This document shows positions 1 through 64,000 of a stretch of 64,000 nt of DNA, one piece after another. The notes below the pieces were generated by a model. That model ran no database searches. It saw nothing but the letters and a program-made list of their open reading frames with translations, and was not told the origin of the DNA. Origin of the DNA: Pelosinus fermentans JBW45 (GTDB lineage: Bacteria; Bacillota; Negativicutes; DSM-13327); assembly GCF_000271665.2 (NCBI RefSeq), contig NZ_CP010978.1:1396501-1460500 (forward strand). Direction: 5' to 3'. Position 1 is the first letter of the stretch. The number at the start of each line of letters is the position of its first letter. The translations under genes were made by a program, and so were the position numbers.

Positions 1-2
1 AC

Positions 3-1019
3 ATAACAGAAAAAGAACGATATACGATAGAAATTTTGCTGAAGGAAAAGTTGAAGGCCAGTGAAATCGCTAAGCGATTGGGGAAGCATCAGCGAACAAT
101 TGAGAGGGAAATAACAAAGGGGAAAATACGCCTTCTAAACAGCGATTTAAGCTATCGTGAAGAATATTGCGCAGATCGTGGGCAGGCGGTGTACAAAGCT
201 AATGGGACGAATAAAGGATGCAATTTGAAGATAGGTAATGATCATCAGTTGGCCCAACATATTGAAGAACTAATCGTGAAAAAGAAATATGCACCGGATG
301 CTGTAATAGGACAAATTAAGGCAAAGGGCCTGAAGTTTAAAACAAGCATCTGCACAAAAACATTGTATAACTACATTGATAAAGGAATTTTTGCGAACAT
401 AAGCAATCGGGATTTACCTGTAAAAAAAGATAAGAAAAAAGGCATATATAGACGGGTAAAAATCGCACATAAAAATTTAAAAGGCACAAATATAGAAGAA
501 AGACCAATTGAGATAGAGCACAGAGCAGAATACGGTCATTGGGAAATGGATTGTGTAGTTGGCCCACGCAAAGGTAAGGGTGCAGTTTTATTGGTTTTGA
601 GCGAGAGATGTAGTCGAGAAGAAATCATTTGTAAAATGCCAGGAAAAACGCAAGAATCAGTAAAAGCAGCAATGGATAAGTTGGAAATAAAATACGGGAA
701 ACGCTTTAGAGCAAAATTTAAAACAATAACTGTAGATAACGGCAGTGAGTTTTTAAACTTTAAGCAAATTGAGCAATCAATACGTGTTCCTGAGGAGTCC
801 AGAGTGAAAGTATACTATGCACATCCTTATAGTTCATGGGAGCGCGGAACTAATGAAAATATTAATAAAATGATCCGTCGTTTTATTCCTAAAGGTACCG
901 ATATTGGTAAAATTACTCAAGCACAAATTAAAAGAATCGAACTATGGATAAATAACTATCCACGAAGAATCTTTGGATATCAGTCTGCGAGCGAGGTAGC
1001 TAGTAAGATAAGTGCATAA
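3..1019 (+). CDS. IS30-family transposase, 5' end cut by window edge
   Basis: DDE-type transposase of an IS30-like element. The reading frame is open from the first bases, and the residues before the first possible start (TTG at 36) already fit the IS30 N-terminus (an EKERYTIEILLKEKLKASEIAKRLG-like helix-turn-helix), so the true start lies upstream of the window. The N-terminal HTH is followed by the catalytic core: first Asp in HWEMDCVVG, second Asp in ITVDNGSEF, and Glu in the WERGTNEN block typical of IS30. No frameshift is visible in the part present. A TTAAACTTGCAATTTATA stretch near 1090-1107 resembles IS30-type terminal repeats and may mark the right end, but the left end is not in view to confirm it. 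Confidence 0.93.
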   Translation: MTEKERYTIEILLKEKLKASEIAKRLGKHQRTIEREITKGKIRLLNSDLSYREEYCADRGQAVYKANGTNKGCNLKIGNDHQLAQHIEELIVKKKYAPDAVIGQIKAKGLKFKTSICTKTLYNYIDKGIFANISNRDLPVKKDKKKGIYRRVKIAHKNLKGTNIEERPIEIEHRAEYGHWEMDCVVGPRKGKGAVLLVLSERCSREEIICKMPGKTQESVKAAMDKLEIKYGKRFRAKFKTITVDNGSEFLNFKQIEQSIRVPEESRVKVYYAHPYSSWERGTNENINKMIRRFIPKGTDIGKITQAQIKRIELWINNYPRRIFGYQSASEVASKISA

Positions 1020-1134
1020 ACAAACATTTTTGTTGTCGAGGGAAGGTCTAATATCTAACATTATATGGATTTCCATAATATGGACGGCATTTAAACTTGC
1101 AATTTATATTTACACAAAAAGATTAATGAAAAAG

Positions 1135-1163
1135 TTGACATGATGAAAATATAATGTTATAAT
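1135..1163 (+). promoter_or_regulatory. Consensus sigma-70 promoter
   Basis: TTGACA (1135-1140), a 17-base spacer and TATAAT (1158-1163), both hexamers perfect. Transcription is predicted to start near 1170. It lies just downstream of the IS30 element and about 290 bases upstream of the small gene at 1453. Confidence 0.8.
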
Positions 1164-1189
1164 GACAGAGATCAATATCGAAAGCTAAG

Positions 1190-1210
1190 AGCCGTCATAT
1201 TTGACGGCTT
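1190..1210 (+). promoter_or_regulatory. Hairpin immediately after a strong promoter
   Basis: AGCCGTCA / TTGACGGCT form an 8-9 bp stem with a 3-base loop, about 20 bases after the predicted +1 and followed by the U-rich TTATATTTATAT. It could act as an attenuator or 5' stabilising stem of the 1453 transcript, or end a very short RNA. The rest of 1211-1452 shows nothing I recognise. Confidence 0.45.
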
Positions 1211-1452
1211 ATATTTATATAGAAATTGCAAAAGTAATCGAGTATGTTCTGGCAAAGCAATACAAAAAGTCGATTGTAAAAAATGATTGGTAGATTAGAG
1301 TTGTTCTCCTTTAAAAAAGAGTAATCATAAATCCTGTCTCTGCATATCCTATAAAGTAGTGGTAATGTTGATTAAGTACATAGTGGGCGAATTTACAAGG
1401 TGTGTTGTATATGATTACCGCTATAGTTTATAGGTTATTAGGGAGGATTCAA

Positions 1453-1659
1453 ATGAGAATAGAACAGCGTATCCAGCAGCTTTATAAGAAGTTGTTAAAA
1501 CTAGGATATTATCCATTTCAAGTACAAAGTATTATACACTTTGCAATTGGCAAGAGCGATGTAGAGGCAGCTACTGCTGCTGATAAAATTAAAGTTGTTA
1601 ATATCTTGAAAGACTATGAAAAATTAGCATATAATTTTTCTCTTGCATATAGTAAATAA
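1453..1659 (+). CDS. Small hypothetical protein (68 aa)
   Basis: Not recognised. The ATG at 1453 is preferred because GGGAGGA lies at 1440-1446, eight bases upstream; an in-frame start at 1402 lacks a ribosome binding site. The product begins MRIEQRIQQLYKKLLKLGYY, is basic and helical, has no membrane segment or cysteine cluster, and ends at a clear terminator. It is a single-gene unit between an insertion element and the ABC-F gene. The good RBS, promoter and terminator suggest it is real; the function is unknown. Confidence 0.6.
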   Translation: MRIEQRIQQLYKKLLKLGYYPFQVQSIIHFAIGKSDVEAATAADKIKVVNILKDYEKLAYNFSLAYSK

Positions 1660-1662
1660 GTA

Positions 1663-1690
1663 AATAAAGAGCCTAGTAGGCTCTTTATTT
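1663..1690 (+). terminator. Intrinsic terminator of the 68-aa gene
   Basis: ATAAAGAGCC / GGCTCTTTAT stem with a 5-base loop, ending in a T tract. Confidence 0.8.
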
Positions 1691-1748
1691 CTGTCAATTT
1701 TAAATAAGTAGATTTTAAGTACCATTAAAAAGGAAGGCTGGTAAAAAT

Positions 1749-3341
1749 ATGATTAGTACAAGTGGTTTGACGTTACGGTATGGAAAAAGGGCATTGTTTG
1801 AGGATGTCAATATAAAATTCACGCCAGGCAATTGTTATGGATTAATTGGTGCCAACGGTACAGGAAAATCAACTTTCTTAAAAATATTATCAGGTGAAAT
1901 TGAACCAAATTCTGGTGAAGTTATTATTTCATCTGGAGAACGCCTAGCCGTTTTGAAACAGGATCATTATGAATTTGATGAATTTGATGTACTGAAAACA
2001 GTTATTATGGGACATGCTAGACTTTTTGAAATTATGGAAGCAAAAGAAGTATTATATGCGAAAGCCGATTTTACCGACGAAGATGGTATAAAGGTTGGCG
2101 AATTAGAAGGTGAATTTGCCGAACTCAACGGCTGGGATGCGGAAACGGAAGCAGCCCGCATGTTGACTGGTTTAGGAATTGGTGAAGAGCTACATACCAA
2201 ATTAATGAAAGATTTAAGTGGTAATGAAAAGGTTCGGGTATTGTTAGCCCAAGCTTTATTTGGCTCTCCGGACATTTTGCTGCTGGATGAACCGACAAAT
2301 CATCTAGATGTAGAATCCATTCGCTGGTTGGAAGAGTTTCTGTATAACTTTGATAACATAGTTATTGTGGTATCTCATGACCGTCATTTCTTAAATAAAG
2401 TTTGTACTCATATTGCCGATATTGATTTTAGCCAAATCCAGCTGTATGTAGGTAATTATGATTTTTGGCAGCAGTCAAGTGAACTAGCATTGAAAATGGC
2501 TAAAGAAGCTAATAAGAAGACTGAAGAAAAAATGAAAGATCTGCAAAGCTTTATTCAACGTTTTAGTGCGAATGCTTCCAAATCAAAACAAGCAACGTCA
2601 CGTAGAAAACAATTAGATAAATTGACATTAGAAGATATTAGGCCATCATCCCGTAAATATCCATATATCGCTTTTAAACCGGACCGAGAAGCAGGGGATC
2701 AACTATTAACCGTTGAGAATCTTTGCAAAACCATTGATGGGGAAAAAGTGCTGAATAATGTTAGCTTCGTTGTTACAAAGGCAGATAAAATTGCTTTTGT
2801 TGGTGCTAACAGCTTGGCGAAGACCACATTATTTAAAATCTTAATGGGTGAAATGGAAGCAGACAGTGGTGAATTTAAATGGGGTGTCACTACTTCTCAG
2901 GCTTATTTCCCAAGGGATAATGCGGAGTATTTTAATAGTACATTAAATCTGGTAGATTGGCTCAGACAATTTTCTCGGGACCCGGATGAAACTTTTGTTC
3001 GAGGATTCTTAGGTCGTATGTTATTTTCCGGTGAGGAAAGTCAAAAAGCTGCCAATGTATTATCTGGTGGTGAAAAAGTACGGTGCATGCTGTCTAAAAT
3101 GATGCTGAGCGGCGCCAATGTACTGATTTTTGATGAGCCGACAAATCACTTGGATTTGGAGTCTATCACTTCATTGAATAATGGTTTAATCAGCTTTGAG
3201 GGAACCATGTTATTTGTTGCTCATGACCATGAGTTTGTGCAAACCATTGCCAACCGTATTATTGAAATTACGGAAGATGGTATCATTGACAAACGTATGA
3301 CCTATGATGAATATTTGGAAACCGTAGCAACTAGAAAATAA
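1749..3341 (+). CDS. ykpA: ABC-F ATPase, YkpA/YbiT type
   Basis: Soluble double-ATPase of the ABC-F class, a family of ribosome-associated factors with no membrane domain; the cellular role of this subgroup is not settled. 530 aa, usual length. The first nucleotide-binding domain has Walker A GANGTGKST, a degenerate signature LSGNEK and Walker B LLLLDEPTNHLD. A basic linker (KSKQATSRRKQLDK) follows. The second domain has signature LSGGEK and Walker B LIFDEPTNHLD, but its P-loop reads GANSLAKTT, with Ala where the last Gly should be. From memory, B. subtilis YkpA has a similarly degenerate second P-loop, so this is probably a family trait. Start ATG is preceded by AAGGAAGG. Own terminator downstream. 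Confidence 0.9.
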   Translation: MISTSGLTLRYGKRALFEDVNIKFTPGNCYGLIGANGTGKSTFLKILSGEIEPNSGEVIISSGERLAVLKQDHYEFDEFDVLKTVIMGHARLFEIMEAKEVLYAKADFTDEDGIKVGELEGEFAELNGWDAETEAARMLTGLGIGEELHTKLMKDLSGNEKVRVLLAQALFGSPDILLLDEPTNHLDVESIRWLEEFLYNFDNIVIVVSHDRHFLNKVCTHIADIDFSQIQLYVGNYDFWQQSSELALKMAKEANKKTEEKMKDLQSFIQRFSANASKSKQATSRRKQLDKLTLEDIRPSSRKYPYIAFKPDREAGDQLLTVENLCKTIDGEKVLNNVSFVVTKADKIAFVGANSLAKTTLFKILMGEMEADSGEFKWGVTTSQAYFPRDNAEYFNSTLNLVDWLRQFSRDPDETFVRGFLGRMLFSGEESQKAANVLSGGEKVRCMLSKMMLSGANVLIFDEPTNHLDLESITSLNNGLISFEGTMLFVAHDHEFVQTIANRIIEITEDGIIDKRMTYDEYLETVATRK

Positions 3342-3355
3342 GAATCATTATACAG

Positions 3356-3388
3356 CACGCACTTCACTTGTGAGGTGCGTGTTTTTTT
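3356..3388 (+). terminator. Terminator after ykpA
   Basis: CACGCACTTCA / TGAGGTGCGTG, an 11-bp stem with one G-T pair, 4-base loop, then seven T. Confidence 0.85.
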
Positions 3389-3404
3389 GTCTGAGGGGAA
3401 CGTT

Positions 3405-3499
3405 AACCACAGAGGACACAGAGAACACAGAGAGTACGAGTTGAGGGGGTATTTTTATTCTATCTATCTTTTCTCTGTGTTCTCTGCGCCTCTGTGGTT
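3405..3499. repeat. Dispersed palindromic repeat, copy A (CACAGAG type)
   Basis: Two arms of about 29 bases (from AACCACAGAGG at 3405, mirrored by CCTCTGTGGTT ending 3499) match in inverted orientation with one mismatch and one indel, around a 37-base centre. The centre (TTATTCTATCTAT) and the right flank (GTTTTATATGTTTTAA) recur in copy C at 8724. No coding content. Confidence 0.85.
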
Positions 3500-3644
3500 C
3501 AATTTTGTTTTATATGTTTTAAAAGACGCAATAGTGTTTTTTTGATAAAATGGATATTGTAATTGTTTTTTACATAAAGTATATACTATATAGATAGTAA
3601 GAATTTCTAAAACAGTATAGCTTTAACAGCAGGAGGATATTAGG

Positions 3645-5348
3645 ATGAGAGAATATGATGTTCTAATCGAAAAATTTCATGATTTCTTTACTCAGGATGG
3701 GAACTCTTGTGTGAGTCTGGGGGTCAATAAACATTTGGATGATCTGCCTAATCCTACCTTAGAAAATAGTAAACTACGCATTGCTGCAGGACAGAAATTA
3801 TTGGCAGATATTATGAGTTTTCCTAAAGGGGTATTGGAATTTGAGCAAATCCTGGACTTAGATTTGGCGGCATTGGCTGTTGAATTTGCCATATATAATC
3901 TCACATATCACTTTAATGGTAAAACCCAGCTGCAGCAAAAACCCACTGCAGGTGCTGATATTAGTGATGGAATATTTCTGCTGTTCATCAACGATCCTCG
4001 TCCTTCTCATGAAAGACTGGATCATATTACGGCTCGCCTGGAAAAAGTACCTCAATACTTGGAGCAATTGCTTTTGACGTTAGATACACCTGTAGAGCGC
4101 TGGGTTAGTATGGATATTGAAAAGGTAAATGGACTGCCAGAATTCTTTGAGACTCTTTATAATTGGGCGAAGAGTGAGCAATACAATCAGTTAGAAAGGC
4201 TGGCAGCTGCAAAGCAGCAAGCTAATGATGCTTTAGAGAAATATATAGAAAAACTCAAAGCAATGCCTACAACCACCGATTTCTTTATTGGTACAGAACA
4301 GGCTAAAAAATGTATTGCATTACGGGGCATTGATAAATCCCTGGAAGAATTACATACAATGGCCGTCCAGTTTTTGCAGGATACTGCAAAAGAGTTGGAA
4401 CTTTTGAGTGTGAAGTTAATTGATAAATACAGCTTGCCGACGACTACTACTTTGGAAGAATTACATAATTTCTTAAACCAGCAGTATCAGGTAAAGCTTC
4501 CTCATAAAGATTCCTTCTCTGATATCATTTTACGATATAAAGAGGAAAAGGATAAGATTATCAACTATCTCCAGGAAAAAGGGCTGTTTCCCATAGGGGA
4601 AGGACAGGATATGCTGATTATGCAAACACCTGCTTTTATGGCTCCTTCTATTCCAGCTGGAGCTATGGTTTCTCCGCCGCCTTTTCGCCCTGGTACAAAG
4701 ACGAGTGTGATTTACCTTACACTGAGTCAAGAGTTGTTAGATGAACATACGGAACTATCCATTCCTTCGATGATGATCCATGAGGGCATTCCTGGGCATC
4801 ATTTACAGCTTGCTACCGCAGCGAACCATCCATCCGTAGTGCGGCGTCATTTTGATGCAATGGAGCATGCAGAGGGCTGGACCACGATGCTGGAAGATTA
4901 TATGCTGGATATTGGGTATATGGGTGAACTAACCGATGAAGCCCGCTTTTGTGCGAAAAGGGATATTTCCAGAATTGGTGCGCGAGTGGCAATTGATTTA
5001 TACTTCATGACAGGAGATATAAAATATTTAGATGTGGGCATTGATGTGGATATAACTTCTGATGATCCCTTTATCAATGCTGGCAAACTGCTGCAAAAAG
5101 TGACTGGATTTGTGGGAGGCAGAGTGCAAGCAGAATTAAACTGGTACTCTCAAGAAAAAGCCTATCCTCTTTGCTACCTTACTGGCAACAAATTAGTGTG
5201 GGAATTAAAGAGAGATATGGCCAAAGCGCAGCAAGGTAAACTAGAGGGACTCGAGTTAGATAAAGTATTTCACAGTATGTATCTGAAGGCGGGAAATATG
5301 CCTCTTGCCTTTTTACGCAAGGTATTTGAGCATGAAAAGCTGTTGTAA
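3645..5348 (+). CDS. DUF885-family putative metallopeptidase
   Basis: 567 aa, the usual length for DUF885 proteins, which are uncharacterised but carry a zinc-peptidase-like motif. Here it is HEGIPGHH (residues 379-386, with the HExxxHH spacing typical of the family), followed by an AEGWTTMLEDYMLDIG block. No signal peptide is seen, so it should act in the cytoplasm. Start ATG follows CAGGAGG. It is alone between repeat copy A and the ilv leader. Substrate unknown; peptide or modified amino-acid hydrolysis is inference. Confidence 0.85.
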   Translation: MREYDVLIEKFHDFFTQDGNSCVSLGVNKHLDDLPNPTLENSKLRIAAGQKLLADIMSFPKGVLEFEQILDLDLAALAVEFAIYNLTYHFNGKTQLQQKPTAGADISDGIFLLFINDPRPSHERLDHITARLEKVPQYLEQLLLTLDTPVERWVSMDIEKVNGLPEFFETLYNWAKSEQYNQLERLAAAKQQANDALEKYIEKLKAMPTTTDFFIGTEQAKKCIALRGIDKSLEELHTMAVQFLQDTAKELELLSVKLIDKYSLPTTTTLEELHNFLNQQYQVKLPHKDSFSDIILRYKEEKDKIINYLQEKGLFPIGEGQDMLIMQTPAFMAPSIPAGAMVSPPPFRPGTKTSVIYLTLSQELLDEHTELSIPSMMIHEGIPGHHLQLATAANHPSVVRRHFDAMEHAEGWTTMLEDYMLDIGYMGELTDEARFCAKRDISRIGARVAIDLYFMTGDIKYLDVGIDVDITSDDPFINAGKLLQKVTGFVGGRVQAELNWYSQEKAYPLCYLTGNKLVWELKRDMAKAQQGKLEGLELDKVFHSMYLKAGNMPLAFLRKVFEHEKLL

Positions 5349-5426
5349 TACAAATGGAGTTAGAAGGAAAAATGTGAAGTGGTTATAGGTTTCTGTAATT
5401 AAATGTCCATTTCATAAAGAATGTTG

Positions 5427-5455
5427 TTGACAGTGTGAAGAATTTTTTGTATTAT
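5427..5455 (+). promoter_or_regulatory. Promoter of the ilvBN T-box transcript
   Basis: TTGACA (5427-5432), 17 bases, TATTAT (5450-5455). Start predicted near 5462, at the front edge of the T-box leader. Confidence 0.6.
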
Positions 5456-5462
5456 AATCAAA

Positions 5463-5755
5463 AAGAAGACTATAATGACGATGAATGGAAGAGTAATTGT
5501 ATTGGTAATATTCACAGCGAGCTGGAAATGGTGTAAGCCAGTAATATGAAATACAATGAAAATCATCCACGAGTTGCGGGCTGAAGAATTAGTAAGCTGC
5601 GCCGGGCCTCTTTTAGAGGAATTGCTGCCCGTTATTGCGGCGAGGTATAGAGTATTTATGCTTCGTACCTATGAGATATTATGGTTTATGCCATAATAAT
5701 TTGGGTGGTATCGCGGATTAACCTCCGTCCCTTTATAAGGGACGGAGGTCTTTTA
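5463..5755 (+). promoter_or_regulatory. T-box riboswitch, probably tRNA-Ile, upstream of ilvB
   Basis: Stem I carries the AGCGAGCTGG...GGTGTAAGCC signature (from about 5516). The T-box core GGGTGGTATCGCGG is at 5703-5716, followed by terminator stem ACCTCCGTCCC / GGGACGGAGGT (5721-5749) and a T run. In the lower loop of stem I, ATC (5562-5564) sits between GAAA and ATCCAC, where TCCA can pair with TGGA near the start of the stem; this fits an isoleucine AUC specifier. UGGU in the antiterminator matches an ACCA tRNA end. Uncharged tRNA would allow read-through into ilvBN. Confidence 0.9.
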
Positions 5756-5842
5756 TTTTACTGTGGTTTATAAAATTCATAGTATATTCTTACGATATTA
5801 GAATGAATATGATTTTAGTGGAAGAGAAAAAAAGAATGATGT

Positions 5843-5916
5843 AACCGCAGAGAACACAGAGAAATGATGGATAGGTTATAAATTTACCCCTCAGCGCACT
5901 CTGCGCCTCTGCGGTT
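5843..5916. repeat. Dispersed palindromic repeat, copy B
   Basis: AACCGCAGAG at the left and CTCTGCGGTT at the right form inverted ends of a divergent copy. It lies between the T-box terminator and the ilvB ribosome binding site, so it is part of the ilvBN 5' untranslated region. Confidence 0.7.
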
Positions 5917-5961
5917 CAAAAACGGTTTAATTCTTATTAAGAAAATAAGGAGGTATTTGTT

Positions 5962-7662
5962 TTGAAAATGTTGGGAGCGGAAGTTGTAATTGAATGTTTG
6001 AAGGCGGAAGAGGTGGATATTGTATTTGGTTATCCTGGGGGGGCCGTTTTAACCCTTTATGATGCATTATTTAAAACTGATTTTCCCCATATTTTAACTC
6101 GCCATGAACAAGGAGCGGTGCATGCTGCAGATGGATATGCTCGGGCAACGGGTAAAACAGGCGTCTGCTTTGCTACCTCTGGTCCTGGGGGAACCAATCT
6201 GGTTACTGGTATTGCAACAGCGTATATGGATTCTATTCCCTTGGTGGCGATTACTGGTCAGGTAGGAGTATCTTTGATTGGCAAAGATTCTTTTCAAGAA
6301 GCGGATATTTGTGGTATTACTACTCCTATTACCAAACATAATTATTTAGTAAAAAAGATTCAGGATTTGCCTTGTGTAATGAAAGAAGCGTTTTATATTG
6401 CACGCACCGGACGGCCAGGACCAGTCTTGATTGATATTTCTAAAGATGTTTTCAATGATACACTTGATTTTGTATATCCTGAGACTGTCTGTCTTAGAGG
6501 ATATCGATCTTTATTTGCTGGTGATTCTAGCCAGATTGATTTAGTGATTGAAGCCTTAGAAAAAGCAGAAAAACCTGTAATTTTTGTAGGCGGCGGTGTT
6601 AATATTTCAGGCACCTCCCAAGACGTTCGCAAATTAATCAACCTAACTGGCATTCCAGTCATATCAAGCTTAATGGGATTAGGCTGTATTCCTAGTGATG
6701 CACCTGAACACTTGGGAATGGTGGGAATGCATGGAACCTATGCTGCCAATATGGCGACAATTGACTGTGATCTTCTAATGGGTATTGGAGTTCGTTTCGA
6801 TGATCGGGTCACCAGTCTGGTTCAGAACTTTGCTCCCAAAGCAACGATTATACATTTTGATATTGATCCAGCCGAGGTAAATAAGAATGTCCGTGCTGAT
6901 TTAAAAGTAATAGGAGATTTGCGGTGGTCTTTGCCTCTTTTGTGTGAAAAAATAGCGGAGCGTAATGTAACGAAAAAGCAGTGGGCAAGAGCAGAGTGGG
7001 TGGGTTTAGTACAGGAATGGAAGCGGGAAAAGCCTTTGGCATCAAGTTTGCCTGCAGGAGGAATTCGGCCACAAACCGTGATTGAGAAGGTCAGTGAGCT
7101 TACTCAAGGTGAAGCCATCATTGTAACGGATGTTGGCCAACATCAGATGTGGACTGCACAATCTTACAATTTTAATACACAGCGTTCTTTCTTGACTTCT
7201 GGTGGTTTGGGAACCATGGGATATGGTTTGCCAGCCGCGATTGGGGCTCAGATAACTTTGCCGGAGAAGAATGTCATATTATTTACTGGTGATGGCAGTA
7301 TTATGATGAACTGTCAGGAGCTTGCAACTCTTGCTGATAATGGATTGCCAGTGAAAATTATCGTTATGAATAATCAGGTGCTTGGTATGGTGAATCAATG
7401 GCAGCGGATGTTTTATGGTAAACGGTATTCCTATTCCAGTACGAAGGGGTGTACCGACTTTGTGAAGCTTGCTGAGGCTATGGGGGTTGCTGGTCTTAGA
7501 GTAACAAAACCAGAAGAGTTAAACACGGTACTCGAAAAAGCATTGAAAATGGAAGGCCCAGTGCTGGTTGATATTCTGCTGCCAGAAACTGAAGATGTAT
7601 TACCTATGGTTGCGCCAGGAGGACGTCTGGATCAAATGGTCTTAAGGGGGATAATTGGATGA
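5962..7662 (+). CDS. ilvB: Acetolactate synthase, large (catalytic) subunit
   Basis: Condenses pyruvate with pyruvate or 2-ketobutyrate in branched-chain amino acid synthesis, using ThDP, Mg and FAD. 566 aa. N-terminal ThDP PYR domain (VFGYPGGAVLTLYDAL, with Glu in RHEQGAVHAADGYAR), central FAD domain and C-terminal PP domain with GDGSIMMNCQELATL...VMNN. The start is TTG at 5962, eight bases after AAGGAGG; the ATG six bases later would be too far from it. It overlaps ilvN by four bases (ATGA) and is controlled by the T-box upstream. Confidence 0.97.
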   Translation: MKMLGAEVVIECLKAEEVDIVFGYPGGAVLTLYDALFKTDFPHILTRHEQGAVHAADGYARATGKTGVCFATSGPGGTNLVTGIATAYMDSIPLVAITGQVGVSLIGKDSFQEADICGITTPITKHNYLVKKIQDLPCVMKEAFYIARTGRPGPVLIDISKDVFNDTLDFVYPETVCLRGYRSLFAGDSSQIDLVIEALEKAEKPVIFVGGGVNISGTSQDVRKLINLTGIPVISSLMGLGCIPSDAPEHLGMVGMHGTYAANMATIDCDLLMGIGVRFDDRVTSLVQNFAPKATIIHFDIDPAEVNKNVRADLKVIGDLRWSLPLLCEKIAERNVTKKQWARAEWVGLVQEWKREKPLASSLPAGGIRPQTVIEKVSELTQGEAIIVTDVGQHQMWTAQSYNFNTQRSFLTSGGLGTMGYGLPAAIGAQITLPEKNVILFTGDGSIMMNCQELATLADNGLPVKIIVMNNQVLGMVNQWQRMFYGKRYSYSSTKGCTDFVKLAEAMGVAGLRVTKPEELNTVLEKALKMEGPVLVDILLPETEDVLPMVAPGGRLDQMVLRGIIG

Positions 7663-8156
7663 AATATACATTAGCTGTTTTAGTAGAGAATCGGCCAGGG
7701 GTATTAACTCATATATCAGGACTCATTAGCCGTCGTGCCTTTAATATTGAAAGTATAGCAGCGGGACCTACTGAGGAAGTTGATACGACGCGAATCACCA
7801 TTGGTGTTGAGGTGGAGGATGAATTTGAATTAGAGCAGGTAGTTAATCAATTGTCAAAACTCGTTAATGTGATTAAGATTGCAAATATCACATATGTGGA
7901 TTCCATTCAACGTGAACTAGCTCTCATTAAAGTTCGTGCCAATAAAGCTAATCGATCAGACCTTGTTGATGTTGTAGAAATTTTTCGTGCTAAAATTGTA
8001 GATGTAAATAGAGAAACCTTAGTCGTCGAGTTATCCGGTGAAGAATCTAAAATTGATGCTTTGTGTGAGGTATTAACTGATTTCGGCATTCTTGAAATTG
8101 TTCGTACAGGAAGAATTGCAATTTCTAGAGGACCAGTTCCTGCAAAAGATATGTAG
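7659..8156 (+). CDS. ilvN: Acetolactate synthase, small regulatory subunit
   Basis: 165 aa. N-terminal ACT domain (YTLAVLVENRPGVLTHISGL, then RRAFNIESIAAG) that binds valine for feedback inhibition in this family, followed by the C-terminal dimerisation/activation domain. Translationally coupled to ilvB through an ATGA overlap; a terminator follows directly. No other ilv or leu genes are adjacent, so the operon here is ilvBN only. Confidence 0.96.
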   Translation: MKYTLAVLVENRPGVLTHISGLISRRAFNIESIAAGPTEEVDTTRITIGVEVEDEFELEQVVNQLSKLVNVIKIANITYVDSIQRELALIKVRANKANRSDLVDVVEIFRAKIVDVNRETLVVELSGEESKIDALCEVLTDFGILEIVRTGRIAISRGPVPAKDM

Positions 8157-8178
8157 ACAAATGCAAAAAAGGGACTAC

Positions 8179-8211
8179 AAAAGCCCAGTACTAAAGCGGC
8201 ACTGGGCTTTT
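8179..8211. terminator. Bidirectional terminator between ilvN and the DUF441 gene
   Basis: AAAAGCCCAGT / ACTGGGCTTTT, a perfect 11-bp stem whose A and T flanks serve both strands of this convergent pair. Confidence 0.85.
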
Positions 8212-8217
8212 GTGCTT

Positions 8218-8676
8218 TTAATTTTTAAACAACCCTATTGCACTGATAATCAAAGATACCATTCCACCTGCAATTAGAGGACCGACTGCCAGCCCTTGGA
8301 AGAAGCACACTCCCACAATGGTACCAACAACTAAAGCCGTTACTGCTTCTGGAGATTCTTTCATAAAAAATACACCTTGGGCAGCGATCCAGGCGACGAG
8401 AATGCCAACAAAAATGGCTACTAAACCAATGGGGGTCTTAAATGCTTCCAAGATTCCGCCGATGGATATGCGTCCTTGAGCGATAGGTGTTAATACAGCC
8501 AGAGTTAAAATGGTAATGCCAATGGTAATGCCATGATCTTCGATATAAGGAAACCATGTATGAAAGCCTAGCAGCTTTATTAGAAGCAGTATAAGTGCAG
8601 CAATTGATACAGAGTGGTTGTTACCAATAACGGATAAACACAAAATTATCAAAATAGGTAGGTTTTCCCAATTCAT
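8218..8676 (-). CDS. DUF441 / UPF0756-family membrane protein
   Basis: 152 aa, almost entirely hydrophobic, with four to five predicted membrane helices, for example residues 5-37 and a GLVAIFVGILVAWIAAQGVFF segment. Family members are small inner-membrane proteins of unknown function (YeaL-like). Conserved features are the short polar turn WFPYIEDHG and the glycine-rich end GLAVGPLIAGGMVSLIISAIG. Convergent to ilvN with a shared terminator. Confidence 0.85.
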   Translation of the reverse strand: MNWENLPILIILCLSVIGNNHSVSIAALILLLIKLLGFHTWFPYIEDHGITIGITILTLAVLTPIAQGRISIGGILEAFKTPIGLVAIFVGILVAWIAAQGVFFMKESPEAVTALVVGTIVGVCFFQGLAVGPLIAGGMVSLIISAIGLFKN

Positions 8677-8723
8677 TTGTTCACATCCTTATGTAGCTGT
8701 TGCAAAGAATACGAAGGACTTTT

Positions 8724-8819
8724 AACCACAGAGGGCACAGAGAACTCAGAGGGGGAGACGCTGAGGGGCCGTTATTATTCTATCTATTTTTTCTCTGTGT
8801 TCTCTGCGCCTCTGTGGTT
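8724..8819. repeat. Dispersed palindromic repeat, copy C
   Basis: Same ends (AACCACAGAGG ... CCTCTGTGGTT), same centre (TTATTCTATCTATTTTTT) and a related right flank (GCTTTATCTGTTTTAA) as copy A. An open frame of 103 codons across it (8677-8988) is a by-product of the repeat and not a gene. Confidence 0.85.
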
Positions 8820-8856
8820 CGGTTCCGCTTTATCTGTTTTAAGGGAGCGTAAACCT

Positions 8857-8924
8857 GTCATTTGCGAGCACAGCGAAGCAATCCTCCCCTTGTCAAAAGA
8901 TTGCTTTACTCTGTTCACAATGAT
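8857..8924. repeat. Second repeat type, degenerate inverted repeat
   Basis: GTCATTTGCGAGCACAGCGA...AAGCAATC followed by GATTGCTTTACTCTGTTCACAATGAT. The ends resemble the GTCATTGCGAG...AAGCAATC repeat seen in many unrelated bacterial genomes. Only one copy was seen here. Confidence 0.5.
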
Positions 8925-9016
8925 AAAAATGGGGAAGTCTTTCTTAGTATGGCAGAACTTACTTATATATCATACTAAGCTCAGGTAAAAAAGTCTAATA
9001 GAAATTCTAAAAAATG

Positions 9017-9045
9017 TTGACTTCTCAAGACGACTGGTCTATTAT
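9017..9045 (+). promoter_or_regulatory. Promoter and operator of the TetR gene
   Basis: TTGACT (9017-9022), 17 bases, TATTAT (9040-9045). The spacer and first -10 base hold AGACGACTGGTCT (9028-9040), an inverted AGAC/GTCT repeat suited to a TetR dimer. The predicted +1 falls on or next to the start codon at 9052. Confidence 0.65.
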
Positions 9046-9051
9046 TTAATT

Positions 9052-9651
9052 ATGAAAAACACGACAAAAGAAAAATTAATTAAAGCAGGAGCCAAAGCAA
9101 TGGTAGCAAAAAGCTATCATGCTGTAGGGATACAAGAAATACTGACAACAGTAGATGTTCCGAAAGGATCGTTCTATCATTATTTTGAATCGAAAGAAGC
9201 CTTTGGTATAGCCATTATTGAGTATTATGGAGAACAATTAGCCAAGTCTATTGCAGAAAAATTAGAAAATGAAAACGGTTCTCCTAGAGAAAAAATACAA
9301 AACTATTTTTTAGGTATTCGGGATTATTATGCCATGTATGGCTGTGGCAGAGGATGTTTGGTTGCTAAACTGGCAATTGAAGTGGAAAACCCCAGTGCCG
9401 CTATGGGAGATGCATTAAAACGAGAATTTGATAAATGGACAGCGCTATTTGTGTCTTGTATAAGAGAAGGTCAAAAAATGGGGGAAATATCATTGGAGTA
9501 TGGTGCAGAGTCCATGGCAGAATTCCTATATACTTCATGGGAAGGCGCACTCATTCGTATGCAAGTGAATCGCGATCTTGCGCCAATTGAGAAATTTATT
9601 GAACATTCTCTTGATCGAATCATACCAAGGCAGAATCATGTGGTGAACTAG
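9052..9651 (+). CDS. TetR-family transcriptional regulator
   Basis: 199 aa. N-terminal HTH (residues about 7-52: GIQEILTTVDVPKGSFYHYFESKEAFG) typical of TetR, with an all-helical ligand domain. A CGRGCLVAKLAIEVE segment resembles the cysteine-containing region of the AcuR/NemR group, regulators that respond to reactive electrophiles such as acrylate or quinones; that assignment is inference. The operator overlaps its own promoter, suggesting autorepression. No Shine-Dalgarno sequence precedes the ATG. The downstream acyl-CoA dehydrogenase cluster starts 337 bases away and could be a target. Confidence 0.9.
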   Translation: MKNTTKEKLIKAGAKAMVAKSYHAVGIQEILTTVDVPKGSFYHYFESKEAFGIAIIEYYGEQLAKSIAEKLENENGSPREKIQNYFLGIRDYYAMYGCGRGCLVAKLAIEVENPSAAMGDALKREFDKWTALFVSCIREGQKMGEISLEYGAESMAEFLYTSWEGALIRMQVNRDLAPIEKFIEHSLDRIIPRQNHVVN

Positions 9652-9988
9652 ACTCGTTCGCCACAAACGATATCATTGCACAAAAAAATGATTTTATTCG
9701 ATTATGATATTGCAATATTCTAAAGCATGGATTAGTATTTAGAATATACAGTTAATTTTTAAGAGTTATTTTCTTCAATGTTACGTCGTAAATATTCACT
9801 CTAGTCTAAAAATTATACTGTATTTTGTTAATTATTTATTTTGCATACAAGATATGTTGATACAAACTAAATAATTTGACAGATAGGAAATAAAGTATTT
9901 CTAGATTTTCAATGATTGGTGGCTTACGCCAATTGGCGTATCACATAGATTTTGTCATAATAACAATAAAATGTGGGAGGAAGAAACT
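9652..9988. other. AT-rich intergenic region with a 16-bp palindrome
   Basis: No gene seen. The one clear signal is TACGCCAATTGGCGTA (9925-9940), a perfect 16-bp palindrome about 50 bases before the acyl-CoA dehydrogenase start; it is a candidate operator. No convincing promoter could be assigned. Confidence 0.5.
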
Positions 9989-11128
9989 ATGAATTTTGAA
10001 CTAACCAAAGAGCAGGAAGACATTCGGAGCATGATAAGAGATTTTGCTGAAAAATCGGTAGCACCGACTGCGGCAGAGCGGGACGAAAAAGAATATTTTC
10101 CACGTGAAATCTTTGATCAGATGGGTGAGCTGGGAATTTTAGGACTGCCTTATCCAGAAGAATACGGTGGTGCAGGAAGCGACTTTTTATCCTATGCCAT
10201 GGCAGTCGAAGAAATATCTCGTGTATGTGCATCAACAGGTATTGGACTTTCGGTGCATGTATCATTGTGTTCCTGGCCCATTTTTCATTATGGAACAGAA
10301 GAACAAAAACAGAAGTTTCTCAGACCATTAGCAGAAGGCACAAAGCTAGGGGCTTTTGGTTTGACTGAACCTAATGCTGGCACCGATGCAAGCGCTGCTA
10401 CTACAACAGCAGTTAAAGATGGAGATCATTATATTTTGAACGGTGCTAAAATCTTCAATACAAATGGCGGGGAAGCAGAAATTGAAGTGATATTTGCCTC
10501 TACTGATAAAGCAGCTGGTTTAAAAGGCATGAGCGCTTTTATTGTTGAAAAAGGTACTCCCGGTCTTAGCTTCGGTAAAAAAGAAGTGAAAATGGGTATT
10601 CGATCTTCTGTACAACGTGAAGTATTTATGAAAGACTGCCGTATTCCAGCTGCTAATTTGCTAGGGAAGGAAGGGCAGGGCTTTAAGATTGCAATGACTG
10701 CCTTAGATGGCGGACGTATTGGTGTTGCTGCTCAATCTCTTGGTATTGCCCAAGGAGCTTTGGAGCAAGCCATTAAGTATTCCAAAGAGCGGGTACAATT
10801 TGGCAAACCGATCTCCAGCAATCAGGCAATTGCATTTAAGATTGCTGACATGGCGGCTAAAGTGGAGGGAGCAAGGCTACTCGTATATCGTGCTGCCTAT
10901 CATAAATCCCATCATCTTCCTTACTCCAAAGAAGCAGCCATGGCAAAATTAGTTGCCTCTGATGCTGCCATGTCCGTTACAACAGATGCTGTACAAATTT
11001 TTGGCGGTTATGGCTATACTCGTGAGTATCCAGTAGAACGCATGATGCGTGATGCCAAAATCACACAAATATACGAGGGAACAAATGAAGTTCAGCGTAT
11101 GGTTATTTCAGGTGCTGTTTTACGATAA
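9989..11128 (+). CDS. Short-chain acyl-CoA dehydrogenase (butyryl-CoA type)
   Basis: FAD enzyme that oxidises short acyl-CoA to enoyl-CoA, or runs in reverse with Etf. 379 aa from ATG 9989, which has GGGAGG ten bases upstream; an ATG at 9971 overlaps that site. Visible are the N-terminal helical domain, [12 protein letters not shown] with the FAD/substrate loop, and the C-terminal [14 protein letters not shown] holding the catalytic Glu of the butyryl-CoA dehydrogenase group. Followed by etfB, etfA and a crotonase, so it works in butyrate/crotonyl-CoA metabolism or short-chain beta-oxidation. Thiolase and hydroxyacyl-CoA dehydrogenase are not here. Confidence 0.93.
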
Positions 11129-11158
11129 GAATTACTCGCCAAGACAATCTGCTATGGG

Positions 11159-11207
11159 CAATGCCCTATCTAAATGAGATATGAGCTTTTAAAGAGATAG
11201 GGCATTG
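11159..11207 (+). promoter_or_regulatory. Long hairpin between acyl-CoA dehydrogenase and etfB
   Basis: CAATGCCCTATCT / AGATAGGGCATTG, a perfect 13-bp stem with a 23-base loop and no T tract. It is better read as an mRNA-stability or processing stem than as a terminator. Confidence 0.5.
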
Positions 11208-11255
11208 TGTAAGGTTCTATATAAAAATGCATTAATTATATTAGGAGGCGAAGAG

Positions 11256-12041
11256 ATGGAAATTCTTGTTTGTATTAAGCAAGTTCCTGATACTGCCGAA
11301 GTAAAAATCGACCCAGTAACCAATACGTTGATCCGACAAGGAGTACCCAGTATTGTAAATCCTTTTGATAAAAATGCCTTGGAGGCTGCCCTGCAATTAA
11401 AAGATAAGCATGGCGGTAAGGTTACAGTGATTTCTATGGGACCGCCTCAGGCGAAAGAGGCATTGAAGGAATGTTTGGCCATGGGTGCTGATAAAGCCAT
11501 ATTAGTCAGTGATCGGGCTTTTGGTGGATCGGATACATTAGCTACCAGCTATACCTTGGCGGCAACCATCCGTAAGATTGGTACCTATGACCTAATATTC
11601 TGTGGCAAGCAAGCCATTGATGGGGATACCGCCCAAGTTGGACCAGAGATTGCAGAACATTTGGGGATTGCACAGATCACCTATGTAGCTAAAATTGAAG
11701 TGAATGGTGATACGGTTTCCGTAGAGCGTGAGTATGAGGAAGGCTATGGCATCATCGAAGGAAAATTACCTTTGCTGATATCAGTGGTAAAATCTATTAA
11801 TGAACCTAGATATCCTACGATTAAAGGAACAATGAAAGCCAATCGGGCCGAAATCCCTGTATGGACCATGGCAGACCTTGATGTAGATGAGCAAAGGCTT
11901 GGTTTAAAGGGATCGCCCACTCAAGTCCGCAGAATTTTTACACCTCCCCAGCGTACGGAAGGCGTGATCATTCAAAAAGATACAGCATGGGAATCTGTTG
12001 CTGTATTGATTCAAAAACTATCGGATGCTAAAATTATATAA
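11256..12041 (+). CDS. etfB: Electron transfer flavoprotein, beta subunit
   Basis: 261 aa. Starts MEILVCIKQVPDTAEVKIDP at an ATG preceded by TTAGGAGG, the standard EtfB opening. It contains the nucleotide-binding stretch (CGKQAIDGDTAQVGPEIAEHLG) and the DLDVDEQRLGLKGSPTQV segment that packs on EtfA. It shuttles electrons between the upstream acyl-CoA dehydrogenase and another carrier. Nineteen bases separate it from etfA. Confidence 0.96.
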   Translation: MEILVCIKQVPDTAEVKIDPVTNTLIRQGVPSIVNPFDKNALEAALQLKDKHGGKVTVISMGPPQAKEALKECLAMGADKAILVSDRAFGGSDTLATSYTLAATIRKIGTYDLIFCGKQAIDGDTAQVGPEIAEHLGIAQITYVAKIEVNGDTVSVEREYEEGYGIIEGKLPLLISVVKSINEPRYPTIKGTMKANRAEIPVWTMADLDVDEQRLGLKGSPTQVRRIFTPPQRTEGVIIQKDTAWESVAVLIQKLSDAKII

Positions 12042-12059
12042 AAGAAGGGTGACAGGACA

Positions 12060-13256
12060 ATGGCTATAAAAGTAAACCAAGAAGAATGTATTGCCTGTGG
12101 TGCTTGTTTATCTGTATGCCCCTTTGGTGCCATTGTAATGCAGGATGAAAAAGCGTACATAACGGAGGCGTGCACTGCTTGCGGTGCTTGTGTTGATACT
12201 TGTCCAGTAGAGGCAATCCTTCGTGAAGAAGAAGATAAAGTTGTGGCTATGGATAAAAGCCAATATAAAGATGTTTGGGTATATTTGGAAGTTGGTGAAG
12301 GAAAACTGCGCAATGTTGGTCTGGAACTACTTGGTGAAGGGCGTAAATTGGCAGATGGTATGGGACAAAGCTTAGCGAGTGTTCTGATTGGACATAACGT
12401 TGAAGGGTTAGCGCAAGATGCTTTTGCAGCAGGTTCTGATAAAGTATATTTGGTAGATGCTGCTGAATTAGCCCAATATAATACGGATAGTTACACTGCG
12501 ACCTTATTTGATTTAATCAGCAATTATAAGCCATCTGTTATTCTCATGGGTGCGACGAATGATGGTCGGGATTTTGGAGCACGTGTTGCATGCCGTGTGG
12601 GAACTGGACTAACGGCAGATTGTACTGGTCTTGGTATTGATGAGGCTACTGGATTCGTTTCCTGGACTAGACCAGCATTTGGCGGTAATATCATGGCGAC
12701 AATTATCTGTCCGGAACATCGTCCTCAGATGGGCACTGTTCGCCCTTCCGTATTTAAGAAGCCAGTGTTAGATTATAGTAAGAAAGGCGAACTGATTCGC
12801 GTAGCTAGTAAAATAAAGCAAGAAGATATGCGGACGAAGCTTATCGATATGATTCACGTTTGTACCGTATCCTGCAATTTGGAAGAAGCTGAAATTATCG
12901 TATCTGGTGGGCGAGGTATGTGTAAACCTGAAAATTTCTCACTCGTGGAAGATTTGGCCAATGTTCTTGGCGCTTCCGTAGGGGCATCCCGTGCTGCAGT
13001 AGATGCGGGATGGAAGCCGGCATTGCATCAAGTGGGGCAGACGGGAAAAACCGTAGGACCGAAGATTTATTTTGCCTGTGGTATATCCGGGGCCATTCAG
13101 CATTTGGCAGGTATGTCATCATCTGATCTTGTCATTGCGATTAATAAAGATCCTGATGCACCAATCTTTAAAATGGCTGACTATGGTATCGTCGGCGATG
13201 TATTAGAAGTACTGCCGATATTAACTGAGGAATTTAAAAAAATAAAGAGCGCTTGA
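12060..13256 (+). CDS. etfA: Electron transfer flavoprotein alpha subunit with N-terminal ferredoxin domain
   Basis: 398 aa, about 60-70 residues longer than plain EtfA. Residues 11-50 carry two [4Fe-4S] motifs, CIACGACLSVCP and CTACGACVDTCP. The EtfA core follows, ending in the FAD-binding region (SGGRGM, QVGQTGKTVGPKIYFACGISGAIQHLAGM, then INKDPDAPIF). Ferredoxin-extended EtfA is known from anaerobes, for example with lactate dehydrogenase or caffeyl-CoA reductase complexes of acetogens. It suggests electron bifurcation/confurcation with ferredoxin, but the sequence alone does not prove that. Confidence 0.95.
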   Translation: MAIKVNQEECIACGACLSVCPFGAIVMQDEKAYITEACTACGACVDTCPVEAILREEEDKVVAMDKSQYKDVWVYLEVGEGKLRNVGLELLGEGRKLADGMGQSLASVLIGHNVEGLAQDAFAAGSDKVYLVDAAELAQYNTDSYTATLFDLISNYKPSVILMGATNDGRDFGARVACRVGTGLTADCTGLGIDEATGFVSWTRPAFGGNIMATIICPEHRPQMGTVRPSVFKKPVLDYSKKGELIRVASKIKQEDMRTKLIDMIHVCTVSCNLEEAEIIVSGGRGMCKPENFSLVEDLANVLGASVGASRAAVDAGWKPALHQVGQTGKTVGPKIYFACGISGAIQHLAGMSSSDLVIAINKDPDAPIFKMADYGIVGDVLEVLPILTEEFKKIKSA

Positions 13257-13317
13257 TTTGAATGCAATTTTAAGTGAAAAATCAATGTTTCTATAAAATT
13301 AAGGAGAGGTGTTCGTT

Positions 13318-14106
13318 ATGGGAGAGTATACAAATTTATTAGTAGAGATTGATAGTGATGGTATTGGTACAGTCACTATTAATCGCCCAAAGGCTTTAAA
13401 TGCGTTAAATGCTGCAACTGTACATGAACTGGATCAACTGTTTGATGAACTAGCTGCTAATGATGCTGTAAAAGTGGTCATCGTTACTGGCAGTGGCGAA
13501 AAGTCTTTTGTTGCCGGGGCGGATATACTTGAAATGAAGGATAAGACTGCTGTAGAGGGCCGACAATGGGGGCAATTGGCACAAGGCGTATTTAATAAAA
13601 TTGAGAATCTTCCCAAACCTGTTATTGCGGCAGTTAATGGCTATGCCTTGGGTGGAGGTTGTGAACTTGCAATGGCTTGCGATATTCGCATTGCTTCGGA
13701 AAAAGCCAAGTTTGGTCAGCCAGAAGTGTCTTTAGGCATACCACCAGGATTCGGCGGAACCCAGCGGTTGTCACGCTTAGTGGGCAAAGGCAGAGCGAAG
13801 GAATTATTGTTTACTGGTGATATGATTGATGCTGCTGAAGCCTACCGAATTGGTCTGGCAAATCAGGTGGCAGCTCCTGAAGAACTAATTGGAAAAGCAA
13901 AAGCAATGGCTCAGAAAATAATATCAAGAGCACCAATTGCCGTACAAGTTTGTAAAACAGCAGTCAATAGAGGTCTTGATGTGGATCTGACTTCAGGAAT
14001 CGCCTATGAAGCAGAAGTTTTCGGTCTTTGTTTTGCGACACAGGATCAAAAAGAGGGCATGACTGCTTTCATTGAAAAACGCAAAGCAAACTTTATTGGG
14101 AAGTAA
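13318..14106 (+). CDS. Enoyl-CoA hydratase / 3-hydroxybutyryl-CoA dehydratase (crotonase)
   Basis: 262 aa from ATG 13318, preceded by AAGGAGAGG. Crotonase fold with oxyanion-hole motif FVAGADI and active-site segment GYALGGGCELAMACDIRIASEKAKFGQPEVSLG, cut here only for description; both catalytic Glu residues of true hydratases (in GGGCE and QPE) are present. It hydrates crotonyl-CoA reversibly. Probably the last gene of the acyl-CoA dehydrogenase-etfBA unit. Confidence 0.93.
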   Translation: MGEYTNLLVEIDSDGIGTVTINRPKALNALNAATVHELDQLFDELAANDAVKVVIVTGSGEKSFVAGADILEMKDKTAVEGRQWGQLAQGVFNKIENLPKPVIAAVNGYALGGGCELAMACDIRIASEKAKFGQPEVSLGIPPGFGGTQRLSRLVGKGRAKELLFTGDMIDAAEAYRIGLANQVAAPEELIGKAKAMAQKIISRAPIAVQVCKTAVNRGLDVDLTSGIAYEAEVFGLCFATQDQKEGMTAFIEKRKANFIGK

Positions 14107-14122
14107 AATACTGGTGTAATAG

Positions 14123-14163
14123 AAATAAGGTGATAGAGGCATTGTGCTTCTGTCACCTTATTT
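14123..14163. terminator. Bidirectional terminator, crotonase / marR
   Basis: AAATAAGGTGATAGAGGCA / TGCTTCTGTCACCTTATTT, a long stem with two mismatched or wobble positions and a 3-base loop, between convergent genes. Confidence 0.85.
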
Positions 14164-14174
14164 ACCATATCATA

Positions 14175-14648
14175 TTAGCTGTTGAAATTAATAAGAATGC
14201 GTTGCAAAATGCTGCGAAACATAAAGATTTCTGCTTCACTGGAGCCTTCTAACATTTTACTTTCAATCTGTTTCATTAATTGCAATATTGTTGATTTATG
14301 GCTTTTCGCTTTCTCTGTTAAAATAATTTGGTAAGAGCGCCGATCGTTGGGAGTATCAATTCGCATCACAAAGCCTGCCTTTTCTAAACGATCAATCAGA
14401 CCAGTAAGTGTTGAATTGTCTAACAAAACATTCTTGCTAAGTTCTGATATGGAGATATTGTCCTTCGTGAACAGGGAATAAAGCACGACTAGTTGTCCTG
14501 GTGAGATTTCTAAACCCGATTGATCCAACATTTTCTTTGTATAGGAAAAATGTTTTTGTTCTGATTTCGCTAAAAGAATACACATACTATCAAGGATCTG
14601 GAGCAATATCGTATTCACCTCTGAATCATTCTTATAATTGGTATGCAA
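14175..14648 (-). CDS. MarR-family transcriptional regulator
   Basis: 157 aa. Winged helix at about residues 55-115: ISISELSKNVLLDNSTLTGL (recognition helix region) and the wing DTPNDRRSYQIILTEKA with the D-x-R-R motif typical of MarR. Terminal helices would form the dimer interface. It is convergent with the acyl-CoA cluster and may or may not control it; no matching operator was identified. Confidence 0.9.
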   Translation of the reverse strand: MHTNYKNDSEVNTILLQILDSMCILLAKSEQKHFSYTKKMLDQSGLEISPGQLVVLYSLFTKDNISISELSKNVLLDNSTLTGLIDRLEKAGFVMRIDTPNDRRSYQIILTEKAKSHKSTILQLMKQIESKMLEGSSEAEIFMFRSILQRILINFNS

Positions 14649-14749
14649 ATTTTATGTATATCAACTATTCTATACGGTTTTTAAGTATTGTCAATAAAGA
14701 AGATTGCAGTTTAGATGGGAGATACTCCAGGAATCAATTTACTATAGGG

Positions 14750-14793
14750 CAAAGAAACTAGACCATGTCTTAAAAGATGGTCTAGTTTCTTTG
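14750..14793 (+). terminator. Strong hairpin with T tract on the plus strand
   Basis: CAAAGAAACTAGACCAT / ATGGTCTAGTTTCTTTG, a perfect 17-bp stem followed by CTTTTTTG. Both neighbouring genes are on the minus strand, so the T tract faces no annotated plus-strand gene. It may also stop the response-regulator transcript from the other side. Confidence 0.7.
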
Positions 14794-14828
14794 CTTTTTT
14801 GTTGAAGTAGTGTATTGCTACCAAAAGA

Positions 14829-15500
14829 TCATATACAAGTATCCTCTTGTAGAAAATATCCGACCCCTCGCACTGTTTTAATATTAGATGAGTTCAATTT
14901 CTTACGTAGATAATGAATGTAAAGGTCGATATTGGCAATATTGGTTTCAGAGTTGTAGCTCCAAACCTTTTCCATAATTCGTTCCTTGGTAATAACTTGA
15001 CCAAAATTGCGCATCAGCATTTCTAAAAGTAATGATTCCTTCATGGTGAGATGGATGGACTGGTTGCCTTTTATTACCTTGCCTTTTAACGGATGAAGAG
15101 TAAGACCTGCGGCACAAATATTATCTCCAACAAAATCCTTATTTTTTCTTCGACTCAAGGCACGCAGCCTGGCCAGCAATTCTCCTGTGAAAAATGGTTT
15201 TGCCAGAGAATCGTCAGCACCAGCATCTAATGCTTCAATTCGATACTTTGGCATACTTTTTTCAAGGAGAAAAAGGACAGGAGTATTAATTCTTAGACTA
15301 CGGATTTTCTTTAAAAAGGAGATGCTGTTACTGCATGGAAAAGAGCGGTACAGGAGGATAATATCATGGACTTGTGTTGTGGCCATTTCCACCCCTGCTT
15401 CTTCATCTCCTGCAGTATCAACTGCATAACCATGCTTTTTTAAGAGCGGGAACATCGTTCCATTGCTTTTTGATTCGTCTTCCATTAGTAAAATTTTCAT
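14829..15500 (-). CDS. OmpR-type response regulator lacking the phospho-acceptor aspartate
   Basis: 223 aa. Receiver domain (1-115) plus winged-helix DNA-binding domain (about 125-220, ending KTVRGVGYFL). The receiver is aberrant: codon 51, at 15350-15348, is TAC (Tyr) where the acceptor Asp belongs (DIILLYRSFP instead of DIILLDRSLP). The conserved Thr/Ser is Leu79, while acidic E7/D8 and Lys101 remain. It should not be phosphorylated in the usual way. No histidine kinase is adjacent. The divergently transcribed secreted protein at 15.8 kb is the obvious candidate target. Confidence 0.9.
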   Translation of the reverse strand: MKILLMEDESKSNGTMFPLLKKHGYAVDTAGDEEAGVEMATTQVHDIILLYRSFPCSNSISFLKKIRSLRINTPVLFLLEKSMPKYRIEALDAGADDSLAKPFFTGELLARLRALSRRKNKDFVGDNICAAGLTLHPLKGKVIKGNQSIHLTMKESLLLEMLMRNFGQVITKERIMEKVWSYNSETNIANIDLYIHYLRKKLNSSNIKTVRGVGYFLQEDTCI

Positions 15501-15820
15501 CGCTTACCCTCTTATGGTAACTTCCTTGTCTAAATTAGCCTTCCTTGGATTATTTTTCTATTTTAAAAAAAGAATGTTTGAATTGGATTTGATATTTTCA
15601 TAAAAAATGAGATTATTCGACATTAAGTGGATTATTATTCCTATAATAGCAATTAAATTGTAAAAAAAAGAAAATTTTAATAAATATATAGACTTTCAAT
15701 GAAAAAAAAAAGACAGATACGATAAAATCAATATTATTAGTACGTCTAAACTTGTCCCATATAAGAAGGAGACGATGAAGGCATCATATGACAAGAAGAA
15801 AATGGATGAAGGAGTGCAGG

Positions 15821-16447
15821 GTGTTGCATATAGCTAAAACATTTATATGTTGTATTATGTTTTTTGAAATTATATTTGGCTTTGGGATTTGTTCCGCTCA
15901 AATTGGTGTAGCGGATATGTATCAGGAAGCGCTATGGATAAACCTGAATCTTTCCAAAGAACAAAGAGAGCAAATTGATGGAATTATTCTAGATGCAGAC
16001 AAGCAGATGAGAGCTGTACGAGGAAAACAAAAAATGGTTGATGACCTATATAAATTTGATGATTTATACAACTATGCGGATTCCTTAAGCCAAATGAAAG
16101 AGATTCGCATGGATGCAGGCAGTAAAATTACACAAGTGCTGCCTTTAAAAGACCGAGAAATTTTTGAAAATCAATTGGAGGAAAGCCAACAGCTTACAGA
16201 ACAATATACGATGATGATGTTACAATTGGATCTTACGGAAAATCAGCAAACTGATATTGTTAAGTCATTGATAAAATCCCAGCAGCGAGTATGGTCTGTT
16301 GTTTCTGATACCTCTCTCTCATGGGAACAGAGAAGGCAAAAATTAAAACGCGTAAATGCGATAAATCTTATAACTGGTAAGTTAACAACGACCCAGCGAT
16401 CAGCGTGGAAAAAATGGAATCAATCACTTAATTTAATGAATTTATAG
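15821..16447 (+). CDS. Secreted helical protein, Spy/CpxP-like architecture (hypothetical)
   Basis: About 208 aa. GTG 15821 is favoured because AAGGAG (15809-15814) is six bases upstream and the product then opens with a compact signal peptide (HIAKTFICCIMFFEIIFGFGICSAQ). An ATG at 15788 in the same frame has its AAGGAG 16 bases away and gives 219 aa. The mature part is helical and has three repeats of an L-x-L-[ST]-x-x-Q pattern (LNLSKEQREQI, LDLTENQQTDI, KLTTTQRSA), like LTxxQ-motif periplasmic proteins. Divergent from the atypical response regulator. Function not assigned. Confidence 0.6.
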   Translation: MLHIAKTFICCIMFFEIIFGFGICSAQIGVADMYQEALWINLNLSKEQREQIDGIILDADKQMRAVRGKQKMVDDLYKFDDLYNYADSLSQMKEIRMDAGSKITQVLPLKDREIFENQLEESQQLTEQYTMMMLQLDLTENQQTDIVKSLIKSQQRVWSVVSDTSLSWEQRRQKLKRVNAINLITGKLTTTQRSAWKKWNQSLNLMNL

Positions 16448-16505
16448 CATATAGTATAGAAGGCTTAGATTTTTCATTGGTCCATTATCTTGATAAGGCG
16501 GTGCA

Positions 16506-17336
16506 TTGAGTGTGAGACAAAATCAAGCTAAGATACTGGTTCTGAATAAGATACATGCAACGGCAGTACTTTCTCCGAATGCTAAACTTGGCAAAGACGT
16601 TGAGATTGGACCTTGTGCGATCATTGGAAACCATGTCAGCATAGGAGAAGGTACTAAAATAGGAGCAAATGCAGTGATTGATGACTGGACAAGCATTGGC
16701 AGAAATTGCAGGATTCATGCAGGTGCATCCATTGGATCGGATCCACAGGATAAAAAATTCATTGGTGAAAAAGGTTATGTGAGGATTGGAGATCATACCC
16801 ATATTAGAGAGTTTGTAACCATTAACAGAGGGATCGGCAAGGGGAGAAAAACACAAATCGGTTCTAATTGCCTGCTGTTGGCATATAGTCATGTAGCTCA
16901 TAATTGTGTGATTGGCAACCATGTAGTGATGTCCAATGCTGTTAATCTAGCTGGTCATGTAGTGGTGGAAGATCGAGTTACTATTGGCGGTTTCGCGGAA
17001 ATTCATCGGTTTGTAAAAATAGGACGAAATGCTATGGTTGGTGGTTTTTCTAAAGTGGTACAAGATGTACCTCCGTATATCATGGTGGATGGAAATCTCG
17101 CTCAAGTAGCAGGTCTCAATAAAATTGGAATGGTTCGTGGGGGCGTTGAGGAAGATACCCGCAAAGCGCTGAAGCGTGCTTATAAATTATTATATTATTC
17201 GGGACTAAGCATGGAACAAGCATTAGATGCAATGGAGCAGGAACTGCCGAAGTCGGAGGAGCTGGAATCCTTCATAACATTTTTACGTAATTCGAAAAGT
17301 GAAATATGTCAAAAGGTGTCCAGACACAAGCGTTAA
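16506..17336 (+). CDS. lpxA: UDP-N-acetylglucosamine O-acyltransferase (lipid A synthesis)
   Basis: First enzyme of lipid A synthesis: acylates UDP-GlcNAc from a 3-hydroxyacyl carrier protein. 276 aa from TTG 16506; GTG 16512 is an alternative, both served by AAGGCGG. The left-handed beta-helix is visible as hexapeptide repeats (NAKLGKDVEIGPCAIIGNHV). His132 in YSHVAHNC matches the E. coli catalytic His125. The helical C-terminus follows (GLSMEQALDAMEQELP). Unusually it stands alone, away from lpxC, fabZ, lpxB or lpxD, so it may be a second copy. It is direct evidence of an LPS-type outer membrane. Confidence 0.93.
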   Translation: MSVRQNQAKILVLNKIHATAVLSPNAKLGKDVEIGPCAIIGNHVSIGEGTKIGANAVIDDWTSIGRNCRIHAGASIGSDPQDKKFIGEKGYVRIGDHTHIREFVTINRGIGKGRKTQIGSNCLLLAYSHVAHNCVIGNHVVMSNAVNLAGHVVVEDRVTIGGFAEIHRFVKIGRNAMVGGFSKVVQDVPPYIMVDGNLAQVAGLNKIGMVRGGVEEDTRKALKRAYKLLYYSGLSMEQALDAMEQELPKSEELESFITFLRNSKSEICQKVSRHKR

Positions 17337-17426
17337 GAAGGCATGGCGTACGAGGCACTATCAGTAATTCGCTGTATGAGGAATTAATCCTTCACACAAA
17401 CCATACATTCAATGGATGAGCAATAA

Positions 17427-17465
17427 AAAAGCAGATCGACCCTAGTAGGGAATCGATCTGCTTTT
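17427..17465. terminator. Bidirectional terminator, lpxA / nitroreductase
   Basis: AAAAGCAGATCGA / TCGATCTGCTTTT, a perfect 13-bp stem between convergent genes. Confidence 0.85.
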
Positions 17466-17473
17466 ACCTTTTC

Positions 17474-18073
17474 TTATTTAAACACTTTAATGCGTTCGTC
17501 TAATGGCTTAAATTCTTTTTCACCAGGATCTGCAGTTGGTTTTCCAAAAGGAAGCTGTGCAATCAATTTCCATGTTGTTGGAACATTCCACTTTTGAATG
17601 ACTTGCTCTTCGATCAGAGCACCGTAATGCTGCAGAGAAGCGCCGAGTCCTTCTGCTTCTAATCCAGTCCACACAACCAATTGTACCATGCCGGAAGCAT
17701 GATGTGACCAAATAGGGAAGTTGTCTTTATAAAGTGCAAATTGAGTTTGGAGATCTTTAATTACAGTTTCATCTTCGAAAAATAACACCGTACCATATCC
17801 GCTTTTAAAAGAATTTATCTTTTCTTCCGTAGGAGCGAATGCATTTTCCGGAACAATCTTTCTAAGAGCTTCTTTGGTAATATCCCACAATGTATCGTGC
17901 TGCTTTCCTAATAATAGGAGTATTCTAGCACTTTGTGAATTAAATGCAGATGGAGTATGCTTTACAGCAGCTTCAATGATTTCTTGTATCTTTTCATAGG
18001 ATACAATTTCTTCTTTACTAATACCATAAATCGAACGTCTTGCTTTTAAAGCGGCATAAAAATCTTTGGACAT
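17474..18073 (-). CDS. Nitroreductase-family FMN protein
   Basis: 199 aa from ATG 18073, which has GATGAGGTG upstream; a GTG at 18082 would overlap it. N-terminal RRSIYGIS phosphate-binding Arg motif, TPSAFNSQSARILLLLG and a C-terminal LPFGKPTADPGEKEFKPLDERI, as in small homodimeric nitroreductases that reduce quinones or nitro compounds with NAD(P)H. Physiological substrate unknown. Confidence 0.9.
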   Translation of the reverse strand: MSKDFYAALKARRSIYGISKEEIVSYEKIQEIIEAAVKHTPSAFNSQSARILLLLGKQHDTLWDITKEALRKIVPENAFAPTEEKINSFKSGYGTVLFFEDETVIKDLQTQFALYKDNFPIWSHHASGMVQLVVWTGLEAEGLGASLQHYGALIEEQVIQKWNVPTTWKLIAQLPFGKPTADPGEKEFKPLDERIKVFK

Positions 18074-18238
18074 GATTGACACCTCATCTTTACATTTTTG
18101 ATTTTTTATATTTCTAAGCAGGCTTGTATAGAAACCGCCTAAAATAATTGTTTAATGCTTCTTTATATTATTAGTCAAAGTTTTTTCGAAAAAGATACGG
18201 CTTATGCAGCATTTTACCAAAAATTTTATGATTTTTCT

Positions 18239-18985
18239 TTAATTCGCTAGCAATTTTAGAATTTTAGCTTTATTTAATATTTCATGAGTTATAAATTTAC
18301 CATTTAAAAAAACACTATAACTTGTTATTGGGCAAGTATGATCTTGAGCTTCTTCTTTTCTGGTAATTTGATGAACTCGAATGGGTACGGGAGAATCCTT
18401 AGAACATAAAAGAGCTTCTTGAGCGTAATTCACAGAAAAAGGGCATTGGGCTGTGTAATAGATGTCTAAACCAGGGCCCAAGTCAACTCTAAGGGTTTTG
18501 GCATTGTCACGAAAATAGGGGATAGGAGATGTCGAATGAAACCTTTTTGCCAATAACTCAAAGTAGGGAGGTGCTGTATCACATACTTCAAAACCACTTT
18601 TTAATAAGAATTTTTTATCGGATAAATAGGGTTTTTTCTTATTACTAGAAATGATGGCAATGCCATGCATGCTTTTAGCATCTTTTTCACATTCTTCTAA
18701 TAGTTTTTTCCCCCAGCCTTGTCCCTTAAACCTGCCAGCCACCCAGTGGCAATTAATGATCATATAGCCAGGGGCATGAATGGGAACCCAGGCATTTTCG
18801 GCTGGAAGATACTCAATAAACACTTTACCTCGCTCATTGAGGCGCTTGAACTTTAAGCCTTCCAAAAACTGATTGCTGAGCCATTCCTTTTTGAGACGTA
18901 CACCGGATTCTGATTGTTTATCAGATAGGCAGCAGCATATATGCTCTTTATGTATTGTATCATTCGTTATATCTATGATCTTCAT
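18239..18985 (-). CDS. GNAT acetyltransferase with YoaP C-terminal domain
   Basis: 248 aa, same two-part build as B. subtilis YoaP. The N-terminal GNAT domain (about 1-150) has the acetyl-CoA loop WVAGRFKGQGWGKKLLEECE. The C-terminal YoaP domain (about 165-248) holds CPFSVNYAQEALL and TCPITSYSVFLNGKFITHEI. The C-terminal part resembles a thioredoxin-like fold with two separate Cys-Pro motifs. Substrate unknown. Confidence 0.85.
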   Translation of the reverse strand: MKIIDITNDTIHKEHICCCLSDKQSESGVRLKKEWLSNQFLEGLKFKRLNERGKVFIEYLPAENAWVPIHAPGYMIINCHWVAGRFKGQGWGKKLLEECEKDAKSMHGIAIISSNKKKPYLSDKKFLLKSGFEVCDTAPPYFELLAKRFHSTSPIPYFRDNAKTLRVDLGPGLDIYYTAQCPFSVNYAQEALLCSKDSPVPIRVHQITRKEEAQDHTCPITSYSVFLNGKFITHEILNKAKILKLLAN

Positions 18986-19077
18986 AATAACGCTCCAAAA
19001 TTAAAATCCTTGTTTAATATATTTACCATCGTACTTGAAAAACCTTTTCCATTTCGAGTAAGGCTGAAAAAAATAGG

Positions 19078-19608
19078 CTATTTCATTTCAGCTGTATGAA
19101 AATCGAATAAAAATAATATGATTGCTGCTAACAAGAATGTGATAGACCAGGCCAAGACGGGTTTTGAATGATGAATTTTTACAATAGAAAAAAGAGCAAA
19201 ATCAAACAGGGTTGATATACGCCACGACCAGCCATTTTGATAGGAGATTCCTCCTAATGTGTAATCGATCAATTCAATGGTACTAAAAATGAAAATCCAT
19301 AAGGCAAAGTAAGCATATTGAAGCAGCCTTTCAGATGAAGGAAAACGGGATAAGAAAATAAATACCGTAGCCGGTAGAGCAATATAAGAGTTAAGTAGTT
19401 CAACGACAGTAGATGTTGTTACAAAAAAGTCTGGACCAAACCCCCATAAAACATGATGATACGTCAATAGGCAGGAGCTTAAATTCACAACCATGACAAA
19501 AAGCATAGTAGGATAATAGCTTTGAAGATTTTTCCAATCTCCAAAGCGATAAACGCCGATGATAAAAGCACATACTAATAAAAACCTGAAAATAAACAAC
19601 TCTATCAT
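19078..19608 (-). CDS. CBO0543-type integral membrane protein
   Basis: 176 aa with five to six predicted membrane helices and short polar turns (RFGDWKNLQSYYP, RFPSSERLLQ). The aromatic-rich pattern and the W-R-x(4)-F-D end match the CBO0543 family of uncharacterised Firmicute membrane proteins. It is divergent from a second protein of the same type at 19.8 kb. Confidence 0.7.
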   Translation of the reverse strand: MIELFIFRFLLVCAFIIGVYRFGDWKNLQSYYPTMLFVMVVNLSSCLLTYHHVLWGFGPDFFVTTSTVVELLNSYIALPATVFIFLSRFPSSERLLQYAYFALWIFIFSTIELIDYTLGGISYQNGWSWRISTLFDFALFSIVKIHHSKPVLAWSITFLLAAIILFLFDFHTAEMK

Positions 19609-19799
19609 TTAGCATCCACCTTATTATATTACTTATATAATAGTGTATGTAACTCCTGCATGTACTAATCCCTAATGCATTAAGAAAAAATAATGAGCCC
19701 GGAGAGGGTGAGGGAGAGTTGAAGGATAAATTAAGGTAAATTGTACAGAATAATAATCTTAAAGACTCAACTCTATGAACAGTGAGGGATACGAAAAAA

Positions 19800-20282
19800 A
19801 TGTTTAGTGTAGAGACGATTATTACCATAGTCGCGGCAGTAATTACATTGTTGTTGTTGATCTTCGTCGTCGATTGGCGATATTTTCGAGATTGGGTTGT
19901 TGTTTTTCTCTTTAAATCCGTTATTGACTTTGCCTGGGGGAGTCCAGTTGTGAATTTAAAGTTATTGGACTATCCTATTCGGTTGCTGCCGCATTACTAT
20001 AACACAAGCATCTTGTTTGAATTATGGGTATTTCCCACTGCATGTATTTTATATAATCAAGTTACAAGAAAACGAGGCTTATGGCCGATCATTTATTATG
20101 CAGCGATATTTAGTGCAGTCATTACTGCCATCGAATATCCTATTGAATTATATACTGAGCTGATTGAATATTTAGATTGGAGCTGGTTTACTAGTTTTTA
20201 TACGATCATGATTACATTTTTATGTTCAAGAGCTTTTATTGCTTTTTTTCGTTGGGGCTGTAATTATTTTGGGTGTAAATAA
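19800..20282 (+). CDS. CBO0543-type integral membrane protein, second copy
   Basis: 160 aa from ATG 19800, ten bases after GAGGGA; a GTG at 19782 overlaps that site. Five predicted helices, with DWRYFRDW near the start and IEYLDWSWFTSFYTIMITF near the end. Same family build as the minus-strand neighbour but only distantly similar. Function unknown. Confidence 0.7.
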   Translation: MFSVETIITIVAAVITLLLLIFVVDWRYFRDWVVVFLFKSVIDFAWGSPVVNLKLLDYPIRLLPHYYNTSILFELWVFPTACILYNQVTRKRGLWPIIYYAAIFSAVITAIEYPIELYTELIEYLDWSWFTSFYTIMITFLCSRAFIAFFRWGCNYFGCK

Positions 20283-20578
20283 CAATTCCAATTGCTTCAA
20301 CAAAAAACATAAATGAGATTCGAGTAACAAATCTCTAGGCGATTGTTTATATATTGGTAGACAGTCCTTTTGATAAGTGATAAACTACTGTCATATAAGT
20401 AATGAGATCGTAGAGTATTCCATAACAGCATAGGAACATTTTATCTCAATGACGAGGAATGAAATAGCTGATCAGAACTATGAAGGCTAAAGTACGGATT
20501 AAACCGGCTTTAACCTTTTTCTTTATTCAATAAGATGTTATAAAAATGATTTTAAACAATATACGAGGGGGATGGGAT
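20283..20578. other. Intergenic region upstream of the Cys/Met PLP gene
   Basis: No gene. I looked for S-box and T-box elements because of the downstream gene and found neither. Only a short TAAA-CCGGC-TTTA palindrome followed by a T run (around 20500-20522) was seen. Confidence 0.5.
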
Positions 20579-21697
20579 ATGAAAATTGAAACAAAAGCAA
20601 TTCATCTTGGGCATGAAATAGATCAAGAGACAGGTGCAATAGCACCTCCGATACATTTGTCGACAACCTTTGAACGTGACGCAGATGGCAGCTATCCTCG
20701 TGGTCATGTTTACAGTCGTTTGAGTAATCCGAATCGAGATGCTTTGGAAAAGTGTTTGTGTGGTTTAGAAGGGGGAGAAGGAGCTGCTGCATTTTCCTCT
20801 GGTTTAGCAGCGATCTTAAATGTATTTCAAGCGTTGCTTCCTGGAGATCATGTCGTCGTATCCCAGGACTTATATCATGGAACTACGCGTATATTACGAG
20901 ATATTTTGGAACCGTGGGGACTACAAGTAAGTTATGTGGATGTAAATGATTTCTCTCAAGTTCGGACAGTGATCAAAGCGAATACTAAAATTATCTATTT
21001 GGAAACTCCATCAAATCCTTTGTTAAAGATAACCGATATCTCTGCTTTATCAGCCATCGCTCATGAAGCAGGAGCCCTTTGTGTTTGTGATAATACTTGG
21101 CCGACGCCTATACTGCAGAGACCTTTGGAATTGGGAGCTGATATTGTTGTCCATTCTACGACTAAATATTTCGGTGGACACAGTGATGTTTTGGGTGGTG
21201 CTGTAATCAGTAAAGTAAAGGATGCTTTTTTTGATAAAATTCGCATGCTGCAGCAAATCGGCGGAGCAGTTCCGGCACCCTTTGATTGCTGGCTAGTATT
21301 GCGGGGCATTCAGACCTTAAGCTGCCGTATGAAAAATCATTCGGAGAATGCCTTAGAGATCGCCAACTTTTTACAAAAACATCCTAGAATCGAAAAAGTA
21401 TATTATCCAGGGCTAGTCGATCATCCAGGACATGATATTGTATTGCGGCAGATGAGCCAATTTGGTGGTATGCTATCCTTTCAAGTTCGAGGTAATAGAG
21501 AAGATGCTTTGGCATTTATCGGACGGTTAAAGATCATTCAAAGGGCAACAAGCCTTGGTGGAGTAGAAAGTCTTATTGAGCACCGGGCTTCCATTGAAGG
21601 ACCCCAGAGTAAAACTCCTGATAATTTACTGCGGTTCTCAGTAGGATTGGAAAATATAGATGATCTAATTGCCGATCTGAATGATGCATTAGAGTAA
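20579..21697 (+). CDS. Cystathionine gamma-synthase/lyase family PLP enzyme
   Basis: 372 aa from ATG 20579, with GAGGGGG upstream. Trans-sulfuration family, PLP Lys in HSTTKYFGGHSDVLGG, SRLSNPNRDALEKCL near the N-terminus and SLGGVESLIEHRAS near the C-terminus. Synthase, gamma-lyase and methionine gamma-lyase cannot be told apart by eye here. No other sulfur amino acid gene is adjacent and no SAM riboswitch was found. Confidence 0.9.
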   Translation: MKIETKAIHLGHEIDQETGAIAPPIHLSTTFERDADGSYPRGHVYSRLSNPNRDALEKCLCGLEGGEGAAAFSSGLAAILNVFQALLPGDHVVVSQDLYHGTTRILRDILEPWGLQVSYVDVNDFSQVRTVIKANTKIIYLETPSNPLLKITDISALSAIAHEAGALCVCDNTWPTPILQRPLELGADIVVHSTTKYFGGHSDVLGGAVISKVKDAFFDKIRMLQQIGGAVPAPFDCWLVLRGIQTLSCRMKNHSENALEIANFLQKHPRIEKVYYPGLVDHPGHDIVLRQMSQFGGMLSFQVRGNREDALAFIGRLKIIQRATSLGGVESLIEHRASIEGPQSKTPDNLLRFSVGLENIDDLIADLNDALE

Positions 21698-21707
21698 AAT
21701 GATTCAC

Positions 21708-21742
21708 GAAAGAGCAACTAAGAAAAATGTGGCTCTTTCTTT
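21708..21742 (+). terminator. Terminator of the PLP enzyme gene
   Basis: GAAAGAGC / GCTCTTTC 8-bp stem with a 16-base loop, followed by TTT. Confidence 0.65.
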
Positions 21743-21762
21743 AAAACATATAAAACGAATCG

Positions 21763-21810
21763 AACCACAAAGGCACAATGCCGCATCAGCGGCATTGTGC
21801 CTTTGTGGTT
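21763..21810. repeat. Dispersed palindromic repeat, copy D (CACAAAG type)
   Basis: AACCACAAAGGCACAATGCC... and its complement form a perfect 22-bp stem with a 4-base loop. The left flank, read on the minus strand, is GGTTCGATTCGTTTTATATG then TTTTAAAG, the same flank as copy A, so this copy lies in the opposite orientation. It is followed by T-rich sequence and could act as a second terminator. Confidence 0.85.
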
Positions 21811-21953
21811 CATTGCTTTTTTTATAACTCTATACATTGGTATCTGTAGAGGTCTGGTGAGCAATCGAGCTAATCCGCTGAAAATGTAAACTTATAAAAA
21901 AGTGTAAGATAATATATTTATAAAATTAAAAGTCAAATAGTCAAATAAAAACA

Positions 21954-21983
21954 TTGACTTTTAATAAGAGAAATTGGTAAAAT
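21954..21983 (+). promoter_or_regulatory. Putative promoter of the dnaJ-like/clpB unit
   Basis: TTGACT (21954-21959), 18 bases, TAAAAT (21978-21983). No CIRCE element (TTAGCACTC-N9-GAGTGCTAA) is seen, so HrcA control is unlikely. Confidence 0.45.
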
Positions 21984-22155
21984 ATTAGTAGAGAAGATGG
22001 TTAATATTATGTTAGCAGCACCTTATTCTCGGATTAAGATCAAATTCTATCGCCCCAAATACAAGGAAGTATAAAAATGACAGTATTGATGCAAAATTTG
22101 ATAAAACAGCTGTAAGAAATAAATCTGCAGCTATTGAAGAAGGTAGGTGAAAGGT

Positions 22156-23148
22156 ATGAAATTTATTGACTATTATGAAGTTTTAGGTGTGCCAAAGGCC
22201 GCCACTGATAAAGAAATTAAAACGGCATATCGAAAACTAGCCAGACAATATCATCCTGATGTGCAAAAAGGGAAGGAAAAGAAAGAGGCAGAAGAAAAGT
22301 TTAAAGAAATCAATGAGGCATATGAGGTATTAGGTGATGCTTCCAATCGGGAAAAGTATGATAAATTAGGAGAAAACTGGCGGATGGGTCAAGAATTTCA
22401 GCCGCCACCCAATGCTTCTGGGTATCAGACGTATCATATGGATGGCTTTGGTTTCAGCGATTTTTTCTCCTCCATTTTTGGGCAGGAGTTTTCTAGCCAG
22501 CGAGATGGTTATGGGAGAAGTTATCAGGCAAGGCAGCCTAGATATGAAGGGGACGATGTGGAAGCCACAATCAGCCTGACAGTGGAGGAACTGATGGCGG
22601 GAGCAGAGAAAGAAATTCAAATTCATGTACCAGTCATTTGTGCTGCCTGTGAAGGGCAGCGCTTTACCAGCAGGGGCGTATGCAGTACCTGTAAGGGGGC
22701 AGGAGTCACGGAAGAACATAAAAAGCTAAAGGTGAAAATTCCTGGTAAGTCTTATCCTGGCACTGTGTTGCGTCTAAAAGGAATGGGGGGCAAAGGTTCT
22801 AATAATGGTGCAAATGGTGATTTGTATCTTCATGCAGAGATGAAACCTCAGTCTAATTGGCGTGTTATCAACCAGATTGACTTAGAGGGCGATTTGACGA
22901 TTTATCCGGAACAAGCTGTTTTAGGGGATCTGGTTTCCGTGCATACTCCATCGGGGATAGTTGAAGTGAAGATTCAGCCAGGAACTCGTTCTGGTCAGAA
23001 ACTTCGTTTAAAAGATAGAGGATTTAAGAAAAATGCAACTTTGGGGGATTTGTATATAAAAATTCAGATTGATATTCCGTGGAATCAAAAGACGGAAGAA
23101 ATGAAACTTTATAAACAGATTTATGCCCTGCGCCACAAAAAAATATGA
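22156..23148 (+). CDS. DnaJ-class co-chaperone (CbpA-like, one zinc-type Cys pair set)
   Basis: 330 aa from ATG 22156 (upstream AAAGG). J-domain at residues 1-70 with the HPD motif ([10 protein letters not shown]), which stimulates DnaK ATPase. A G/F-type linker ([17 protein letters not shown]) is followed by a reduced zinc region with only two CxxC motifs (CAAC, CSTC) rather than the four of DnaJ, then two beta client-binding domains. Followed 40 bases later by clpB, which suggests a disaggregation unit; dnaK/grpE are not in this window. Confidence 0.9.
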
Positions 23149-23188
23149 TTAAGGCTGTTATGTTCGTTATATAGAGGAGGTAAATAGT

Positions 23189-25786
23189 ATGAATCAAGAT
23201 CAATACACACAAAAGGCATTAGCTGCCCTTTCAGAAGCGCAGCAATTAACTGCGCTGCATTACCAACAAGAAGTAAGTACCAGGCATTTATTATTAGCAC
23301 TAGTCAAAGAAGAAGATGGCATGATTGGGCAAATTTTAGCTCAATCACAAATTGATGTTAAACTCTTAAAGACCAAGGTAGAGAAATTAATCACGAATCA
23401 GCCTTCCGTTCGCGGTCAAGAGGGCAGTCTGCGAATGAATACGGCAATGATTCGGGTGCTGGGTTTAGCGGAAAAAATTGCATCAGGTATGAAAGATCAA
23501 TTTATCAGTACAGAACATTTATTACTAGCTGTTGTAGAAGATGGTGATAGTGATGTGGTGGAAGTCTGCAGGGAATTTGGGCTGCATCGCAGTCGCATTC
23601 AACAGATTGTAAAGGAATATCGTCAAGGACAGCGGATTACCAACGACAATCCTGAAGAAGGATACCAGGCATTGTCAAAATATGGGCGGGATTTGACCGA
23701 AATGGCTAAACAGGGGAAATTAGATCCTGTTATTGGTCGAGATGAAGAAATTCGCAGAGCAATAGAAATACTATCTCGCCGTACCAAGAATAATCCTGTG
23801 CTGATTGGTGAACCTGGGGTTGGAAAGACAGCGATTGTAGAAGGGTTAGCTAGGCGCATTGTAGCTGGGGATGTACCAGAAACTTTGAAGAATAAAAGCT
23901 TGTATTCCTTAGATCTTAGTTCTTTAGTGGCTGGTGCCAAATATCGAGGTGAATTTGAGGAACGCTTGAAAAATGTTTTAAATGAAATTGTTAAATCAGA
24001 GGGAAAAATTCTCTTGTTCATTGATGAACTTCATACGGTAGTGGGAGCTGGTGCTGCGGAAGGAGCTATGGATGCTGGCAATATTTTAAAACCCATGCTT
24101 GCAAGAGGTGAACTTCGTTGTATTGGTGCTACCACTTTGAATGAATATCGTAAACATATCGAAAAAGATGCTGCTTTGGAGCGTCGTTTCCAACCGGTTC
24201 TTGTGGATCAGCCTACAGTAGAGGATACGATTTCCATATTAAGAGGCTTAAAGGAGCGTTATGAAATTCATCATGGCGTTCGAATCAAGGATAGTGCTCT
24301 GGTGTCGGCAGCTGTACTGTCAGACCGGTATATCTCCGATCGCTTCTTGCCTGATAAAGCGATTGACTTGGTAGATGAGGCTGGTGCGAAATTACGTACA
24401 GAAATTGATTCGATGCCCAGTGAGCTAGATGAGATTTTGCGCCGGGTGATGCAGCTTGAAATTGAAGAACAGGCTCTTAAAAAAGAGAGTGATGTTTCTT
24501 CCTTGGAGAAACTAAATACGATTCAAGAGGAACTAAAAAACCTGCGTCAAGAAACAGATGTGCTGAAAGTCCAATGGCAGGGAGAAAAGGAAGCTATACT
24601 GCGCCTGCGTGGTTTGAAAAAGGAAATTGAATCTGTCAAAGCCGAGATGGAGACTGCGGAAAGGGCTTATGACCTTACTCATTTGGCAGAGCTCAAATAC
24701 GGTAAGCTGCCAGAGTTAGAAGCACGGTTAAAAAACGAAGATGAATTACTAAGCAAAAAACACAATGATAAAGTCCTGTTAAAAGAAGAAGTCGGTGAAG
24801 ATGACATAGCTAAGATCGTTAGCCGCTGGACTGGTATTCCGGTTAACCGTATGTTAGCGGGAGAACGAGAAAAACTGGCTAATTTAGAAAGCATTTTGCA
24901 TACAAGAGTGGTAGGTCAAGAGGATGCTGTGCAGGCTGTCAGTGAAGCCATCATCAGAGCGCGGGCAGGAGTGAAAGATCCGAACCGTCCAATTGGCTCC
25001 TTCATCTTCCTCGGTCCAACAGGGGTTGGTAAAACGGAATTGGCAAAAACCCTGGCAGAAGTATTATTCGATGATGAGCGCAGCATGATTCGTGTAGACA
25101 TGAGTGAATATATGGAGAAGCATACCGTCGCTCGCTTAATTGGTGCTCCTCCAGGTTATGTTGGTCATGATGAAGGAGGACAATTAACAGAAGCGGTACG
25201 TCGTCGCCCTTACAGCGTAATTTTGCTGGACGAGATTGAAAAGGCTCATAGTGACGTATTTAATGTTCTGCTGCAAATATTAGACGATGGACGACTAACA
25301 GATGGAAAAGGCAGAACCGTCAATTTTAAAAATACAGTTGTTATTATGACATCCAACTTAGGATCGGCTGAAATTTTACAAAATGAGTTTGAGAGGGCTA
25401 AAGAAAAAGTTCTTAGCATGCTCAAGTCTCATTTCAGACCTGAATTCTTGAATCGCATTGACGATATTATTGTTTTTAATGCCCTGACAGAGCAGCAAGT
25501 TAGTAAAATTGCCGGAATCCTATTGGAAAACTTGAATAAACGTTTGCAAAAGCAGATGAATATTACCTTGGTTTGGGATGAGGCGGTTTTAACATTACTA
25601 TCCAAGAAAGGGTACGATTCTGCATTTGGTGCTCGGCCACTACGCCGCCAGATTAGCAGGTCTATCGAAACAGAGTTAAGCAAAAAAATAGTCCGTGGTG
25701 AAATCATGGAAGGCAATACCGTTAAACTAAAAGCGCAAGACGGCACAATCATCTTATCCCCGGTAGTAGATGCTGTAAGTCTTTAA
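23189..25786 (+). CDS. clpB: ClpB protein disaggregase
   Basis: Hexameric AAA+ chaperone that, with DnaK/DnaJ, pulls proteins out of aggregates. 865 aa, full length. N-domain with two Clp repeats (1-150), NBD1 with Walker A GEPGVGKT (from residue 207) and [12 protein letters not shown], coiled-coil middle domain (about 405-520, [19 protein letters not shown] region), NBD2 with [16 protein letters not shown] (from about 609), and GFGARPLRR-type sensor 2 ([11 protein letters not shown]). RBS GAGGAGG-like (GAGGAGGTA) before the ATG. Downstream lies a long hairpin at 25787. Confidence 0.97.
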
Positions 25787-25875
25787 AATAATAAACTCCT
25801 GCAAAGCGTTGATATGCTCCCTTAATGACATTGACTTGACAAAGGGCAGTTCACGTTCTGCAGGAGTTTATTATT
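25787..25875. repeat. Long inverted repeat between clpB and the nucleotidase gene
   Basis: AATAATAAACTCCTGCA (25787-25803) and its perfect complement (25859-25875) form a 17-bp stem around a 55-base loop, which itself contains CCCTT/AAGGG and two TTGAC motifs. It begins one base after the clpB stop and ends 53 bases before the next start. It may be a compound terminator. Confidence 0.75.
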
Positions 25876-25928
25876 TTATGGTAAATAGAATGAGTATGAA
25901 AGACATTATCCAAATAGGAGGACTGTAC

Positions 25929-26840
25929 ATGCCAGTTACATTAGATGGAAAGTTAGTAATTGCCATTTCTTCACGTGCTCTTTTTGACTTAGATGCCAGT
26001 AATAAAATTTTTGAAGAAGAAGGAGAAGAACAGTACACAAAATATCAGATTGAACATGAAAATGAGCTGCTGAACCATGGAGTGGCGTTTCCATTAATAA
26101 AACGGCTGCTGAAGCTGCGAGATCCTGAAACGGGAGAACCTATGGTAGAAATTATTCTGATTTCCAAAAATGATCCAAATACTGGCTTGAGAGTTTTTAA
26201 TTCCATAGAGCAGCATAAATTGGATATTACCAGGGCTGCATTTACTAGGGGGCGGTCGCCATATAAGTATTTAAAAGCCTTTAAAGCCGATTTATTTTTA
26301 TCTGCTAATCCCGAGGATGTATCACTTGCTCTTCAAAATGGGCATGCTAGTGCTACTATTTATGCAGGAACCTATGTAAAGCAAGAGGACGATATGGAGG
26401 AAATTCGCATTGCATTTGATGGTGATGCGGTTATATTTAGTGATGAAGCGGAAAAAATATATCAGCAGATGGGTTTAGAAGAATTCAAAAAACATGAAGC
26501 GGAAAAAAGTGAAATACCGCTGCTGCCTGGTCCTTTTATGTCTTTTTTAACGGCCTTAAATAATGTACAGAAGGCTTATAAAGATAAGGAGAAGAAGACA
26601 ATACGAACAGCACTTGTGACAGCACGAAATGCGCCAGCCCACAAAAGAGCAATCAAGACATTGCGGTCATGGGGAATTACAGTGGATGAAGCTTTCTTTT
26701 TAGGAGGATTGGATAAAGCAGCCATTTTAGAAAGCTTTAACCCCCATATCTTTTTTGATGATCAACATACTTACTGCATTAATGCTTCAAAAGTAGTACC
26801 AACAGGGCATGTACCAAGCGGTGTAACAAACAGTTACTGA
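25929..26840 (+). CDS. Cytosolic 5'-nucleotidase (5-nucleotidase / NT5C1-like family)
   Basis: 303 aa from ATG 25929 with TAGGAGG upstream; longer readings (from 25809) run through the hairpin and lack an RBS. Hallmarks of the PF06189 5'-nucleotidase family: LVIAISSRALFDLDASNKIFEEEG near the start, RVFNSIEQHKLDITRAAFTRG, and the C-terminal FFLGGLDKAAILESFNPHIFFDDQ with the acidic metal site. It would dephosphorylate nucleoside monophosphates in the cytoplasm. (Segments are quoted in parts for description.). Confidence 0.85.
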   Translation: MPVTLDGKLVIAISSRALFDLDASNKIFEEEGEEQYTKYQIEHENELLNHGVAFPLIKRLLKLRDPETGEPMVEIILISKNDPNTGLRVFNSIEQHKLDITRAAFTRGRSPYKYLKAFKADLFLSANPEDVSLALQNGHASATIYAGTYVKQEDDMEEIRIAFDGDAVIFSDEAEKIYQQMGLEEFKKHEAEKSEIPLLPGPFMSFLTALNNVQKAYKDKEKKTIRTALVTARNAPAHKRAIKTLRSWGITVDEAFFLGGLDKAAILESFNPHIFFDDQHTYCINASKVVPTGHVPSGVTNSY

Positions 26841-26901
26841 TTATTAGGAACATAAAAAAAGAAGCCACTCCAAGGAAATGCATTGTATAGGGGGACGAAA
26901 A

Positions 26902-27222
26902 ATGAGTGACAAATTGTTAATAAGTAATGCCTTTCAGACTTTTTTAACGGAGGCTCCAGAACATCAAAAGGTCTGGATGGAGACGGTGAAAAAGTGGGGT
27001 GAGGCAAGTCAGCTAGATAAGAAAACAGAAACTCTTTCCTATCTATCTGTATTAGCAGTATTAAGATTGGAAGGCGGACTGCCTTTTCATGTAAAACAAG
27101 CGAAAGCAGTAGGAGCGACCAGAGAAGAAGTCATAAGTGCTATTCTAGTGGGACTGCCAGCAGCAGGAAATGTTGTGATCCAATCCTTACCAATAGCTTT
27201 GAGCGCTTATGATAATGAATAA
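26902..27222 (+). CDS. Carboxymuconolactone decarboxylase-like (CMD/AhpD fold) protein
   Basis: 106 aa from ATG 26902 (GGGGGACG upstream); an ATG at 26878 is in frame but less well placed. Helical CMD fold: LAVLRLEGGLPFHVKQAKAVG then REEVISAILVGLPAAGNV. The CxxC pair of AhpD peroxidase-reductases is absent, so thiol-redox activity is not expected. Function unknown. Confidence 0.8.
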   Translation: MSDKLLISNAFQTFLTEAPEHQKVWMETVKKWGEASQLDKKTETLSYLSVLAVLRLEGGLPFHVKQAKAVGATREEVISAILVGLPAAGNVVIQSLPIALSAYDNE

Positions 27223-27266
27223 GATAACCATAGGTTAGCTGCATTACCGAACATAGGTGAAAGGGG

Positions 27267-27309
27267 CTGTCGCATTAGCGATATAATTATATCGCTAACG
27301 ACAGTTTTT
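27267..27309 (+). terminator. Terminator of the CMD gene
   Basis: CTGTCG.TTAGCGATATA / TATATCGCTAA.CGACAG stem followed by TTTTT. Confidence 0.85.
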
Positions 27310-27602
27310 CCCTTGCAAAAACCAAGCTACTAGCTTGTCTTGGATTAAGGAACCCCTCCCTGCCCCCTTTAGCAATAGCCGATTTGTGCTGCTAGAACCA
27401 TTTCGCTAGAAGTAACATCTTTTTCATTGTATTTATCGTCCTTAACGCCTTAACATTAACTTCGACACTGCTGGGCATTATTTCCCCCTTGACCGAAAAG
27501 TTTAGTGTATCTTGAGACAAGGATCCTGTCCCTTTCAGTCAGGAGTTTTTTGTTTATACGGTAAATTTTAAAAGGAATGTGTTAGGAGGGAAATCTTATT
27601 TT
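27310..27602. other. Intergenic region with relic sequence
   Basis: No intact gene. CTTTAGCAATAGCCGATT (27367-27384) is repeated exactly at 33886-33903, next to a decayed IS3-type fragment. The minus strand 27380-27520 has short open stretches only, so this is likely an insertion-element relic. Confidence 0.4.
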
Positions 27603-29639
27603 ATGCATAAGAAATTAGTTTATACTATTATATTAATAATTCTGCTTGTATTGGGAGTTATTAATAGCTTTTGGGAAATTGAATATAATGTTAATTTGCT
27701 TGAGTCTTTCGGGAAATCCAATGAGCTTACCAGGGAGGAACGGGAGTGGCTGGATCAACATGGGGATATTATCTATGGATCTGACAACAATGCGCCGCCA
27801 TTAAGATATATGGATGAAGAAAGTAAGCAATATCAAGGTATTGTTATAGATTATATCAGAGCTTTATCTATCGAATTGGAGAAAGAAATAAAGGTTAAGC
27901 CGTTGGTTTGGAATCAAGCCTTAGATAGTCTGGCAAAAGGGGAAACAGACATTTCTGATATGTATCCTTCCGAAGAAAGGGCAAAGTATTATCTTTTTTC
28001 CGAGCCTATATATAATGAAAAATCTATTATTTTGGTGGCTAGGGATAATCAGGAAATTAGTCACTATAATGATTTGCAGAATAAGACGGTGGCGGCTCAG
28101 GAAGGAGATTATGTTTGTGAATTTCTAAATTCAAAGGTTGATAATATTGATTATGTATATGCACCGGATTACTATGGGGCAATTATGCGTTTAAAAGAAG
28201 GAAAAGTAAGCGCGGTAGTAGGGGACGAACCGGTAATCAGCTGGCTGATTGATAAATTGAATTTAGAAAATGAATTTAAAATCCTTGAGAATCCCATTTA
28301 CGAAAAGGAATGTGTTTTAGCAGTTCCCAAGTCGGAAAAAATTCTTCTTAATATAATCAATAAAGGGATTTATAATCTGAACCGGAAAAATACGATGGCA
28401 AAGATACAGCAAAAATGGTTTGGCATATCGGCACCTTTTATAAAACAAAAGATATTGGAAAAACTCGGTTTAAGTGTTGGAATATTTAGTATTGTAATAC
28501 TTATGAGCTTTTTCCTGTTCTATACATGGAATTATCAATTGAAAAAAGAAGTACAAAAAAGAACTGAAGAGTTAGAGATGAGTAGAAATGATTTGGAAAC
28601 TACTTTCAATGGTTTAATCCATTGGATGATTATCGTGAATAAGGATTACCGCATAGTTGAAGTCAATAAATCTTTTTGTGACATAATGAAAAATGACAAA
28701 AATGACATAATTAATAAAAAATGCCGGGAATTTCCTGGAACCTTATGTACTGCTGACTGTGATAGCTGTATAATCAACAGGACGCTGCTTGAAGAGAAAA
28801 ACTTGCAATATGAGTTTAAATATCGAAATAGAATCTATGAAATGAGTACTTTTCCGCTTAAGGATAATTTTAAAAATACACATAGGATACTTATTATGAT
28901 TAAAGATATTACAAGTTCCAGGGTCGTTGAACAGCAGCTTTTGCATTCCAATAAAATGGCGGCCATAGGTCAGTTGGCAGCAGGGGTAGCTCACGAGATT
29001 AGGAATCCGCTGGGCTTAATACGAAATTATTGCTATCTTCTGAAAAATGATATGAACAAAAATCACAATGTATCTAAAGAAGCCGTTAGTGTTATCGAAG
29101 CTTCTGTTGAAAAAGCGAGTAATGTCATAGAAAATTTACTTAATTTTTCTAGAATTTCAGGTAATAGCAGAGAAAATATCAACATTAGAGATTGTATTAG
29201 TAGTATTATAAAACTAGAACATAAAGTAATGGTCAAAAGAAATATTCAAGAAGAGATTATATGTGACACGGACATCATATGTTATGTAAATCAAGAGTCA
29301 ATAAAGCATATTTTTATTAATCTGATCGCCAATGCCATTGATGCGATGCCTGATGGCGGAGTACTAACAATTCGCTGTGAGAAAAAACAGGATACGCTGT
29401 TTATTTCATGTTCAGACACTGGAATTGGGATTAATGAAAAGGATCTGGATAATATTTTTAACCCCTTTTTTACTACGAAGCCGCTGGGACAAGGGACTGG
29501 TCTGGGATTATATATTGTATATAATGAAGTGCAAAAATTTGTCGGAGATATTAAAGTTTCAAGTAAATTGGGGAAAGGTACTGATTTTTATATTACGCTG
29601 CCATTAAAGGGGGAAGATATAAATAATGAAGAGCAATAA
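27603..29639 (+). CDS. Sensor histidine kinase with extracytoplasmic SBP3-like ligand domain
   Basis: 678 aa from ATG 27603 (TAGGAGGG 13 bases upstream; a GTG at 27579 overlaps that site). Membrane helix about 6-24, then a bacterial solute-binding family 3 domain (YGSDNNAPPLRYMDEESKQY...ERAKYYLFSEPIY), the fold that binds polar amino acids. Second membrane helix near 290-312, PAS domain with a four-Cys cluster (C374-x7-C382-x3-C386-x2-C389), HisKA with His464 in VAHEIRNPLG, HATPase with NLIANAIDAMPDGG and GTGLGL. Overlaps the NtrC-type partner by 14 bases. Probable sensor of an external amino acid (asparagine/aspartate by context). Confidence 0.92.
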   Translation: MHKKLVYTIILIILLVLGVINSFWEIEYNVNLLESFGKSNELTREEREWLDQHGDIIYGSDNNAPPLRYMDEESKQYQGIVIDYIRALSIELEKEIKVKPLVWNQALDSLAKGETDISDMYPSEERAKYYLFSEPIYNEKSIILVARDNQEISHYNDLQNKTVAAQEGDYVCEFLNSKVDNIDYVYAPDYYGAIMRLKEGKVSAVVGDEPVISWLIDKLNLENEFKILENPIYEKECVLAVPKSEKILLNIINKGIYNLNRKNTMAKIQQKWFGISAPFIKQKILEKLGLSVGIFSIVILMSFFLFYTWNYQLKKEVQKRTEELEMSRNDLETTFNGLIHWMIIVNKDYRIVEVNKSFCDIMKNDKNDIINKKCREFPGTLCTADCDSCIINRTLLEEKNLQYEFKYRNRIYEMSTFPLKDNFKNTHRILIMIKDITSSRVVEQQLLHSNKMAAIGQLAAGVAHEIRNPLGLIRNYCYLLKNDMNKNHNVSKEAVSVIEASVEKASNVIENLLNFSRISGNSRENINIRDCISSIIKLEHKVMVKRNIQEEIICDTDIICYVNQESIKHIFINLIANAIDAMPDGGVLTIRCEKKQDTLFISCSDTGIGINEKDLDNIFNPFFTTKPLGQGTGLGLYIVYNEVQKFVGDIKVSSKLGKGTDFYITLPLKGEDINNEEQ

Positions 29640-30984
29640 CAATTTGAAGATACTGGTAGTAGATGATGAAAAAGAATATAGAGAAGTTCTTCAGATGATA
29701 CTGGAGAGTAAAGGATATATTACAGAGACGGCCTGCAGCGGTAAAGATGCTTTGGAAAAATTAAAAAAGAAAAATTTTAATTTGGTATTGTCTGACTTAA
29801 TTATGCCGGGAATGAGTGGAATCGAACTTTTGGAGCAGATAATAGAAAAGCATCCTGAAACGGAAGTAATTATTGTAACAGGATATGGCACAGTTCAAAA
29901 TGCAGTAGAAGCGATGAAAAAAGGAGCGTTTACATATTTTATAAAGAGTCACGATCCTGAGGAGCTTCTCATAGAGATAGATAAAATCAAAAATCTAACA
30001 GGTTTGGAAAATAATAATGAATTGGTGCGAAGCCAGCAAATAGATACTAACTTTATGTTAAAAACCAAGAATCCGAGATTTAAAAAAGTACTGGATATAG
30101 CGGAAAAAGCAGCGCAAAGTAATATAAATATTTTGATATTGGGAGAGTCTGGCGTGGGGAAAGAAGTTTTTGCCCACTATATTCACCATTGCAGTGACCG
30201 GAGAGGACGATCTTTTATTGCTATCAACTGTCATGCGTTAGCCAATAATGTACTTGAATCAGAGCTATTTGGTCATGAAAAAGGTGCTTTTACCGGCGCG
30301 GTAGAGCAAAGAAAAGGAAGATTTGAAGCAGCACACGGCGGTACACTTTTTTTAGATGAAATAGGGGAAATATCTCTTAGTACGCAAGTAAAGCTGTTAA
30401 GGATAATAGAATTAAAAGCAATTGAAAGAATTGGAAGTAATAAATCAATTGATGTGGATTTTAGGCTTATTTGTGCAACAAATAAGAACCTGCACAAGTC
30501 GATTCTGGAAGGTGAATTTAGAGAAGACTTGTTTTATCGAATGAGCACCATTACAATAGAAATTCCACCTCTTAGGGATAGAAAAGAGGATCTGACGGAT
30601 TTAATAGACTTCTTCTTTAAAAGATCGGAAGCTGAACTTAAAAAGAAAGTGAATCAAATAGAAAAGGGAGTCATGAATTTTCTTTTCTCTTATGATTATC
30701 CGGGAAATATAAGAGAGTTAAAAAACATTATCGAGCGATTAGTGGCTTTATCAAGCAATGGTATCATAAAAGAAGTGGATTTGCCGGAGTATAAAAAGGG
30801 CGAACAATGTAACAATGAAATTGTCGAAGTCAAATCTCTCAAAGATGTGAGAAAGGAATTTGAAGCCAGATATATTGCAGAAGTCCTTGAACTGAGTGAT
30901 TATAATATGTCGGCAACGGCAAGAAAATTAGATATAACTAGAAGACAGTTGTTCAATAAAATTACAGAATATAATCTAAAATAA
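29626..30984 (+). CDS. NtrC-family sigma-54-dependent response regulator
   Basis: 452 aa. Receiver domain with Asp57 (LVLSDLIMPGMSG), then AAA+ domain with Walker A GESGVGKE, the sigma-54 contact loop GAFTGA, Walker B GGTLFLDEIGE and the R-finger region LREDLFYR-like (FREDLFYRMS), and a Fis-type HTH at the end (NMSATARKLDITRRQLFNKI). Start codon lies inside the kinase gene, so they are co-translated. Downstream are two identical palindromes and a good sigma-54 promoter, presumably its targets. Confidence 0.95.
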   Translation: MKSNNNLKILVVDDEKEYREVLQMILESKGYITETACSGKDALEKLKKKNFNLVLSDLIMPGMSGIELLEQIIEKHPETEVIIVTGYGTVQNAVEAMKKGAFTYFIKSHDPEELLIEIDKIKNLTGLENNNELVRSQQIDTNFMLKTKNPRFKKVLDIAEKAAQSNINILILGESGVGKEVFAHYIHHCSDRRGRSFIAINCHALANNVLESELFGHEKGAFTGAVEQRKGRFEAAHGGTLFLDEIGEISLSTQVKLLRIIELKAIERIGSNKSIDVDFRLICATNKNLHKSILEGEFREDLFYRMSTITIEIPPLRDRKEDLTDLIDFFFKRSEAELKKKVNQIEKGVMNFLFSYDYPGNIRELKNIIERLVALSSNGIIKEVDLPEYKKGEQCNNEIVEVKSLKDVRKEFEARYIAEVLELSDYNMSATARKLDITRRQLFNKITEYNLK

Positions 30985-31003
30985 TAATATACAGACGCTA
31001 ATG

Positions 31004-31040
31004 GGAAATTTATTTCCTATTGGCGTGGAAATTTATTTCC
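31004..31040. promoter_or_regulatory. Two tandem palindromes, candidate enhancer sites for the NtrC-type regulator
   Basis: GGAAATTTATTTCC occurs identically at 31004-31017 and 31027-31040, 23 bases apart (about two helix turns), each an inverted repeat GGAAAT-TT-ATTTCC. They lie 86-122 bases upstream of the -24 GG of the sigma-54 promoter, right for an activator enhancer. Confidence 0.75.
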
Positions 31041-31043
31041 CTA

Positions 31044-31078
31044 AGATATATCTTTTTTAAAAGGATATATCTTTTTTT
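31044..31078 (+). terminator. Terminator after the response regulator gene
   Basis: AGATATATC / GATATATCT stem with an 11-base loop, then seven T. AT-rich stem, moderate strength. Confidence 0.65.
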
Positions 31079-31123
31079 GTCGAAATAGTCGTAAAATTGG
31101 CACAAAATCTTTGCGATTTGACT

Positions 31124-31139
31124 TTGGCATGGAATTTGC
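31124..31139 (+). promoter_or_regulatory. Sigma-54 (-24/-12) promoter of the transporter-asparaginase unit
   Basis: TTGGCATGGAATTTGC: GG at 31126-31127 and GC at 31138-31139 with exactly ten bases between, matching TGGCAC-N5-TTGC apart from one base. Start expected near 31151. Confidence 0.85.
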
Positions 31140-31181
31140 TTGTATATATTTTATATCTATATGAAGCTGGAAGGAGATGAA

Positions 31182-31220
31182 ATGAAAATCGTAGCAGGTT
31201 TTTGGGATATAAACGAATAG
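31182..31220 (+). CDS. Possible 12-residue leader peptide
   Basis: ATG at 31182 after an excellent AAGGAG (31171-31176), encoding MKIVAGFWDINE, stop at 31218. It lies in the leader of the sigma-54 transcript, 18 bases before the transporter start. It may couple or tune translation of the transporter gene; no attenuator hairpin was seen between them. Confidence 0.4.
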   Translation: MKIVAGFWDINE

Positions 31221-31238
31221 AAGAGGGGATTAGAAATT

Positions 31239-32651
31239 ATGTCGGATAACATTAAATTACCATCATTGGGACAAGCATTTTTCGTATTAGGTGGTTTTCT
31301 TGCTTTAGCATTTGCTTGCCAAGCATTCAAGATCGAAATTCATTTGGCATTATTTTCAGGATGGTTTTTAGCTCTGTTTATTGGCAAATTGGTAGGTCAT
31401 AGTTACAAGAACATGGAAGAAGCAATTACTGCTGGTATTCATAATGGTATGAATGCAGTGCTTATTCTTTTAGCAGTAGGTGCTCTTGTCGGAACATGGA
31501 TTTCGGGTGGTGTTGTTCCCAGCCTGATTTATTACGGATTGAAGTTGATTCATCCATCTATCTTCTTATTAGCCACATTGATTATTTGCAGTATTACTTC
31601 ACTTTCAACAGGTACTTCATGGGGAACAGCTGGTACCGCAGGAATTGCTATGATGGGAATTGGCGCAGGGCTTGGCGTACCGGCACCAATAACAGCAGGT
31701 GCGGTATTATCCGGTGCATACTTCGGAGACAAGCTCTCGCCTTTATCGGATAGTTGTATAATAACCGCTTCTATGACGGAATTAGATGTAATTGATCACG
31801 TTAAAGGTATGTTGCCGATCTCTCTAATAGGCTATATTATTACAGCTATTGCATTTACAATTACCGGATTTACTGTTGTTGGAAATAACACAGTAGATTT
31901 AAGTAAAGTGAATACGGTTATGGATGCTATTAACAGTATGTATCATGTTAGCTTGCTCAACTTAATTCCCATGGTGGTGGTCCTTGCGTTGCTGGTAATG
32001 AGAATGCCGTCAATTCCCGTGATTACCTTTGGTGCGGTCTTAGGTATTATTTGGGGTATAGTCTTCCAAGGCTTATCGCCGGTTGAAGCAATAACGACCG
32101 CTTGGGCTCAAATTCCTAAAAATTCTGGTTTAGTATTCATAGATAATATTTTGAGTCGTGGTGGAATGAGTTCTATGTTGTGGTCAGTGGGCATCATTCT
32201 TTTTGGTCTGGGTTTTGGCGGTCTCTTGGAAAAAATCGGAATATTAAAAGTTATTGCCCAAAAAGTGGAAAAAGGGATAAAATCAGGCGGTTCATTGTCA
32301 GTTATGACAATTATTGTTGCTTTCCTTGGTAATTTATTTGGTAGTGCTATGTATGTTTCATTAATTTTAACACCTAAAATTATGGTGGAAAAATACGATG
32401 AATTAGGTTATGACAGAAGGGTTCTTTCCAGAAATTCCGAATTTGGCGGTACTTTGACATCAGGTATGGTGCCATGGAGTGATAATGGTATTTTCATGGC
32501 CGGTATTTTAGGTGTGGGAACGCTTCAATATTTGCCATATATGTGGCTCACCTTTGCTTGTATCGCAGTTACTATTTTCTGTGGTTATACTGGCCTGTTC
32601 ATGTGGAAAAAGAATGAAGAGCAAGTTCTGGCACAAAAGGTATCCTCTTAA
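31239..32651 (+). CDS. NhaC-family transporter
   Basis: 470 aa, eleven to twelve membrane helices, NhaC Na+/H+ antiporter superfamily. Typical segments: SITSLSTGTSWGTAGTAGIA (substrate/ion site loop), GAYFGDKLSPLSD and NSEFGGTLTSGMVPWSDNG. NhaC relatives also exchange carboxylates or amino acids (MleN malate/lactate, for example). Its position behind a sigma-54 promoter, with asparaginase directly downstream and an amino-acid-sensing kinase upstream, suggests asparagine or aspartate transport rather than pH homeostasis; that is inference. Confidence 0.88.
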   Translation: MSDNIKLPSLGQAFFVLGGFLALAFACQAFKIEIHLALFSGWFLALFIGKLVGHSYKNMEEAITAGIHNGMNAVLILLAVGALVGTWISGGVVPSLIYYGLKLIHPSIFLLATLIICSITSLSTGTSWGTAGTAGIAMMGIGAGLGVPAPITAGAVLSGAYFGDKLSPLSDSCIITASMTELDVIDHVKGMLPISLIGYIITAIAFTITGFTVVGNNTVDLSKVNTVMDAINSMYHVSLLNLIPMVVVLALLVMRMPSIPVITFGAVLGIIWGIVFQGLSPVEAITTAWAQIPKNSGLVFIDNILSRGGMSSMLWSVGIILFGLGFGGLLEKIGILKVIAQKVEKGIKSGGSLSVMTIIVAFLGNLFGSAMYVSLILTPKIMVEKYDELGYDRRVLSRNSEFGGTLTSGMVPWSDNGIFMAGILGVGTLQYLPYMWLTFACIAVTIFCGYTGLFMWKKNEEQVLAQKVSS

Positions 32652-32779
32652 GTGCATGCTTGAGTAAGATAAATTCTGGAATGGCTTGAATTCCTTTCGA
32701 CGTATTGACTTGCTCGCAAGTAGAACACACAACACTAAAGGGCTTAATGCAGAATTCTTAATAAAAGGAGTAGTTATGT

Positions 32780-33784
32780 ATGAAAAAAATATTGTTGATT
32801 GCGACTGGAGGGACAATTGCCTGTTCGGAAAGCGGCCACGGTTTGTCTCCCTCGTTTGATGCGAAGGGATTATTGGCTTTAGTTCCAGAAATAAAGGATA
32901 TGTGTGATATCAGTGGCATGCTGATTATGAACATAGATAGTACAAATATGAATCCGCATTTGATGATAAAAATCGCTGAAACAATTTATGCAAATTATCA
33001 TGATTACGATGGGTTTGTTGTAACTCATGGTACAGATACAATGGGATATACTTCAGCGGCATTGTCATATATGCTGCAAAATATTAAGAAGACCGTTGTT
33101 GTAACAGGTTCACAAATTGCAATAGGGGAATTATATACGGATGCAAAGAAGAATATATCGGATGCTATACGATTTGCAATTGAAGGTATACCGGGCATTT
33201 TTGTTGCTTTTGACGGAAAAATTATCAATGGAACCAGAGCAAAAAAAATCAGGACTCGTAATATGAATGCCTTTGAAAGTATAAACTGCGCCAACGTTGC
33301 CGAAATAAAACTGGGAAAAATTACTTTTAGCAAAGACGTTTGCAATATGTTAAAGGTTGATGCAAGCAAGCCATTCAATTTGCAGACTTCCATATGTACG
33401 GATGTGATGGTAGTTAAGCTGTTTCCTGGAATAAAACCGGATATTCTTGACTTTTTGAAGGAGCATTATAAAGGGGTAATTATTGAAAGTTTCGGAATCG
33501 GCGGAATACCTTGTCAAGAGAATAATGATATTCTTACGAAAGTGAAAGAACTCATTGCTGCCGGAGTAGCGGTCGTCATTACCACTCAATGTCTAGAAGA
33601 GGGAATTGATTTAGGCATATACGAGGTAGGACAAGAAATCGCTAAAAATGCGGTTATTTGTGCAGGAGACATGAATATAGAAGCCAGCGTAGTTAAATTA
33701 ATGTGTGCTTTGGGCAATTACAAAAATATCGATGATATTAAATGCTATTTTGAGACACCAGTGCTTGGCGATATTAGTGTATAA
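32780..33784 (+). CDS. ansA: L-asparaginase, type I (cytoplasmic)
   Basis: Hydrolyses asparagine to aspartate and ammonia. 334 aa, no signal peptide. Both catalytic threonine motifs are present: ATGGTIAC near the N-terminus and THGTDTMGYTS around residue 80; Lys is in the TDAKKN-like segment. Start ATG follows AAAGGAG. Probably cotranscribed with the NhaC-type transporter from the sigma-54 promoter. The convergent aspartate aminotransferase would take the product to oxaloacetate. Confidence 0.95.
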   Translation: MKKILLIATGGTIACSESGHGLSPSFDAKGLLALVPEIKDMCDISGMLIMNIDSTNMNPHLMIKIAETIYANYHDYDGFVVTHGTDTMGYTSAALSYMLQNIKKTVVVTGSQIAIGELYTDAKKNISDAIRFAIEGIPGIFVAFDGKIINGTRAKKIRTRNMNAFESINCANVAEIKLGKITFSKDVCNMLKVDASKPFNLQTSICTDVMVVKLFPGIKPDILDFLKEHYKGVIIESFGIGGIPCQENNDILTKVKELIAAGVAVVITTQCLEEGIDLGIYEVGQEIAKNAVICAGDMNIEASVVKLMCALGNYKNIDDIKCYFETPVLGDISV

Positions 33785-33885
33785 ATCTGTTCCAGCCTTG
33801 CCTCTTCAACAAACCAGCAACTCCTGTTTTTTTGCACATTCATGATAATTCTAAAATGAGCTTTGTCCCCCGTGCTTCAATTGTA

Positions 33886-33972
33886 CTTTAGCAATAGCCG
33901 ATTCATAATCTGCATGTACTTTAACTCAGAATTTTCTTTACGCAACTTACGCAATTCACCATCAAATAAATT
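33886..33972 (-). pseudogene. Decayed IS3-type OrfA fragment
   Basis: On the minus strand an open stretch of about 30 codons reads FDGELRKLRKENSELK, matching the leucine-rich coiled-coil tail of IS3-family OrfA, and stops soon after. No HTH, no OrfB and no terminal repeats were found. Its end shares 18 bases with 27367-27384. Confidence 0.4.
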
Positions 33973-33981
33973 TTACACCTT

Positions 33982-34017
33982 TTCCCGGACTTTTCGAAGT
34001 CCGGGAATTGTTTTTTT
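33982..34017 (+). terminator. Terminator on the plus strand
   Basis: TTCCCGGACTT / AAGTCCGGGAA, a perfect 11-bp stem, TTCG loop, then seven T. It probably ends the transporter-ansA transcript. Confidence 0.85.
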
Positions 34018-34019
34018 AC

Positions 34020-34056
34020 AAAAAGAGGCCTGCCACATTATTTTTGTGCGACAGAC
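34020..34056 (-). terminator. Terminator of the aminotransferase gene
   Basis: On the minus strand GTCTGTCGCAC / GTGGCAGGC pair (with G-U), followed by CCTCTTTTTG. Confidence 0.6.
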
Positions 34057-34092
34057 CCTTTAACTATTTACGCATATTAAAATGAAAGAGAT

Positions 34093-35382
34093 TTACAGTC
34101 CTCTAGCAGCCAATTCATGCTCTGCACTAACTAGCTTCACACAAAGTGCAACCAATTCCATAGCTTGTTTTAATTCTGACAATGGAGGGAAGGTAGGAGA
34201 AAGACGAATATTTTTGTCTTCGGGATCTTTGCCATAAGGGTAGGTAGCACCAGCAGGAGTGAGTAGGACGCCGGCAGCTTCAGCTTTTGCTACTATTTCT
34301 TTTGCACATCCTGGGAGAGTGTCGAGACTAATAAAGTAGCCGCCTTGCGGTTTGCTCCATGAAGCAATATTTTCGCCGCCCAGCTCTGATTCTAAGATAT
34401 CCAGGACTAAATTAAATTTAGGTTTAATAATGGCTGCATGTCGCACCATATGTTCCTTTATGCCAGCTTCATTTTTGAAGAAGCGGACATGACGCAGCTG
34501 ATTTAATTTGTCTGGCCCGATGGTTTGTATATTAAGCTGTTTTTTAAGCCAATTAATGTTGTTAACACTACTGACCAGCATAGCAATTCCAGCGCCAGGG
34601 AAACTAACTTTAGATGTTGAGGCAAATTCAAAAACACGGTCAGGATGACCTGCGGTATTGCAGGTTTGCAGAATATTAAGTAATGTGCCAGGGGTATCTG
34701 TGAGATGATGTACTGCATAAGCATTATCCCAAAAAATACGAAAATCAGGTGCTTTTGTAGGCATTGCTGCCAAACGCTTTACAACGATATCAGAATAGAT
34801 AATACCAGTGGGATTACTATACTTTGGTACACACCAGATGCCTTTGATTGCTGGATCGGAGGCCACTAAGTTTTCAACTTGGTTCATATCCGGCCCATCA
34901 TCTTGATAGTTAACTCTGATCATTTCAATTCCTAAGTGCTGGCAAATGGCAAAATGCCGATCATAACCAGGACTGGGACAGAGGAATTTTACTTTTGGCA
35001 GCTTACTCCAAGGGACATCACTTTCTGGCAAGCCATGCAGCATGGCGCGAGAAATTAAATCATGCATCATGTTTAAGCTGGAATTACCCCCAATGATAAT
35101 TTCCTCGGGTTTTGCATCTAAAATCCAAGAGAAAAGTTCCTTTGCTTCGGGAATACCGTCGATTCCGCCATAGTTTCGGCAGTCAATTCCATTCGAAGCT
35201 TTATAATCGGATTTGGTAAGGCAATCTAAAAGATCAGCAGAAAGATCTAATTGCTCAGTGCAGGGCTTTCCCCGGGACATATCTAATTTAAGGTTTTGAG
35301 CCTGAAAATCTTGATAGCTCTTAGATAATTCAGCATAATAGCCTTGTAATGTTGTGTTACTCATGTCTTTCAATTTACTCAT
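34093..35382 (-). CDS. Aspartate aminotransferase, subgroup Ic (MocR-like fold)
   Basis: 429 aa PLP enzyme of the AspAT Ic group (Aminotran_MocR family). The N-terminal MSRGKPCTEQLDLSADLL signature is diagnostic; PLP Lys in FASTSKVSFPGAGIA; the C-terminal Arg is in NIRLSPTFPP. Transaminates aspartate with 2-oxoglutarate to give oxaloacetate and glutamate. ATG with GGAGAG upstream. Convergent with ansA, which makes aspartate. A GTATTC-T-GAATAC palindrome (35465-35477) upstream may be an operator. Confidence 0.9.
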   Translation of the reverse strand: MSKLKDMSNTTLQGYYAELSKSYQDFQAQNLKLDMSRGKPCTEQLDLSADLLDCLTKSDYKASNGIDCRNYGGIDGIPEAKELFSWILDAKPEEIIIGGNSSLNMMHDLISRAMLHGLPESDVPWSKLPKVKFLCPSPGYDRHFAICQHLGIEMIRVNYQDDGPDMNQVENLVASDPAIKGIWCVPKYSNPTGIIYSDIVVKRLAAMPTKAPDFRIFWDNAYAVHHLTDTPGTLLNILQTCNTAGHPDRVFEFASTSKVSFPGAGIAMLVSSVNNINWLKKQLNIQTIGPDKLNQLRHVRFFKNEAGIKEHMVRHAAIIKPKFNLVLDILESELGGENIASWSKPQGGYFISLDTLPGCAKEIVAKAEAAGVLLTPAGATYPYGKDPEDKNIRLSPTFPPLSELKQAMELVALCVKLVSAEHELAARGL

Positions 35383-35513
35383 TTTTACATCTCTCCTTCA
35401 CATTCTTTCATTATATTGGAATTAGTAAGCCAAAGGCAATAGGTTTTCACAAAAACGATAGTATGTATTCTGAATACGTTATGAAAGGCAATGATAATTT
35501 CTGTACTAAAAGC

Positions 35514-35540
35514 AAAAAAAAACTTACTAATTTAAGTAAG
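35514..35540 (-). terminator. Terminator of the desulfurase-like gene
   Basis: CTTACT / AGTAAG stem (extended by AAT/ATT on the minus strand) followed on the minus strand by a run of nine T; it starts five bases after the stop codon. Confidence 0.65.
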
Positions 35541-35544
35541 CAGT

Positions 35545-36867
35545 CTAACATTCAGATTGATATTTTTCTTTGTATGCCTGTTTATTTTGGGCAATTTCAC
35601 TTAATAAATCAATGAAGAGATCAATTTCATTGCTATTATTATAGAATCCTAGACTTAGCCGTACTAATCCAGGAAAAGGAACTTCAGGTTGCTGTTGATA
35701 ATAGGTTAACTTGTTGGGGGTTAGACCTAAAAGCTTTTCAACATAGGGATGAGCACAGAATAGGCCGCTTCTTACAGCGATACCCCCTTCATAAGAGAGC
35801 ATCTTTGCTAACAATTCATGATGGACACCTGGAAGATCAAAAGAAATGATGCCTAGTCGATCTTCATTCTTTTCAGCACAGCAATATAATCTTAGATCAG
35901 GAATGGATGTTAATTTGTGAATGGTATAGTGGATCAGCTCTTGTTCGTATTGATCAATGACATTCATGCCAATCGACATTAAGGTCCTAATTGCCGCTGT
36001 TAATGCTACTACACCCATAACATTAGGAGTGCCTGCCTCCTCTTTATGAGGGGAAAGAGACCATTCGATAAATTGATGTGAAACTAATTCTACTGCACCG
36101 CCGCCTTTACAAAAAGGCTCTTGTCTTTCGAAGGTTTCCTGTGGACCAATGAGAACTCCAATGCCAAAGGGTGCATACATTTTATGGGCAGAGAATACTA
36201 GATAATCGATGTGTTCTGGAGAATCATAGTCTTTCATGTCAATAGGGGCATGAGGTGCCAATTGTGCTCCATCAACAAGAATTTTTGCGCCATGCTGATG
36301 AGCTAATCTGGCGATTTTATGAATTGGATTTTTATAGCCAGTTACATTGGAGGCTCCAGCAATGGCGACTGTTTTTACTCTTCCTCTATAATTTTTTAAT
36401 TTCATTTCTAAATCTTCTAAAGAAAACATGCCGTTTTTATCGATAGTTACATAATCAATAGTAAATCTATCTCTCCACGGTAAATCATTCGCTAAATGCT
36501 CCATATCGGAAGCGAGGATGACCTGTTTATCATCATTTTCTGCTAAAACATAAGACAGTAAATTAATAGACTCAGTGGTATTTTTTGTATAAATAACAAC
36601 ATCTCTCTGATCTGCATTTACGAAGCTTTTAATCACGTCTCTTCCTTCTTCATAGATATCAGATGAAAGCAGGGATTTGTAACCTGTACCGCGGTGAATG
36701 GATGAATACCAGGGGGCAAAATTAATTATTTCGTCCATGACTGCATGCAGAGGGGGAGTGGTTGCTGCATTATCAAAATTAATGTAAGTAACGCTGCTGC
36801 CGTTGATTAAGGGCACTTTTTCTTCTACTCCGACTACTAGATTTCTAAGATTTGAGTGTAGTATCAT
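35545..36867 (-). CDS. Cysteine desulfurase-like aminotransferase class V protein
   Basis: 440 aa, SufS/CsdA-type fold. NFDNAATTPP at the start, PLP His/Asp/Lys set in ILVDGAQLAPH and DYLVFSAHKMYAPFG, and the sulfur-accepting Cys in AVRSGLFCAHPY. All residues needed for cysteine desulfuration are present, but no sufU, sufB or isc genes are adjacent. It could serve in sulfur mobilisation or act on another substrate. Single-gene unit with its own terminator. Confidence 0.87.
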   Translation of the reverse strand: MILHSNLRNLVVGVEEKVPLINGSSVTYINFDNAATTPPLHAVMDEIINFAPWYSSIHRGTGYKSLLSSDIYEEGRDVIKSFVNADQRDVVIYTKNTTESINLLSYVLAENDDKQVILASDMEHLANDLPWRDRFTIDYVTIDKNGMFSLEDLEMKLKNYRGRVKTVAIAGASNVTGYKNPIHKIARLAHQHGAKILVDGAQLAPHAPIDMKDYDSPEHIDYLVFSAHKMYAPFGIGVLIGPQETFERQEPFCKGGGAVELVSHQFIEWSLSPHKEEAGTPNVMGVVALTAAIRTLMSIGMNVIDQYEQELIHYTIHKLTSIPDLRLYCCAEKNEDRLGIISFDLPGVHHELLAKMLSYEGGIAVRSGLFCAHPYVEKLLGLTPNKLTYYQQQPEVPFPGLVRLSLGFYNNSNEIDLFIDLLSEIAQNKQAYKEKYQSEC

Positions 36868-37081
36868 ATTGTGTCCTCCAATCTTGATATTGGATACTCT
36901 TCATAAAGTATTTACACTATATGTTATTCTATGCATAATCCAAGAGATTTTACACAAGAGCGTAGATAAAAACTAAAAGAAAAGTGAGAAATTTGCTGGA
37001 GAATAGAGGAAAATGAAAGAAAAGAAAGAATAATGTCTTAACGTAAAAAACGATAAGATGTAAAGGAGACTGTAACAAGCC

Positions 37082-37471
37082 ATGGTAAAATGGGAAGCTA
37101 AATATAGCCTGGGAGTAGAATCCATTGATGAACAGCACAAAGAGCTATTTAGAATAGCAAATCGAATTTATGAACTTTTGAAAAATGAAATGATCTTGGA
37201 TAAATATGATCATATCATGGAAATCATTGATGAGTTAAAAAACTATACAGTAGATCACTTTAAAGACGAAGAAGAGTACATGAAAAGTATTGGCTATAAA
37301 AAGTTTCTTTCCCACAAAGTTGCTCATACTGATTTTTTAGATAAAATGGAAAATATCGACGTAAATAAAATTGATAACGGACATAATGAATATTTACTAG
37401 GTATATTAGATTTTGTATGCGTTTGGCTTATGGAACACATTATGAAAGAAGATAAATTAATCGTGGCCTAA
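37082..37471 (+). CDS. Bacteriohemerythrin
   Basis: 129 aa four-helix oxygen-binding protein with a di-iron site. Ligand motifs: IDEQHKELF, HFKDEEEYM, HKVAHTDF and MEHIMKEDK, i.e. the H...HxxxE...HxxxH...HxxxxD pattern complete. It may store or scavenge oxygen in an anaerobe. Single gene with its own terminator. Confidence 0.95.
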   Translation: MVKWEAKYSLGVESIDEQHKELFRIANRIYELLKNEMILDKYDHIMEIIDELKNYTVDHFKDEEEYMKSIGYKKFLSHKVAHTDFLDKMENIDVNKIDNGHNEYLLGILDFVCVWLMEHIMKEDKLIVA

Positions 37472-37493
37472 TCATTTTTCACATAAAAAAGTA

Positions 37494-37528
37494 TTCCTAG
37501 GAGAACAAAGCCCTCCTAGGAATTTTTT
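37494..37528 (+). terminator. Terminator of the hemerythrin gene
   Basis: TTCCTAGGAG / CTCCTAGGAA, a perfect 10-bp stem, 9-base loop, then six T. Confidence 0.88.
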
Positions 37529-37551
37529 GCGAAAATCAGAAAGCATAAATA

Positions 37552-37600
37552 AACCCTTTGTGTCCTTTGCGTCTTTGTGGTTCGGTTATCTTTATTTTAC
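37552..37600. repeat. Dispersed palindromic repeat, copy E (right half only)
   Basis: CCCTTTGTGTCCTTTGCGTC followed by TTTGTGGTTC is the right arm of the CACAAAG-type repeat. No matching left arm is present. It abuts the truncated nitroreductase-like fragment. Confidence 0.6.
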
Positions 37601-37792
37601 AATTGTAATTGTACCGGCTTTTCTTGGCGCAGGTTTAGGAGTACTTCTTTCGGGGGAACCTAAGGCGGCAGACCCATAAATCCTATGTTCAGGAGGTACT
37701 CCTAATTCAGTTAAGATTGCTGTCAAGACTAAAAAGCAATTTGCAGGATTTTTATCTTTTGATGGTAAATACAGGTAATAGGTATCGAACTG
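37592..37792 (-). pseudogene. C-terminal fragment of a nitroreductase-like gene
   Basis: A 66-codon minus-strand frame bounded by stop codons, without a plausible start. It reads NPANCFLVLTAILTELGVPP, then EHRIYGSAALGSP and a PKPAPRKAG tail, which resembles the last helix-strand and Pro/Arg-rich tail of nitroreductase-family proteins. The N-terminal two thirds are missing. Its 3' end overlaps repeat copy E. Confidence 0.5.
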
Positions 37793-37831
37793 TTATCTGT
37801 AAATTAGTTCTATAAATGGATTGGGAGGTTT

Positions 37832-39139
37832 ATGAAAATGATAGAAGAACTAGAGTTTGCCCAGGAGCTTATTGACTTTATTTATGAAAGTCCAACGGCT
37901 TTTCATGCTGTGGATACAGTAAAAAAGCGCCTGCATCATTGCGGTTTTATAGAAGTTCGAGAAGATGAAACGTGGAATCTTAAAAAAGGTGGTAAATATT
38001 TTGTAACTAAGAATGATTCTGCAATTGCTGCTTTTATTTTAGGAATTGGAAATCTGGAAGAGTCGGGTTTTAAAATTATAGGAGCGCACACCGATTCACC
38101 CACTTTTAGAATTAAGCCTGCACCGGAGATGATTAGTGAAGGAAACTATATCAGACTCAATACAGAAGTGTATGGCGGCCCTATACTAAACACCTGGCTG
38201 GATCGGCCATTAGGGGTAGCGGGAAGAATTACGGTAAGAAGTGAAAATATCTTATATCCAGAAACTAAGCTTGTAAATATAAAAAGACCGATCCTTATTA
38301 TTCCAAACCTTGCAATACATATGAACAGAGAAATTAATAAAGGTATAGAACTAAACCCCCAAAGAGATACACTGCCACTGTTGGCTCATGTAAATGAAAG
38401 GTTAGAAGCGGGAAATTATCTGCTCAATGAGATTGCAAAAGAGTTAAAGGTAGATGTATCAAGTATTATCGACTTTGATTTATACCTTTATGAATACGAA
38501 AAGGGCAGTATTATTGGTCTTACTAATGAGTTTATATCTTCAGGAAGATTAGATGATTTAGCGATGGTTCATGCAGGTCTGGAGGCACTCTTAAGAGTCA
38601 CGGCAACACAATCAACAAATGTACTGATTGCCTTTGATAATGAAGAAATAGGCAGTAGAACCAAGCAGGGAGGAGATTCACCATTTCTTTCTACTGTCTT
38701 AGAGCGGATTCTTATTTCCCAGGGCAAAGGACGAGAAGAGTTTTTTCGATCACTGGCAAAATCTTTTATGATTTCTGCAGACCTTGCCCATGCTGTACAT
38801 CCCAATATGGGGGAAAAGCATGATCCTGTAAATAGACCTATTTTAAATAAAGGACCCGTGATTAAAATTAGTGCCAAGCAAAGCTACACTACCGATAGTA
38901 ATTCTGATGCAGTTTACGAAGAAATATGTAAAAAAGCAGGTGTACCTGTACAAAAATTTGTTAATCGCTCTGACTTAGCAGGCGGCTCTACCATCGGTCC
39001 TATTTCATCGACTCATTTAGCTATACGCTCTGTAGATATGGGAACTCCTATACTTGCTATGCATTCTGTCAGGGAATTGGGAGGGGTCTTAGATCATACC
39101 TATGTAACAGCATCTTTTGAAGAATTTTATAAGTTGTAA
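37832..39139 (+). CDS. apeB: M18-family aminopeptidase
   Basis: 435 aa zinc aminopeptidase (aspartyl aminopeptidase type) that removes N-terminal, often acidic, residues from peptides in the cytoplasm. Metal-binding motifs: GAHTDSPTFRIKP, SGRLDDLAMVHAG, DNEEIGSRTKQG, SADLAHAVHPN and the C-terminal MHSVRELGG. ATG 37832 follows GGGAGG. Monocistronic. Confidence 0.93.
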   Translation: MKMIEELEFAQELIDFIYESPTAFHAVDTVKKRLHHCGFIEVREDETWNLKKGGKYFVTKNDSAIAAFILGIGNLEESGFKIIGAHTDSPTFRIKPAPEMISEGNYIRLNTEVYGGPILNTWLDRPLGVAGRITVRSENILYPETKLVNIKRPILIIPNLAIHMNREINKGIELNPQRDTLPLLAHVNERLEAGNYLLNEIAKELKVDVSSIIDFDLYLYEYEKGSIIGLTNEFISSGRLDDLAMVHAGLEALLRVTATQSTNVLIAFDNEEIGSRTKQGGDSPFLSTVLERILISQGKGREEFFRSLAKSFMISADLAHAVHPNMGEKHDPVNRPILNKGPVIKISAKQSYTTDSNSDAVYEEICKKAGVPVQKFVNRSDLAGGSTIGPISSTHLAIRSVDMGTPILAMHSVRELGGVLDHTYVTASFEEFYKL

Positions 39140-39235
39140 GGAAGCAATAAGAAGGACGCTGATGTGTTCTGATAATCAGAATATCTTGACTTATTCTTCG
39201 TGATCAAATAAGGGACACGGAGCATATAAATAGAA

Positions 39236-39282
39236 AAGATGCCTATCACTTACTACAAGAGAAGGATAGGCATCCTTTGTTA
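39236..39282 (+). terminator. Terminator of the aminopeptidase gene
   Basis: AAGATGCCTATC / GATAGGCATCCTT stem with a 17-base loop and TTTGTTATTTT after it. Confidence 0.8.
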
Positions 39283-39401
39283 TTTTATTTGGGATTAATC
39301 TGCAGGGCTGTAAATGGGTAAAAAGAAAACGGGTACGATTGTGTCCGGGAGAAATAATAGGCAGCTATGTTTCAAAGCAACTGCATAAGTTGACATAAGA
39401 A

Positions 39402-39429
39402 AAGCCTCCGCAAAGCTTTGCGAAGGCTT
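39402..39429 (-). terminator. Terminator of tRNA-Arg
   Basis: AAGCCT.CGCAAAGCTTTGCG.AGGCTT, a near-perfect hairpin just after the tRNA 3' end on the minus strand, followed there by TTCTT. Confidence 0.75.
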
Positions 39430-39437
39430 GATTTTCA

Positions 39438-39514
39438 TGGTGACCCCGGAGGGATTCGAACCCCCGACCTATTGATTCGAAGTCAAGTGCTCTATCCAGC
39501 TGAGCTACGGAGCC
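39438..39514 (-). tRNA. tRNA-Arg (anticodon TCG)
   Basis: 77 bases with encoded CCA. Acceptor stem GGCTCCG / CGGGGTC (one G-U), D-arm GCTC-AGCTGGATA-GAGC, anticodon loop CTTCGAA giving TCG for CGA and related codons, T-arm GGGGG-TTCGAAT-CCCTC. Closing pair 27-43 of the anticodon stem is a C-T mismatch; the other four pairs are sound. Confidence 0.95.
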
Positions 39515-39707
39515 ATTTAAGTCATATAATCCATTCTATCGGATGATAGCTGAAATGTCAAATTTTATTAGTAATATTAAATTGCGGATTTTTTTATTGG
39601 ATCAAAGAAATAATAATTACTGTGCATCTGATTTCTTAAAGATAGACTGATTAAAGTACGGTTTTGGCGATGAATTACCAGATGAAATATGAAAGTGAGG
39701 CGATATA

Positions 39708-40631
39708 ATGGATGGACGCGGGCCGATGGTTATATCTACTGAAGATTTGTGGTTAATCATTATCGCAATCGCAATGGGAACGATGGCAAGGCTGCTTGTA
39801 CTAAAAGTCGATTATAAACAATATCCTTCCTACCCCAATGGAGTTCTCATTCATGTAGTGCTGGCATTTGTAGCCGCATCCATTGGAGCCGTTGCCATCC
39901 CAGCTATCAAGTCGAACAATTACACGGCGGTCACTTTTCTTGCATTGGCTGTTCAGAATTTTCGTGATGTTAGAAAGACGGAAAGAGAGAGCTTAAAAGA
40001 TTTGGAGGAGACCGAATACACTCCTCGTGGGAATGCGTACATAGATGGAATCGCCAAGACTTTCGAAGCAAGAAATTATTTTGCATTGGTTGTTTCCCTA
40101 ACTACGGCTGCTTCTATGGAGATCGTTGCTGCACTGCACATCGGTATAATGTATCAGGTGGTGGCAGGGATTCTTGCCGGATGTATTGTTTATCAGGTGA
40201 TTAGTAGATTTTCCAAGGGGAAAAGTGTCGGGGATGTTGCAGCCGTGCGTCTTGCCGATATAAAAGTAGAAGGCTGCGAAGTTTCTGTAGAAGGTACCTT
40301 CGTAACTAATCTTGCTGGAACTCAGAACGCTCAGAAGATGATTGCGAAGGAAGGGGTAGCGGTTATCATTGAACCCAACCAGAAGCATTCTGCTATTGCA
40401 CTTCATAATTTTGGGCAGCGAAAGGCAATTCTTTTTGAAGCGACCCGAACACTTGGGGCTAAGCGATACAACTTCACAAGAAAAGACTATGAAACGGGAA
40501 AAATCATCATATTATTTGTGCCTATCGTTAGAGATTTTGAGAAACTGATTGACGTTGTTAAGAATACACCATTATTAGAATCCGTTAAAAAGAGTCATGC
40601 CGTATTACGATCAAAAGCGGTGGAGGAGTAA
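39708..40631 (+). CDS. YIEGIA-family membrane protein
   Basis: 307 aa. Two to four membrane helices in the first 70 residues and again near 125-165, then a soluble C-terminal half. The family motif appears as YIDGIAKTFEARNYFAL (residues about 104-120). Function is unknown; the family occurs in spore-forming Firmicutes. The small gene two bases downstream matches the partner that NCBI names capping complex subunit for YIEGIA, so the two form an operon. Confidence 0.85.
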   Translation: MDGRGPMVISTEDLWLIIIAIAMGTMARLLVLKVDYKQYPSYPNGVLIHVVLAFVAASIGAVAIPAIKSNNYTAVTFLALAVQNFRDVRKTERESLKDLEETEYTPRGNAYIDGIAKTFEARNYFALVVSLTTAASMEIVAALHIGIMYQVVAGILAGCIVYQVISRFSKGKSVGDVAAVRLADIKVEGCEVSVEGTFVTNLAGTQNAQKMIAKEGVAVIIEPNQKHSAIALHNFGQRKAILFEATRTLGAKRYNFTRKDYETGKIIILFVPIVRDFEKLIDVVKNTPLLESVKKSHAVLRSKAVEE

Positions 40632-40633
40632 AC

Positions 40634-40843
40634 ATGGGGAATGAAAGTACACAAAGGCAGACAGCAGCAATCATTGCTGCAGTTACTCTCTCAAATCATA
40701 AAATACTAAGTGCAGGTGAAGCATTCGTCCTTGAGGCTAAGGATGAAGAAGAGCAGCAAAAGCTAACACTTGAGATAGCAAAGACAGTCAAAGGGGATGT
40801 AACACAATTGAGTAATGGGATCTATTTGATTCTTAAAAGTTAA
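40634..40843 (+). CDS. Capping complex subunit for YIEGIA
   Basis: 69 aa, starts two bases after the YIEGIA gene. Ala-rich N-terminus (RQTAAIIAAVTLSNHKI) and an acidic middle (LEAKDEEEQQKL). Length and position match the small partner of YIEGIA proteins. A terminator follows directly. Confidence 0.8.
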   Translation: MGNESTQRQTAAIIAAVTLSNHKILSAGEAFVLEAKDEEEQQKLTLEIAKTVKGDVTQLSNGIYLILKS

Positions 40844-40886
40844 AAAATAGTACAGCATAAAATAGATTTATGCTGCACTATTTTTT
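40844..40886. terminator. Bidirectional terminator, YIEGIA unit / DUF421 gene
   Basis: AAAATAGTACAGCATAAA pairs with TTTATGCTGCACTATTTT with one mismatch; it serves both convergent units and overlaps the 3' end of the DUF421 gene. Confidence 0.85.
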
Positions 40887-41516
40887 AACTTCGCAGACTA
40901 GCTTTTTAAAAACATCTTCTTCCGAGTGGGAATCTTTTATTTCATTTCCAATAGGTGCTGGAGGAGGGGCATCGAAAGCTCCATTGGAATGATTTGTTAT
41001 AGATCTTTCGATGTTTGCCAACCGATCCAGCAAGCGTTCAAATTCCCAGCGGTCAACAGGTTGTAATTCATCCTTGAGTATAAATCCAAATCGTCCATTG
41101 GGTTCAATGGTTCCCCATTTTACATCAGATACTTTAGAAATACTTGCTTGACGAAGTTCCATTTCTAGTTGTTGAATTGTCATTCGAACTTGTTTGAGCC
41201 TTTCTCGTTTCATCTCTCCATTTTCAATGAGCACTACAGGATGTCCAGTAAAAATTTTCTTTAAGAATGGAAATCTGATTTCAGAGTACTCAATTGCGAT
41301 CAGAGTAAACACGGCAACTGCAACTAGCACAAATGTATCGATTAGTTCAGCTCCTACAAGGGGTTCAATTAGAACGGTACCCACTGCTAACATGACTACC
41401 GTTTGTGCTACGGTCATTTGGGCTAGGGATTTGCGTCCTGCAATGCGTAAAATAAGTGTGCCGTAAAGTATCGTAAGCAAGGTTTTCCAAATAAGGGAGA
41501 AATCAAGAGTACCCAC
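40878..41516 (-). CDS. DUF421 (YetF-like) membrane protein
   Basis: 212 aa. Three membrane helices in the first 75 residues, then a soluble domain (KKIFTGHPVVLIENGEMKRERLK, MELRQASISKVSDVKWGTIEPNGRFGFI) characteristic of DUF421. Relatives such as B. subtilis YetF are linked to spores. The hydrophilic tail rich in Pro and Ser (AFDAPPPAPIG) is variable. Twelve bases separate it from the glycerol facilitator gene upstream, so both may be cotranscribed. Confidence 0.87.
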   Translation of the reverse strand: MGTLDFSLIWKTLLTILYGTLILRIAGRKSLAQMTVAQTVVMLAVGTVLIEPLVGAELIDTFVLVAVAVFTLIAIEYSEIRFPFLKKIFTGHPVVLIENGEMKRERLKQVRMTIQQLEMELRQASISKVSDVKWGTIEPNGRFGFILKDELQPVDRWEFERLLDRLANIERSITNHSNGAFDAPPPAPIGNEIKDSHSEEDVFKKLVCEVKK

Positions 41517-41528
41517 TTTTTACATCAC

Positions 41529-42263
41529 CTAAACTAAATTTGTAGCTCTGCAAAATAGAAAGGCTAAGCAGGCACCAAGCATGGGTCCAACGATAGGAAT
41601 CCAAGCATATCCCCAGTTTGAGCTGCCTTTACCAGCGATAGGCAAGATCGCATGAGCAATGCGAGGACCTAAATCACGGGCAGGATTGATCGCGTAACCC
41701 GTGGTTCCGCCCATACTCAGACCGATTCCCCATATTACCATCGCAATGATATAGATATTAAGACCAGTACCGAAGCCTGGATTGCCTTGGACGGCTTTAC
41801 TAGCAATGGTAAAAAATGCGATCAATAAGAAAGCAGTTGCTAATAGTTCACAAAGCAGGTTTGCCATAGGGCTGTTGATAGCAGGGCCCGTGGAGAATAC
41901 GCTTAGCTTACCTTCTTTGCTATCCGTGGCTCCCCAGTGAGGAAGATACATTAACCAAGTGATAGTGCCACCTGCAATGCCGCCAAGTATTTGAACAAAC
42001 ATGGTAGGAATAGCCTGAGCAAAGGTGTATGTACCTGCAAAGGTTTTGAAAAGAGTAACAGCGGGATTCAAATCAGCCTGAGGGGCACCCAGGGAAATAG
42101 CAGCAAAAGCACCAATCATAACGCCGAAAGCCCACCCTGCAGTAGTACAAATCCAGCCAGCTCCTTTGGCGTAAGACTTCTCTAAGGTAAGATTTGCATT
42201 CACGCCACAACCAAAAGAAATTAGCACTAAAGTACCAAAAAACTCGCCAAATAAATTTGTCAT
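41529..42263 (-). CDS. glpF: Glycerol uptake facilitator (aquaglyceroporin)
   Basis: 244 aa from the ATG preceded by AAGGAGG. MIP family with both NPA boxes, LNPAVTLFK and INPARDLGPR; the Asp after the second NPA-Arg is the mark of glycerol-conducting members. Six membrane helices. No glycerol kinase or dehydrogenase is adjacent. Confidence 0.93.
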   Translation of the reverse strand: MTNLFGEFFGTLVLISFGCGVNANLTLEKSYAKGAGWICTTAGWAFGVMIGAFAAISLGAPQADLNPAVTLFKTFAGTYTFAQAIPTMFVQILGGIAGGTITWLMYLPHWGATDSKEGKLSVFSTGPAINSPMANLLCELLATAFLLIAFFTIASKAVQGNPGFGTGLNIYIIAMVIWGIGLSMGGTTGYAINPARDLGPRIAHAILPIAGKGSSNWGYAWIPIVGPMLGACLAFLFCRATNLV

Positions 42264-42445
42264 ATTTCCTCCTTGAGATGATGTGATAGTTTTTTTAGTA
42301 ATCTGCAGATACAGTATTAATATACGCATTACTTTATTTGCTATACAGAGTAAGTATTTATCTTTGGCAGAGAAAGATCATACTTATTGTTGGAGCGCTG
42401 GTAGACAAGTAGTTTAAAGTGTAGGATAATAATTTTCTAGAACAA

Positions 42446-42613
42446 TGTTGGCGGAGGTGTTTTTGTGCGACAAAAATTAAACTCATAAAAAAAGCCCAGA
42501 ATGTTTTCTGGGGTGGTTATAGCGGTTACTTCTCCGATCCTGATGGTCATTTATGGGAAGTAGCTTTGAATCCCATGATCGGCTTTGATGAAAAAGATGC
42601 TTTACTCTTGTAG
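42446..42613 (+). pseudogene. C-terminal fragment of a VOC (glyoxalase/bleomycin resistance) protein
   Basis: The frame ending at 42611-42613 reads ATKIKLIKKAQNVFWGGYSG then YFSDPDGHLWEVALNP, the canonical C-terminal VOC strand with DPDGHLWEV. Upstream the match breaks: another frame reads LAEVFL, suggesting a frameshift in the TTTTTGTG run, and the first half of the protein is absent. No start or RBS. Confidence 0.75.
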
Positions 42614-42762
42614 TAACTGTTCTGCTTTTTATAAAACTGTACTAATACAGTTTACCTTATTGCAATTGAGGATTGTGATACATTAGGATATAATGATGCA
42701 AAGAGTCTATTATTATGAAGCGCACATGCGCTTCTAACTCATTTCTAGTGTAGGTGATAATT

Positions 42763-43617
42763 ATGAAACTAATCGTATCGGATTTAGATGGCACTTTTCT
42801 GGATTCGAATCATGAGGTCATTGAAGAAAATGTTGCGGCGCTTAAGGCGGCTCAAAGCAAAGGAATGGAAATTGCGATTGCAACAGGCAGAAATTATGGA
42901 AATGTCTTGGCGCTATGCCAACGGGCGGGCCTTAAACCTCACGTAATATCAAATAATGGTGCATTTGTGTATAATAAAAATGGAAATCAGATAAAAGCGA
43001 TTGGTTTGGATAAAGATCACGTAAGAGAAGCTCTTGATTGGCTTAGCTATCGTAAGTATTTCTATACATTATGTACGGATCATTTCGTATACATGCCAGC
43101 TAATGCGCATACTATCTTAACCCGTGATTATGAAAATGCAATTAACCATGTCAGGAAGATGACACCTGAGAAGCTTAAGGAAGGAATCGATGTTTTTCTA
43201 ACCTTAGATAGTGCAGTGTTTGTCAATAATTTTAATGAAGTACTAGAGCAAGATTTTGTTTTTGGTAATATTTCAGCGATTACTTTAGATGATGACAAGT
43301 TGCGTCATGGGAGGGAGTATTTTAGTAATTACACAGGTATGTCAATGACCATAGCGGGCAAGGATATTTTTGAAATGATTCATCCCTCTGCATCCAAAGG
43401 TAATGCATTAGAGACTTTGATAGCACATTTAGATATTTCGTTAGATCATGTAATGGCATTTGGTGATAACTATAATGACATTTCTATGCTGCAAAGAGTT
43501 GGTTTTAGTGTAGCAGTTGAAAATGCGGAAGACGACGTCAAAAAAATCTGTAAGTATGTATCTCTTTCGAATGACGATAAGGGGGTAGCCTATATGATAC
43601 ACAAGCTTCTGGGCTAA
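42763..43617 (+). CDS. Cof-type HAD-family phosphatase
   Basis: 284 aa. HAD motif I VSDLDGTFLDSNHE, motif II IATGRN, motif IV GDNYNDISML, and a Cof-type cap in between (C2B). Such enzymes dephosphorylate sugar phosphates, PLP or FMN; the substrate cannot be told. Start ATG 42763 is favoured over GTG 42754, which overlaps the weak RBS. Confidence 0.9.
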   Translation: MKLIVSDLDGTFLDSNHEVIEENVAALKAAQSKGMEIAIATGRNYGNVLALCQRAGLKPHVISNNGAFVYNKNGNQIKAIGLDKDHVREALDWLSYRKYFYTLCTDHFVYMPANAHTILTRDYENAINHVRKMTPEKLKEGIDVFLTLDSAVFVNNFNEVLEQDFVFGNISAITLDDDKLRHGREYFSNYTGMSMTIAGKDIFEMIHPSASKGNALETLIAHLDISLDHVMAFGDNYNDISMLQRVGFSVAVENAEDDVKKICKYVSLSNDDKGVAYMIHKLLG

Positions 43618-43629
43618 GTATTATCTTAT

Positions 43630-43673
43630 AACCACAAAGACGCAAAAATAAAGTCCTTTGCGTATTTGTGGTT
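43630..43673. repeat. Dispersed palindromic repeat, copy F (CACAAAG type)
   Basis: AACCACAAAGACGCAAA / TTTGCGTATTTGTGGTT, imperfect inverted repeat of about 17 bp. It lies 13 bases after the HAD gene and may serve as its terminator. Confidence 0.75.
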
Positions 43674-43740
43674 CAATTAATTTAAGTTTTATTTTATAAT
43701 TTATCAGCAATAGATCGTATATTGCTCTAATCATAAAATA

Positions 43741-43780
43741 AAAGCCTTGCAAAATTCTAATAAAGAATTAGCGAGGCTTT
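43741..43780 (-). terminator. Terminator of the 72-aa membrane protein gene
   Basis: AAAGCCTTGC...AATTCT / AGAATT...GCGAGGCTTT stem, with T-rich sequence beyond it on the minus strand. Confidence 0.75.
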
Positions 43781-43811
43781 ATAAGATAAACAACCATACT
43801 ACAGCACCCAT

Positions 43812-44030
43812 TTAATGATGACGATTCTTTAAGAACAGATTATGAGCAGCTTCGATTACTGCACAAAGTAAGAAAAACATACAGACAATAGTACCTGAAA
43901 ATTTAAGGACATCCACTGCGATGGAACAAAACATATGCCATGATCCAACAATTGGTGCAATAAGATAAATTCCTAAGAAGATTGTTGAGGATAATAGTAA
44001 TAAATAAGCTGATGGATAGTTATCAAACAT
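43812..44030 (-). CDS. Small membrane protein (72 aa), hypothetical
   Basis: Not recognised. Two hydrophobic segments (AYLLLLSSTIFLGIYLIAPIV and FSGTIVCMFFLLCAVIEA) and a basic C-terminus KNRHH. Start ATG with CAAGGAGATG just upstream and its own terminator, so it is likely translated. Confidence 0.65.
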   Translation of the reverse strand: MFDNYPSAYLLLLSSTIFLGIYLIAPIVGSWHMFCSIAVDVLKFSGTIVCMFFLLCAVIEAAHNLFLKNRHH

Positions 44031-44191
44031 ATTATCATCTCCTTGGTTTTATTATATCACTCTGAATAAGCGTAGTCTAGGCATTAAGCTGAATATTTTG
44101 AAAATTATAACAAGAAAATGTTAAAGCTTTAGTTACAGTATAGTATGATGTAAGATATAAAAAAGGTAGAGAAAGAAGAAAATATACATAA

Positions 44192-44244
44192 AAAGCACAG
44201 AGCACACTAAAGGGAGTTGATAACCTTAGTGTGCTCTGTGCTTT
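44192..44244. terminator. Terminator of the tolC-exbBD-tonB operon
   Basis: AAAGCACAGAGCACACTAA / TTAGTGTGCTCTGTGCTTT, a perfect 19-bp stem with a 15-base loop, 33 bases after the tonB stop; T-rich on the minus-strand side. Confidence 0.88.
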
Positions 44245-44276
44245 CATGTAAAATCCATGATTTCTATGATGCTTTT

Positions 44277-44972
44277 TTACTTCAAGCGAAAGGATACTGG
44301 CAATGATGTATAACATGCTACTGTTTTGCCACTATCCCGATCCTTGGCCGGCACGAATCTCCATTTTGCTACTGCAGCTACGGCTGCATCATCCAAGGAT
44401 GAATGACCAGTAGAGCGGCTTACAGAAATTTCACCGGGACGACCATTTGCTAAAATCTGTACTCGTAGCACCGCAGTACCTTCCAAACCAGCCTGTCTGG
44501 CATCTGATGGGTAGGAGGGATCTACTTTCGATAAGATACCTGGTGCGGCAATACCGCTGCGTGAACCACCGCCGCTTACCGCAGCAGACGCTGCAGAGCT
44601 ACTAGAACTGCTAGCTTCACTAGATGATGATGAAGAGGAGGAACTTGGTGCTTCAGCCTCCGTCATGGTTAAATCGCTGGCTGTAACAACAGGCTCTGCC
44701 TTGACAACTGGAGTACTTGTTTGGATTTGTTCTACTGGCGTTGCTTCCGTTGGAATTGGTTTTGGTATATCCTGATGGAGCTCCGGTAGAGATGGGCTAT
44801 TTCCAGCTCGATCTGCCGGGTCACTCATTAAATCCATTTCCAGAATGACCTCTTCTTGTATTGGCAAGGCAGCTGTAAATCCAGAAGCGATATAGCCTGC
44901 CGTCACTAAGAGGATAATATGAAGGAAAAAAGATACAGCCATGGCTTTACGCCAATGAAATGCATAGGACAT
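44277..44972 (-). CDS. tonB: TonB energy transducer with poly-serine linker
   Basis: 231 aa. N-terminal membrane anchor (AVSFFLHIILLVTAGYIASG), periplasmic spacer, and C-terminal TonB domain from about residue 150 (VDPSYPSDARQAGLEGTAVL, with the YP motif). It carries proton-motive energy from ExbBD to outer-membrane receptors. The spacer is unusual: little of the Pro-Glu/Pro-Lys rod, instead about 30 residues dominated by Ser and Ala (residues about 110-140). Seven bases after exbD. Confidence 0.93.
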   Translation of the reverse strand: MSYAFHWRKAMAVSFFLHIILLVTAGYIASGFTAALPIQEEVILEMDLMSDPADRAGNSPSLPELHQDIPKPIPTEATPVEQIQTSTPVVKAEPVVTASDLTMTEAEAPSSSSSSSSSEASSSSSSAASAAVSGGGSRSGIAAPGILSKVDPSYPSDARQAGLEGTAVLRVQILANGRPGEISVSRSTGHSSLDDAAVAAVAKWRFVPAKDRDSGKTVACYTSLPVSFRLK

Positions 44973-44979
44973 AGATGAG

Positions 44980-45387
44980 TTACCTCACTTTCTCTGCCGC
45001 TATCGATACTCGGTGAGCTCCGGCTAACTTTAGTTCATCCAGAACAGCGATTACTTGACCGTATGGTACTTGTTTATCGCCTCTTAAGACAAAAACATTA
45101 TCCGGCTGTTTTCCCAGTTCTAGACTGACTCGTTTAGCTAGCAAGTTTAGCGGTATTTCTTCCTGATTAAACATTACACTGCCATTATCCAGGACTGTAA
45201 TGTTTATACTGCTGGGTTTATCCTGCTGAACAGATGCTGCCTGGGGCAGATTCACTGGAATGGTGTGCTGCTCTACCATATACAGAGTACTCATCATAAA
45301 AAACACTAATAAAAAGAAGATAATATCAATCATAGGGATAATCATCAATTGTGGTTGATTATCTACTCGTAAACTACGCAATCTCAT
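44980..45387 (-). CDS. exbD: ExbD biopolymer transport protein
   Basis: 135 aa. One membrane helix with the essential Asp (LMIIPMIDIIFFLLVFFMMS) and a periplasmic domain ending LKLAGAHRVSIAAEKVR. Part of the TonB motor; start overlaps the exbB end by 14 bases. Confidence 0.95.
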   Translation of the reverse strand: MRLRSLRVDNQPQLMIIPMIDIIFFLLVFFMMSTLYMVEQHTIPVNLPQAASVQQDKPSSINITVLDNGSVMFNQEEIPLNLLAKRVSLELGKQPDNVFVLRGDKQVPYGQVIAVLDELKLAGAHRVSIAAEKVR

Positions 45388-46021
45388 GTGTTTCTCTCCG
45401 TGCTGCTTTTTTAAATGGCATATAGCTGATGACTAATGCGGCTGTTTGCTCAATATCACTGATCATACGGTTGACTCTTCGAGAAAAGTAGCTGTGGGAA
45501 ACAAGAGCCAAAGTAGCAACACTAAGACCTGTTGCAGTGGCAACAAGTGCTTCCCCGACACCGCCTGTAATGGCCATGGGCTGTCCAGATTGTACGTTGA
45601 ACACGCTAAAGGAATTGATCATGCCGATAACAGTTCCTAATAGTCCAAGCAGTGGGGCTAGAGTAACTATCGTGCTCAGATCATCTAGGCGGTCTCGCAG
45701 ACGATCAGCTGCCAACGTGGCACTACTTTCCAAAGCATTTTCTACTTGACCATTTCGTTGAGAAGCCAAAAGCCCGGCTAGGGTTACTCTTGAGAGTGTA
45801 TGTGGCTTTTGCTCACATAATTGAATGGCATCATTCAAACGCTGCTTTTCCAATAAAGGTTGTAGTGCCTGATGAAAAGCCTGTGTATTAGCAAATGTAT
45901 TTTTGTAGTACAAAACGCGCTCGACGGCAATTGCCACCACGAATAGCGAGCAGATCGCTAAAAGATACATGACAGGACCGCCCTTGTGAAACAAATCTAT
46001 TGAATGATTTAAAAATTCCAT
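45374..46021 (-). CDS. exbB: ExbB/TolQ/MotA-family proton channel protein
   Basis: 215 aa, three membrane helices. The second and third carry LAPLLGLLGTVIGMINSF and VGEALVATATGLSVATLALVS, the ExbB signature. Overlaps exbD and is followed by tonB, so the TonB motor is complete. Confidence 0.95.
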   Translation of the reverse strand: MEFLNHSIDLFHKGGPVMYLLAICSLFVVAIAVERVLYYKNTFANTQAFHQALQPLLEKQRLNDAIQLCEQKPHTLSRVTLAGLLASQRNGQVENALESSATLAADRLRDRLDDLSTIVTLAPLLGLLGTVIGMINSFSVFNVQSGQPMAITGGVGEALVATATGLSVATLALVSHSYFSRRVNRMISDIEQTAALVISYMPFKKAARRETHEIA

Positions 46022-46111
46022 ATTATATTAGCTCCTTATAAATAATTTTTGTGGGTATTTTTTTAGCAGTAAAAAATGTATTGCAAAAGCAAAGTAGCAG
46101 CGTAAGACTGC

Positions 46112-47362
46112 TTACCATGAAACAGGCAGCATACCAGTAGCTCGCAGTAGATTTACCTGGCATTTGTGGTAATCGTAAAGGGCATTCACATTATTGGCTT
46201 TAGCTTCGGCCAGTGTGCTATAGGAATTTAGAAGATCCTCATTGTTAGTTTTCCCGGATTTGAACTCCGCAATAGCGGTTTCATAATCCTCTGCGGCTTT
46301 ACCAAGGCATTGAGCAGTTTCCTTCATCACAGTGTCAGCTTGTTGAAAGTAATAGAAGGCTTCTCTGGTTTCTTGAGTGATTTTCTCAATTTTCTGTTCC
46401 AGGTATTCTTGTGATTTAGCTTCTTCTAAAGTGGCCTGGCGGACTTGTATGTTAGCCAGGCCAGCATCAAACAAATTAGTTGACACACTAACAGTTGTGT
46501 ACCAATACTGCTCTGGCAGCCACAGGTCACTGGCGACAAAGAGTAAGTAAACACTAGGACGCTTGTTGCTGGCAGCGACTTTTATACCCCATTGGGCTAC
46601 GGTCTGCTCTTTGCGGGCTTGCTTTAAATCATTGCGCTGATGTAGTGCGGTCTGGATGGCAAGATCCAATGTTTCAGGGGCAGACTGTCCCGGTATTTCC
46701 GACAAAGTCAATTCCTGATCTGGCTTAAGCTGCAGAAGGCTTGTTAGCTGGCTAGTGACCAACTGGCGCTCATTATGTATACGAATGTAATTTTGCCGGG
46801 CTTGCGCCAGTTTAGCTTCAGTTCGCTGCACATTCCTTTTAAAGTCGTTTTTTGTCGCATCCTGAAGTTTGACTTGTGCCAAATGCTGGGTCAGGTTTTC
46901 TACAGCCAGGCTCGCTAGATCTTCACAGCTCTTAGCTTGCAATGCATTAGAATAAGCCAGCATCGTATTGGCAGTTACCTGTTGCTTGGTATGTTCCAGA
47001 TTATCAGTAACTCCTTCATAAAACTCTTGTGACTGCATCACCAAGTTTTTGGTTCTACCTCCATCAGACAAAGGAAGTTTGGCTGTCAAGTAGTTGCCGT
47101 ATTCTGGTTTAGGTGATTTTTCAATTTGGGTCTGCTCATGAGTTATACTGACGGTAGGCCAATAAGTAGACTTATTTTTCTTAATTTCCAAGGAGGCTTT
47201 GGCTGCATCTAACTCCGCTATTTTTACTGCATGACTGCGGGTTAGCGCCAAGTGTATGCTCTCAGGAAGGGTGAGGGCAAGAGGGGCGGTATAGCCCCAG
47301 TTTGGTGCGCTCCAGCAAAAAAGAGTGATGCCGGCACAGAAAAAAGTCCGACGAAAGTTCAT
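46112..47362 (-). CDS. TolC-family outer-membrane efflux protein
   Basis: 416 aa. Signal peptide (ITLFCWSAPNWGYTA), then the duplicated helical TolC pattern: LTLPESIHLALTRSHAVKIAELDA in the first half and LDLAIQTALHQRNDLKQARKE in the second. First gene of the operon with exbB, exbD and tonB (90 bases to exbB, no terminator). No inner-membrane pump is adjacent, so its cargo is unclear; siderophore export is possible. Confidence 0.9.
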   Translation of the reverse strand: MNFRRTFFCAGITLFCWSAPNWGYTAPLALTLPESIHLALTRSHAVKIAELDAAKASLEIKKNKSTYWPTVSITHEQTQIEKSPKPEYGNYLTAKLPLSDGGRTKNLVMQSQEFYEGVTDNLEHTKQQVTANTMLAYSNALQAKSCEDLASLAVENLTQHLAQVKLQDATKNDFKRNVQRTEAKLAQARQNYIRIHNERQLVTSQLTSLLQLKPDQELTLSEIPGQSAPETLDLAIQTALHQRNDLKQARKEQTVAQWGIKVAASNKRPSVYLLFVASDLWLPEQYWYTTVSVSTNLFDAGLANIQVRQATLEEAKSQEYLEQKIEKITQETREAFYYFQQADTVMKETAQCLGKAAEDYETAIAEFKSGKTNNEDLLNSYSTLAEAKANNVNALYDYHKCQVNLLRATGMLPVSW

Positions 47363-47564
47363 ATATTGCTGTCTCCTTACATTTTAGTATGCCACCAGTA
47401 CTTGAGGGGTATGGCATAGCTAGCAGGGGATCAAACATGCCAAAGATTGAATTTAAAGTGGAGCGTATTTGCACTTATCAGCGGTGTATCCGCCGACACA
47501 ATCTTCTAATTCAACTCCTTTTTCGTTTTTTAAAAAATTGTTAGATGTAACAAGAATGATATTT

Positions 47565-47583
47565 GATATAAATAATCATTCTC
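47565..47583. promoter_or_regulatory. Fur-like box in the tolC leader
   Basis: GATATAAATAATCATTCTC matches 15 of 19 positions of GATAATGATAATCATTATC. It lies inside a wider AGAATGAT/ATCATTCT inverted repeat (47553-47582), about 75 bases after the predicted start of the distal promoter. Confidence 0.65.
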
Positions 47584-47661
47584 GATACATCTAGATGGCA
47601 AATTGTAAGCACGAGTTAAGGACACATTTCCTGTAGTGATATTTAACTTGTGTTGAGAACC

Positions 47662-47691
47662 ATTATAGCAAGAAGTTTTAATATATGTCAA
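47662..47691 (-). promoter_or_regulatory. Promoter of the tolC-exbBD-tonB operon
   Basis: On the minus strand TTGACA (47691-47686), 18 bases ending CTTGC, TATAAT (47667-47662). Start near 47655, leaving a leader of about 290 bases. The same TTGAC-N-CTTGCTATAAT layout precedes both large receptor genes. Confidence 0.75.
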
Positions 47692-48033
47692 TCACTATAG
47701 TGCCTAATTATAAGAGGTCAAAAAAATAGTTGCAATTGCCATAACATGAGAAACAATCTCATATTTGAAGCTGTTTAAGTAGTAATTATTTTGTTAAAAA
47801 GGAGTATTTTTAAATCAATTTGGGTTAGTATACAACTTGAAATAGTATCCATATACTAGTGCACTGTTAGTATGACGATTTGTTTTTCACTCCGTGATCC
47901 AAAAGGTATGACCGATTGCTGCTCTTTTATATAGAAGCATTTTGCAAATTTAAGTTTTTATTACTAGCTTCGGGTTCGTTTTACCCGGCTGGGTTGCAGT
48001 AAGTTCATTCAATGAAGCCCTGTCAGTTATTAC
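47692..48033. other. Intergenic region between tolC and the zinc-ribbon fusion gene
   Basis: No gene. It holds an ATGAGA-AACAA-TCTCAT inverted repeat (47746-47762) and a hairpin TTACT...CGGGT / ACCCG...AGTAA (47961-48002) that may end the fusion-gene transcript. Confidence 0.4.
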
Positions 48034-48978
48034 TTATTGATAAAATAAATTGGACAGATAGTCGATGGCTTCATCTACTCGACTGCCGGGATTAACAGCA
48101 AACAGGCAATATGGCAGCTGGTAGACCCGATTTTCCTGTACGGCTTTTAACTTTCTCCAGCTAGGGTGAAGTGCCAATTCATTGCGAATTTGGTCACTGA
48201 CCTTAGTGTCATAGCTATGGGTAATTAGCAAGATCAGGTCTGGATTGGTCTGGATCGCAATATCAAGACTGAGGGGAGCATATCCCATGGCATTGCCACC
48301 GCCTACGCTTTGGACAACATTCATTGCATTGAGGCGGCAGAGAAGATCGCCGATAAAACTGTTTGGCAGTGCCATATGAAAACTTTCGGCAGATCCCCAG
48401 ACAACGAGGACTTTTGGTGAGGGTTTATTTTTGCTTTTCGCTTGGACCTGCTGCAATTTGCTATCCAAACGATGAATCACCTGATAAGCTTGCCGCGAAT
48501 GATCTGTCAATTCACCATAAAAGCGCAGGGTTTGGCTAATCTGCTGGTAATTATTTAATCTTTGAAGGTATACTAAAATACCCGCTTTTTCTAATGAGGC
48601 AAGGATTGGCTGACGCAAATGAATATCAGTAGTCAAAACTAAGTCGGGTTTTAAAGCGATAATCTGATCAATGTTGGGAGTTGGTGTCTCGCCTACAGAT
48701 GGCACGTCTTTAATTTTTTCCATCAGATCCGATGACAGTGCCATAGTACTGGGGCGACCGACTAATTCTCCGCCAACGGCATAATATAAATCAACATTAG
48801 AAGCGTTAAGAGCAATAAGCCGCAACGATCTACCCTTTTTAATGGTTTGTATTAAACTGCATTTCGGACACTGGATTTCAATATACTTTACCTGACCTTT
48901 GAATAAGAGCCTGTTGCATTTTGAACAACGGCATTCATTTGAACCAGTGTTATTTATCATGTTATGACGTATTTTCAT
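48034..48978 (-). CDS. Com-type zinc ribbon fused to a signal-less heme-type periplasmic binding protein domain
   Basis: 314 aa. Residues 15-47 form a Com-like zinc ribbon (C18-x2-C21 ... C37-x2-C40: CSKCNRLLFKGQVKYIEIQC, then PKC), closely like phage Mu Com, an RNA-binding translational activator. Residues about 52-314 are a class III binding protein fold (FecB/HmuT/BtuF type), about half identical to the transporter binding protein at 49739 and retaining YAVGG, GRP and LFAVNPG. There is no signal peptide or anchor, so it must be cytoplasmic. ATG follows TGGAGGA and the frame is unbroken. I infer a ligand-sensing regulator; ligand (heme?) and target are untested. Confidence 0.85.
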   Translation of the reverse strand: MKIRHNMINNTGSNECRCSKCNRLLFKGQVKYIEIQCPKCSLIQTIKKGRSLRLIALNASNVDLYYAVGGELVGRPSTMALSSDLMEKIKDVPSVGETPTPNIDQIIALKPDLVLTTDIHLRQPILASLEKAGILVYLQRLNNYQQISQTLRFYGELTDHSRQAYQVIHRLDSKLQQVQAKSKNKPSPKVLVVWGSAESFHMALPNSFIGDLLCRLNAMNVVQSVGGGNAMGYAPLSLDIAIQTNPDLILLITHSYDTKVSDQIRNELALHPSWRKLKAVQENRVYQLPYCLFAVNPGSRVDEAIDYLSNLFYQ

Positions 48979-49020
48979 GATATTCCTCCATTAACAGCAA
49001 ATTAATATATAAATAAAAAA

Positions 49021-49062
49021 CCCCGTGCGAAATACAATTTCATCACGGAGCTCTGGGCTCTC
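49021..49062 (-). promoter_or_regulatory. Leader attenuator, copy 1 (upstream of the zinc-ribbon fusion gene)
   Basis: Minus strand: AGAGAGCC box (49062-49055), three bases, AGCTCCGTG, inner stem GAAAT-TGT-ATTTC, CACGGGG and six T (to 49015). The 9-bp outer stem includes three G-U or A-U ends. It lies between the promoter at 49126-49098 and the start codon at 48978, so it can stop leader transcription. Confidence 0.8.
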
Positions 49063-49075
49063 TTTGTTTTATATT

Positions 49076-49126
49076 TTCTATAATGATTATTATTATCATT
49101 ATAGAAAATGGATATAATTTTGTCAA
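49076..49126 (-). promoter_or_regulatory. Fur-controlled promoter of the zinc-ribbon fusion gene
   Basis: Minus strand TTGACA (49126-49121), exactly 17 bases, TATAAT (49103-49098), both perfect. A large palindrome TTCTATAATGA...TCATTATAGAA (49076-49106), rich in ATAAT/ATTAT Fur half-sites, covers -10 and +1. Confidence 0.85.
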
Positions 49127-49154
49127 TTCAAATATATATTTTTATAAAAATAAA

Positions 49155-49183
49155 TTGACTTTGATAATGGTTATCAATATACT
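49155..49183 (+). promoter_or_regulatory. Fur-controlled promoter of the free Com-like gene
   Basis: TTGACT (49155-49160), 17-base spacer TTGATAATGGTTATCAA which is itself a Fur-like palindrome, TATACT (49178-49183). Nearly identical to the promoter at 49519. Confidence 0.85.
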
Positions 49184-49231
49184 AAATAGTAAAGGTAAAT
49201 ACTCCCTTATCTTACTATGGGGGAAAAGATC

Positions 49232-49260
49232 ATGCCACACCACTATGGCAGGTGATTTTT
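49232..49260 (+). promoter_or_regulatory. Terminator-like hairpin in the Com gene leader
   Basis: ATGCCA...TGGCA stem with a competing CACC/GGTG pairing, followed by ATTTTT, between the promoter and start codon. It differs in sequence from the AGAGAGCC elements. Confidence 0.45.
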
Positions 49261-49286
49261 AGATCGTATAATTTGGAGTGATGCAC

Positions 49287-49475
49287 ATGGAGATAAAGGA
49301 TAAAGAATTGCGGTATGCAAAACCAAAATGGCCAGAAGTACGTTGTGGTCAATGTAATCGCTTATTATTTCGTGGAATCGTTGAAGATATGGAGATTAAG
49401 TGCTCACGGTGTGGCGAAATTCAGTATATAGGCGATTGTAAGCAAGAAACCAGAATGAACGTTTGCAACAAGTAA
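49287..49475 (+). CDS. Free-standing Com-like zinc-ribbon protein
   Basis: 62 aa from ATG 49287 (TTTGGAG eight bases upstream; ATG 49281 is too close). Zinc ribbon C20-x2-C23 ... C39-x2-C42 (RCGQCNRLLFRG, then EIKCSRCGEI), the same family as phage Mu Com and clearly paralogous to the ribbon of the fusion at 48034. No phage genes are nearby. Probably a nucleic-acid (RNA) binding regulator of this iron/heme cluster; the target is inferred to be the structured leaders. Confidence 0.85.
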   Translation: MEIKDKELRYAKPKWPEVRCGQCNRLLFRGIVEDMEIKCSRCGEIQYIGDCKQETRMNVCNK

Positions 49476-49518
49476 GCTGGAGTTTCGTGAAAACATTGTT
49501 ATATTCTCAAAAAAGATA

Positions 49519-49547
49519 TTGACTTTGATAATTGTTATCAATATACT
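49519..49547 (+). promoter_or_regulatory. Fur-controlled promoter of the heme-type transporter operon
   Basis: TTGACT (49519-49524), 17 bases forming TTGATAA-TTG-TTATCAA, TATACT (49542-49547). The Fur-like palindrome fills the spacer exactly. Start near 49554. Confidence 0.85.
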
Positions 49548-49624
49548 ATAGAACAATAATAGCATTTGGTGGTTCTGTACTAAACAATACAATACAATAC
49601 AAATGGTTAGCAAAATAACCGATT

Positions 49625-49670
49625 AGAGAGCCAAGAGCTCCGTGCCAGTAGTAATACGCACGGAGCTTTC
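49625..49670 (+). promoter_or_regulatory. Leader attenuator, copy 2 (upstream of the transporter operon)
   Basis: AGAGAGCC (49625-49632), three bases, AGCTCCGTG (49636-49644), 14-base loop, CACGGAGCT (49659-49667), TTTC then ATTTATTTTA. A perfect 9-bp stem. It sits about 70 bases after the predicted +1 and 69 bases before the binding-protein start. Confidence 0.8.
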
Positions 49671-49738
49671 ATTTATTTTAATAGACCCGAGATATTAAGA
49701 GCCTATGGCTCGTGAAAATCAAGAAGTGAGGTGCGAAG

Positions 49739-50701
49739 ATGAATAGAATGACAATTGGAATAATCGTTTTATTATTGGCTGTCAGTGGATTTTTCTTGTT
49801 TAGAGGACAGTCAGAACCAGTGGTAAATCAGTCAACTCGCTATAGTGTAACTGACAGTGCTGGCAGACAGGTGGAAATCCCCCGTCAGCCCCAGCGGGTG
49901 ATTGTTTTGAATGCTTCTAATCTGGAACTATTCTATGCAGTCGGCGGGAAGGTAGTTGGACGCCCCGCTACAGAGGCTTTGCCACAGGCTGTTAAGGATG
50001 CTGTCCAGCAGATCCCGACTGTTGGCGTTACTCCCAATCCTAATATTGAACAGATTATTGGGTTAAAACCTGATTTGATTTTAGGAGTTAACATGCCATT
50101 TCATCATAATTTGATTCCAGTGTTAGATAAAGCGGGCATTCCCATTCTGCTGCAATCCCTTGATAACTATCAACAAATTATCGACACACTGCGTTTTTAT
50201 GGAGAACTAACGGGAAAACCGGATCAGGCAGACGTACAAATCAACCAGATTCAGTCCCGCTACGAAGAGATAATGAATCATAATAAAGATCGTGTGGCCC
50301 CTAAAGTAGTAGTTGTATGGGGATCTCCGGAAAGCTTCAATATGGCAACATCCCGCAGCTTTAGCGGAGATTTGCTGAAACGTCTGGGGGCGGTTAATAT
50401 TGCTGACCAGGGAGATGACGGCAGTGGACATATGGGCTATGTACCATTAAGCATGGAATATGTTGCGAAGCAAAATCCGGATATGATTTTTTTGATTACC
50501 CATAGTTCCGATGAAAAAATCAATGAGAAATTTCGCAATGAATTGTCTAATCATCCTGCATGGCGGGGACTAAATGCTGTCAAATCCAATCAAGTTCATC
50601 AGTTGCCCTATCGTTTATTTGCTGTAAATCCTGGTACGCAGGTGGGTGAAGCATTGACTGTTTTAGCTGGGTTTTTATATCCGGAGGTGACGAAGCAATG
50701 A
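49739..50701 (+). CDS. Heme/siderophore-type ABC transporter substrate-binding protein
   Basis: 320 aa. N-terminal hydrophobic segment (MTIGIIVLLLAVSGFFLF) as uncleaved anchor or signal; no lipobox Cys. Class III binding fold: VTDSAGRQVEIPRQPQRVIV, NASNLELFYAVGGKVVGRP and the C-terminal HQLPYRLFAVNPGTQVGEAL. Delivers ligand to the permease downstream, whose start overlaps by four bases. Heme is the likely ligand because of hutW and chaN in the same cluster; cobamide or siderophore cannot be excluded. Confidence 0.88.
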   Translation: MNRMTIGIIVLLLAVSGFFLFRGQSEPVVNQSTRYSVTDSAGRQVEIPRQPQRVIVLNASNLELFYAVGGKVVGRPATEALPQAVKDAVQQIPTVGVTPNPNIEQIIGLKPDLILGVNMPFHHNLIPVLDKAGIPILLQSLDNYQQIIDTLRFYGELTGKPDQADVQINQIQSRYEEIMNHNKDRVAPKVVVVWGSPESFNMATSRSFSGDLLKRLGAVNIADQGDDGSGHMGYVPLSMEYVAKQNPDMIFLITHSSDEKINEKFRNELSNHPAWRGLNAVKSNQVHQLPYRLFAVNPGTQVGEALTVLAGFLYPEVTKQ

Positions 50702-51702
50702 GAGAAGTCGCAATCGATCCTCGTGGGACTTGGCGAACGGGGATCAGTATAACTGGGCTGGTTGCGCTAGTGGCGGCCTTGTTTTGGGGGATCAGAGTGG
50801 GAGCTGTACCCTTTAGTGCTTATGATATCTGGAATGTATTTATTGCTCCGGCCAGCAATGAAGCCTATCAAATTATCTATAATATCAGGGTGCCCCGGGT
50901 ATTGGTTGGCGCGTTAACCGGGATCAATTTAGCTTTAGCCGGCTGCATCTTGCAAGGGGTGCTGCGCAATCCTTTAGCCGATCCTGGAATTATTGGAGTA
51001 TCCGCGGGAGCTGGTCTGGCAGCTATGTCTGTGATGATTTTATGGCCCGGGCTTATGGCATTGGTGCCGGCGGTTGCTTTCATTGGAGCCCTGCTGGCTG
51101 CTGGAATCGTATTTTTATTGTCCTGGGATCGGGGAATTCAGCCTCTTAGGCTGATCCTAGCCGGCGTGGCCCTGGCTGCCTTCTTTGGCGGCGGCATGAG
51201 TGCTCTTATGGTCTTTCACTCCGATAAAGTGCAGGGGACGGTCAACTGGATGGCTGGGGGATTTCAAGGGCGCAGCTGGAATCATGTGCAGATGATTCTG
51301 CCTTATAGCTTGGTCGGAGTTTTAGGGACTATGCTTTCTTACCGTCATTTAAATGCATTGCAGTTAGGTGATGAAGTTGCCAAAGGTTTGGGCATAAGAG
51401 TGGAAAAAGCGCGATTTTTCCTGGTTGTTTTGGCAGCCTTGCTGGCAGCTTCGGCAGTCAGCGTGGCGGGTCTCTTAGGCTTTGTTGGACTTATTATCCC
51501 CCATATTGCCCGCATGCTGGTTGGTTCGGATTTTGAGTATCTGATGCCCTGTGCAGCCGTACTGGGAGCTACGATTGTAGTAGCCGCCGATACTGTCGCC
51601 CGTACCATATTCAGTCCGGTGGAAGTACCAGTAGGAATCTTTATGGCCTTTTTAGGAGCTCCGTTCTTTATTTATTTACTGCGAAAGGGGATGCAGCGAT
51701 GA
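50698..51702 (+). CDS. FecCD-family ABC transporter permease
   Basis: 334 aa, nine to ten membrane helices. Family marks: IRVPRVLVGALTGINLALAG near the N-terminus, LRNPLADPGIIGVSAGAGL, and GLLGFVGLIIPHIARMLVG, where the cytoplasmic loop contacts the ATPase. Coupled by ATGA overlaps to both neighbours. Inner-membrane channel of the heme-type importer. Confidence 0.94.
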   Translation: MREVAIDPRGTWRTGISITGLVALVAALFWGIRVGAVPFSAYDIWNVFIAPASNEAYQIIYNIRVPRVLVGALTGINLALAGCILQGVLRNPLADPGIIGVSAGAGLAAMSVMILWPGLMALVPAVAFIGALLAAGIVFLLSWDRGIQPLRLILAGVALAAFFGGGMSALMVFHSDKVQGTVNWMAGGFQGRSWNHVQMILPYSLVGVLGTMLSYRHLNALQLGDEVAKGLGIRVEKARFFLVVLAALLAASAVSVAGLLGFVGLIIPHIARMLVGSDFEYLMPCAAVLGATIVVAADTVARTIFSPVEVPVGIFMAFLGAPFFIYLLRKGMQR

Positions 51703-52505
51703 ATCATACCATTGAAGCCCAATCTATTAAACTTGGCTATGGCAGCAAGGTGATCATTCCAGAAATGGATATTGTAATCGATAAACCGGAAATTATCTCA
51801 ATTATTGGACCAAACGGATCAGGGAAATCCACCTTATTGAAAGCATTAAGCCGAATATTGATTCCTTTGGCTGGCTGCGTCTTGCTGGCTGGCAAGGATA
51901 TTCATCAATTGCAACCACGACAGGTAGCTAAAATTATGGCGATACTGCCTCAGACAGTACATGCGCCGGGAGACATGACAGTTTATGATCTGGTGGCATA
52001 TGGGCGTATGCCCTATAAAAAAATGTTTGAAAAATTGGACAGTGATGATCAAGAGTGTATGGCAGCGGCACTGGAAGCCACTGGTATCCGGAAAATGCTG
52101 CACCGGCGGCTGGACAGTTTGTCGGGAGGGGAAAGGCAGCGGGCTTGGCTGGCTATGGCCCTGGCCCAGGAACCTCGCCTGCTTTTATTAGATGAACCGA
52201 CAACCTATCTGGATATTCATCACCAGCTGGAATTAATGAAGCTGGTTCGCAAACTGCATCAGGATATGCAGATTACCGTTATTATGGTTTTGCATGATTT
52301 AAACCATGCAGCTCGCTTTAGCCAGCGTATGATTGCGGTCAAAGACGGTCTGCTATTTGCGGATGGGCCAGTGGAAGAAGTATTTACTGTAGAAAATTTA
52401 CGGGCTTTATACGGAGTCGAAACAACGATTATGACGATTGAGCAAGGAGGGAGTTCGCATCGTGTCTGTTTTCCTCATGACAGCTGCTTGACTCAGGGGG
52501 CATGA
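51699..52505 (+). CDS. ABC transporter ATP-binding protein (heme/iron-complex type)
   Basis: 268 aa. Walker A IGPNGSGKSTLLK, Q-loop region ILPQTVHAPGDMTVYDLVAYG, signature LSGGERQRAWLAMALAQ, Walker B LLLLDEPTTYLDI, H-loop VLHDLNHAA. Drives import through the permease. Overlaps it by four bases; 73 bases to the flavodoxin gene. Confidence 0.95.
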   Translation: MNHTIEAQSIKLGYGSKVIIPEMDIVIDKPEIISIIGPNGSGKSTLLKALSRILIPLAGCVLLAGKDIHQLQPRQVAKIMAILPQTVHAPGDMTVYDLVAYGRMPYKKMFEKLDSDDQECMAAALEATGIRKMLHRRLDSLSGGERQRAWLAMALAQEPRLLLLDEPTTYLDIHHQLELMKLVRKLHQDMQITVIMVLHDLNHAARFSQRMIAVKDGLLFADGPVEEVFTVENLRALYGVETTIMTIEQGGSSHRVCFPHDSCLTQGA

Positions 52506-52578
52506 CTATGCACTGACTGTATGATGAATAATAGCACAGTGGTAAAATTGGATTTTTTAAAAAATAGGAGGTTTTTCT

Positions 52579-53127
52579 ATGCAAACGTTAGTTGTTTATT
52601 CCAGTCTTACGGGCAATACCAAAAAGGTGGCAGAGGCGATCTATGAAGTCTTTGGTGCAAGGGCTGCGTTGTTTCCAGTTGAAACAGCACCGGCGCCGAC
52701 AAACTATGATTTTGTGATAGTCGGCTTTTGGGTTGACAAAGGAACAGCTGATAAGAAGGCCCAGGAGTATCTCAAGACCATTCAGGATAAACCAGTTGCC
52801 TTATTTGCTACATTAGGGGCCTATCCTGATTCAGAGCATGCTGCCAGCAGCCTCAAGAATGCTGCTGCATTCTTGGATGTTAGCAATCAATTGGTGGGAA
52901 CTTTTATATGCCAGGGGAAAATAGATCCGAAGCTAATTGAACAATTTAAAAATATGCCGGGAAATCATCCTCATGCTGCTACCCCAGAACGGATGGAACG
53001 CTATAAGAAAGCTGCCAGCCATCCTGATTCCAGCGATCTAGAGGCGGCTCAGGCTGTTTTTGTAGATATAAAAAATAGCTTGAATCTAGTTGCAGGGCAG
53101 GGGAAAGGTGAGGTGACTGCCTCTTGA
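52579..53127 (+). CDS. Flavodoxin-family protein, probable electron donor for heme breakdown
   Basis: 182 aa. FMN phosphate loop YSSLTGNTKKVAEAI at the N-terminus, then DFVIVGFWVDKGTADKKAQEYL and LFATLGAYPDSEHA, as in long-chain flavodoxins with an extended C-terminus. RBS AGGAGG before ATG. Overlaps the radical SAM gene. The pairing resembles Fusobacterium HmuF-HmuW, in which a flavodoxin supports radical-SAM heme degradation. Confidence 0.88.
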   Translation: MQTLVVYSSLTGNTKKVAEAIYEVFGARAALFPVETAPAPTNYDFVIVGFWVDKGTADKKAQEYLKTIQDKPVALFATLGAYPDSEHAASSLKNAAAFLDVSNQLVGTFICQGKIDPKLIEQFKNMPGNHPHAATPERMERYKKAASHPDSSDLEAAQAVFVDIKNSLNLVAGQGKGEVTAS

Positions 53128-54530
53128 GGGGAAGTAGACTAAAACAAATTCTGGCGAACATGAGCCCAGATCAATATGCCTTGACCGTTGGCACAGCAGC
53201 CGAAGAGTCGCTGGTAGAAGCCTTTGTAAAACGCCGAGTTGTTCATGCCGGCGTCCGAGGCAAACCGATCATGCCGGGGGAATGGCAGGCGACATGGCAG
53301 TCTTTACTGGGACAAAATCAAAAACCTGAACAACGTGTAGCGTATATTCATATTCCCTTTTGCCGGCATCGTTGTTTATACTGCGGTTTTTTTCAAAATT
53401 ATTCAGCGGAAGAGTTGGAAGCCGTTTATATTGATCATTTAATTAAAGAACTGCAGATGAGCCGGGATAGCGCTTATCTAGCCAGTGGACCGGTTAATGC
53501 CGTATTTATCGGGGGTGGGACTCCCAGTACTCTGGCACCTCAGCAGGTTGCCAGGCTGCTGGACGCTATTCGTGACTGTTTGCCCCTAGCCAATGATTAT
53601 GAATTGACACTGGAAGGGAGGGTTAATGACTTAGTTCCAGCTAAGATGGAAGCTTGGCTGGATCATGGGGTAAACCGTGTATCCATCGGTGTTCAGTCCT
53701 TCAACCCAGAAGTACGGCGAGGGGTTGGCCGGCTGGATGATACGCAGACAATTCTTAAGAGGCTGGAATTGTTGACAAGTTATAATCAGGCTGCCGTTAT
53801 TATTGATTTGATTTATGGTCTGCCGAACCAGACTAACCAGGTTTGGGCTGATGATGTTAATCTATTGAAAACGGCAGCCATTGATGGAATGGATTTATAT
53901 CAGTTAAACATTTATGAAGACAGTGCCTTGCAGCAGGCCATCAATGCCGGGAAGCTGCCGCCGGCAGCTACAACGGCCCAGCAAGCTCAAATGTTTGCTG
54001 CGGCCGAAGCGGAACTGTCAGCCCATGTATTTTCCCGGCTCAGTATTTGCCACTGGAGGAAGACCCATCGTGAGCGAAGCATATACAATACCCTTACAAA
54101 GGCAGGTCACAGTGTGATTCCCTTTGGTGCGGGTGCCGGCGGTAATATTGGCGGTGTGGCTATGTTTTTAAATCGGGATGTCGGTAACTATATTAAAAGT
54201 ATTGAGCAAGGTCATAAGCCAGTTGCTGGCATGCTGCTGCAGCCAGTCGACAGTGGTTTGCACAATATGGTTATTGGACAACTCGAGCGGGGTTATTTAC
54301 AACTTAGTGCCTTAGCAGCCTGCTATGGACCTGCTGTTTTGGAATTAGAATCATTACTGGAGATTTGGCAAGGGCGTGGGCTTCTTGAATTTGGTCCGGC
54401 AGTAGCTCGCCTGACCGTAGCTGGTCAGTTTTGGTATATGAACATCGCCCAGTCAGTATTAGAATGCTTGCATGCTCTGCTAGATGGTGAACATTCGGTG
54501 GAAGTGCAGCCTATAGCGGCCCAAGGCTAA
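53124..54530 (+). CDS. hutW: HutW/ChuW/HmuW-type radical SAM heme-utilisation enzyme
   Basis: 468 aa. Radical SAM cluster motif HIPFCRHRCLYCGFF (CxxxCxxC), HemN-like core (FIGGGTPSTL, VNRVSIGVQSFNPEVRRGVGR, IDLIYGLPNQT) and the HutW-specific ERSIYNTLTKAG...IPFGAGAGGNIG block. Relatives open the heme ring without oxygen, releasing iron and a linear tetrapyrrole. The TTG start at 53124 overlaps the flavodoxin stop; ATG 53160 is a weaker alternative. Terminator-like attenuator copy 3 begins 17 bases after the stop. Confidence 0.92.
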   Translation: MRGSRLKQILANMSPDQYALTVGTAAEESLVEAFVKRRVVHAGVRGKPIMPGEWQATWQSLLGQNQKPEQRVAYIHIPFCRHRCLYCGFFQNYSAEELEAVYIDHLIKELQMSRDSAYLASGPVNAVFIGGGTPSTLAPQQVARLLDAIRDCLPLANDYELTLEGRVNDLVPAKMEAWLDHGVNRVSIGVQSFNPEVRRGVGRLDDTQTILKRLELLTSYNQAAVIIDLIYGLPNQTNQVWADDVNLLKTAAIDGMDLYQLNIYEDSALQQAINAGKLPPAATTAQQAQMFAAAEAELSAHVFSRLSICHWRKTHRERSIYNTLTKAGHSVIPFGAGAGGNIGGVAMFLNRDVGNYIKSIEQGHKPVAGMLLQPVDSGLHNMVIGQLERGYLQLSALAACYGPAVLELESLLEIWQGRGLLEFGPAVARLTVAGQFWYMNIAQSVLECLHALLDGEHSVEVQPIAAQG

Positions 54531-54546
54531 TTGCCGGGTCATTTTT

Positions 54547-54600
54547 AGAGAGCCTGTGAGCTCCATGACGGTCTTATTACCGCATGGAGCTTTGCTATTT
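54547..54600 (+). promoter_or_regulatory. Leader attenuator, copy 3 (between hutW and the receptor gene)
   Basis: AGAGAGCC (54547-54554), four bases, AGCTCCATG (54559-54567), inner stem CGGT/ACCG, CATGGAGCT (54583-54591), then TTTGCTATTTT. The two base changes G-to-A and C-to-T in the outer stem compensate each other relative to copy 2. No promoter lies between hutW and this element, so it may act as a conditional terminator inside the operon. Confidence 0.8.
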
Positions 54601-54706
54601 TCTATTACCAATAACTTAAGTTAATGAAAGGAGTCGATTATGAATTCAAGTTAACTCATAGATAAAGTTGTCGACTTTACTACAATATAAGAAAGGAAGA
54701 TAGTAT

Positions 54707-56650
54707 ATGAAAATGGGACAAACTCAGAAGAAAAGCAAAGTGGCGTTATTAAGTTTCGGTATTATGGCGGCATTGAGTTTGCCGGCTTACGCCGAGGAGG
54801 AACCTTACCAGTTTAGTGAGGTGGTGGTTACTGCCACTCGGACCAAGCAGAATGTGAAGGATATACCGGCCAGTGTTGAGGTCATCACCCGGCAAGATAT
54901 CGAAACCATGGGGGCTGACAGCGTAGTAGCGGCATTGAAGCTGGCGATGAATTTAAATCTTTCTGAAGCGGGAATGACAGGTAATCAGGTTAGTTTGCGT
55001 GGTATGAATACGAACCAGTCCCTAATTTTGATTGATGGTCGACGTATGGCAGGGGAAGATACGGGATCAACCATGAATTATTACGAATTAAACCGGATTA
55101 ATATTAATAATGTGGAACGGATCGAAATCGTACGGGGACCGGTTAGTTCTCTTTATGGATCAGATGCTTTGGGCGGCGTCATCAATATTATTATGCGTAA
55201 ATCGGAAAAGCCACAGACTACCGTGGGTTTGTCGAACAGCAGCAAGCAACAGAACGCTTCCTTCCGTTTTGACTTAGGTAAAGAAGGGAAATGGTCATGG
55301 GTAGTTGATACACTTTTTACCGATATTAAAGAGAGGGCACGAACAGATAGTACGAATATGTATGGACCACGCCAGTTCTATAATATCAGTGGAACATACG
55401 ATATGTCGGCAGGTAAGAACCTCGATGTCTTTTATGAAAGAATGAGTGAACATTTGAAATCGGGATTCACTGATGGCAGCAGAGATTATTATACCAATAC
55501 GAGAAATTCCTACGGTATCAATTATCGTGGTATCAATTCACGAGGTAATTATGAATTGCGGGCTTATTTTAATCAGCTGGAAAAAAATAATGATACATTG
55601 CTTGAAAGTGGAACATATAGTGACTTTGACAGAGCAAAGTATAAAACCTGGGTAGTTGATGGGAAAAATACGGTGAAATTGGATGATGAACATGTACTGA
55701 CATTTGGTGGTGAATACCGGTCGTCTGAATATCGTGGGACCAGGCTGGAAGACAATGGTGATCATGCTTCTACGATCATTGAGCATGGAATAAGCAAGTC
55801 CATATCAGAAAAAGAAATAAAATATCAGGCCGCCTACGTACAAGATGAATGGGCTGTTAATAGCAAACTTTTAATTATTCCATCCCTGCGATATGATAAC
55901 AGTAATAAATTTGGCGATGATTTTAGTCCTAAAATTGGTATGACTTACAAAATGGATAATAATTATCGCTTTAAGGCAAATTTGGGGAAAGGGTTTAAAG
56001 CACCCAGTGTCAGTGAGTTATATATGAAAATGACTCATCGCCCTATACCCAACATGACTGTTATTGTTGCTGGTAATCCAGATTTAAAACCGGAGAAATC
56101 GACTAATTATGATATAAGCTTCGAAGGAGAAAGAGGAAATGATTTTGGAAAATTAACTTACTTTTATAACGATGTTACCGATCTGATTGGAACAAACGAC
56201 ACAATGAGTTACATTCCTGGGACTGGTGTGGTTTATAATTCAAAATACATCAATATTGATAAAGCTAAGATAAGAGGCATTGAACTTGAAGCTGGAAGGC
56301 ATCTGAACGATAAATTTACGCTAAAATCTGCTTATAATTATTTGGACGCTGAAGATTCCAAAACCCATGAACGCCTGAGCAGCAGGGCAAAAAACAGGTA
56401 TTCGCTGCAGCTGCATTATGATGATATTCAAAATACGGGAATTAGTGGTATTCTATGGCATGAATGGGTGCGTGATTACCGCTATGTTGAGACTGATTAC
56501 AACTATAATACCTTAAACTTTGTGATCAACAAAAAATGGAATGATAAATATGACTCCTATTTTGGCATTGATAATATTCTCGATAAAAAAATCGATGCCC
56601 TGATCCTCGAAGGCCGTTTGTGGAGATTTGGCATGAGTATCACAATATGA
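54707..56650 (+). CDS. TonB-dependent receptor, probable heme receptor
   Basis: 647 aa. Signal peptide (IMAALSLPAYA), TonB-box-like EVVVTATR, plug domain (LILIDGRRMAGED, ERIEIVRGPVSSLYGSDALGGVINII) and a 22-strand barrel, with NPDLKPEKSTNYDI near the end as in HmuR/ColI-type receptors. The last residue is Ile rather than Phe. Starts 116 bases after attenuator copy 3 and overlaps chaN by four bases. Heme is inferred from the operon. Confidence 0.93.
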   Translation: MKMGQTQKKSKVALLSFGIMAALSLPAYAEEEPYQFSEVVVTATRTKQNVKDIPASVEVITRQDIETMGADSVVAALKLAMNLNLSEAGMTGNQVSLRGMNTNQSLILIDGRRMAGEDTGSTMNYYELNRININNVERIEIVRGPVSSLYGSDALGGVINIIMRKSEKPQTTVGLSNSSKQQNASFRFDLGKEGKWSWVVDTLFTDIKERARTDSTNMYGPRQFYNISGTYDMSAGKNLDVFYERMSEHLKSGFTDGSRDYYTNTRNSYGINYRGINSRGNYELRAYFNQLEKNNDTLLESGTYSDFDRAKYKTWVVDGKNTVKLDDEHVLTFGGEYRSSEYRGTRLEDNGDHASTIIEHGISKSISEKEIKYQAAYVQDEWAVNSKLLIIPSLRYDNSNKFGDDFSPKIGMTYKMDNNYRFKANLGKGFKAPSVSELYMKMTHRPIPNMTVIVAGNPDLKPEKSTNYDISFEGERGNDFGKLTYFYNDVTDLIGTNDTMSYIPGTGVVYNSKYINIDKAKIRGIELEAGRHLNDKFTLKSAYNYLDAEDSKTHERLSSRAKNRYSLQLHYDDIQNTGISGILWHEWVRDYRYVETDYNYNTLNFVINKKWNDKYDSYFGIDNILDKKIDALILEGRLWRFGMSITI

Positions 56651-57534
56651 AGCTAATGATGAGATCAATTACACTGCTTATTGCCATATGGATGACGTTT
56701 TTTTCTGTTCTGGTAGAAGCGAATTCAGCTGATTACCAGTGCTATGAGACTGTTTCCGGGAAAGCTGTGTCAGTGGATGATGTCAGTCAGCTATTCCGGG
56801 ATTACAATGTCATGATATTCGGCGAATACCACGATAATCAAGCCCTTCATCGTCTGGAAGAGGAGTTGTTGCGAACTGTTTATGCCCAACACTCCGCACT
56901 GACCATCTCCCTGGAAATGTTTGAACGCGATGTGCAGCAACCGCTGAATGACTATCTGGCCAGTGACATAACCGAAACTGCTTTCTTAGCCCAGTCCCGT
57001 CCCTGGCCAAACTACCAGAGTGATTACCGGCCCTTAGTCGAGTTTGCTAAAAAGGAAGGACTGCAAGTGCTTGCGGCCAACATTCCCCGACCGATGGCCT
57101 CGCACTATGCGAGGCAGAGTTCGCTGGAAGGGATTGATGAAACGATGCGGCAGTACCTGCCTGCGGTTCACCGCACTCCTGACGGTGAATACAAGCGGCG
57201 TTTCTTTACCCAGATGCAGTCCGTAAAGGCTATGCCCAAAGAGCAAATGGAGGCTTTTTATCGCGCCCAGTGCCTGAAGGATAACACTATGGCTGAAAGC
57301 ATTGTGGAGCATTACCGCCACTACCCTGATAGGAAAATCATCCATTACCAGGGGGATTTCCATGGTCGCTATCGGCTGGGCGTCGTCGAGAAACTGCAGG
57401 CGCTTGAACCGAGTTTGAGAATTCTGGTTATCACACCTGTCCTTGTGGATGACTTTGGGGACGGGGCAGTCAAGGCAAGGAATCTGCAAGCAGACGGCGA
57501 TATCGTGGTATTTGTTAAACGGACGACACTTTAA
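56647..57534 (+). CDS. chaN: ChaN-family heme-associated (DUF399) protein
   Basis: 295 aa from ATG 56647, which overlaps the receptor stop (ATGA). N-terminal signal (MRSITLLIAIWMTFFSVLVEA) without a clear lipobox. DUF399 motifs: VMIFGEYHDNQALHRLE, SLEMFERDVQQPL, VLAANIPRPMASHYAR and IHYQGDFHGRYRLG. C. jejuni ChaN binds heme and is encoded with the receptor ChaR. Here it closes the transporter-flavodoxin-hutW-receptor run, supporting heme as substrate. Confidence 0.93.
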   Translation: MKLMMRSITLLIAIWMTFFSVLVEANSADYQCYETVSGKAVSVDDVSQLFRDYNVMIFGEYHDNQALHRLEEELLRTVYAQHSALTISLEMFERDVQQPLNDYLASDITETAFLAQSRPWPNYQSDYRPLVEFAKKEGLQVLAANIPRPMASHYARQSSLEGIDETMRQYLPAVHRTPDGEYKRRFFTQMQSVKAMPKEQMEAFYRAQCLKDNTMAESIVEHYRHYPDRKIIHYQGDFHGRYRLGVVEKLQALEPSLRILVITPVLVDDFGDGAVKARNLQADGDIVVFVKRTTL

Positions 57535-57568
57535 TCTGAGAATTTGAAGCGTATGGCAGATATGAAAA

Positions 57569-57614
57569 GTAAAACGCCAGGGATACCGTAAACGGTAGTC
57601 CCTGGCGTTTTACT
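57569..57614. terminator. Bidirectional terminator, chaN / receptor
   Basis: AGTAAAACGCCAGGGATACC pairs with GGTAGTCCCTGGCGTTTTAC apart from one or two mismatches; both convergent genes are served. Confidence 0.88.
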
Positions 57615-57635
57615 ACTATTGTCTAATCCTTTTTT

Positions 57636-59816
57636 CTACCAATGATAAGTGGCAGTCAGTACTACCTTACGCCCGTTGTCGACGGAGTCATAATAAGCCC
57701 AGTAGTCGGTAGATGTAACGACATAGTGTTTGTCGAAAACATTAGTGACATTGAGAGCATAGCGCCAGCTATTGGTATCATAGCGAACCATGGCGTCAGT
57801 TAAGACGGAACCGCCGAATTTTCGGGTGTTATAGTAGTTGTAGCGGGAACCGATATAACGCAGGCCGCCGCCGAAGCTCCAGCCTTCTGCTGTATCACCG
57901 GATTTGACAGTATCCAGCCATAGAGAAGCGCTGTGCCGGGGAACGCCTTCGGTGCGGCGCCCTACTTTGGCGGAATCGCTGTCTTTGGTGGTCTTATTGT
58001 TCAGCAAGGTATAGGCCAGAGTCAGGTTGACTCCTTTGAAAGCCTGCATGTTGGCTTCCAGTTCCAGACCTTTAGAAGCTATTTCGCCGGTTTGAATTTG
58101 AAAAAGGGTATCTACTGGGTCGGTGGTCAGGACATTTTGCTTGCGCAGGTCAAAGATCGCTGCCGTAAAACGGGCATTCATCTTCTTCGGCTCATACTGC
58201 ACGCCAAGTTCATACTGTTGACCAGTAGTTGGTTTGAAAGCCTTGCCATGACGGTCGCTGCCGCCCTGGCCTTCAAAGGATTCGTTATAGCTGATATATG
58301 GCATTACGCCATTACCAGCATCATAGACAATACCGGCGCGTCCGGTAAAAGCGTTCTGATCGGTAATGGTAGTGGTGCCGTTGGAGACGTTTCTAAAAAT
58401 ATTATCATAGCGGTCATAGCGTCCGCCCAGCACAGCGGTCCATTTTCCGCCGAATTTAAGCTGGTCCTGAAGGTAATAACCATTTTGTTTGGTTTTACCT
58501 GCGGTAATATAGGAATAAGCAGGCATGGTGATGGTTTGTCCGTAATTCATAGTAGATAAATCCAGGTCTGGAGCTGATCCGCCGCCCCAACGCCAGTTGT
58601 ATTCGCCTTCCTGATAATCAAATCCCAGCAGGGTGGTATGGGTGACTGCGCCGCTGGACCATTTGGCCTGAAAGTTAGTGTCGATGGAATCGGAATTGCC
58701 ATATCTGCCGGTTACCTTGGTGGAACGGCTGACAGTTTGGTTAGCGGAATCCAGGGAATCTGCCGTTACTCCCCGCTGGGTCATTGAGGTATGAAAATGA
58801 CTGGCAGTTTGGGTCATAGACCAGATATCGTTGATTTTATGTTCTAAGATATAGCCGATTTGGCTTTGGTTTCGAATGGCGCGGTCAAAATCCCGCTCAC
58901 CAAAATAAGTCTTGCTGGAAATACCGGAGCCGTAAAAAGAATTGCCGGGCAAATAGACTTTTTGGTAAGATTCTTCGGTGGTTCCTTTTAGATCATCTTT
59001 GTGAAAATAGGTCAAAAAAGTCAGGCTGGTGTTTTCGGTAGGTTTCCAGGTCAGGGCTGGGGCGATAAAGGAATGTTCCATGGTGCTGGAATCGGTGTAT
59101 AAGTCTTCTTTGGATTTCAGTGCCGTCAGACGAAACAGAAGTTTACCATCCTCGGTGACCGGACCGCCAAGATCCAAAGCACCGCTAAACTTGTCACTGC
59201 TGCCGGTCTGCAGTTGAATCTCTCGCAGCGGTTCGGTTGTCGGTCGCTTGGAAACATTGTTGATGATGCCCCCAGGGCTGCCTGCGCCATAGAGGATTGA
59301 GGCCGGACCGCGCAGCACTTCGACCCGCTCCAGGCTGTACATGTCAAAATTACTGCCGTAGTAGCTTCCTAGGCGGCTGGAGCCATTGTTATAAGCACCG
59401 TCATAAGTAAAACCGCGGATGTTTAATCCATAGGTTTGTCCCTCACCGGAATAAACTAAAGACGTCACTCCCGGGGTATACCCCAGGGCTTCGGCAAAGT
59501 TGGTAACAACGCGGTTGTTCATTTGTTCCCGGGTGATTATGCTGATGGATTGGGCCGTTTCGCTTAAAGGGGTGTCGGTTTTAGTACCAATTGTGCTGTG
59601 TTTGGCGATATAGCTTTCTTTCTTTAGCCGTTCATCAGTCACTTCGACGCCTTCCAGGATAAATTCAGGTTGACTGCTGTCGGCCTCTGCAGCGGTTTGT
59701 TCTGGAGTTGAGGCCACTTCATCTGCTGCGTTAGCGGTCATAGGCAAGTGCCAGAGCAGGCTGCTGCTCAGTAAGGCATAGAGCAGGCTTTTTCGGGTAC
59801 GGGAGGTTTTTTTCAT
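57636..59816 (-). CDS. TonB-dependent siderophore receptor (paralog 1)
   Basis: 726 aa, siderophore receptor type. Signal peptide ([16 protein letters not shown]), TonB-box region [13 protein letters not shown], plug with [27 protein letters not shown] and [27 protein letters not shown], then a barrel ending NVFDKHYV...TATYHW with the terminal aromatic. Highly similar to the receptor at 61417. Ligand likely a hydroxamate-type ferric siderophore (family-based inference). An AraC regulator is divergent upstream. Confidence 0.95.
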
Positions 59817-59838
59817 ACCATCAATCCTTTGCTATTGT

Positions 59839-59893
59839 ATTATATAGTGAATAATGCCGAAAGTGATATCGATAAGAATAATCAATATCACTT
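59839..59893 (-). promoter_or_regulatory. Fur-like operator and possible proximal promoter of receptor 1
   Basis: AAGTGATAT...ATATCACTT inverted repeat (59861-59893) containing GATAAGAATAATCAATATC, 16 of 19 to the Fur consensus. A minus-strand TATAAT (59844-59839) lies 17-18 bases downstream of it. Confidence 0.65.
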
Positions 59894-59945
59894 ATAAATA
59901 ATAAGTTAGCCACCCTAACGAATTCTTGATGACTAGCCTGGGCAC

Positions 59946-59975
59946 ATTATAGCAAGGTAGTTCCAGTGGCGTCAA
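59946..59975 (-). promoter_or_regulatory. Distal promoter of receptor 1
   Basis: Minus strand TTGACG (59975-59970), 18 bases ending ACCTTGC, TATAAT (59951-59946). Just downstream is GTTAG-GGTGG-CTAAC, then TTATTATTT. Confidence 0.7.
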
Positions 59976-60072
59976 CGCCTGATAATGACGGGTTACAGAG
60001 GTTTAAGAAGTGGGTTGTCATGAGACAAATAGAGAACTGTTATCAACCGGCCGAGGGTAAAAGGAGGAATTT

Positions 60073-60132
60073 TTGCGAATGGAATGTGCAGCCTTATGTC
60101 AATTTAGGACAGGGATATGGAGCTTGGACTAG
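60073..60132 (+). CDS. Possible 19-residue leader peptide upstream of the AraC gene
   Basis: TTG 60073 lies seven bases after AAGGAGG and encodes MRMECAALCQFRTGIWSLD. It is divergent from receptor 1 and ends 92 bases before the regulator start. The strong RBS is the only support. Confidence 0.3.
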   Translation: MRMECAALCQFRTGIWSLD

Positions 60133-60224
60133 TTCTGTTTAGACAAAATTCATGCTATCATAAGTAATAACAGTAAGATACTGTGAGCGATAATAGCAGA
60201 AGACTGAAAGAAGGGAGGCGGACA

Positions 60225-61217
60225 GTGGATACAAATGAGTATTTGACAGGAAATGCTGGACTGGCCGGGCAGCTGAGCTGCAGCACAAGAGACTTTGGCA
60301 ATGGCGTACTTTATGGGCTGCCGCCGCGAAATGGTAATAGCTGGCTGGTTGATATTCATCCGGCGACAGGGCTGTTTTTTACTGATGTTTACTTTACCCT
60401 GCTGGAGCCGGTGGTTAGGGAATACCAAATGGAGCAGCCGGGTTTATGGTTGTGGTCAGTAGCCCGTGGCGATATTACCATTGTCGAGAATGGTAAAAAA
60501 ACACGCAAACTGGAACCAGGCATTCATGCACTGGTCAATCAGGGAAAGCCGTTCAAGATTATTTATGGAACCGATCAGCCGATGTGGTACACTAGCATGC
60601 TGGTGTTTCGTGACTGTCTTGATCGTTATCTAAAGGCTCACCCGCTGGAGTCACCTTTTTATCTGGCTGAAGCAGCCTGCTGGAAGCCGTTTCAATACAA
60701 TACTCCCGATGTTGTCATGGTGTTTGAGCAGCTGAAATATGCGATCCGCAATGGAGACGCTCCACCGCCGTTTATGTATTATGAAAGTAAGCTGGGGGAA
60801 CTGCTGTCTCTCATTGTGCGTAATATGCAATACCAGGATTTATGGGAAGACTACTTGAAGAAAAACCGCAACCAGAAACATCTGACGTATCAAAACAGAA
60901 AATATATCTGGAAGGTTAAAGAAGAGCTAGATAAGAATATCCTCCAGCCGCCTTCCATGGAGCAGCTTATTGTCCTTGCCGAAATGGGGGCAACCAAACT
61001 GCGACAAAGCTTTAAGCTCTGGTACGGAATCACCATTGCCGAATATATTAGGCAGGAAAAACTAAAGCATGCGCTGCGGCTGCTGTCCGTTGACGATTTG
61101 AGCATCAGTAATATTGCTGCAACCGTTGGCTATGAGAGTGCCAGCAAGTTTGCGCTGGCCTTTAAGAAAGTCTATCATGTTACTCCTAGTGAGGTCAGAA
61201 AATCATTTTTAATTTAG
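60225..61217 (+). CDS. AraC-family regulator, probably siderophore-responsive
   Basis: 330 aa from GTG 60225, with AAGGGAGG seven to eight bases upstream; a GTG at 60183 lacks an RBS. N-terminal ligand domain (about 1-200), C-terminal double HTH (MEQLIVLAEMGATKLRQSFK and LSISNIAATVGYESASKFALAFKKV). It lies between the two siderophore receptor genes and is divergent from the first, the usual place for PchR-like activators that respond to the imported siderophore. Confidence 0.9.
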   Translation: MDTNEYLTGNAGLAGQLSCSTRDFGNGVLYGLPPRNGNSWLVDIHPATGLFFTDVYFTLLEPVVREYQMEQPGLWLWSVARGDITIVENGKKTRKLEPGIHALVNQGKPFKIIYGTDQPMWYTSMLVFRDCLDRYLKAHPLESPFYLAEAACWKPFQYNTPDVVMVFEQLKYAIRNGDAPPPFMYYESKLGELLSLIVRNMQYQDLWEDYLKKNRNQKHLTYQNRKYIWKVKEELDKNILQPPSMEQLIVLAEMGATKLRQSFKLWYGITIAEYIRQEKLKHALRLLSVDDLSISNIAATVGYESASKFALAFKKVYHVTPSEVRKSFLI

Positions 61218-61339
61218 TAGTACTGGTCTCAAATCGATGAAGAACGAAAAACAGGATGAAGTTAAATTTGGCAGTATTAAAGAACTTGCATATATATTGT
61301 TAGTATGCCAGGAGAAATAAATGTAAAAGAGTAAAATGC

Positions 61340-61385
61340 AATAAGCCTATTTGGCTTCCATAGTAGGAAACCAGATAGGCTTATT
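61340..61385. terminator. Bidirectional terminator, AraC gene / receptor 2
   Basis: AATAAGCCTATTTGG...CCAGATAGGCTTATT stem with an inner CTTCC/GGAA pairing, between convergent genes. Confidence 0.8.
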
Positions 61386-61416
61386 AGAAATTATAACGCC
61401 GTTAAGGTAAAAGTGA

Positions 61417-63648
61417 CTACCAGCGGCGGGTGGCTGTCAATCTGAAAGTGCGGCCGGGACTGACGGTTTCATAGTTATCACCGGTCCAGGAGCCGATGAC
61501 ATATTCTTTGTCAAACAAATTGTGAACATTGAAGGCGTAGCGCCAGCCGCCGGCATCATAGCGGATTAAGGCATCGGTCAGTACCACGCCGCCTAATTTA
61601 ACGGTATTATAATAATCATACCGGGAGCCAATATAGCGCAGGCCTGCGCCAAAGCCCCAGCCTTTAATTCTCTCACCTTTCATTGCTTCTGGCGCAGCGG
61701 TATCGAACCAGAGGGAGGCACTGTGCCTCGGGACGTTTGCCGTGGTCTTGCCAAGAAGGGCAGCATCGTTATTCTTGGTCACTTTATGTTTGGGCATGTA
61801 GGTGTAGGCAGCAGTAATATTAAGACCTTTTAGGGCGGCAATATTAGCTTCTAGTTCCAGGCCCTGAGCGGTGACTTCGCCAGTTTGAACTTGAAAACTT
61901 TCGTTTGATGTATTCAATGGATCGCTAGTTAAGACATTTTGCTGGCGCAAGTCGAAGATGGCGGCGCTATAGCGGATGTTGCTATTTTCCGGTGCATATT
62001 GCACGCCCAGTTCGTATTGGCGGCCAGTGGTTGGATCGAAGGCTTTGCCGTGGCGGTTTGTGCCGGCCTGGCCCTCAAAGGATTCATCATAGCTGATATA
62101 AGGGAACAGCCCGTTGCCAGCATCATAAACCAGTCCTAGGCGACCGGTAAAGGCGCTCTGGTCAATGCGGGTGTGTGCATCCGTCTTGATATCGCGCGTG
62201 TCCTGATCAAATTGGTCGTAACGACCGCCGGCAATTGCTGTCCAGCGTTGACCGAATTTTAGCTGATCCTGGACATAGAAGCCGGTTTGCTTCATTTTGA
62301 TATCTGCCGAAGTCCAGGAGGCTAATGCAGTGGGGGTAGTAACCCCTTGTCCGTAGTTTAGGCTGTTAAGGTTAAGAGATGGCGCTAAACCTGACCGCCA
62401 GATATAGCCATATTCATTGTTTTGATAATCAAAGCCTAGTAAAGTGGTATGGTCCACTGCACCGCTGGACCATTTCGCCTGAAAGTGAGTATCAATGACA
62501 TTAGAGCTGAGATCGGTTTGAGAATAATATGCTGTACGTTTGGCGATACCATCCGTTACGCTGTCTATCGACAAATATTTGAAATCTGCGGAAATATCTG
62601 AGTGGCGAGCGCTTTGGGTTACTGACCAGGTATCGTTAAAGCGGTGCTCAAAAATATATCCGATTTGCTTATCATCTCTGATAAAGCGGTCATAGCCCGG
62701 TTCACCGTAAAAACCGGTACCAGAGTAGCCGTATAGCTTGTGCCCGGGTAAGTAGCGGTACGGATTGGTATCGTAGCTGCCCTTGATATCGTCTTTCTGG
62801 TAATGGGCCAGGAGGGTCAGACTGGTATCATCGTCAGGTTTCCAGGTCAGAGCAGGGGCGATCATTTGCCGCTTAGCACTGCTGTAGTCTTCTGGCAAGT
62901 CTTCATCGGAAGTACGGGCAGTCAGCCGGAAGAGCACATTCCCCTTTTCGTTCACTGCACCACCCAGATCAATGGCTCCACTGAGCTGATTGTCGTTGCC
63001 GGCTTGGATTTGAATCTCTCGCAGTTGTTCGCTGGTGGGGCGTTTGGAGACCTGATTGATAATCCCTCCAGGGCTATTGGCCCCGTAGAGAATACTAGCT
63101 GGGCCGCGCAGCACCTCGATGCGTTCAAAACTATAGGGGTCGTAATTGGACTTAGAAAAGCCTCCAGTTGACATGCGCAAGCCGTCCGTATAAACGGAAT
63201 AGTCAGTGAACCCACGGCTATTGGCCCTGAAAAATCGAGAATCCCGGTTGTAGGTGGCGTCACTAAAGCCGGGGGTGTAGCCTAGAGCGTCAAACAGATC
63301 AGTTACGCCACGGGCTTCCATCTGCTCTTGGGTAATGACGCTAATAGAGCGGGCGGTTTCCTCAAGGGGGGTGTCAGTCTTAGTTCCGACACTGCTGCGT
63401 TTGGCGACATAACCTTTATCGACAGCAACTTCTTTATTAGCTGTAACTTCCACGCCTTCCAGACTAAATTCCCGCTGACTTGCAGTTGCTTCAGCAGCTT
63501 GTTCATCAGCAGAATGCACTGCTGGCGGTGCGGTTTCTTTTGTTTCATCTGCTGCGTAAACGTGCGCAGGCAGATGCCAGAACAGACTGCTGCCAATCAG
63601 GGTATAGAGCAAGCTTCTTTGCGCTGCCCGGGATACGTATTTCTTCAT
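61417..63648 (-). CDS. TonB-dependent siderophore receptor (paralog 2)
   Basis: 743 aa. Signal peptide ([15 protein letters not shown]), [13 protein letters not shown], plug [18 protein letters not shown] and [27 protein letters not shown], barrel ending NLFDKEYV...TATRRW. Long blocks are identical with paralog 1 (for example the GQxYELGVQYxP and RHSASLW regions), indicating duplication, while the extracellular loops differ. Likely a different ferric siderophore. Confidence 0.95.
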
Positions 63649-63677
63649 GCTTTCTTCGACTCCCTCTGTGATAGTAT

Positions 63678-63696
63678 AATAACAATAATCATTATC
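63678..63696. promoter_or_regulatory. Fur-like box in the receptor 2 leader
   Basis: AATAACAATAATCATTATC, 16 of 19 to the Fur consensus, 30-48 bases before the receptor start and about 60-78 bases after the distal start. Confidence 0.8.
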
Positions 63697-63762
63697 AATG
63701 AAATTCCTGATTGAAATGCTAAGTTAGTTTTTGATAAGCCGGCTCTGGCTAACTTGTGGCTA

Positions 63763-63792
63763 ATTATAGCAAGGTAATTTTATGTTAGTCAA
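63763..63792 (-). promoter_or_regulatory. Distal promoter of receptor 2
   Basis: Minus strand TTGACT (63792-63787), 18 bases ending ACCTTGC, TATAAT (63768-63763); same layout as receptor 1 and tolC. An AAGTTAG...CTAACTT stem with an AGCCGGCT core follows in the leader. Confidence 0.7.
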
Positions 63793-64000
63793 CGGTTGGA
63801 CAGATGATAAATTGCTATGTAGAAAAATAAACTAAAGCTGGATTGAACGAGAAAAATTCTCATATTTAGAACTGTTAATAGAATCTTTCTGCGTTTTTTT
63901 GACACGATCTCATGTAATTTAAGCATAGAAAATTATTGTATCAGTTATTTAGTTTGCAATAGTAACATGGTATGATACATATAGATTGTAAGATAAGGAT
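63793..64000. other. Intergenic end of window
   Basis: No gene. A GAGAA-AAA-TTCTC inverted repeat is at about 63849-63861. Any downstream gene starts beyond the window. Confidence 0.5.

Follow-up and report, generated by a model that had tools for sequence, protein, structure and literature searches.

Three short RNA elements in a heme-uptake locus of Pelosinus fermentans JBW45 are, with a probability that we put at roughly 0.84, protein-controlled transcription terminators, i.e. leaders at which a small zinc ribbon of the Com family would act as the antiterminator. The published work on Com that we found treats it as a phage Mu regulator that allows translation of one mRNA (PMC6483171), and no report of Com antitermination was found in the literature that we searched. 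If our reading is true, Com ribbons are widespread among bacteria as transcription antiterminators, with a simple, recognizable RNA code (GARNNYC-N2..5-GARNNYC plus a terminator) that makes a predictable site for finding regulons, and they control the uptake and anaerobic degradation of heme in Negativicutes and, in other Firmicutes, beta-oxidation operons. It would also mean that one protein-RNA pair can serve translation or transcription by swapping the neighboring hairpin, and that a fusion of the ribbon to a substrate-binding protein (SBP) domain, encoded in the same locus, is a natural ligand-controlled RNA switch.

The repeated element and its two hairpins

The window (the whole stretch of DNA analyzed, 64,000 nucleotides) contains three matches to AGAGAGCC-N2..6-AGCTCC, against 0.00 expected from dinucleotide shuffles, and these are the only exact matches in the whole genome of 5,380,816 bases. 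Each box is followed on its 3' side by a hairpin and a T-rich stretch (Table 1), which confirms the three copies of box and terminator hairpin reported in a preliminary description of this DNA. Two details given there need correction: the first box starts at 49063 and not at 49062, and the 3' arm of copy 1 reads CACGGGGTT instead of CACGGAGCT, an arm that is still paired when G-T pairs are included. All three copies had been placed in leaders, which is correct for copies 1 and 2, but copy 3 begins 16 nt past the HutW stop codon and is therefore an intra-operon site, between the HutW and TonB receptor genes, rather than a promoter-proximal leader. A simple terminator scan of 48980-49740 that admitted only loops of 3-8 missed copies 1 and 2. 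The Fur-box-like palindrome in the copy 1 promoter has 2-3 mismatches to the Fur consensus.

Table 1. Genes, elements and promoter-like sites of the heme locus in the window
Feature	Positions	Strand	Details
Com zinc ribbon fused to IsdE-like substrate-binding domain	48034-48978	-	PF10122 1.8e-5, PF01497 1.6e-29
Copy 1, Com-site/terminator element	49005-49063	-	Leader of Com-SBP fusion gene; R1 71.9 bits; box AGAGAGCC 49063-49056, second half GAGCTCC 49053-49047 doubles as terminator 5' arm, followed by 3' arm and T tract; exact match 49063-49047
Fur-box-like palindrome in copy 1 promoter	49079-49103	.	2-3 mismatches
Sigma-70-type promoter-like site for copy 1	49098-49126	-	TTGACA-17-TATAAT, 12/12
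Promoter-like site 5' of Com ribbon gene	49155-49183	+	10/12
Fur-like box overlapping promoter-like site of Com ribbon gene	49163-49181		
Stand-alone Com-like zinc ribbon, 62 aa	49287-49475	+	PF10122 1.3e-9
Promoter-like site for copy 2	49519-49547	+	10/12
Copy 2, Com-site/terminator element	49625-49681	+	Leader of heme ABC operon; R1 66.0 bits; box 49625-49632, second half 49635-49641; exact match 49625-49641
ABC transporter, 3' of copy 2	49739-52505	+	
ABC transporter SBP, IsdE-like	49739-50701	+	Profile/sequence matches
ABC permease	50698-51702	+	Named from sequence and gene order
ABC ATPase	51699-52505	+	Named from sequence and gene order
Flavodoxin	52579-53127	+	
HutW/ChuW heme-degrading radical SAM enzyme	53124-54530	+	TIGR04107 496.7 bits, cut-off 400
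Copy 3, Com-site/terminator element	54547-54605	+	Between HutW gene and TonB receptor gene; R1 67.3 bits; box 54547-54554, second half 54558-54564; exact match 54547-54564
TonB-dependent receptor, 3' of copy 3	54707-56650	+	
ChaN-like heme-binding protein, 3' of copy 3	56620-57534	+	

SELEX with a Com zinc finger, that of Haemophilus and not a Pelosinus ribbon, has yielded the motif GAGNNCC(N)2-3GAGNNCC, bipartite in 868 of 999 sequences, in which CC(N)2-3GAG is recognized within a hairpin loop closed by a C-G pair (PMC6483171). The box had been proposed as the binding site by itself; it is the box plus the terminator 5' arm (GAGAGCC-N2/3-GAGCTCC) that fits this consensus, in all three copies, although there are no binding data. 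The corresponding Com hairpin, GAGC-C(N)2-3GA-GCTC, is built from the box (its 3' part) together with the opening letters of the terminator 5' arm, and since the motif thereby folds using the terminator's own arm, Com hairpin and terminator exclude each other, which predicts Com-dependent antitermination. When the RNA was folded only up to the 3' arm, all three copies showed the hairpin GAGC(C..GA)GCTC, and two other genomes (G015, G013) its counterpart, while the full-length RNA folded as the terminator. Nine examples of such partial folds gave a complete Com hairpin in five, three of the four pairs in two (G024, L174), and none in the remaining two (G060, L169). Since the free terminator greatly exceeds the Com hairpin in stability, Com must act during transcription.

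Both helices show covariation. In the terminator stem (11 distinct genus-level rows) 97.3% of cells are paired, a level reached by 0 of 500 shuffles, and double changes occur at three of ten pairs, which 26 of 500 shuffles also reach; the exchange of CCGTG/CACGG for CCATG/CATGG, earlier taken as a sign of selected structure, is real and compensatory. Over 46 distinct sites, the Com hairpin is paired in 94.6% of cells and changed on both sides at all four pairs; none of 500 shuffles equalled it in pairing, in cells with double changes, in pair types or in covariation score, and two reached the number of double-changed pairs. Clostridial sites carry an A-C mismatch at the second pair of this hairpin (18 of 91 sites), which renders it weak there. 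The stem tally covers 91 of 92 scan matches, one (L118:5930) being left out as chance and another (L102:6339) kept in spite of being chance-like. Alignment A7 used 78 of 86 listed references, after removal of near-copies or outliers (L102:6339, L105:4746, L168:229, L168:5964, L170:6678, L170:771, L178:6354, L179:6546), and 4 of 66 aligned matches lacking the motif (L113, L116, L121, L122) were dropped before the alignment was refined.

Distribution of the element across genomes

The element tracks Com, and not the heme locus. At E<=1e-5 the covariance model R1 matched 22 of 300 class genomes, so that the further copies in related genomes on which the preliminary description had let its proposal depend do exist, and 21 of these 22 have Com, which is present in only 27 of the 300 (Fisher p 6e-26, or 1e-20 without the five training genomes). 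The sole match at this level from a Com-less genome (G170) is the motif-less L113; L121, also motif-less, comes from a genome that has Com (G048). Among the 101 of 300 genomes with HutW above cut-off, a strong R1 element occurs in 21 of 23 with Com and in 0 of 78 without it. Likewise, a relaxed scan of 37 Com-bearing loci (517 kb) recovered 70 sites, spread over 36 of them, compared with no sites in 40 of the 78 Com-less HutW loci (618 kb). Across 60 loci (783 kb) the relaxed scan gave 92 sites, whereas the reversed sequence gave 0 and each shuffle 1-4, and 79 of the 92 lie 5' of recognized genes, at a median distance of 70 nt to the start. Our first scanner required four standard pairs in the Com hairpin and missed nearly all clostridial sites because of their A-C mismatch; the later scan, which produced the 92-site and HutW-control runs, relied on sequence and terminator only.

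The association has exceptions. One genome (G451) has a strong element with no detected Com, one clostridial Com locus (L177) gave no site in the relaxed scan, and at another locus (L171) no evident terminator accompanies the motif. Some Com matches are apparently false or partial (G167, G370, G409, G469, and probably G527 and G637). Weak R1 matches (E up to 0.05) are found in Com-less genomes too; weak matches, obtained in 85 of 300 genomes at E<=0.05 and in 45 of 398 at E<=0.01, were not accepted as elements, and many span the terminator part only (starting at position 11 in R1 or 13 in R2). A DNA-pattern scan of named genomes returned 21 stretches, of which eight are in Pelosinus, Sporomusa, Sporomusaceae or Selenomonadales records, with sites scoring E<=5e-9 with R1; the other 13 have one match each and were taken as chance, since R1 scores just two of them, weakly (L143 6e-5, L126 1e-4).

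The leaders that carry the element belong to heme/TonB operons and Com genes, and in other Firmicutes to beta-oxidation operons; elsewhere it also lies in TRAP-transporter and aminotransferase operons. A conditional-terminator regulon, as initially suggested, is supported, and the system is not limited to iron or heme. Com genes often stand under their own element (e.g. in G082, G118, G041 and G094), unlike the small Com gene of the window, whose leader has no such element.

Proposed mechanism and competing readings

Taken at the level of sequence, the SELEX motif, co-occurrence with Com, HutW controls, covariation and leader positions support the earlier proposal of conditional terminators bound by Com-like ribbons; binding by the ribbons of this locus is itself inferred. 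Without Com, the 3' arm would pair with the 5' arm, the intrinsic terminator would form, and transcription would stop before the genes. A Com ribbon sitting on the nascent hairpin would keep the 5' arm from its partner, and with the terminator blocked RNA polymerase could read into the heme-uptake genes. Two ribbons could act in the window, the small Com and the Com fused to an IsdE-like domain. The former is probably under Fur control, an inference, and would for that reason be made when iron is short, while the IsdE-like domain of the latter, probably cytoplasmic, would link antitermination to heme or a related ligand, the ligand likewise being inferred.

That binding relieves termination rather than forcing it is also an inference. 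A ribbon acting as a repressor, which pins the box, speeds the terminator and shuts the operon off, would suit negative autoregulation of the many Com genes under their own element, and the free terminator is stable already. We nevertheless consider repression unlikely: the recognized CC(N)2-3GAG includes letters paired at the terminator base, so that binding and terminator compete, and the terminators look strong enough without help. Moreover, Com is published as destabilizing an inhibitory structure adjoining its site, which in phage Mu partly overlaps the inhibitory hairpin (PMC6483171).

It is harder still to believe that Com is irrelevant here, the elements being ordinary intrinsic terminators from a single repeat family and their box a by-product of local duplication in a block-inherited heme locus. 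Stems are indeed near-identical within the genus and the locus is inherited together, yet the box is conserved though a terminator needs none, it matches the published Com ligand (PMC6483171), and the same architecture recurs in other letters beside Com in unrelated operons. HutW-positive genomes without Com lack the element, in the strong form (0/78) and in the relaxed scan of 40 of these loci (0/40). Conservation of the box beyond the needs of a terminator, together with its association with Com, led us to reject an ordinary terminator family. A riboswitch, or a leader bound by another regulator (e.g. a protein that senses heme or iron) while Com acts at other places, would accord with the iron/heme genes regulated in most Negativicutes loci seen, but is very improbable given a conserved part of only about 16 nt plus terminator and regulated genes that differ between groups while Com stays, and a known riboswitch or Rfam leader was rejected, no Rfam covariance model matching the elements at gathering score.

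The Com ribbons and their relation to known systems

Both ribbons of the window meet the criterion of the Com family, a zinc ribbon with two CxxC pairs, and pass the PF10122 (Zn_ribbon_Com) cut-off of 22.9, at 37.8 bits for the stand-alone Com and 24.5 bits for the fusion. An Arg, four Cys, a Leu and an Ile are invariant across 17 aligned proteins, including Com of Mu, B3 and AP3. No CAT or PRD domain was found in the ribbons, the only matches at E<=0.001 being PF10122 and, in the fusion, PF01497. The best solved relative of the fused domain by sequence is IsdE (2q8p, 2.8e-23), and its top NCBIfam model is IsdE too, at 148 bits, under the cut-off of 298.65. While related in sequence to IsdE-type heme-binding lipoproteins (class III SBPs), the fusion differs from them in carrying a Com zinc ribbon at its N-terminus, where no hydrophobic stretch is seen in the sequence, and from this ribbon we infer that the SBP domain should sit in the cytoplasm. 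The axial heme ligands of IsdE, which we take to be Met and His, are presumably those of ...GQPMEPN... and ...LPHGM...; in the 2q8p alignment this His faces a His of the fusion (...ITHSY...) and this Met faces a Thr. An AlphaFold2 model of the fusion was uninformative (mean pLDDT 42, from an alignment of four sequences only).

The fusion of some ribbons to IsdE-like domains suggests ligand-sensing antiterminators, and we regard the Com-SBP fusion and the 62-aa Com as candidate antiterminators, the fusion being the ligand-sensing one, without binding data. Evenly poised, in our judgment, is the broader proposal that the fusion is a one-component RNA regulator, in which a cytoplasmic class III SBP domain, a relative of the heme-binding protein in the transporter itself, would detect the imported ligand and thereby switch RNA binding by the ribbon; the substrate would then antiterminate the operon for its own uptake. 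Under the same proposal, Com ribbons in Firmicutes and in some phages would make up an antitermination system not yet described, the source or a descendant of the Mu-type translational switch through exchange of the inhibitory hairpin.

Several known systems work along comparable lines. In BglG, LicT and SacY regulation, a short protein-bound hairpin (RAT) overlaps the 5' arm of the terminator, and the two structures exclude each other; the proposed Com mechanism works alike, and all three window copies have this overlap in their sequence, but Com is an unrelated small zinc ribbon with a different RNA motif. ANTAR antiterminators (EutV, NasR) are described as combining an RNA-binding domain with a sensor domain, as does the Com-SBP fusion, and as having a terminator that competes with a protein-bound structure, as proposed here; Com belongs to a different protein family and uses one short hairpin per site. 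Translational activation of mom by phage Mu Com shares both the protein family (PF10122) and the RNA motif. In Mu, however, the inhibitory stem covers the start codon of a gene for DNA modification, whereas here the inhibitory hairpin is an intrinsic terminator in leaders of metabolic operons, and some of the ribbons are joined to an SBP domain. Control of a mom-like gene at translation initiation, a feature of Mu Com and not of the domain, does not apply at these sites: the downstream genes are those of metabolic operons, heme/TonB and others, and the motif is followed by a terminator, not by a start-codon stem. Phages Mu (GAATGCC-TGC-GAGCATC), B3 (GAGGGCC-GA-GAGCCTC) and AP3 (GAGGGCC-AC-GAGCCCC) carry the motif at, or just 5' of, the modification gene, and in viral Com loci a relaxed motif lies near the com 3' end in 41 of 65 cases, compared with 4 of 65 in reversed sequence.

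Three elements at a heme locus

The preliminary description had reported three copies of a leader RNA element, a conserved box joined to a terminator hairpin. These copies are real and non-random: 0.00 were expected by chance in dinucleotide shuffles, no exact match beyond the three was found in the 5,380,816-base genome, and all copies (3/3) have a hairpin and then a T-rich tract on their 3' side. Their placement in leaders holds by position for copies 1 and 2, since sigma-70-type sites precede both (12/12 matches on the minus strand before copy 1, 10/12 before copy 2), and fails for copy 3, which is an intra-operon site because it starts 16 nt past the HutW stop codon and before the TonB receptor gene.

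By its genes, the locus is one for heme uptake and anaerobic heme breakdown; it encodes HutW (496.7 bits, cut-off 400), an IsdE-like substrate-binding protein (SBP), a flavodoxin, a ChaN-like protein and a TonB receptor. Two Com-type zinc ribbons (PF10122) are also encoded, one standalone and one joined to an SBP domain, and this Com-SBP fusion is followed on the same strand by a TolC-like gene and then ExbB-ExbD-TonB (gene order, with names by sequence inspection). Another small terminator-like hairpin, this one without the GAG motif, sits in the small Com gene's leader and may be a different control on Com itself. Across the whole window, Rfam gave just two gathering-level matches, one to a T-box leader and one to a tRNA gene.

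Positions of sequence features in the window
Feature	Position	Strand	Basis
Copy 1 motif	49063-49047	-	pattern match
Copy 2 motif	49625-49641	+	pattern match
Copy 3 motif	54547-54564	+	pattern match
Fur-like box	49079-49103		similarity to consensus
Fur-like box	49163-49181		similarity to consensus
Terminator-like hairpin, small Com gene leader	49233-49250
T-box leader	5472-5735	+
tRNA gene	39441-39514	-

Association of the element with Com

At the family level, a pattern search matched 6/10 genomes, the match in genome G006 falling within coding sequence, and Com is present in precisely the other five. The covariance-model search of relatives suggested as a check did find further copies: model R1, built on 12 genus copies and applied to 300 genomes from the class Negativicutes, matched 22/300 at E<=1e-5, a threshold picked once the list had been seen. 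PF10122 was detected in 27/300, and 21 genomes carry both (Fisher p 6e-26, or 1e-20 minus the five training genomes). At E<=0.05 the model matched 85 genomes, many of the weak matches spanning only its terminator part. The sole strong match without Com (G170) lacks the box; six Com genomes have no strong match, of which five (G015, G024, G060, G090, G104) show the same architecture in different letters and the sixth, G167, has a sub-cut-off PF10122 match in a 531-aa frame.

Co-inheritance with the heme locus is not enough to account for the link between element and Com. HutW scored above cut-off in 101/300 class genomes. Com is present in 23 of these and absent from 78, and the strong element is found in 21/23 of the former vs 0/78 of the latter; the two exceptions, G060 and G104, both carry variant elements. 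Because variant elements could be hidden at Com-less loci, a relaxed scan was applied to the HutW loci of 40 of these 78 genomes (618,144 bases, most loci being 16 kb long) and returned 0 sites, while the identical scan of 37 Com-bearing Negativicutes loci (517,172 bases) returned 70 sites in 36 loci.

The pattern GARNNYY-N2..5-GARNNYC plus terminator was scanned across 60 loci (783,134 bases) picked around Com or model matches, yielding 92 sites vs 0 in reversed sequences and 1-4 matches in each of ten Markov shuffles. This pattern limits which letters can stand in the outer and closing pairs of the Com hairpin and leaves the two inner pairs free, of which N2-N3 is formed in 90/91 sites and N1-N4 in 70/91 (A-C in 18 of the 21 unpaired cases). 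Across 46 distinct rows, double changes occur at 4/4 pairs and 94.6% of cells are paired, covariation values reached by only 0-2 of 500 shuffles; compensatory variants include GAAAGCC/GAGCTTC, GAGAGTC/GAACTCC and GAGCTTC/GAAAGCC.

Genes matching reference classes lie downstream of 79/92 sites, with a median of 70 nt from T tract to gene start (<=150 nt in 64/79). The downstream gene was taken as the best-matching same-strand ORF starting <=450 nt away, so a nearer gene may be skipped. Best matches were SBP (22 sites, second-type fusions included), TonB receptor (14), thiolase (12), first-type fusion (8), TonB (8), ExbB (8) and Com (7); the 13 remaining sites precede other ORFs. Pfam-confirmed examples are TonB, ExbB, TonB receptor, aminotransferase, TRAP SBP, flavodoxin, thiolase and corrinoid adenosyltransferase.

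Com binding site, alternative folds and fusion proteins

In published SELEX, the Haemophilus sputorum Com zinc finger selected the motif GAGNNCC(N)2-3GAGNNCC, which was bipartite in 868/999 sequences (PMC6483171), and the window sites spell GAG-AG-CC-N2/3-GAG-CT-CC, the second half of which is the terminator 5' arm. When the RNA is folded up to, and without, the 3' arm, the hairpin GAGC(C..GA)GCTC is present in copies 1, 2 and 3; full window leaders adopt the terminator fold (-18 to -27 kcal/mol). A counterpart appears in partial folds of G015 and G013, 3/4 of its pairs form in those of G024 and locus L174, and it is missing from those of G060 and locus L169. Com-dependent antitermination is the reading that covers these data most economically. 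Our literature search, outside whose coverage most subscription papers fell, found Com described solely as a phage translational regulator, and passages of PMC4324140 available to us do not mention it; a transcriptional role is therefore treated as unreported in the literature searched.

The Com-SBP fusions form two lineages, one of 11 sequences and one of 7, each set off by a branch with 100/100 support and separate from 20 transporter SBPs. The fusion in the window shares 48% identity with the adjoining transporter SBP, and its closest solved relative is IsdE; in the fusion, Com takes the place of the hydrophobic N-terminus of that transporter SBP. We infer, from sequence alone, that the fusion is a cytoplasmic sensor, with a putative ligand and putative allostery. 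Of the two positions that we take to be the IsdE heme ligands, the alignment retains only His.

Elements outside the class and in phages

In a phylum sample of 398 genomes, Com was found in 20 (17 above cut-off). In many of them its neighbours are a large CBS-domain-type regulator (by inspection) on one side and a thiolase/beta-oxidation operon on the other. A literal motif (GAG, A/G/T, GCC, 2-4 letters, GAGC, C/T/A, CC) occurs in 13/14 Com regions (L167-L180, L177 the exception), before and/or after Com and as a rule with a terminator following, none being evident at L171. Model R2, built from 19 sites at such regions, matched 13/398 genomes at E<=1e-5, 12 of them with Com; 9 of the 13 had trained it, and minus training genomes Com is present in 3/4 matched vs 8/385 others (p 7e-5). 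In G619 and G359, elements far from Com (L217:2819, L220:3743, L218:5304, L219:468) lie near DegV-like genes or before a corrinoid adenosyltransferase/mutase operon (mutase and DegV by inspection). G451, where no PF10122 protein was detected, has a complete GAGGGCC-ATA-GAGCCCC terminator (L222:4336) with an integrase-like ORF (by inspection) downstream.

In phages Mu, B3 and AP3 the motif falls close to the end of com, at or shortly before the annotated modification gene start. Among 65 uncultivated viral Com loci examined, of 80 fetched, and from 60 bases before to 300 bases after the Com match end, the relaxed motif was found in 41/65, 5 with a terminator (reversed 4/65, opposite strand 0/65), and the strict SELEX consensus in 15/65 vs 2/65 reversed. 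At 32 distinct sites 94% of pairs form vs 76% shuffled (0/5000 shuffles as high), a figure in which outer and closing pairs were already limited by the search pattern; the inner pairs form in 25/32 and 32/32. In Bacillus phage Slash (L226:1600-1680), an annotated terminator follows Com, with GAGTGCC and GAGCACC 11 nt apart at its start; this could be a form of the switch with a longer spacer.

At L117 and L119, Com ribbons adjoin GntR-type regulators (named by inspection) and the element precedes an aminotransferase gene or TRAP transporter; these are putative Com regulons beyond iron and fat metabolism. Related loci also contain a c-di-GMP-I riboswitch (L105:18566-18655) and a group II intron (L168:12763-12934).
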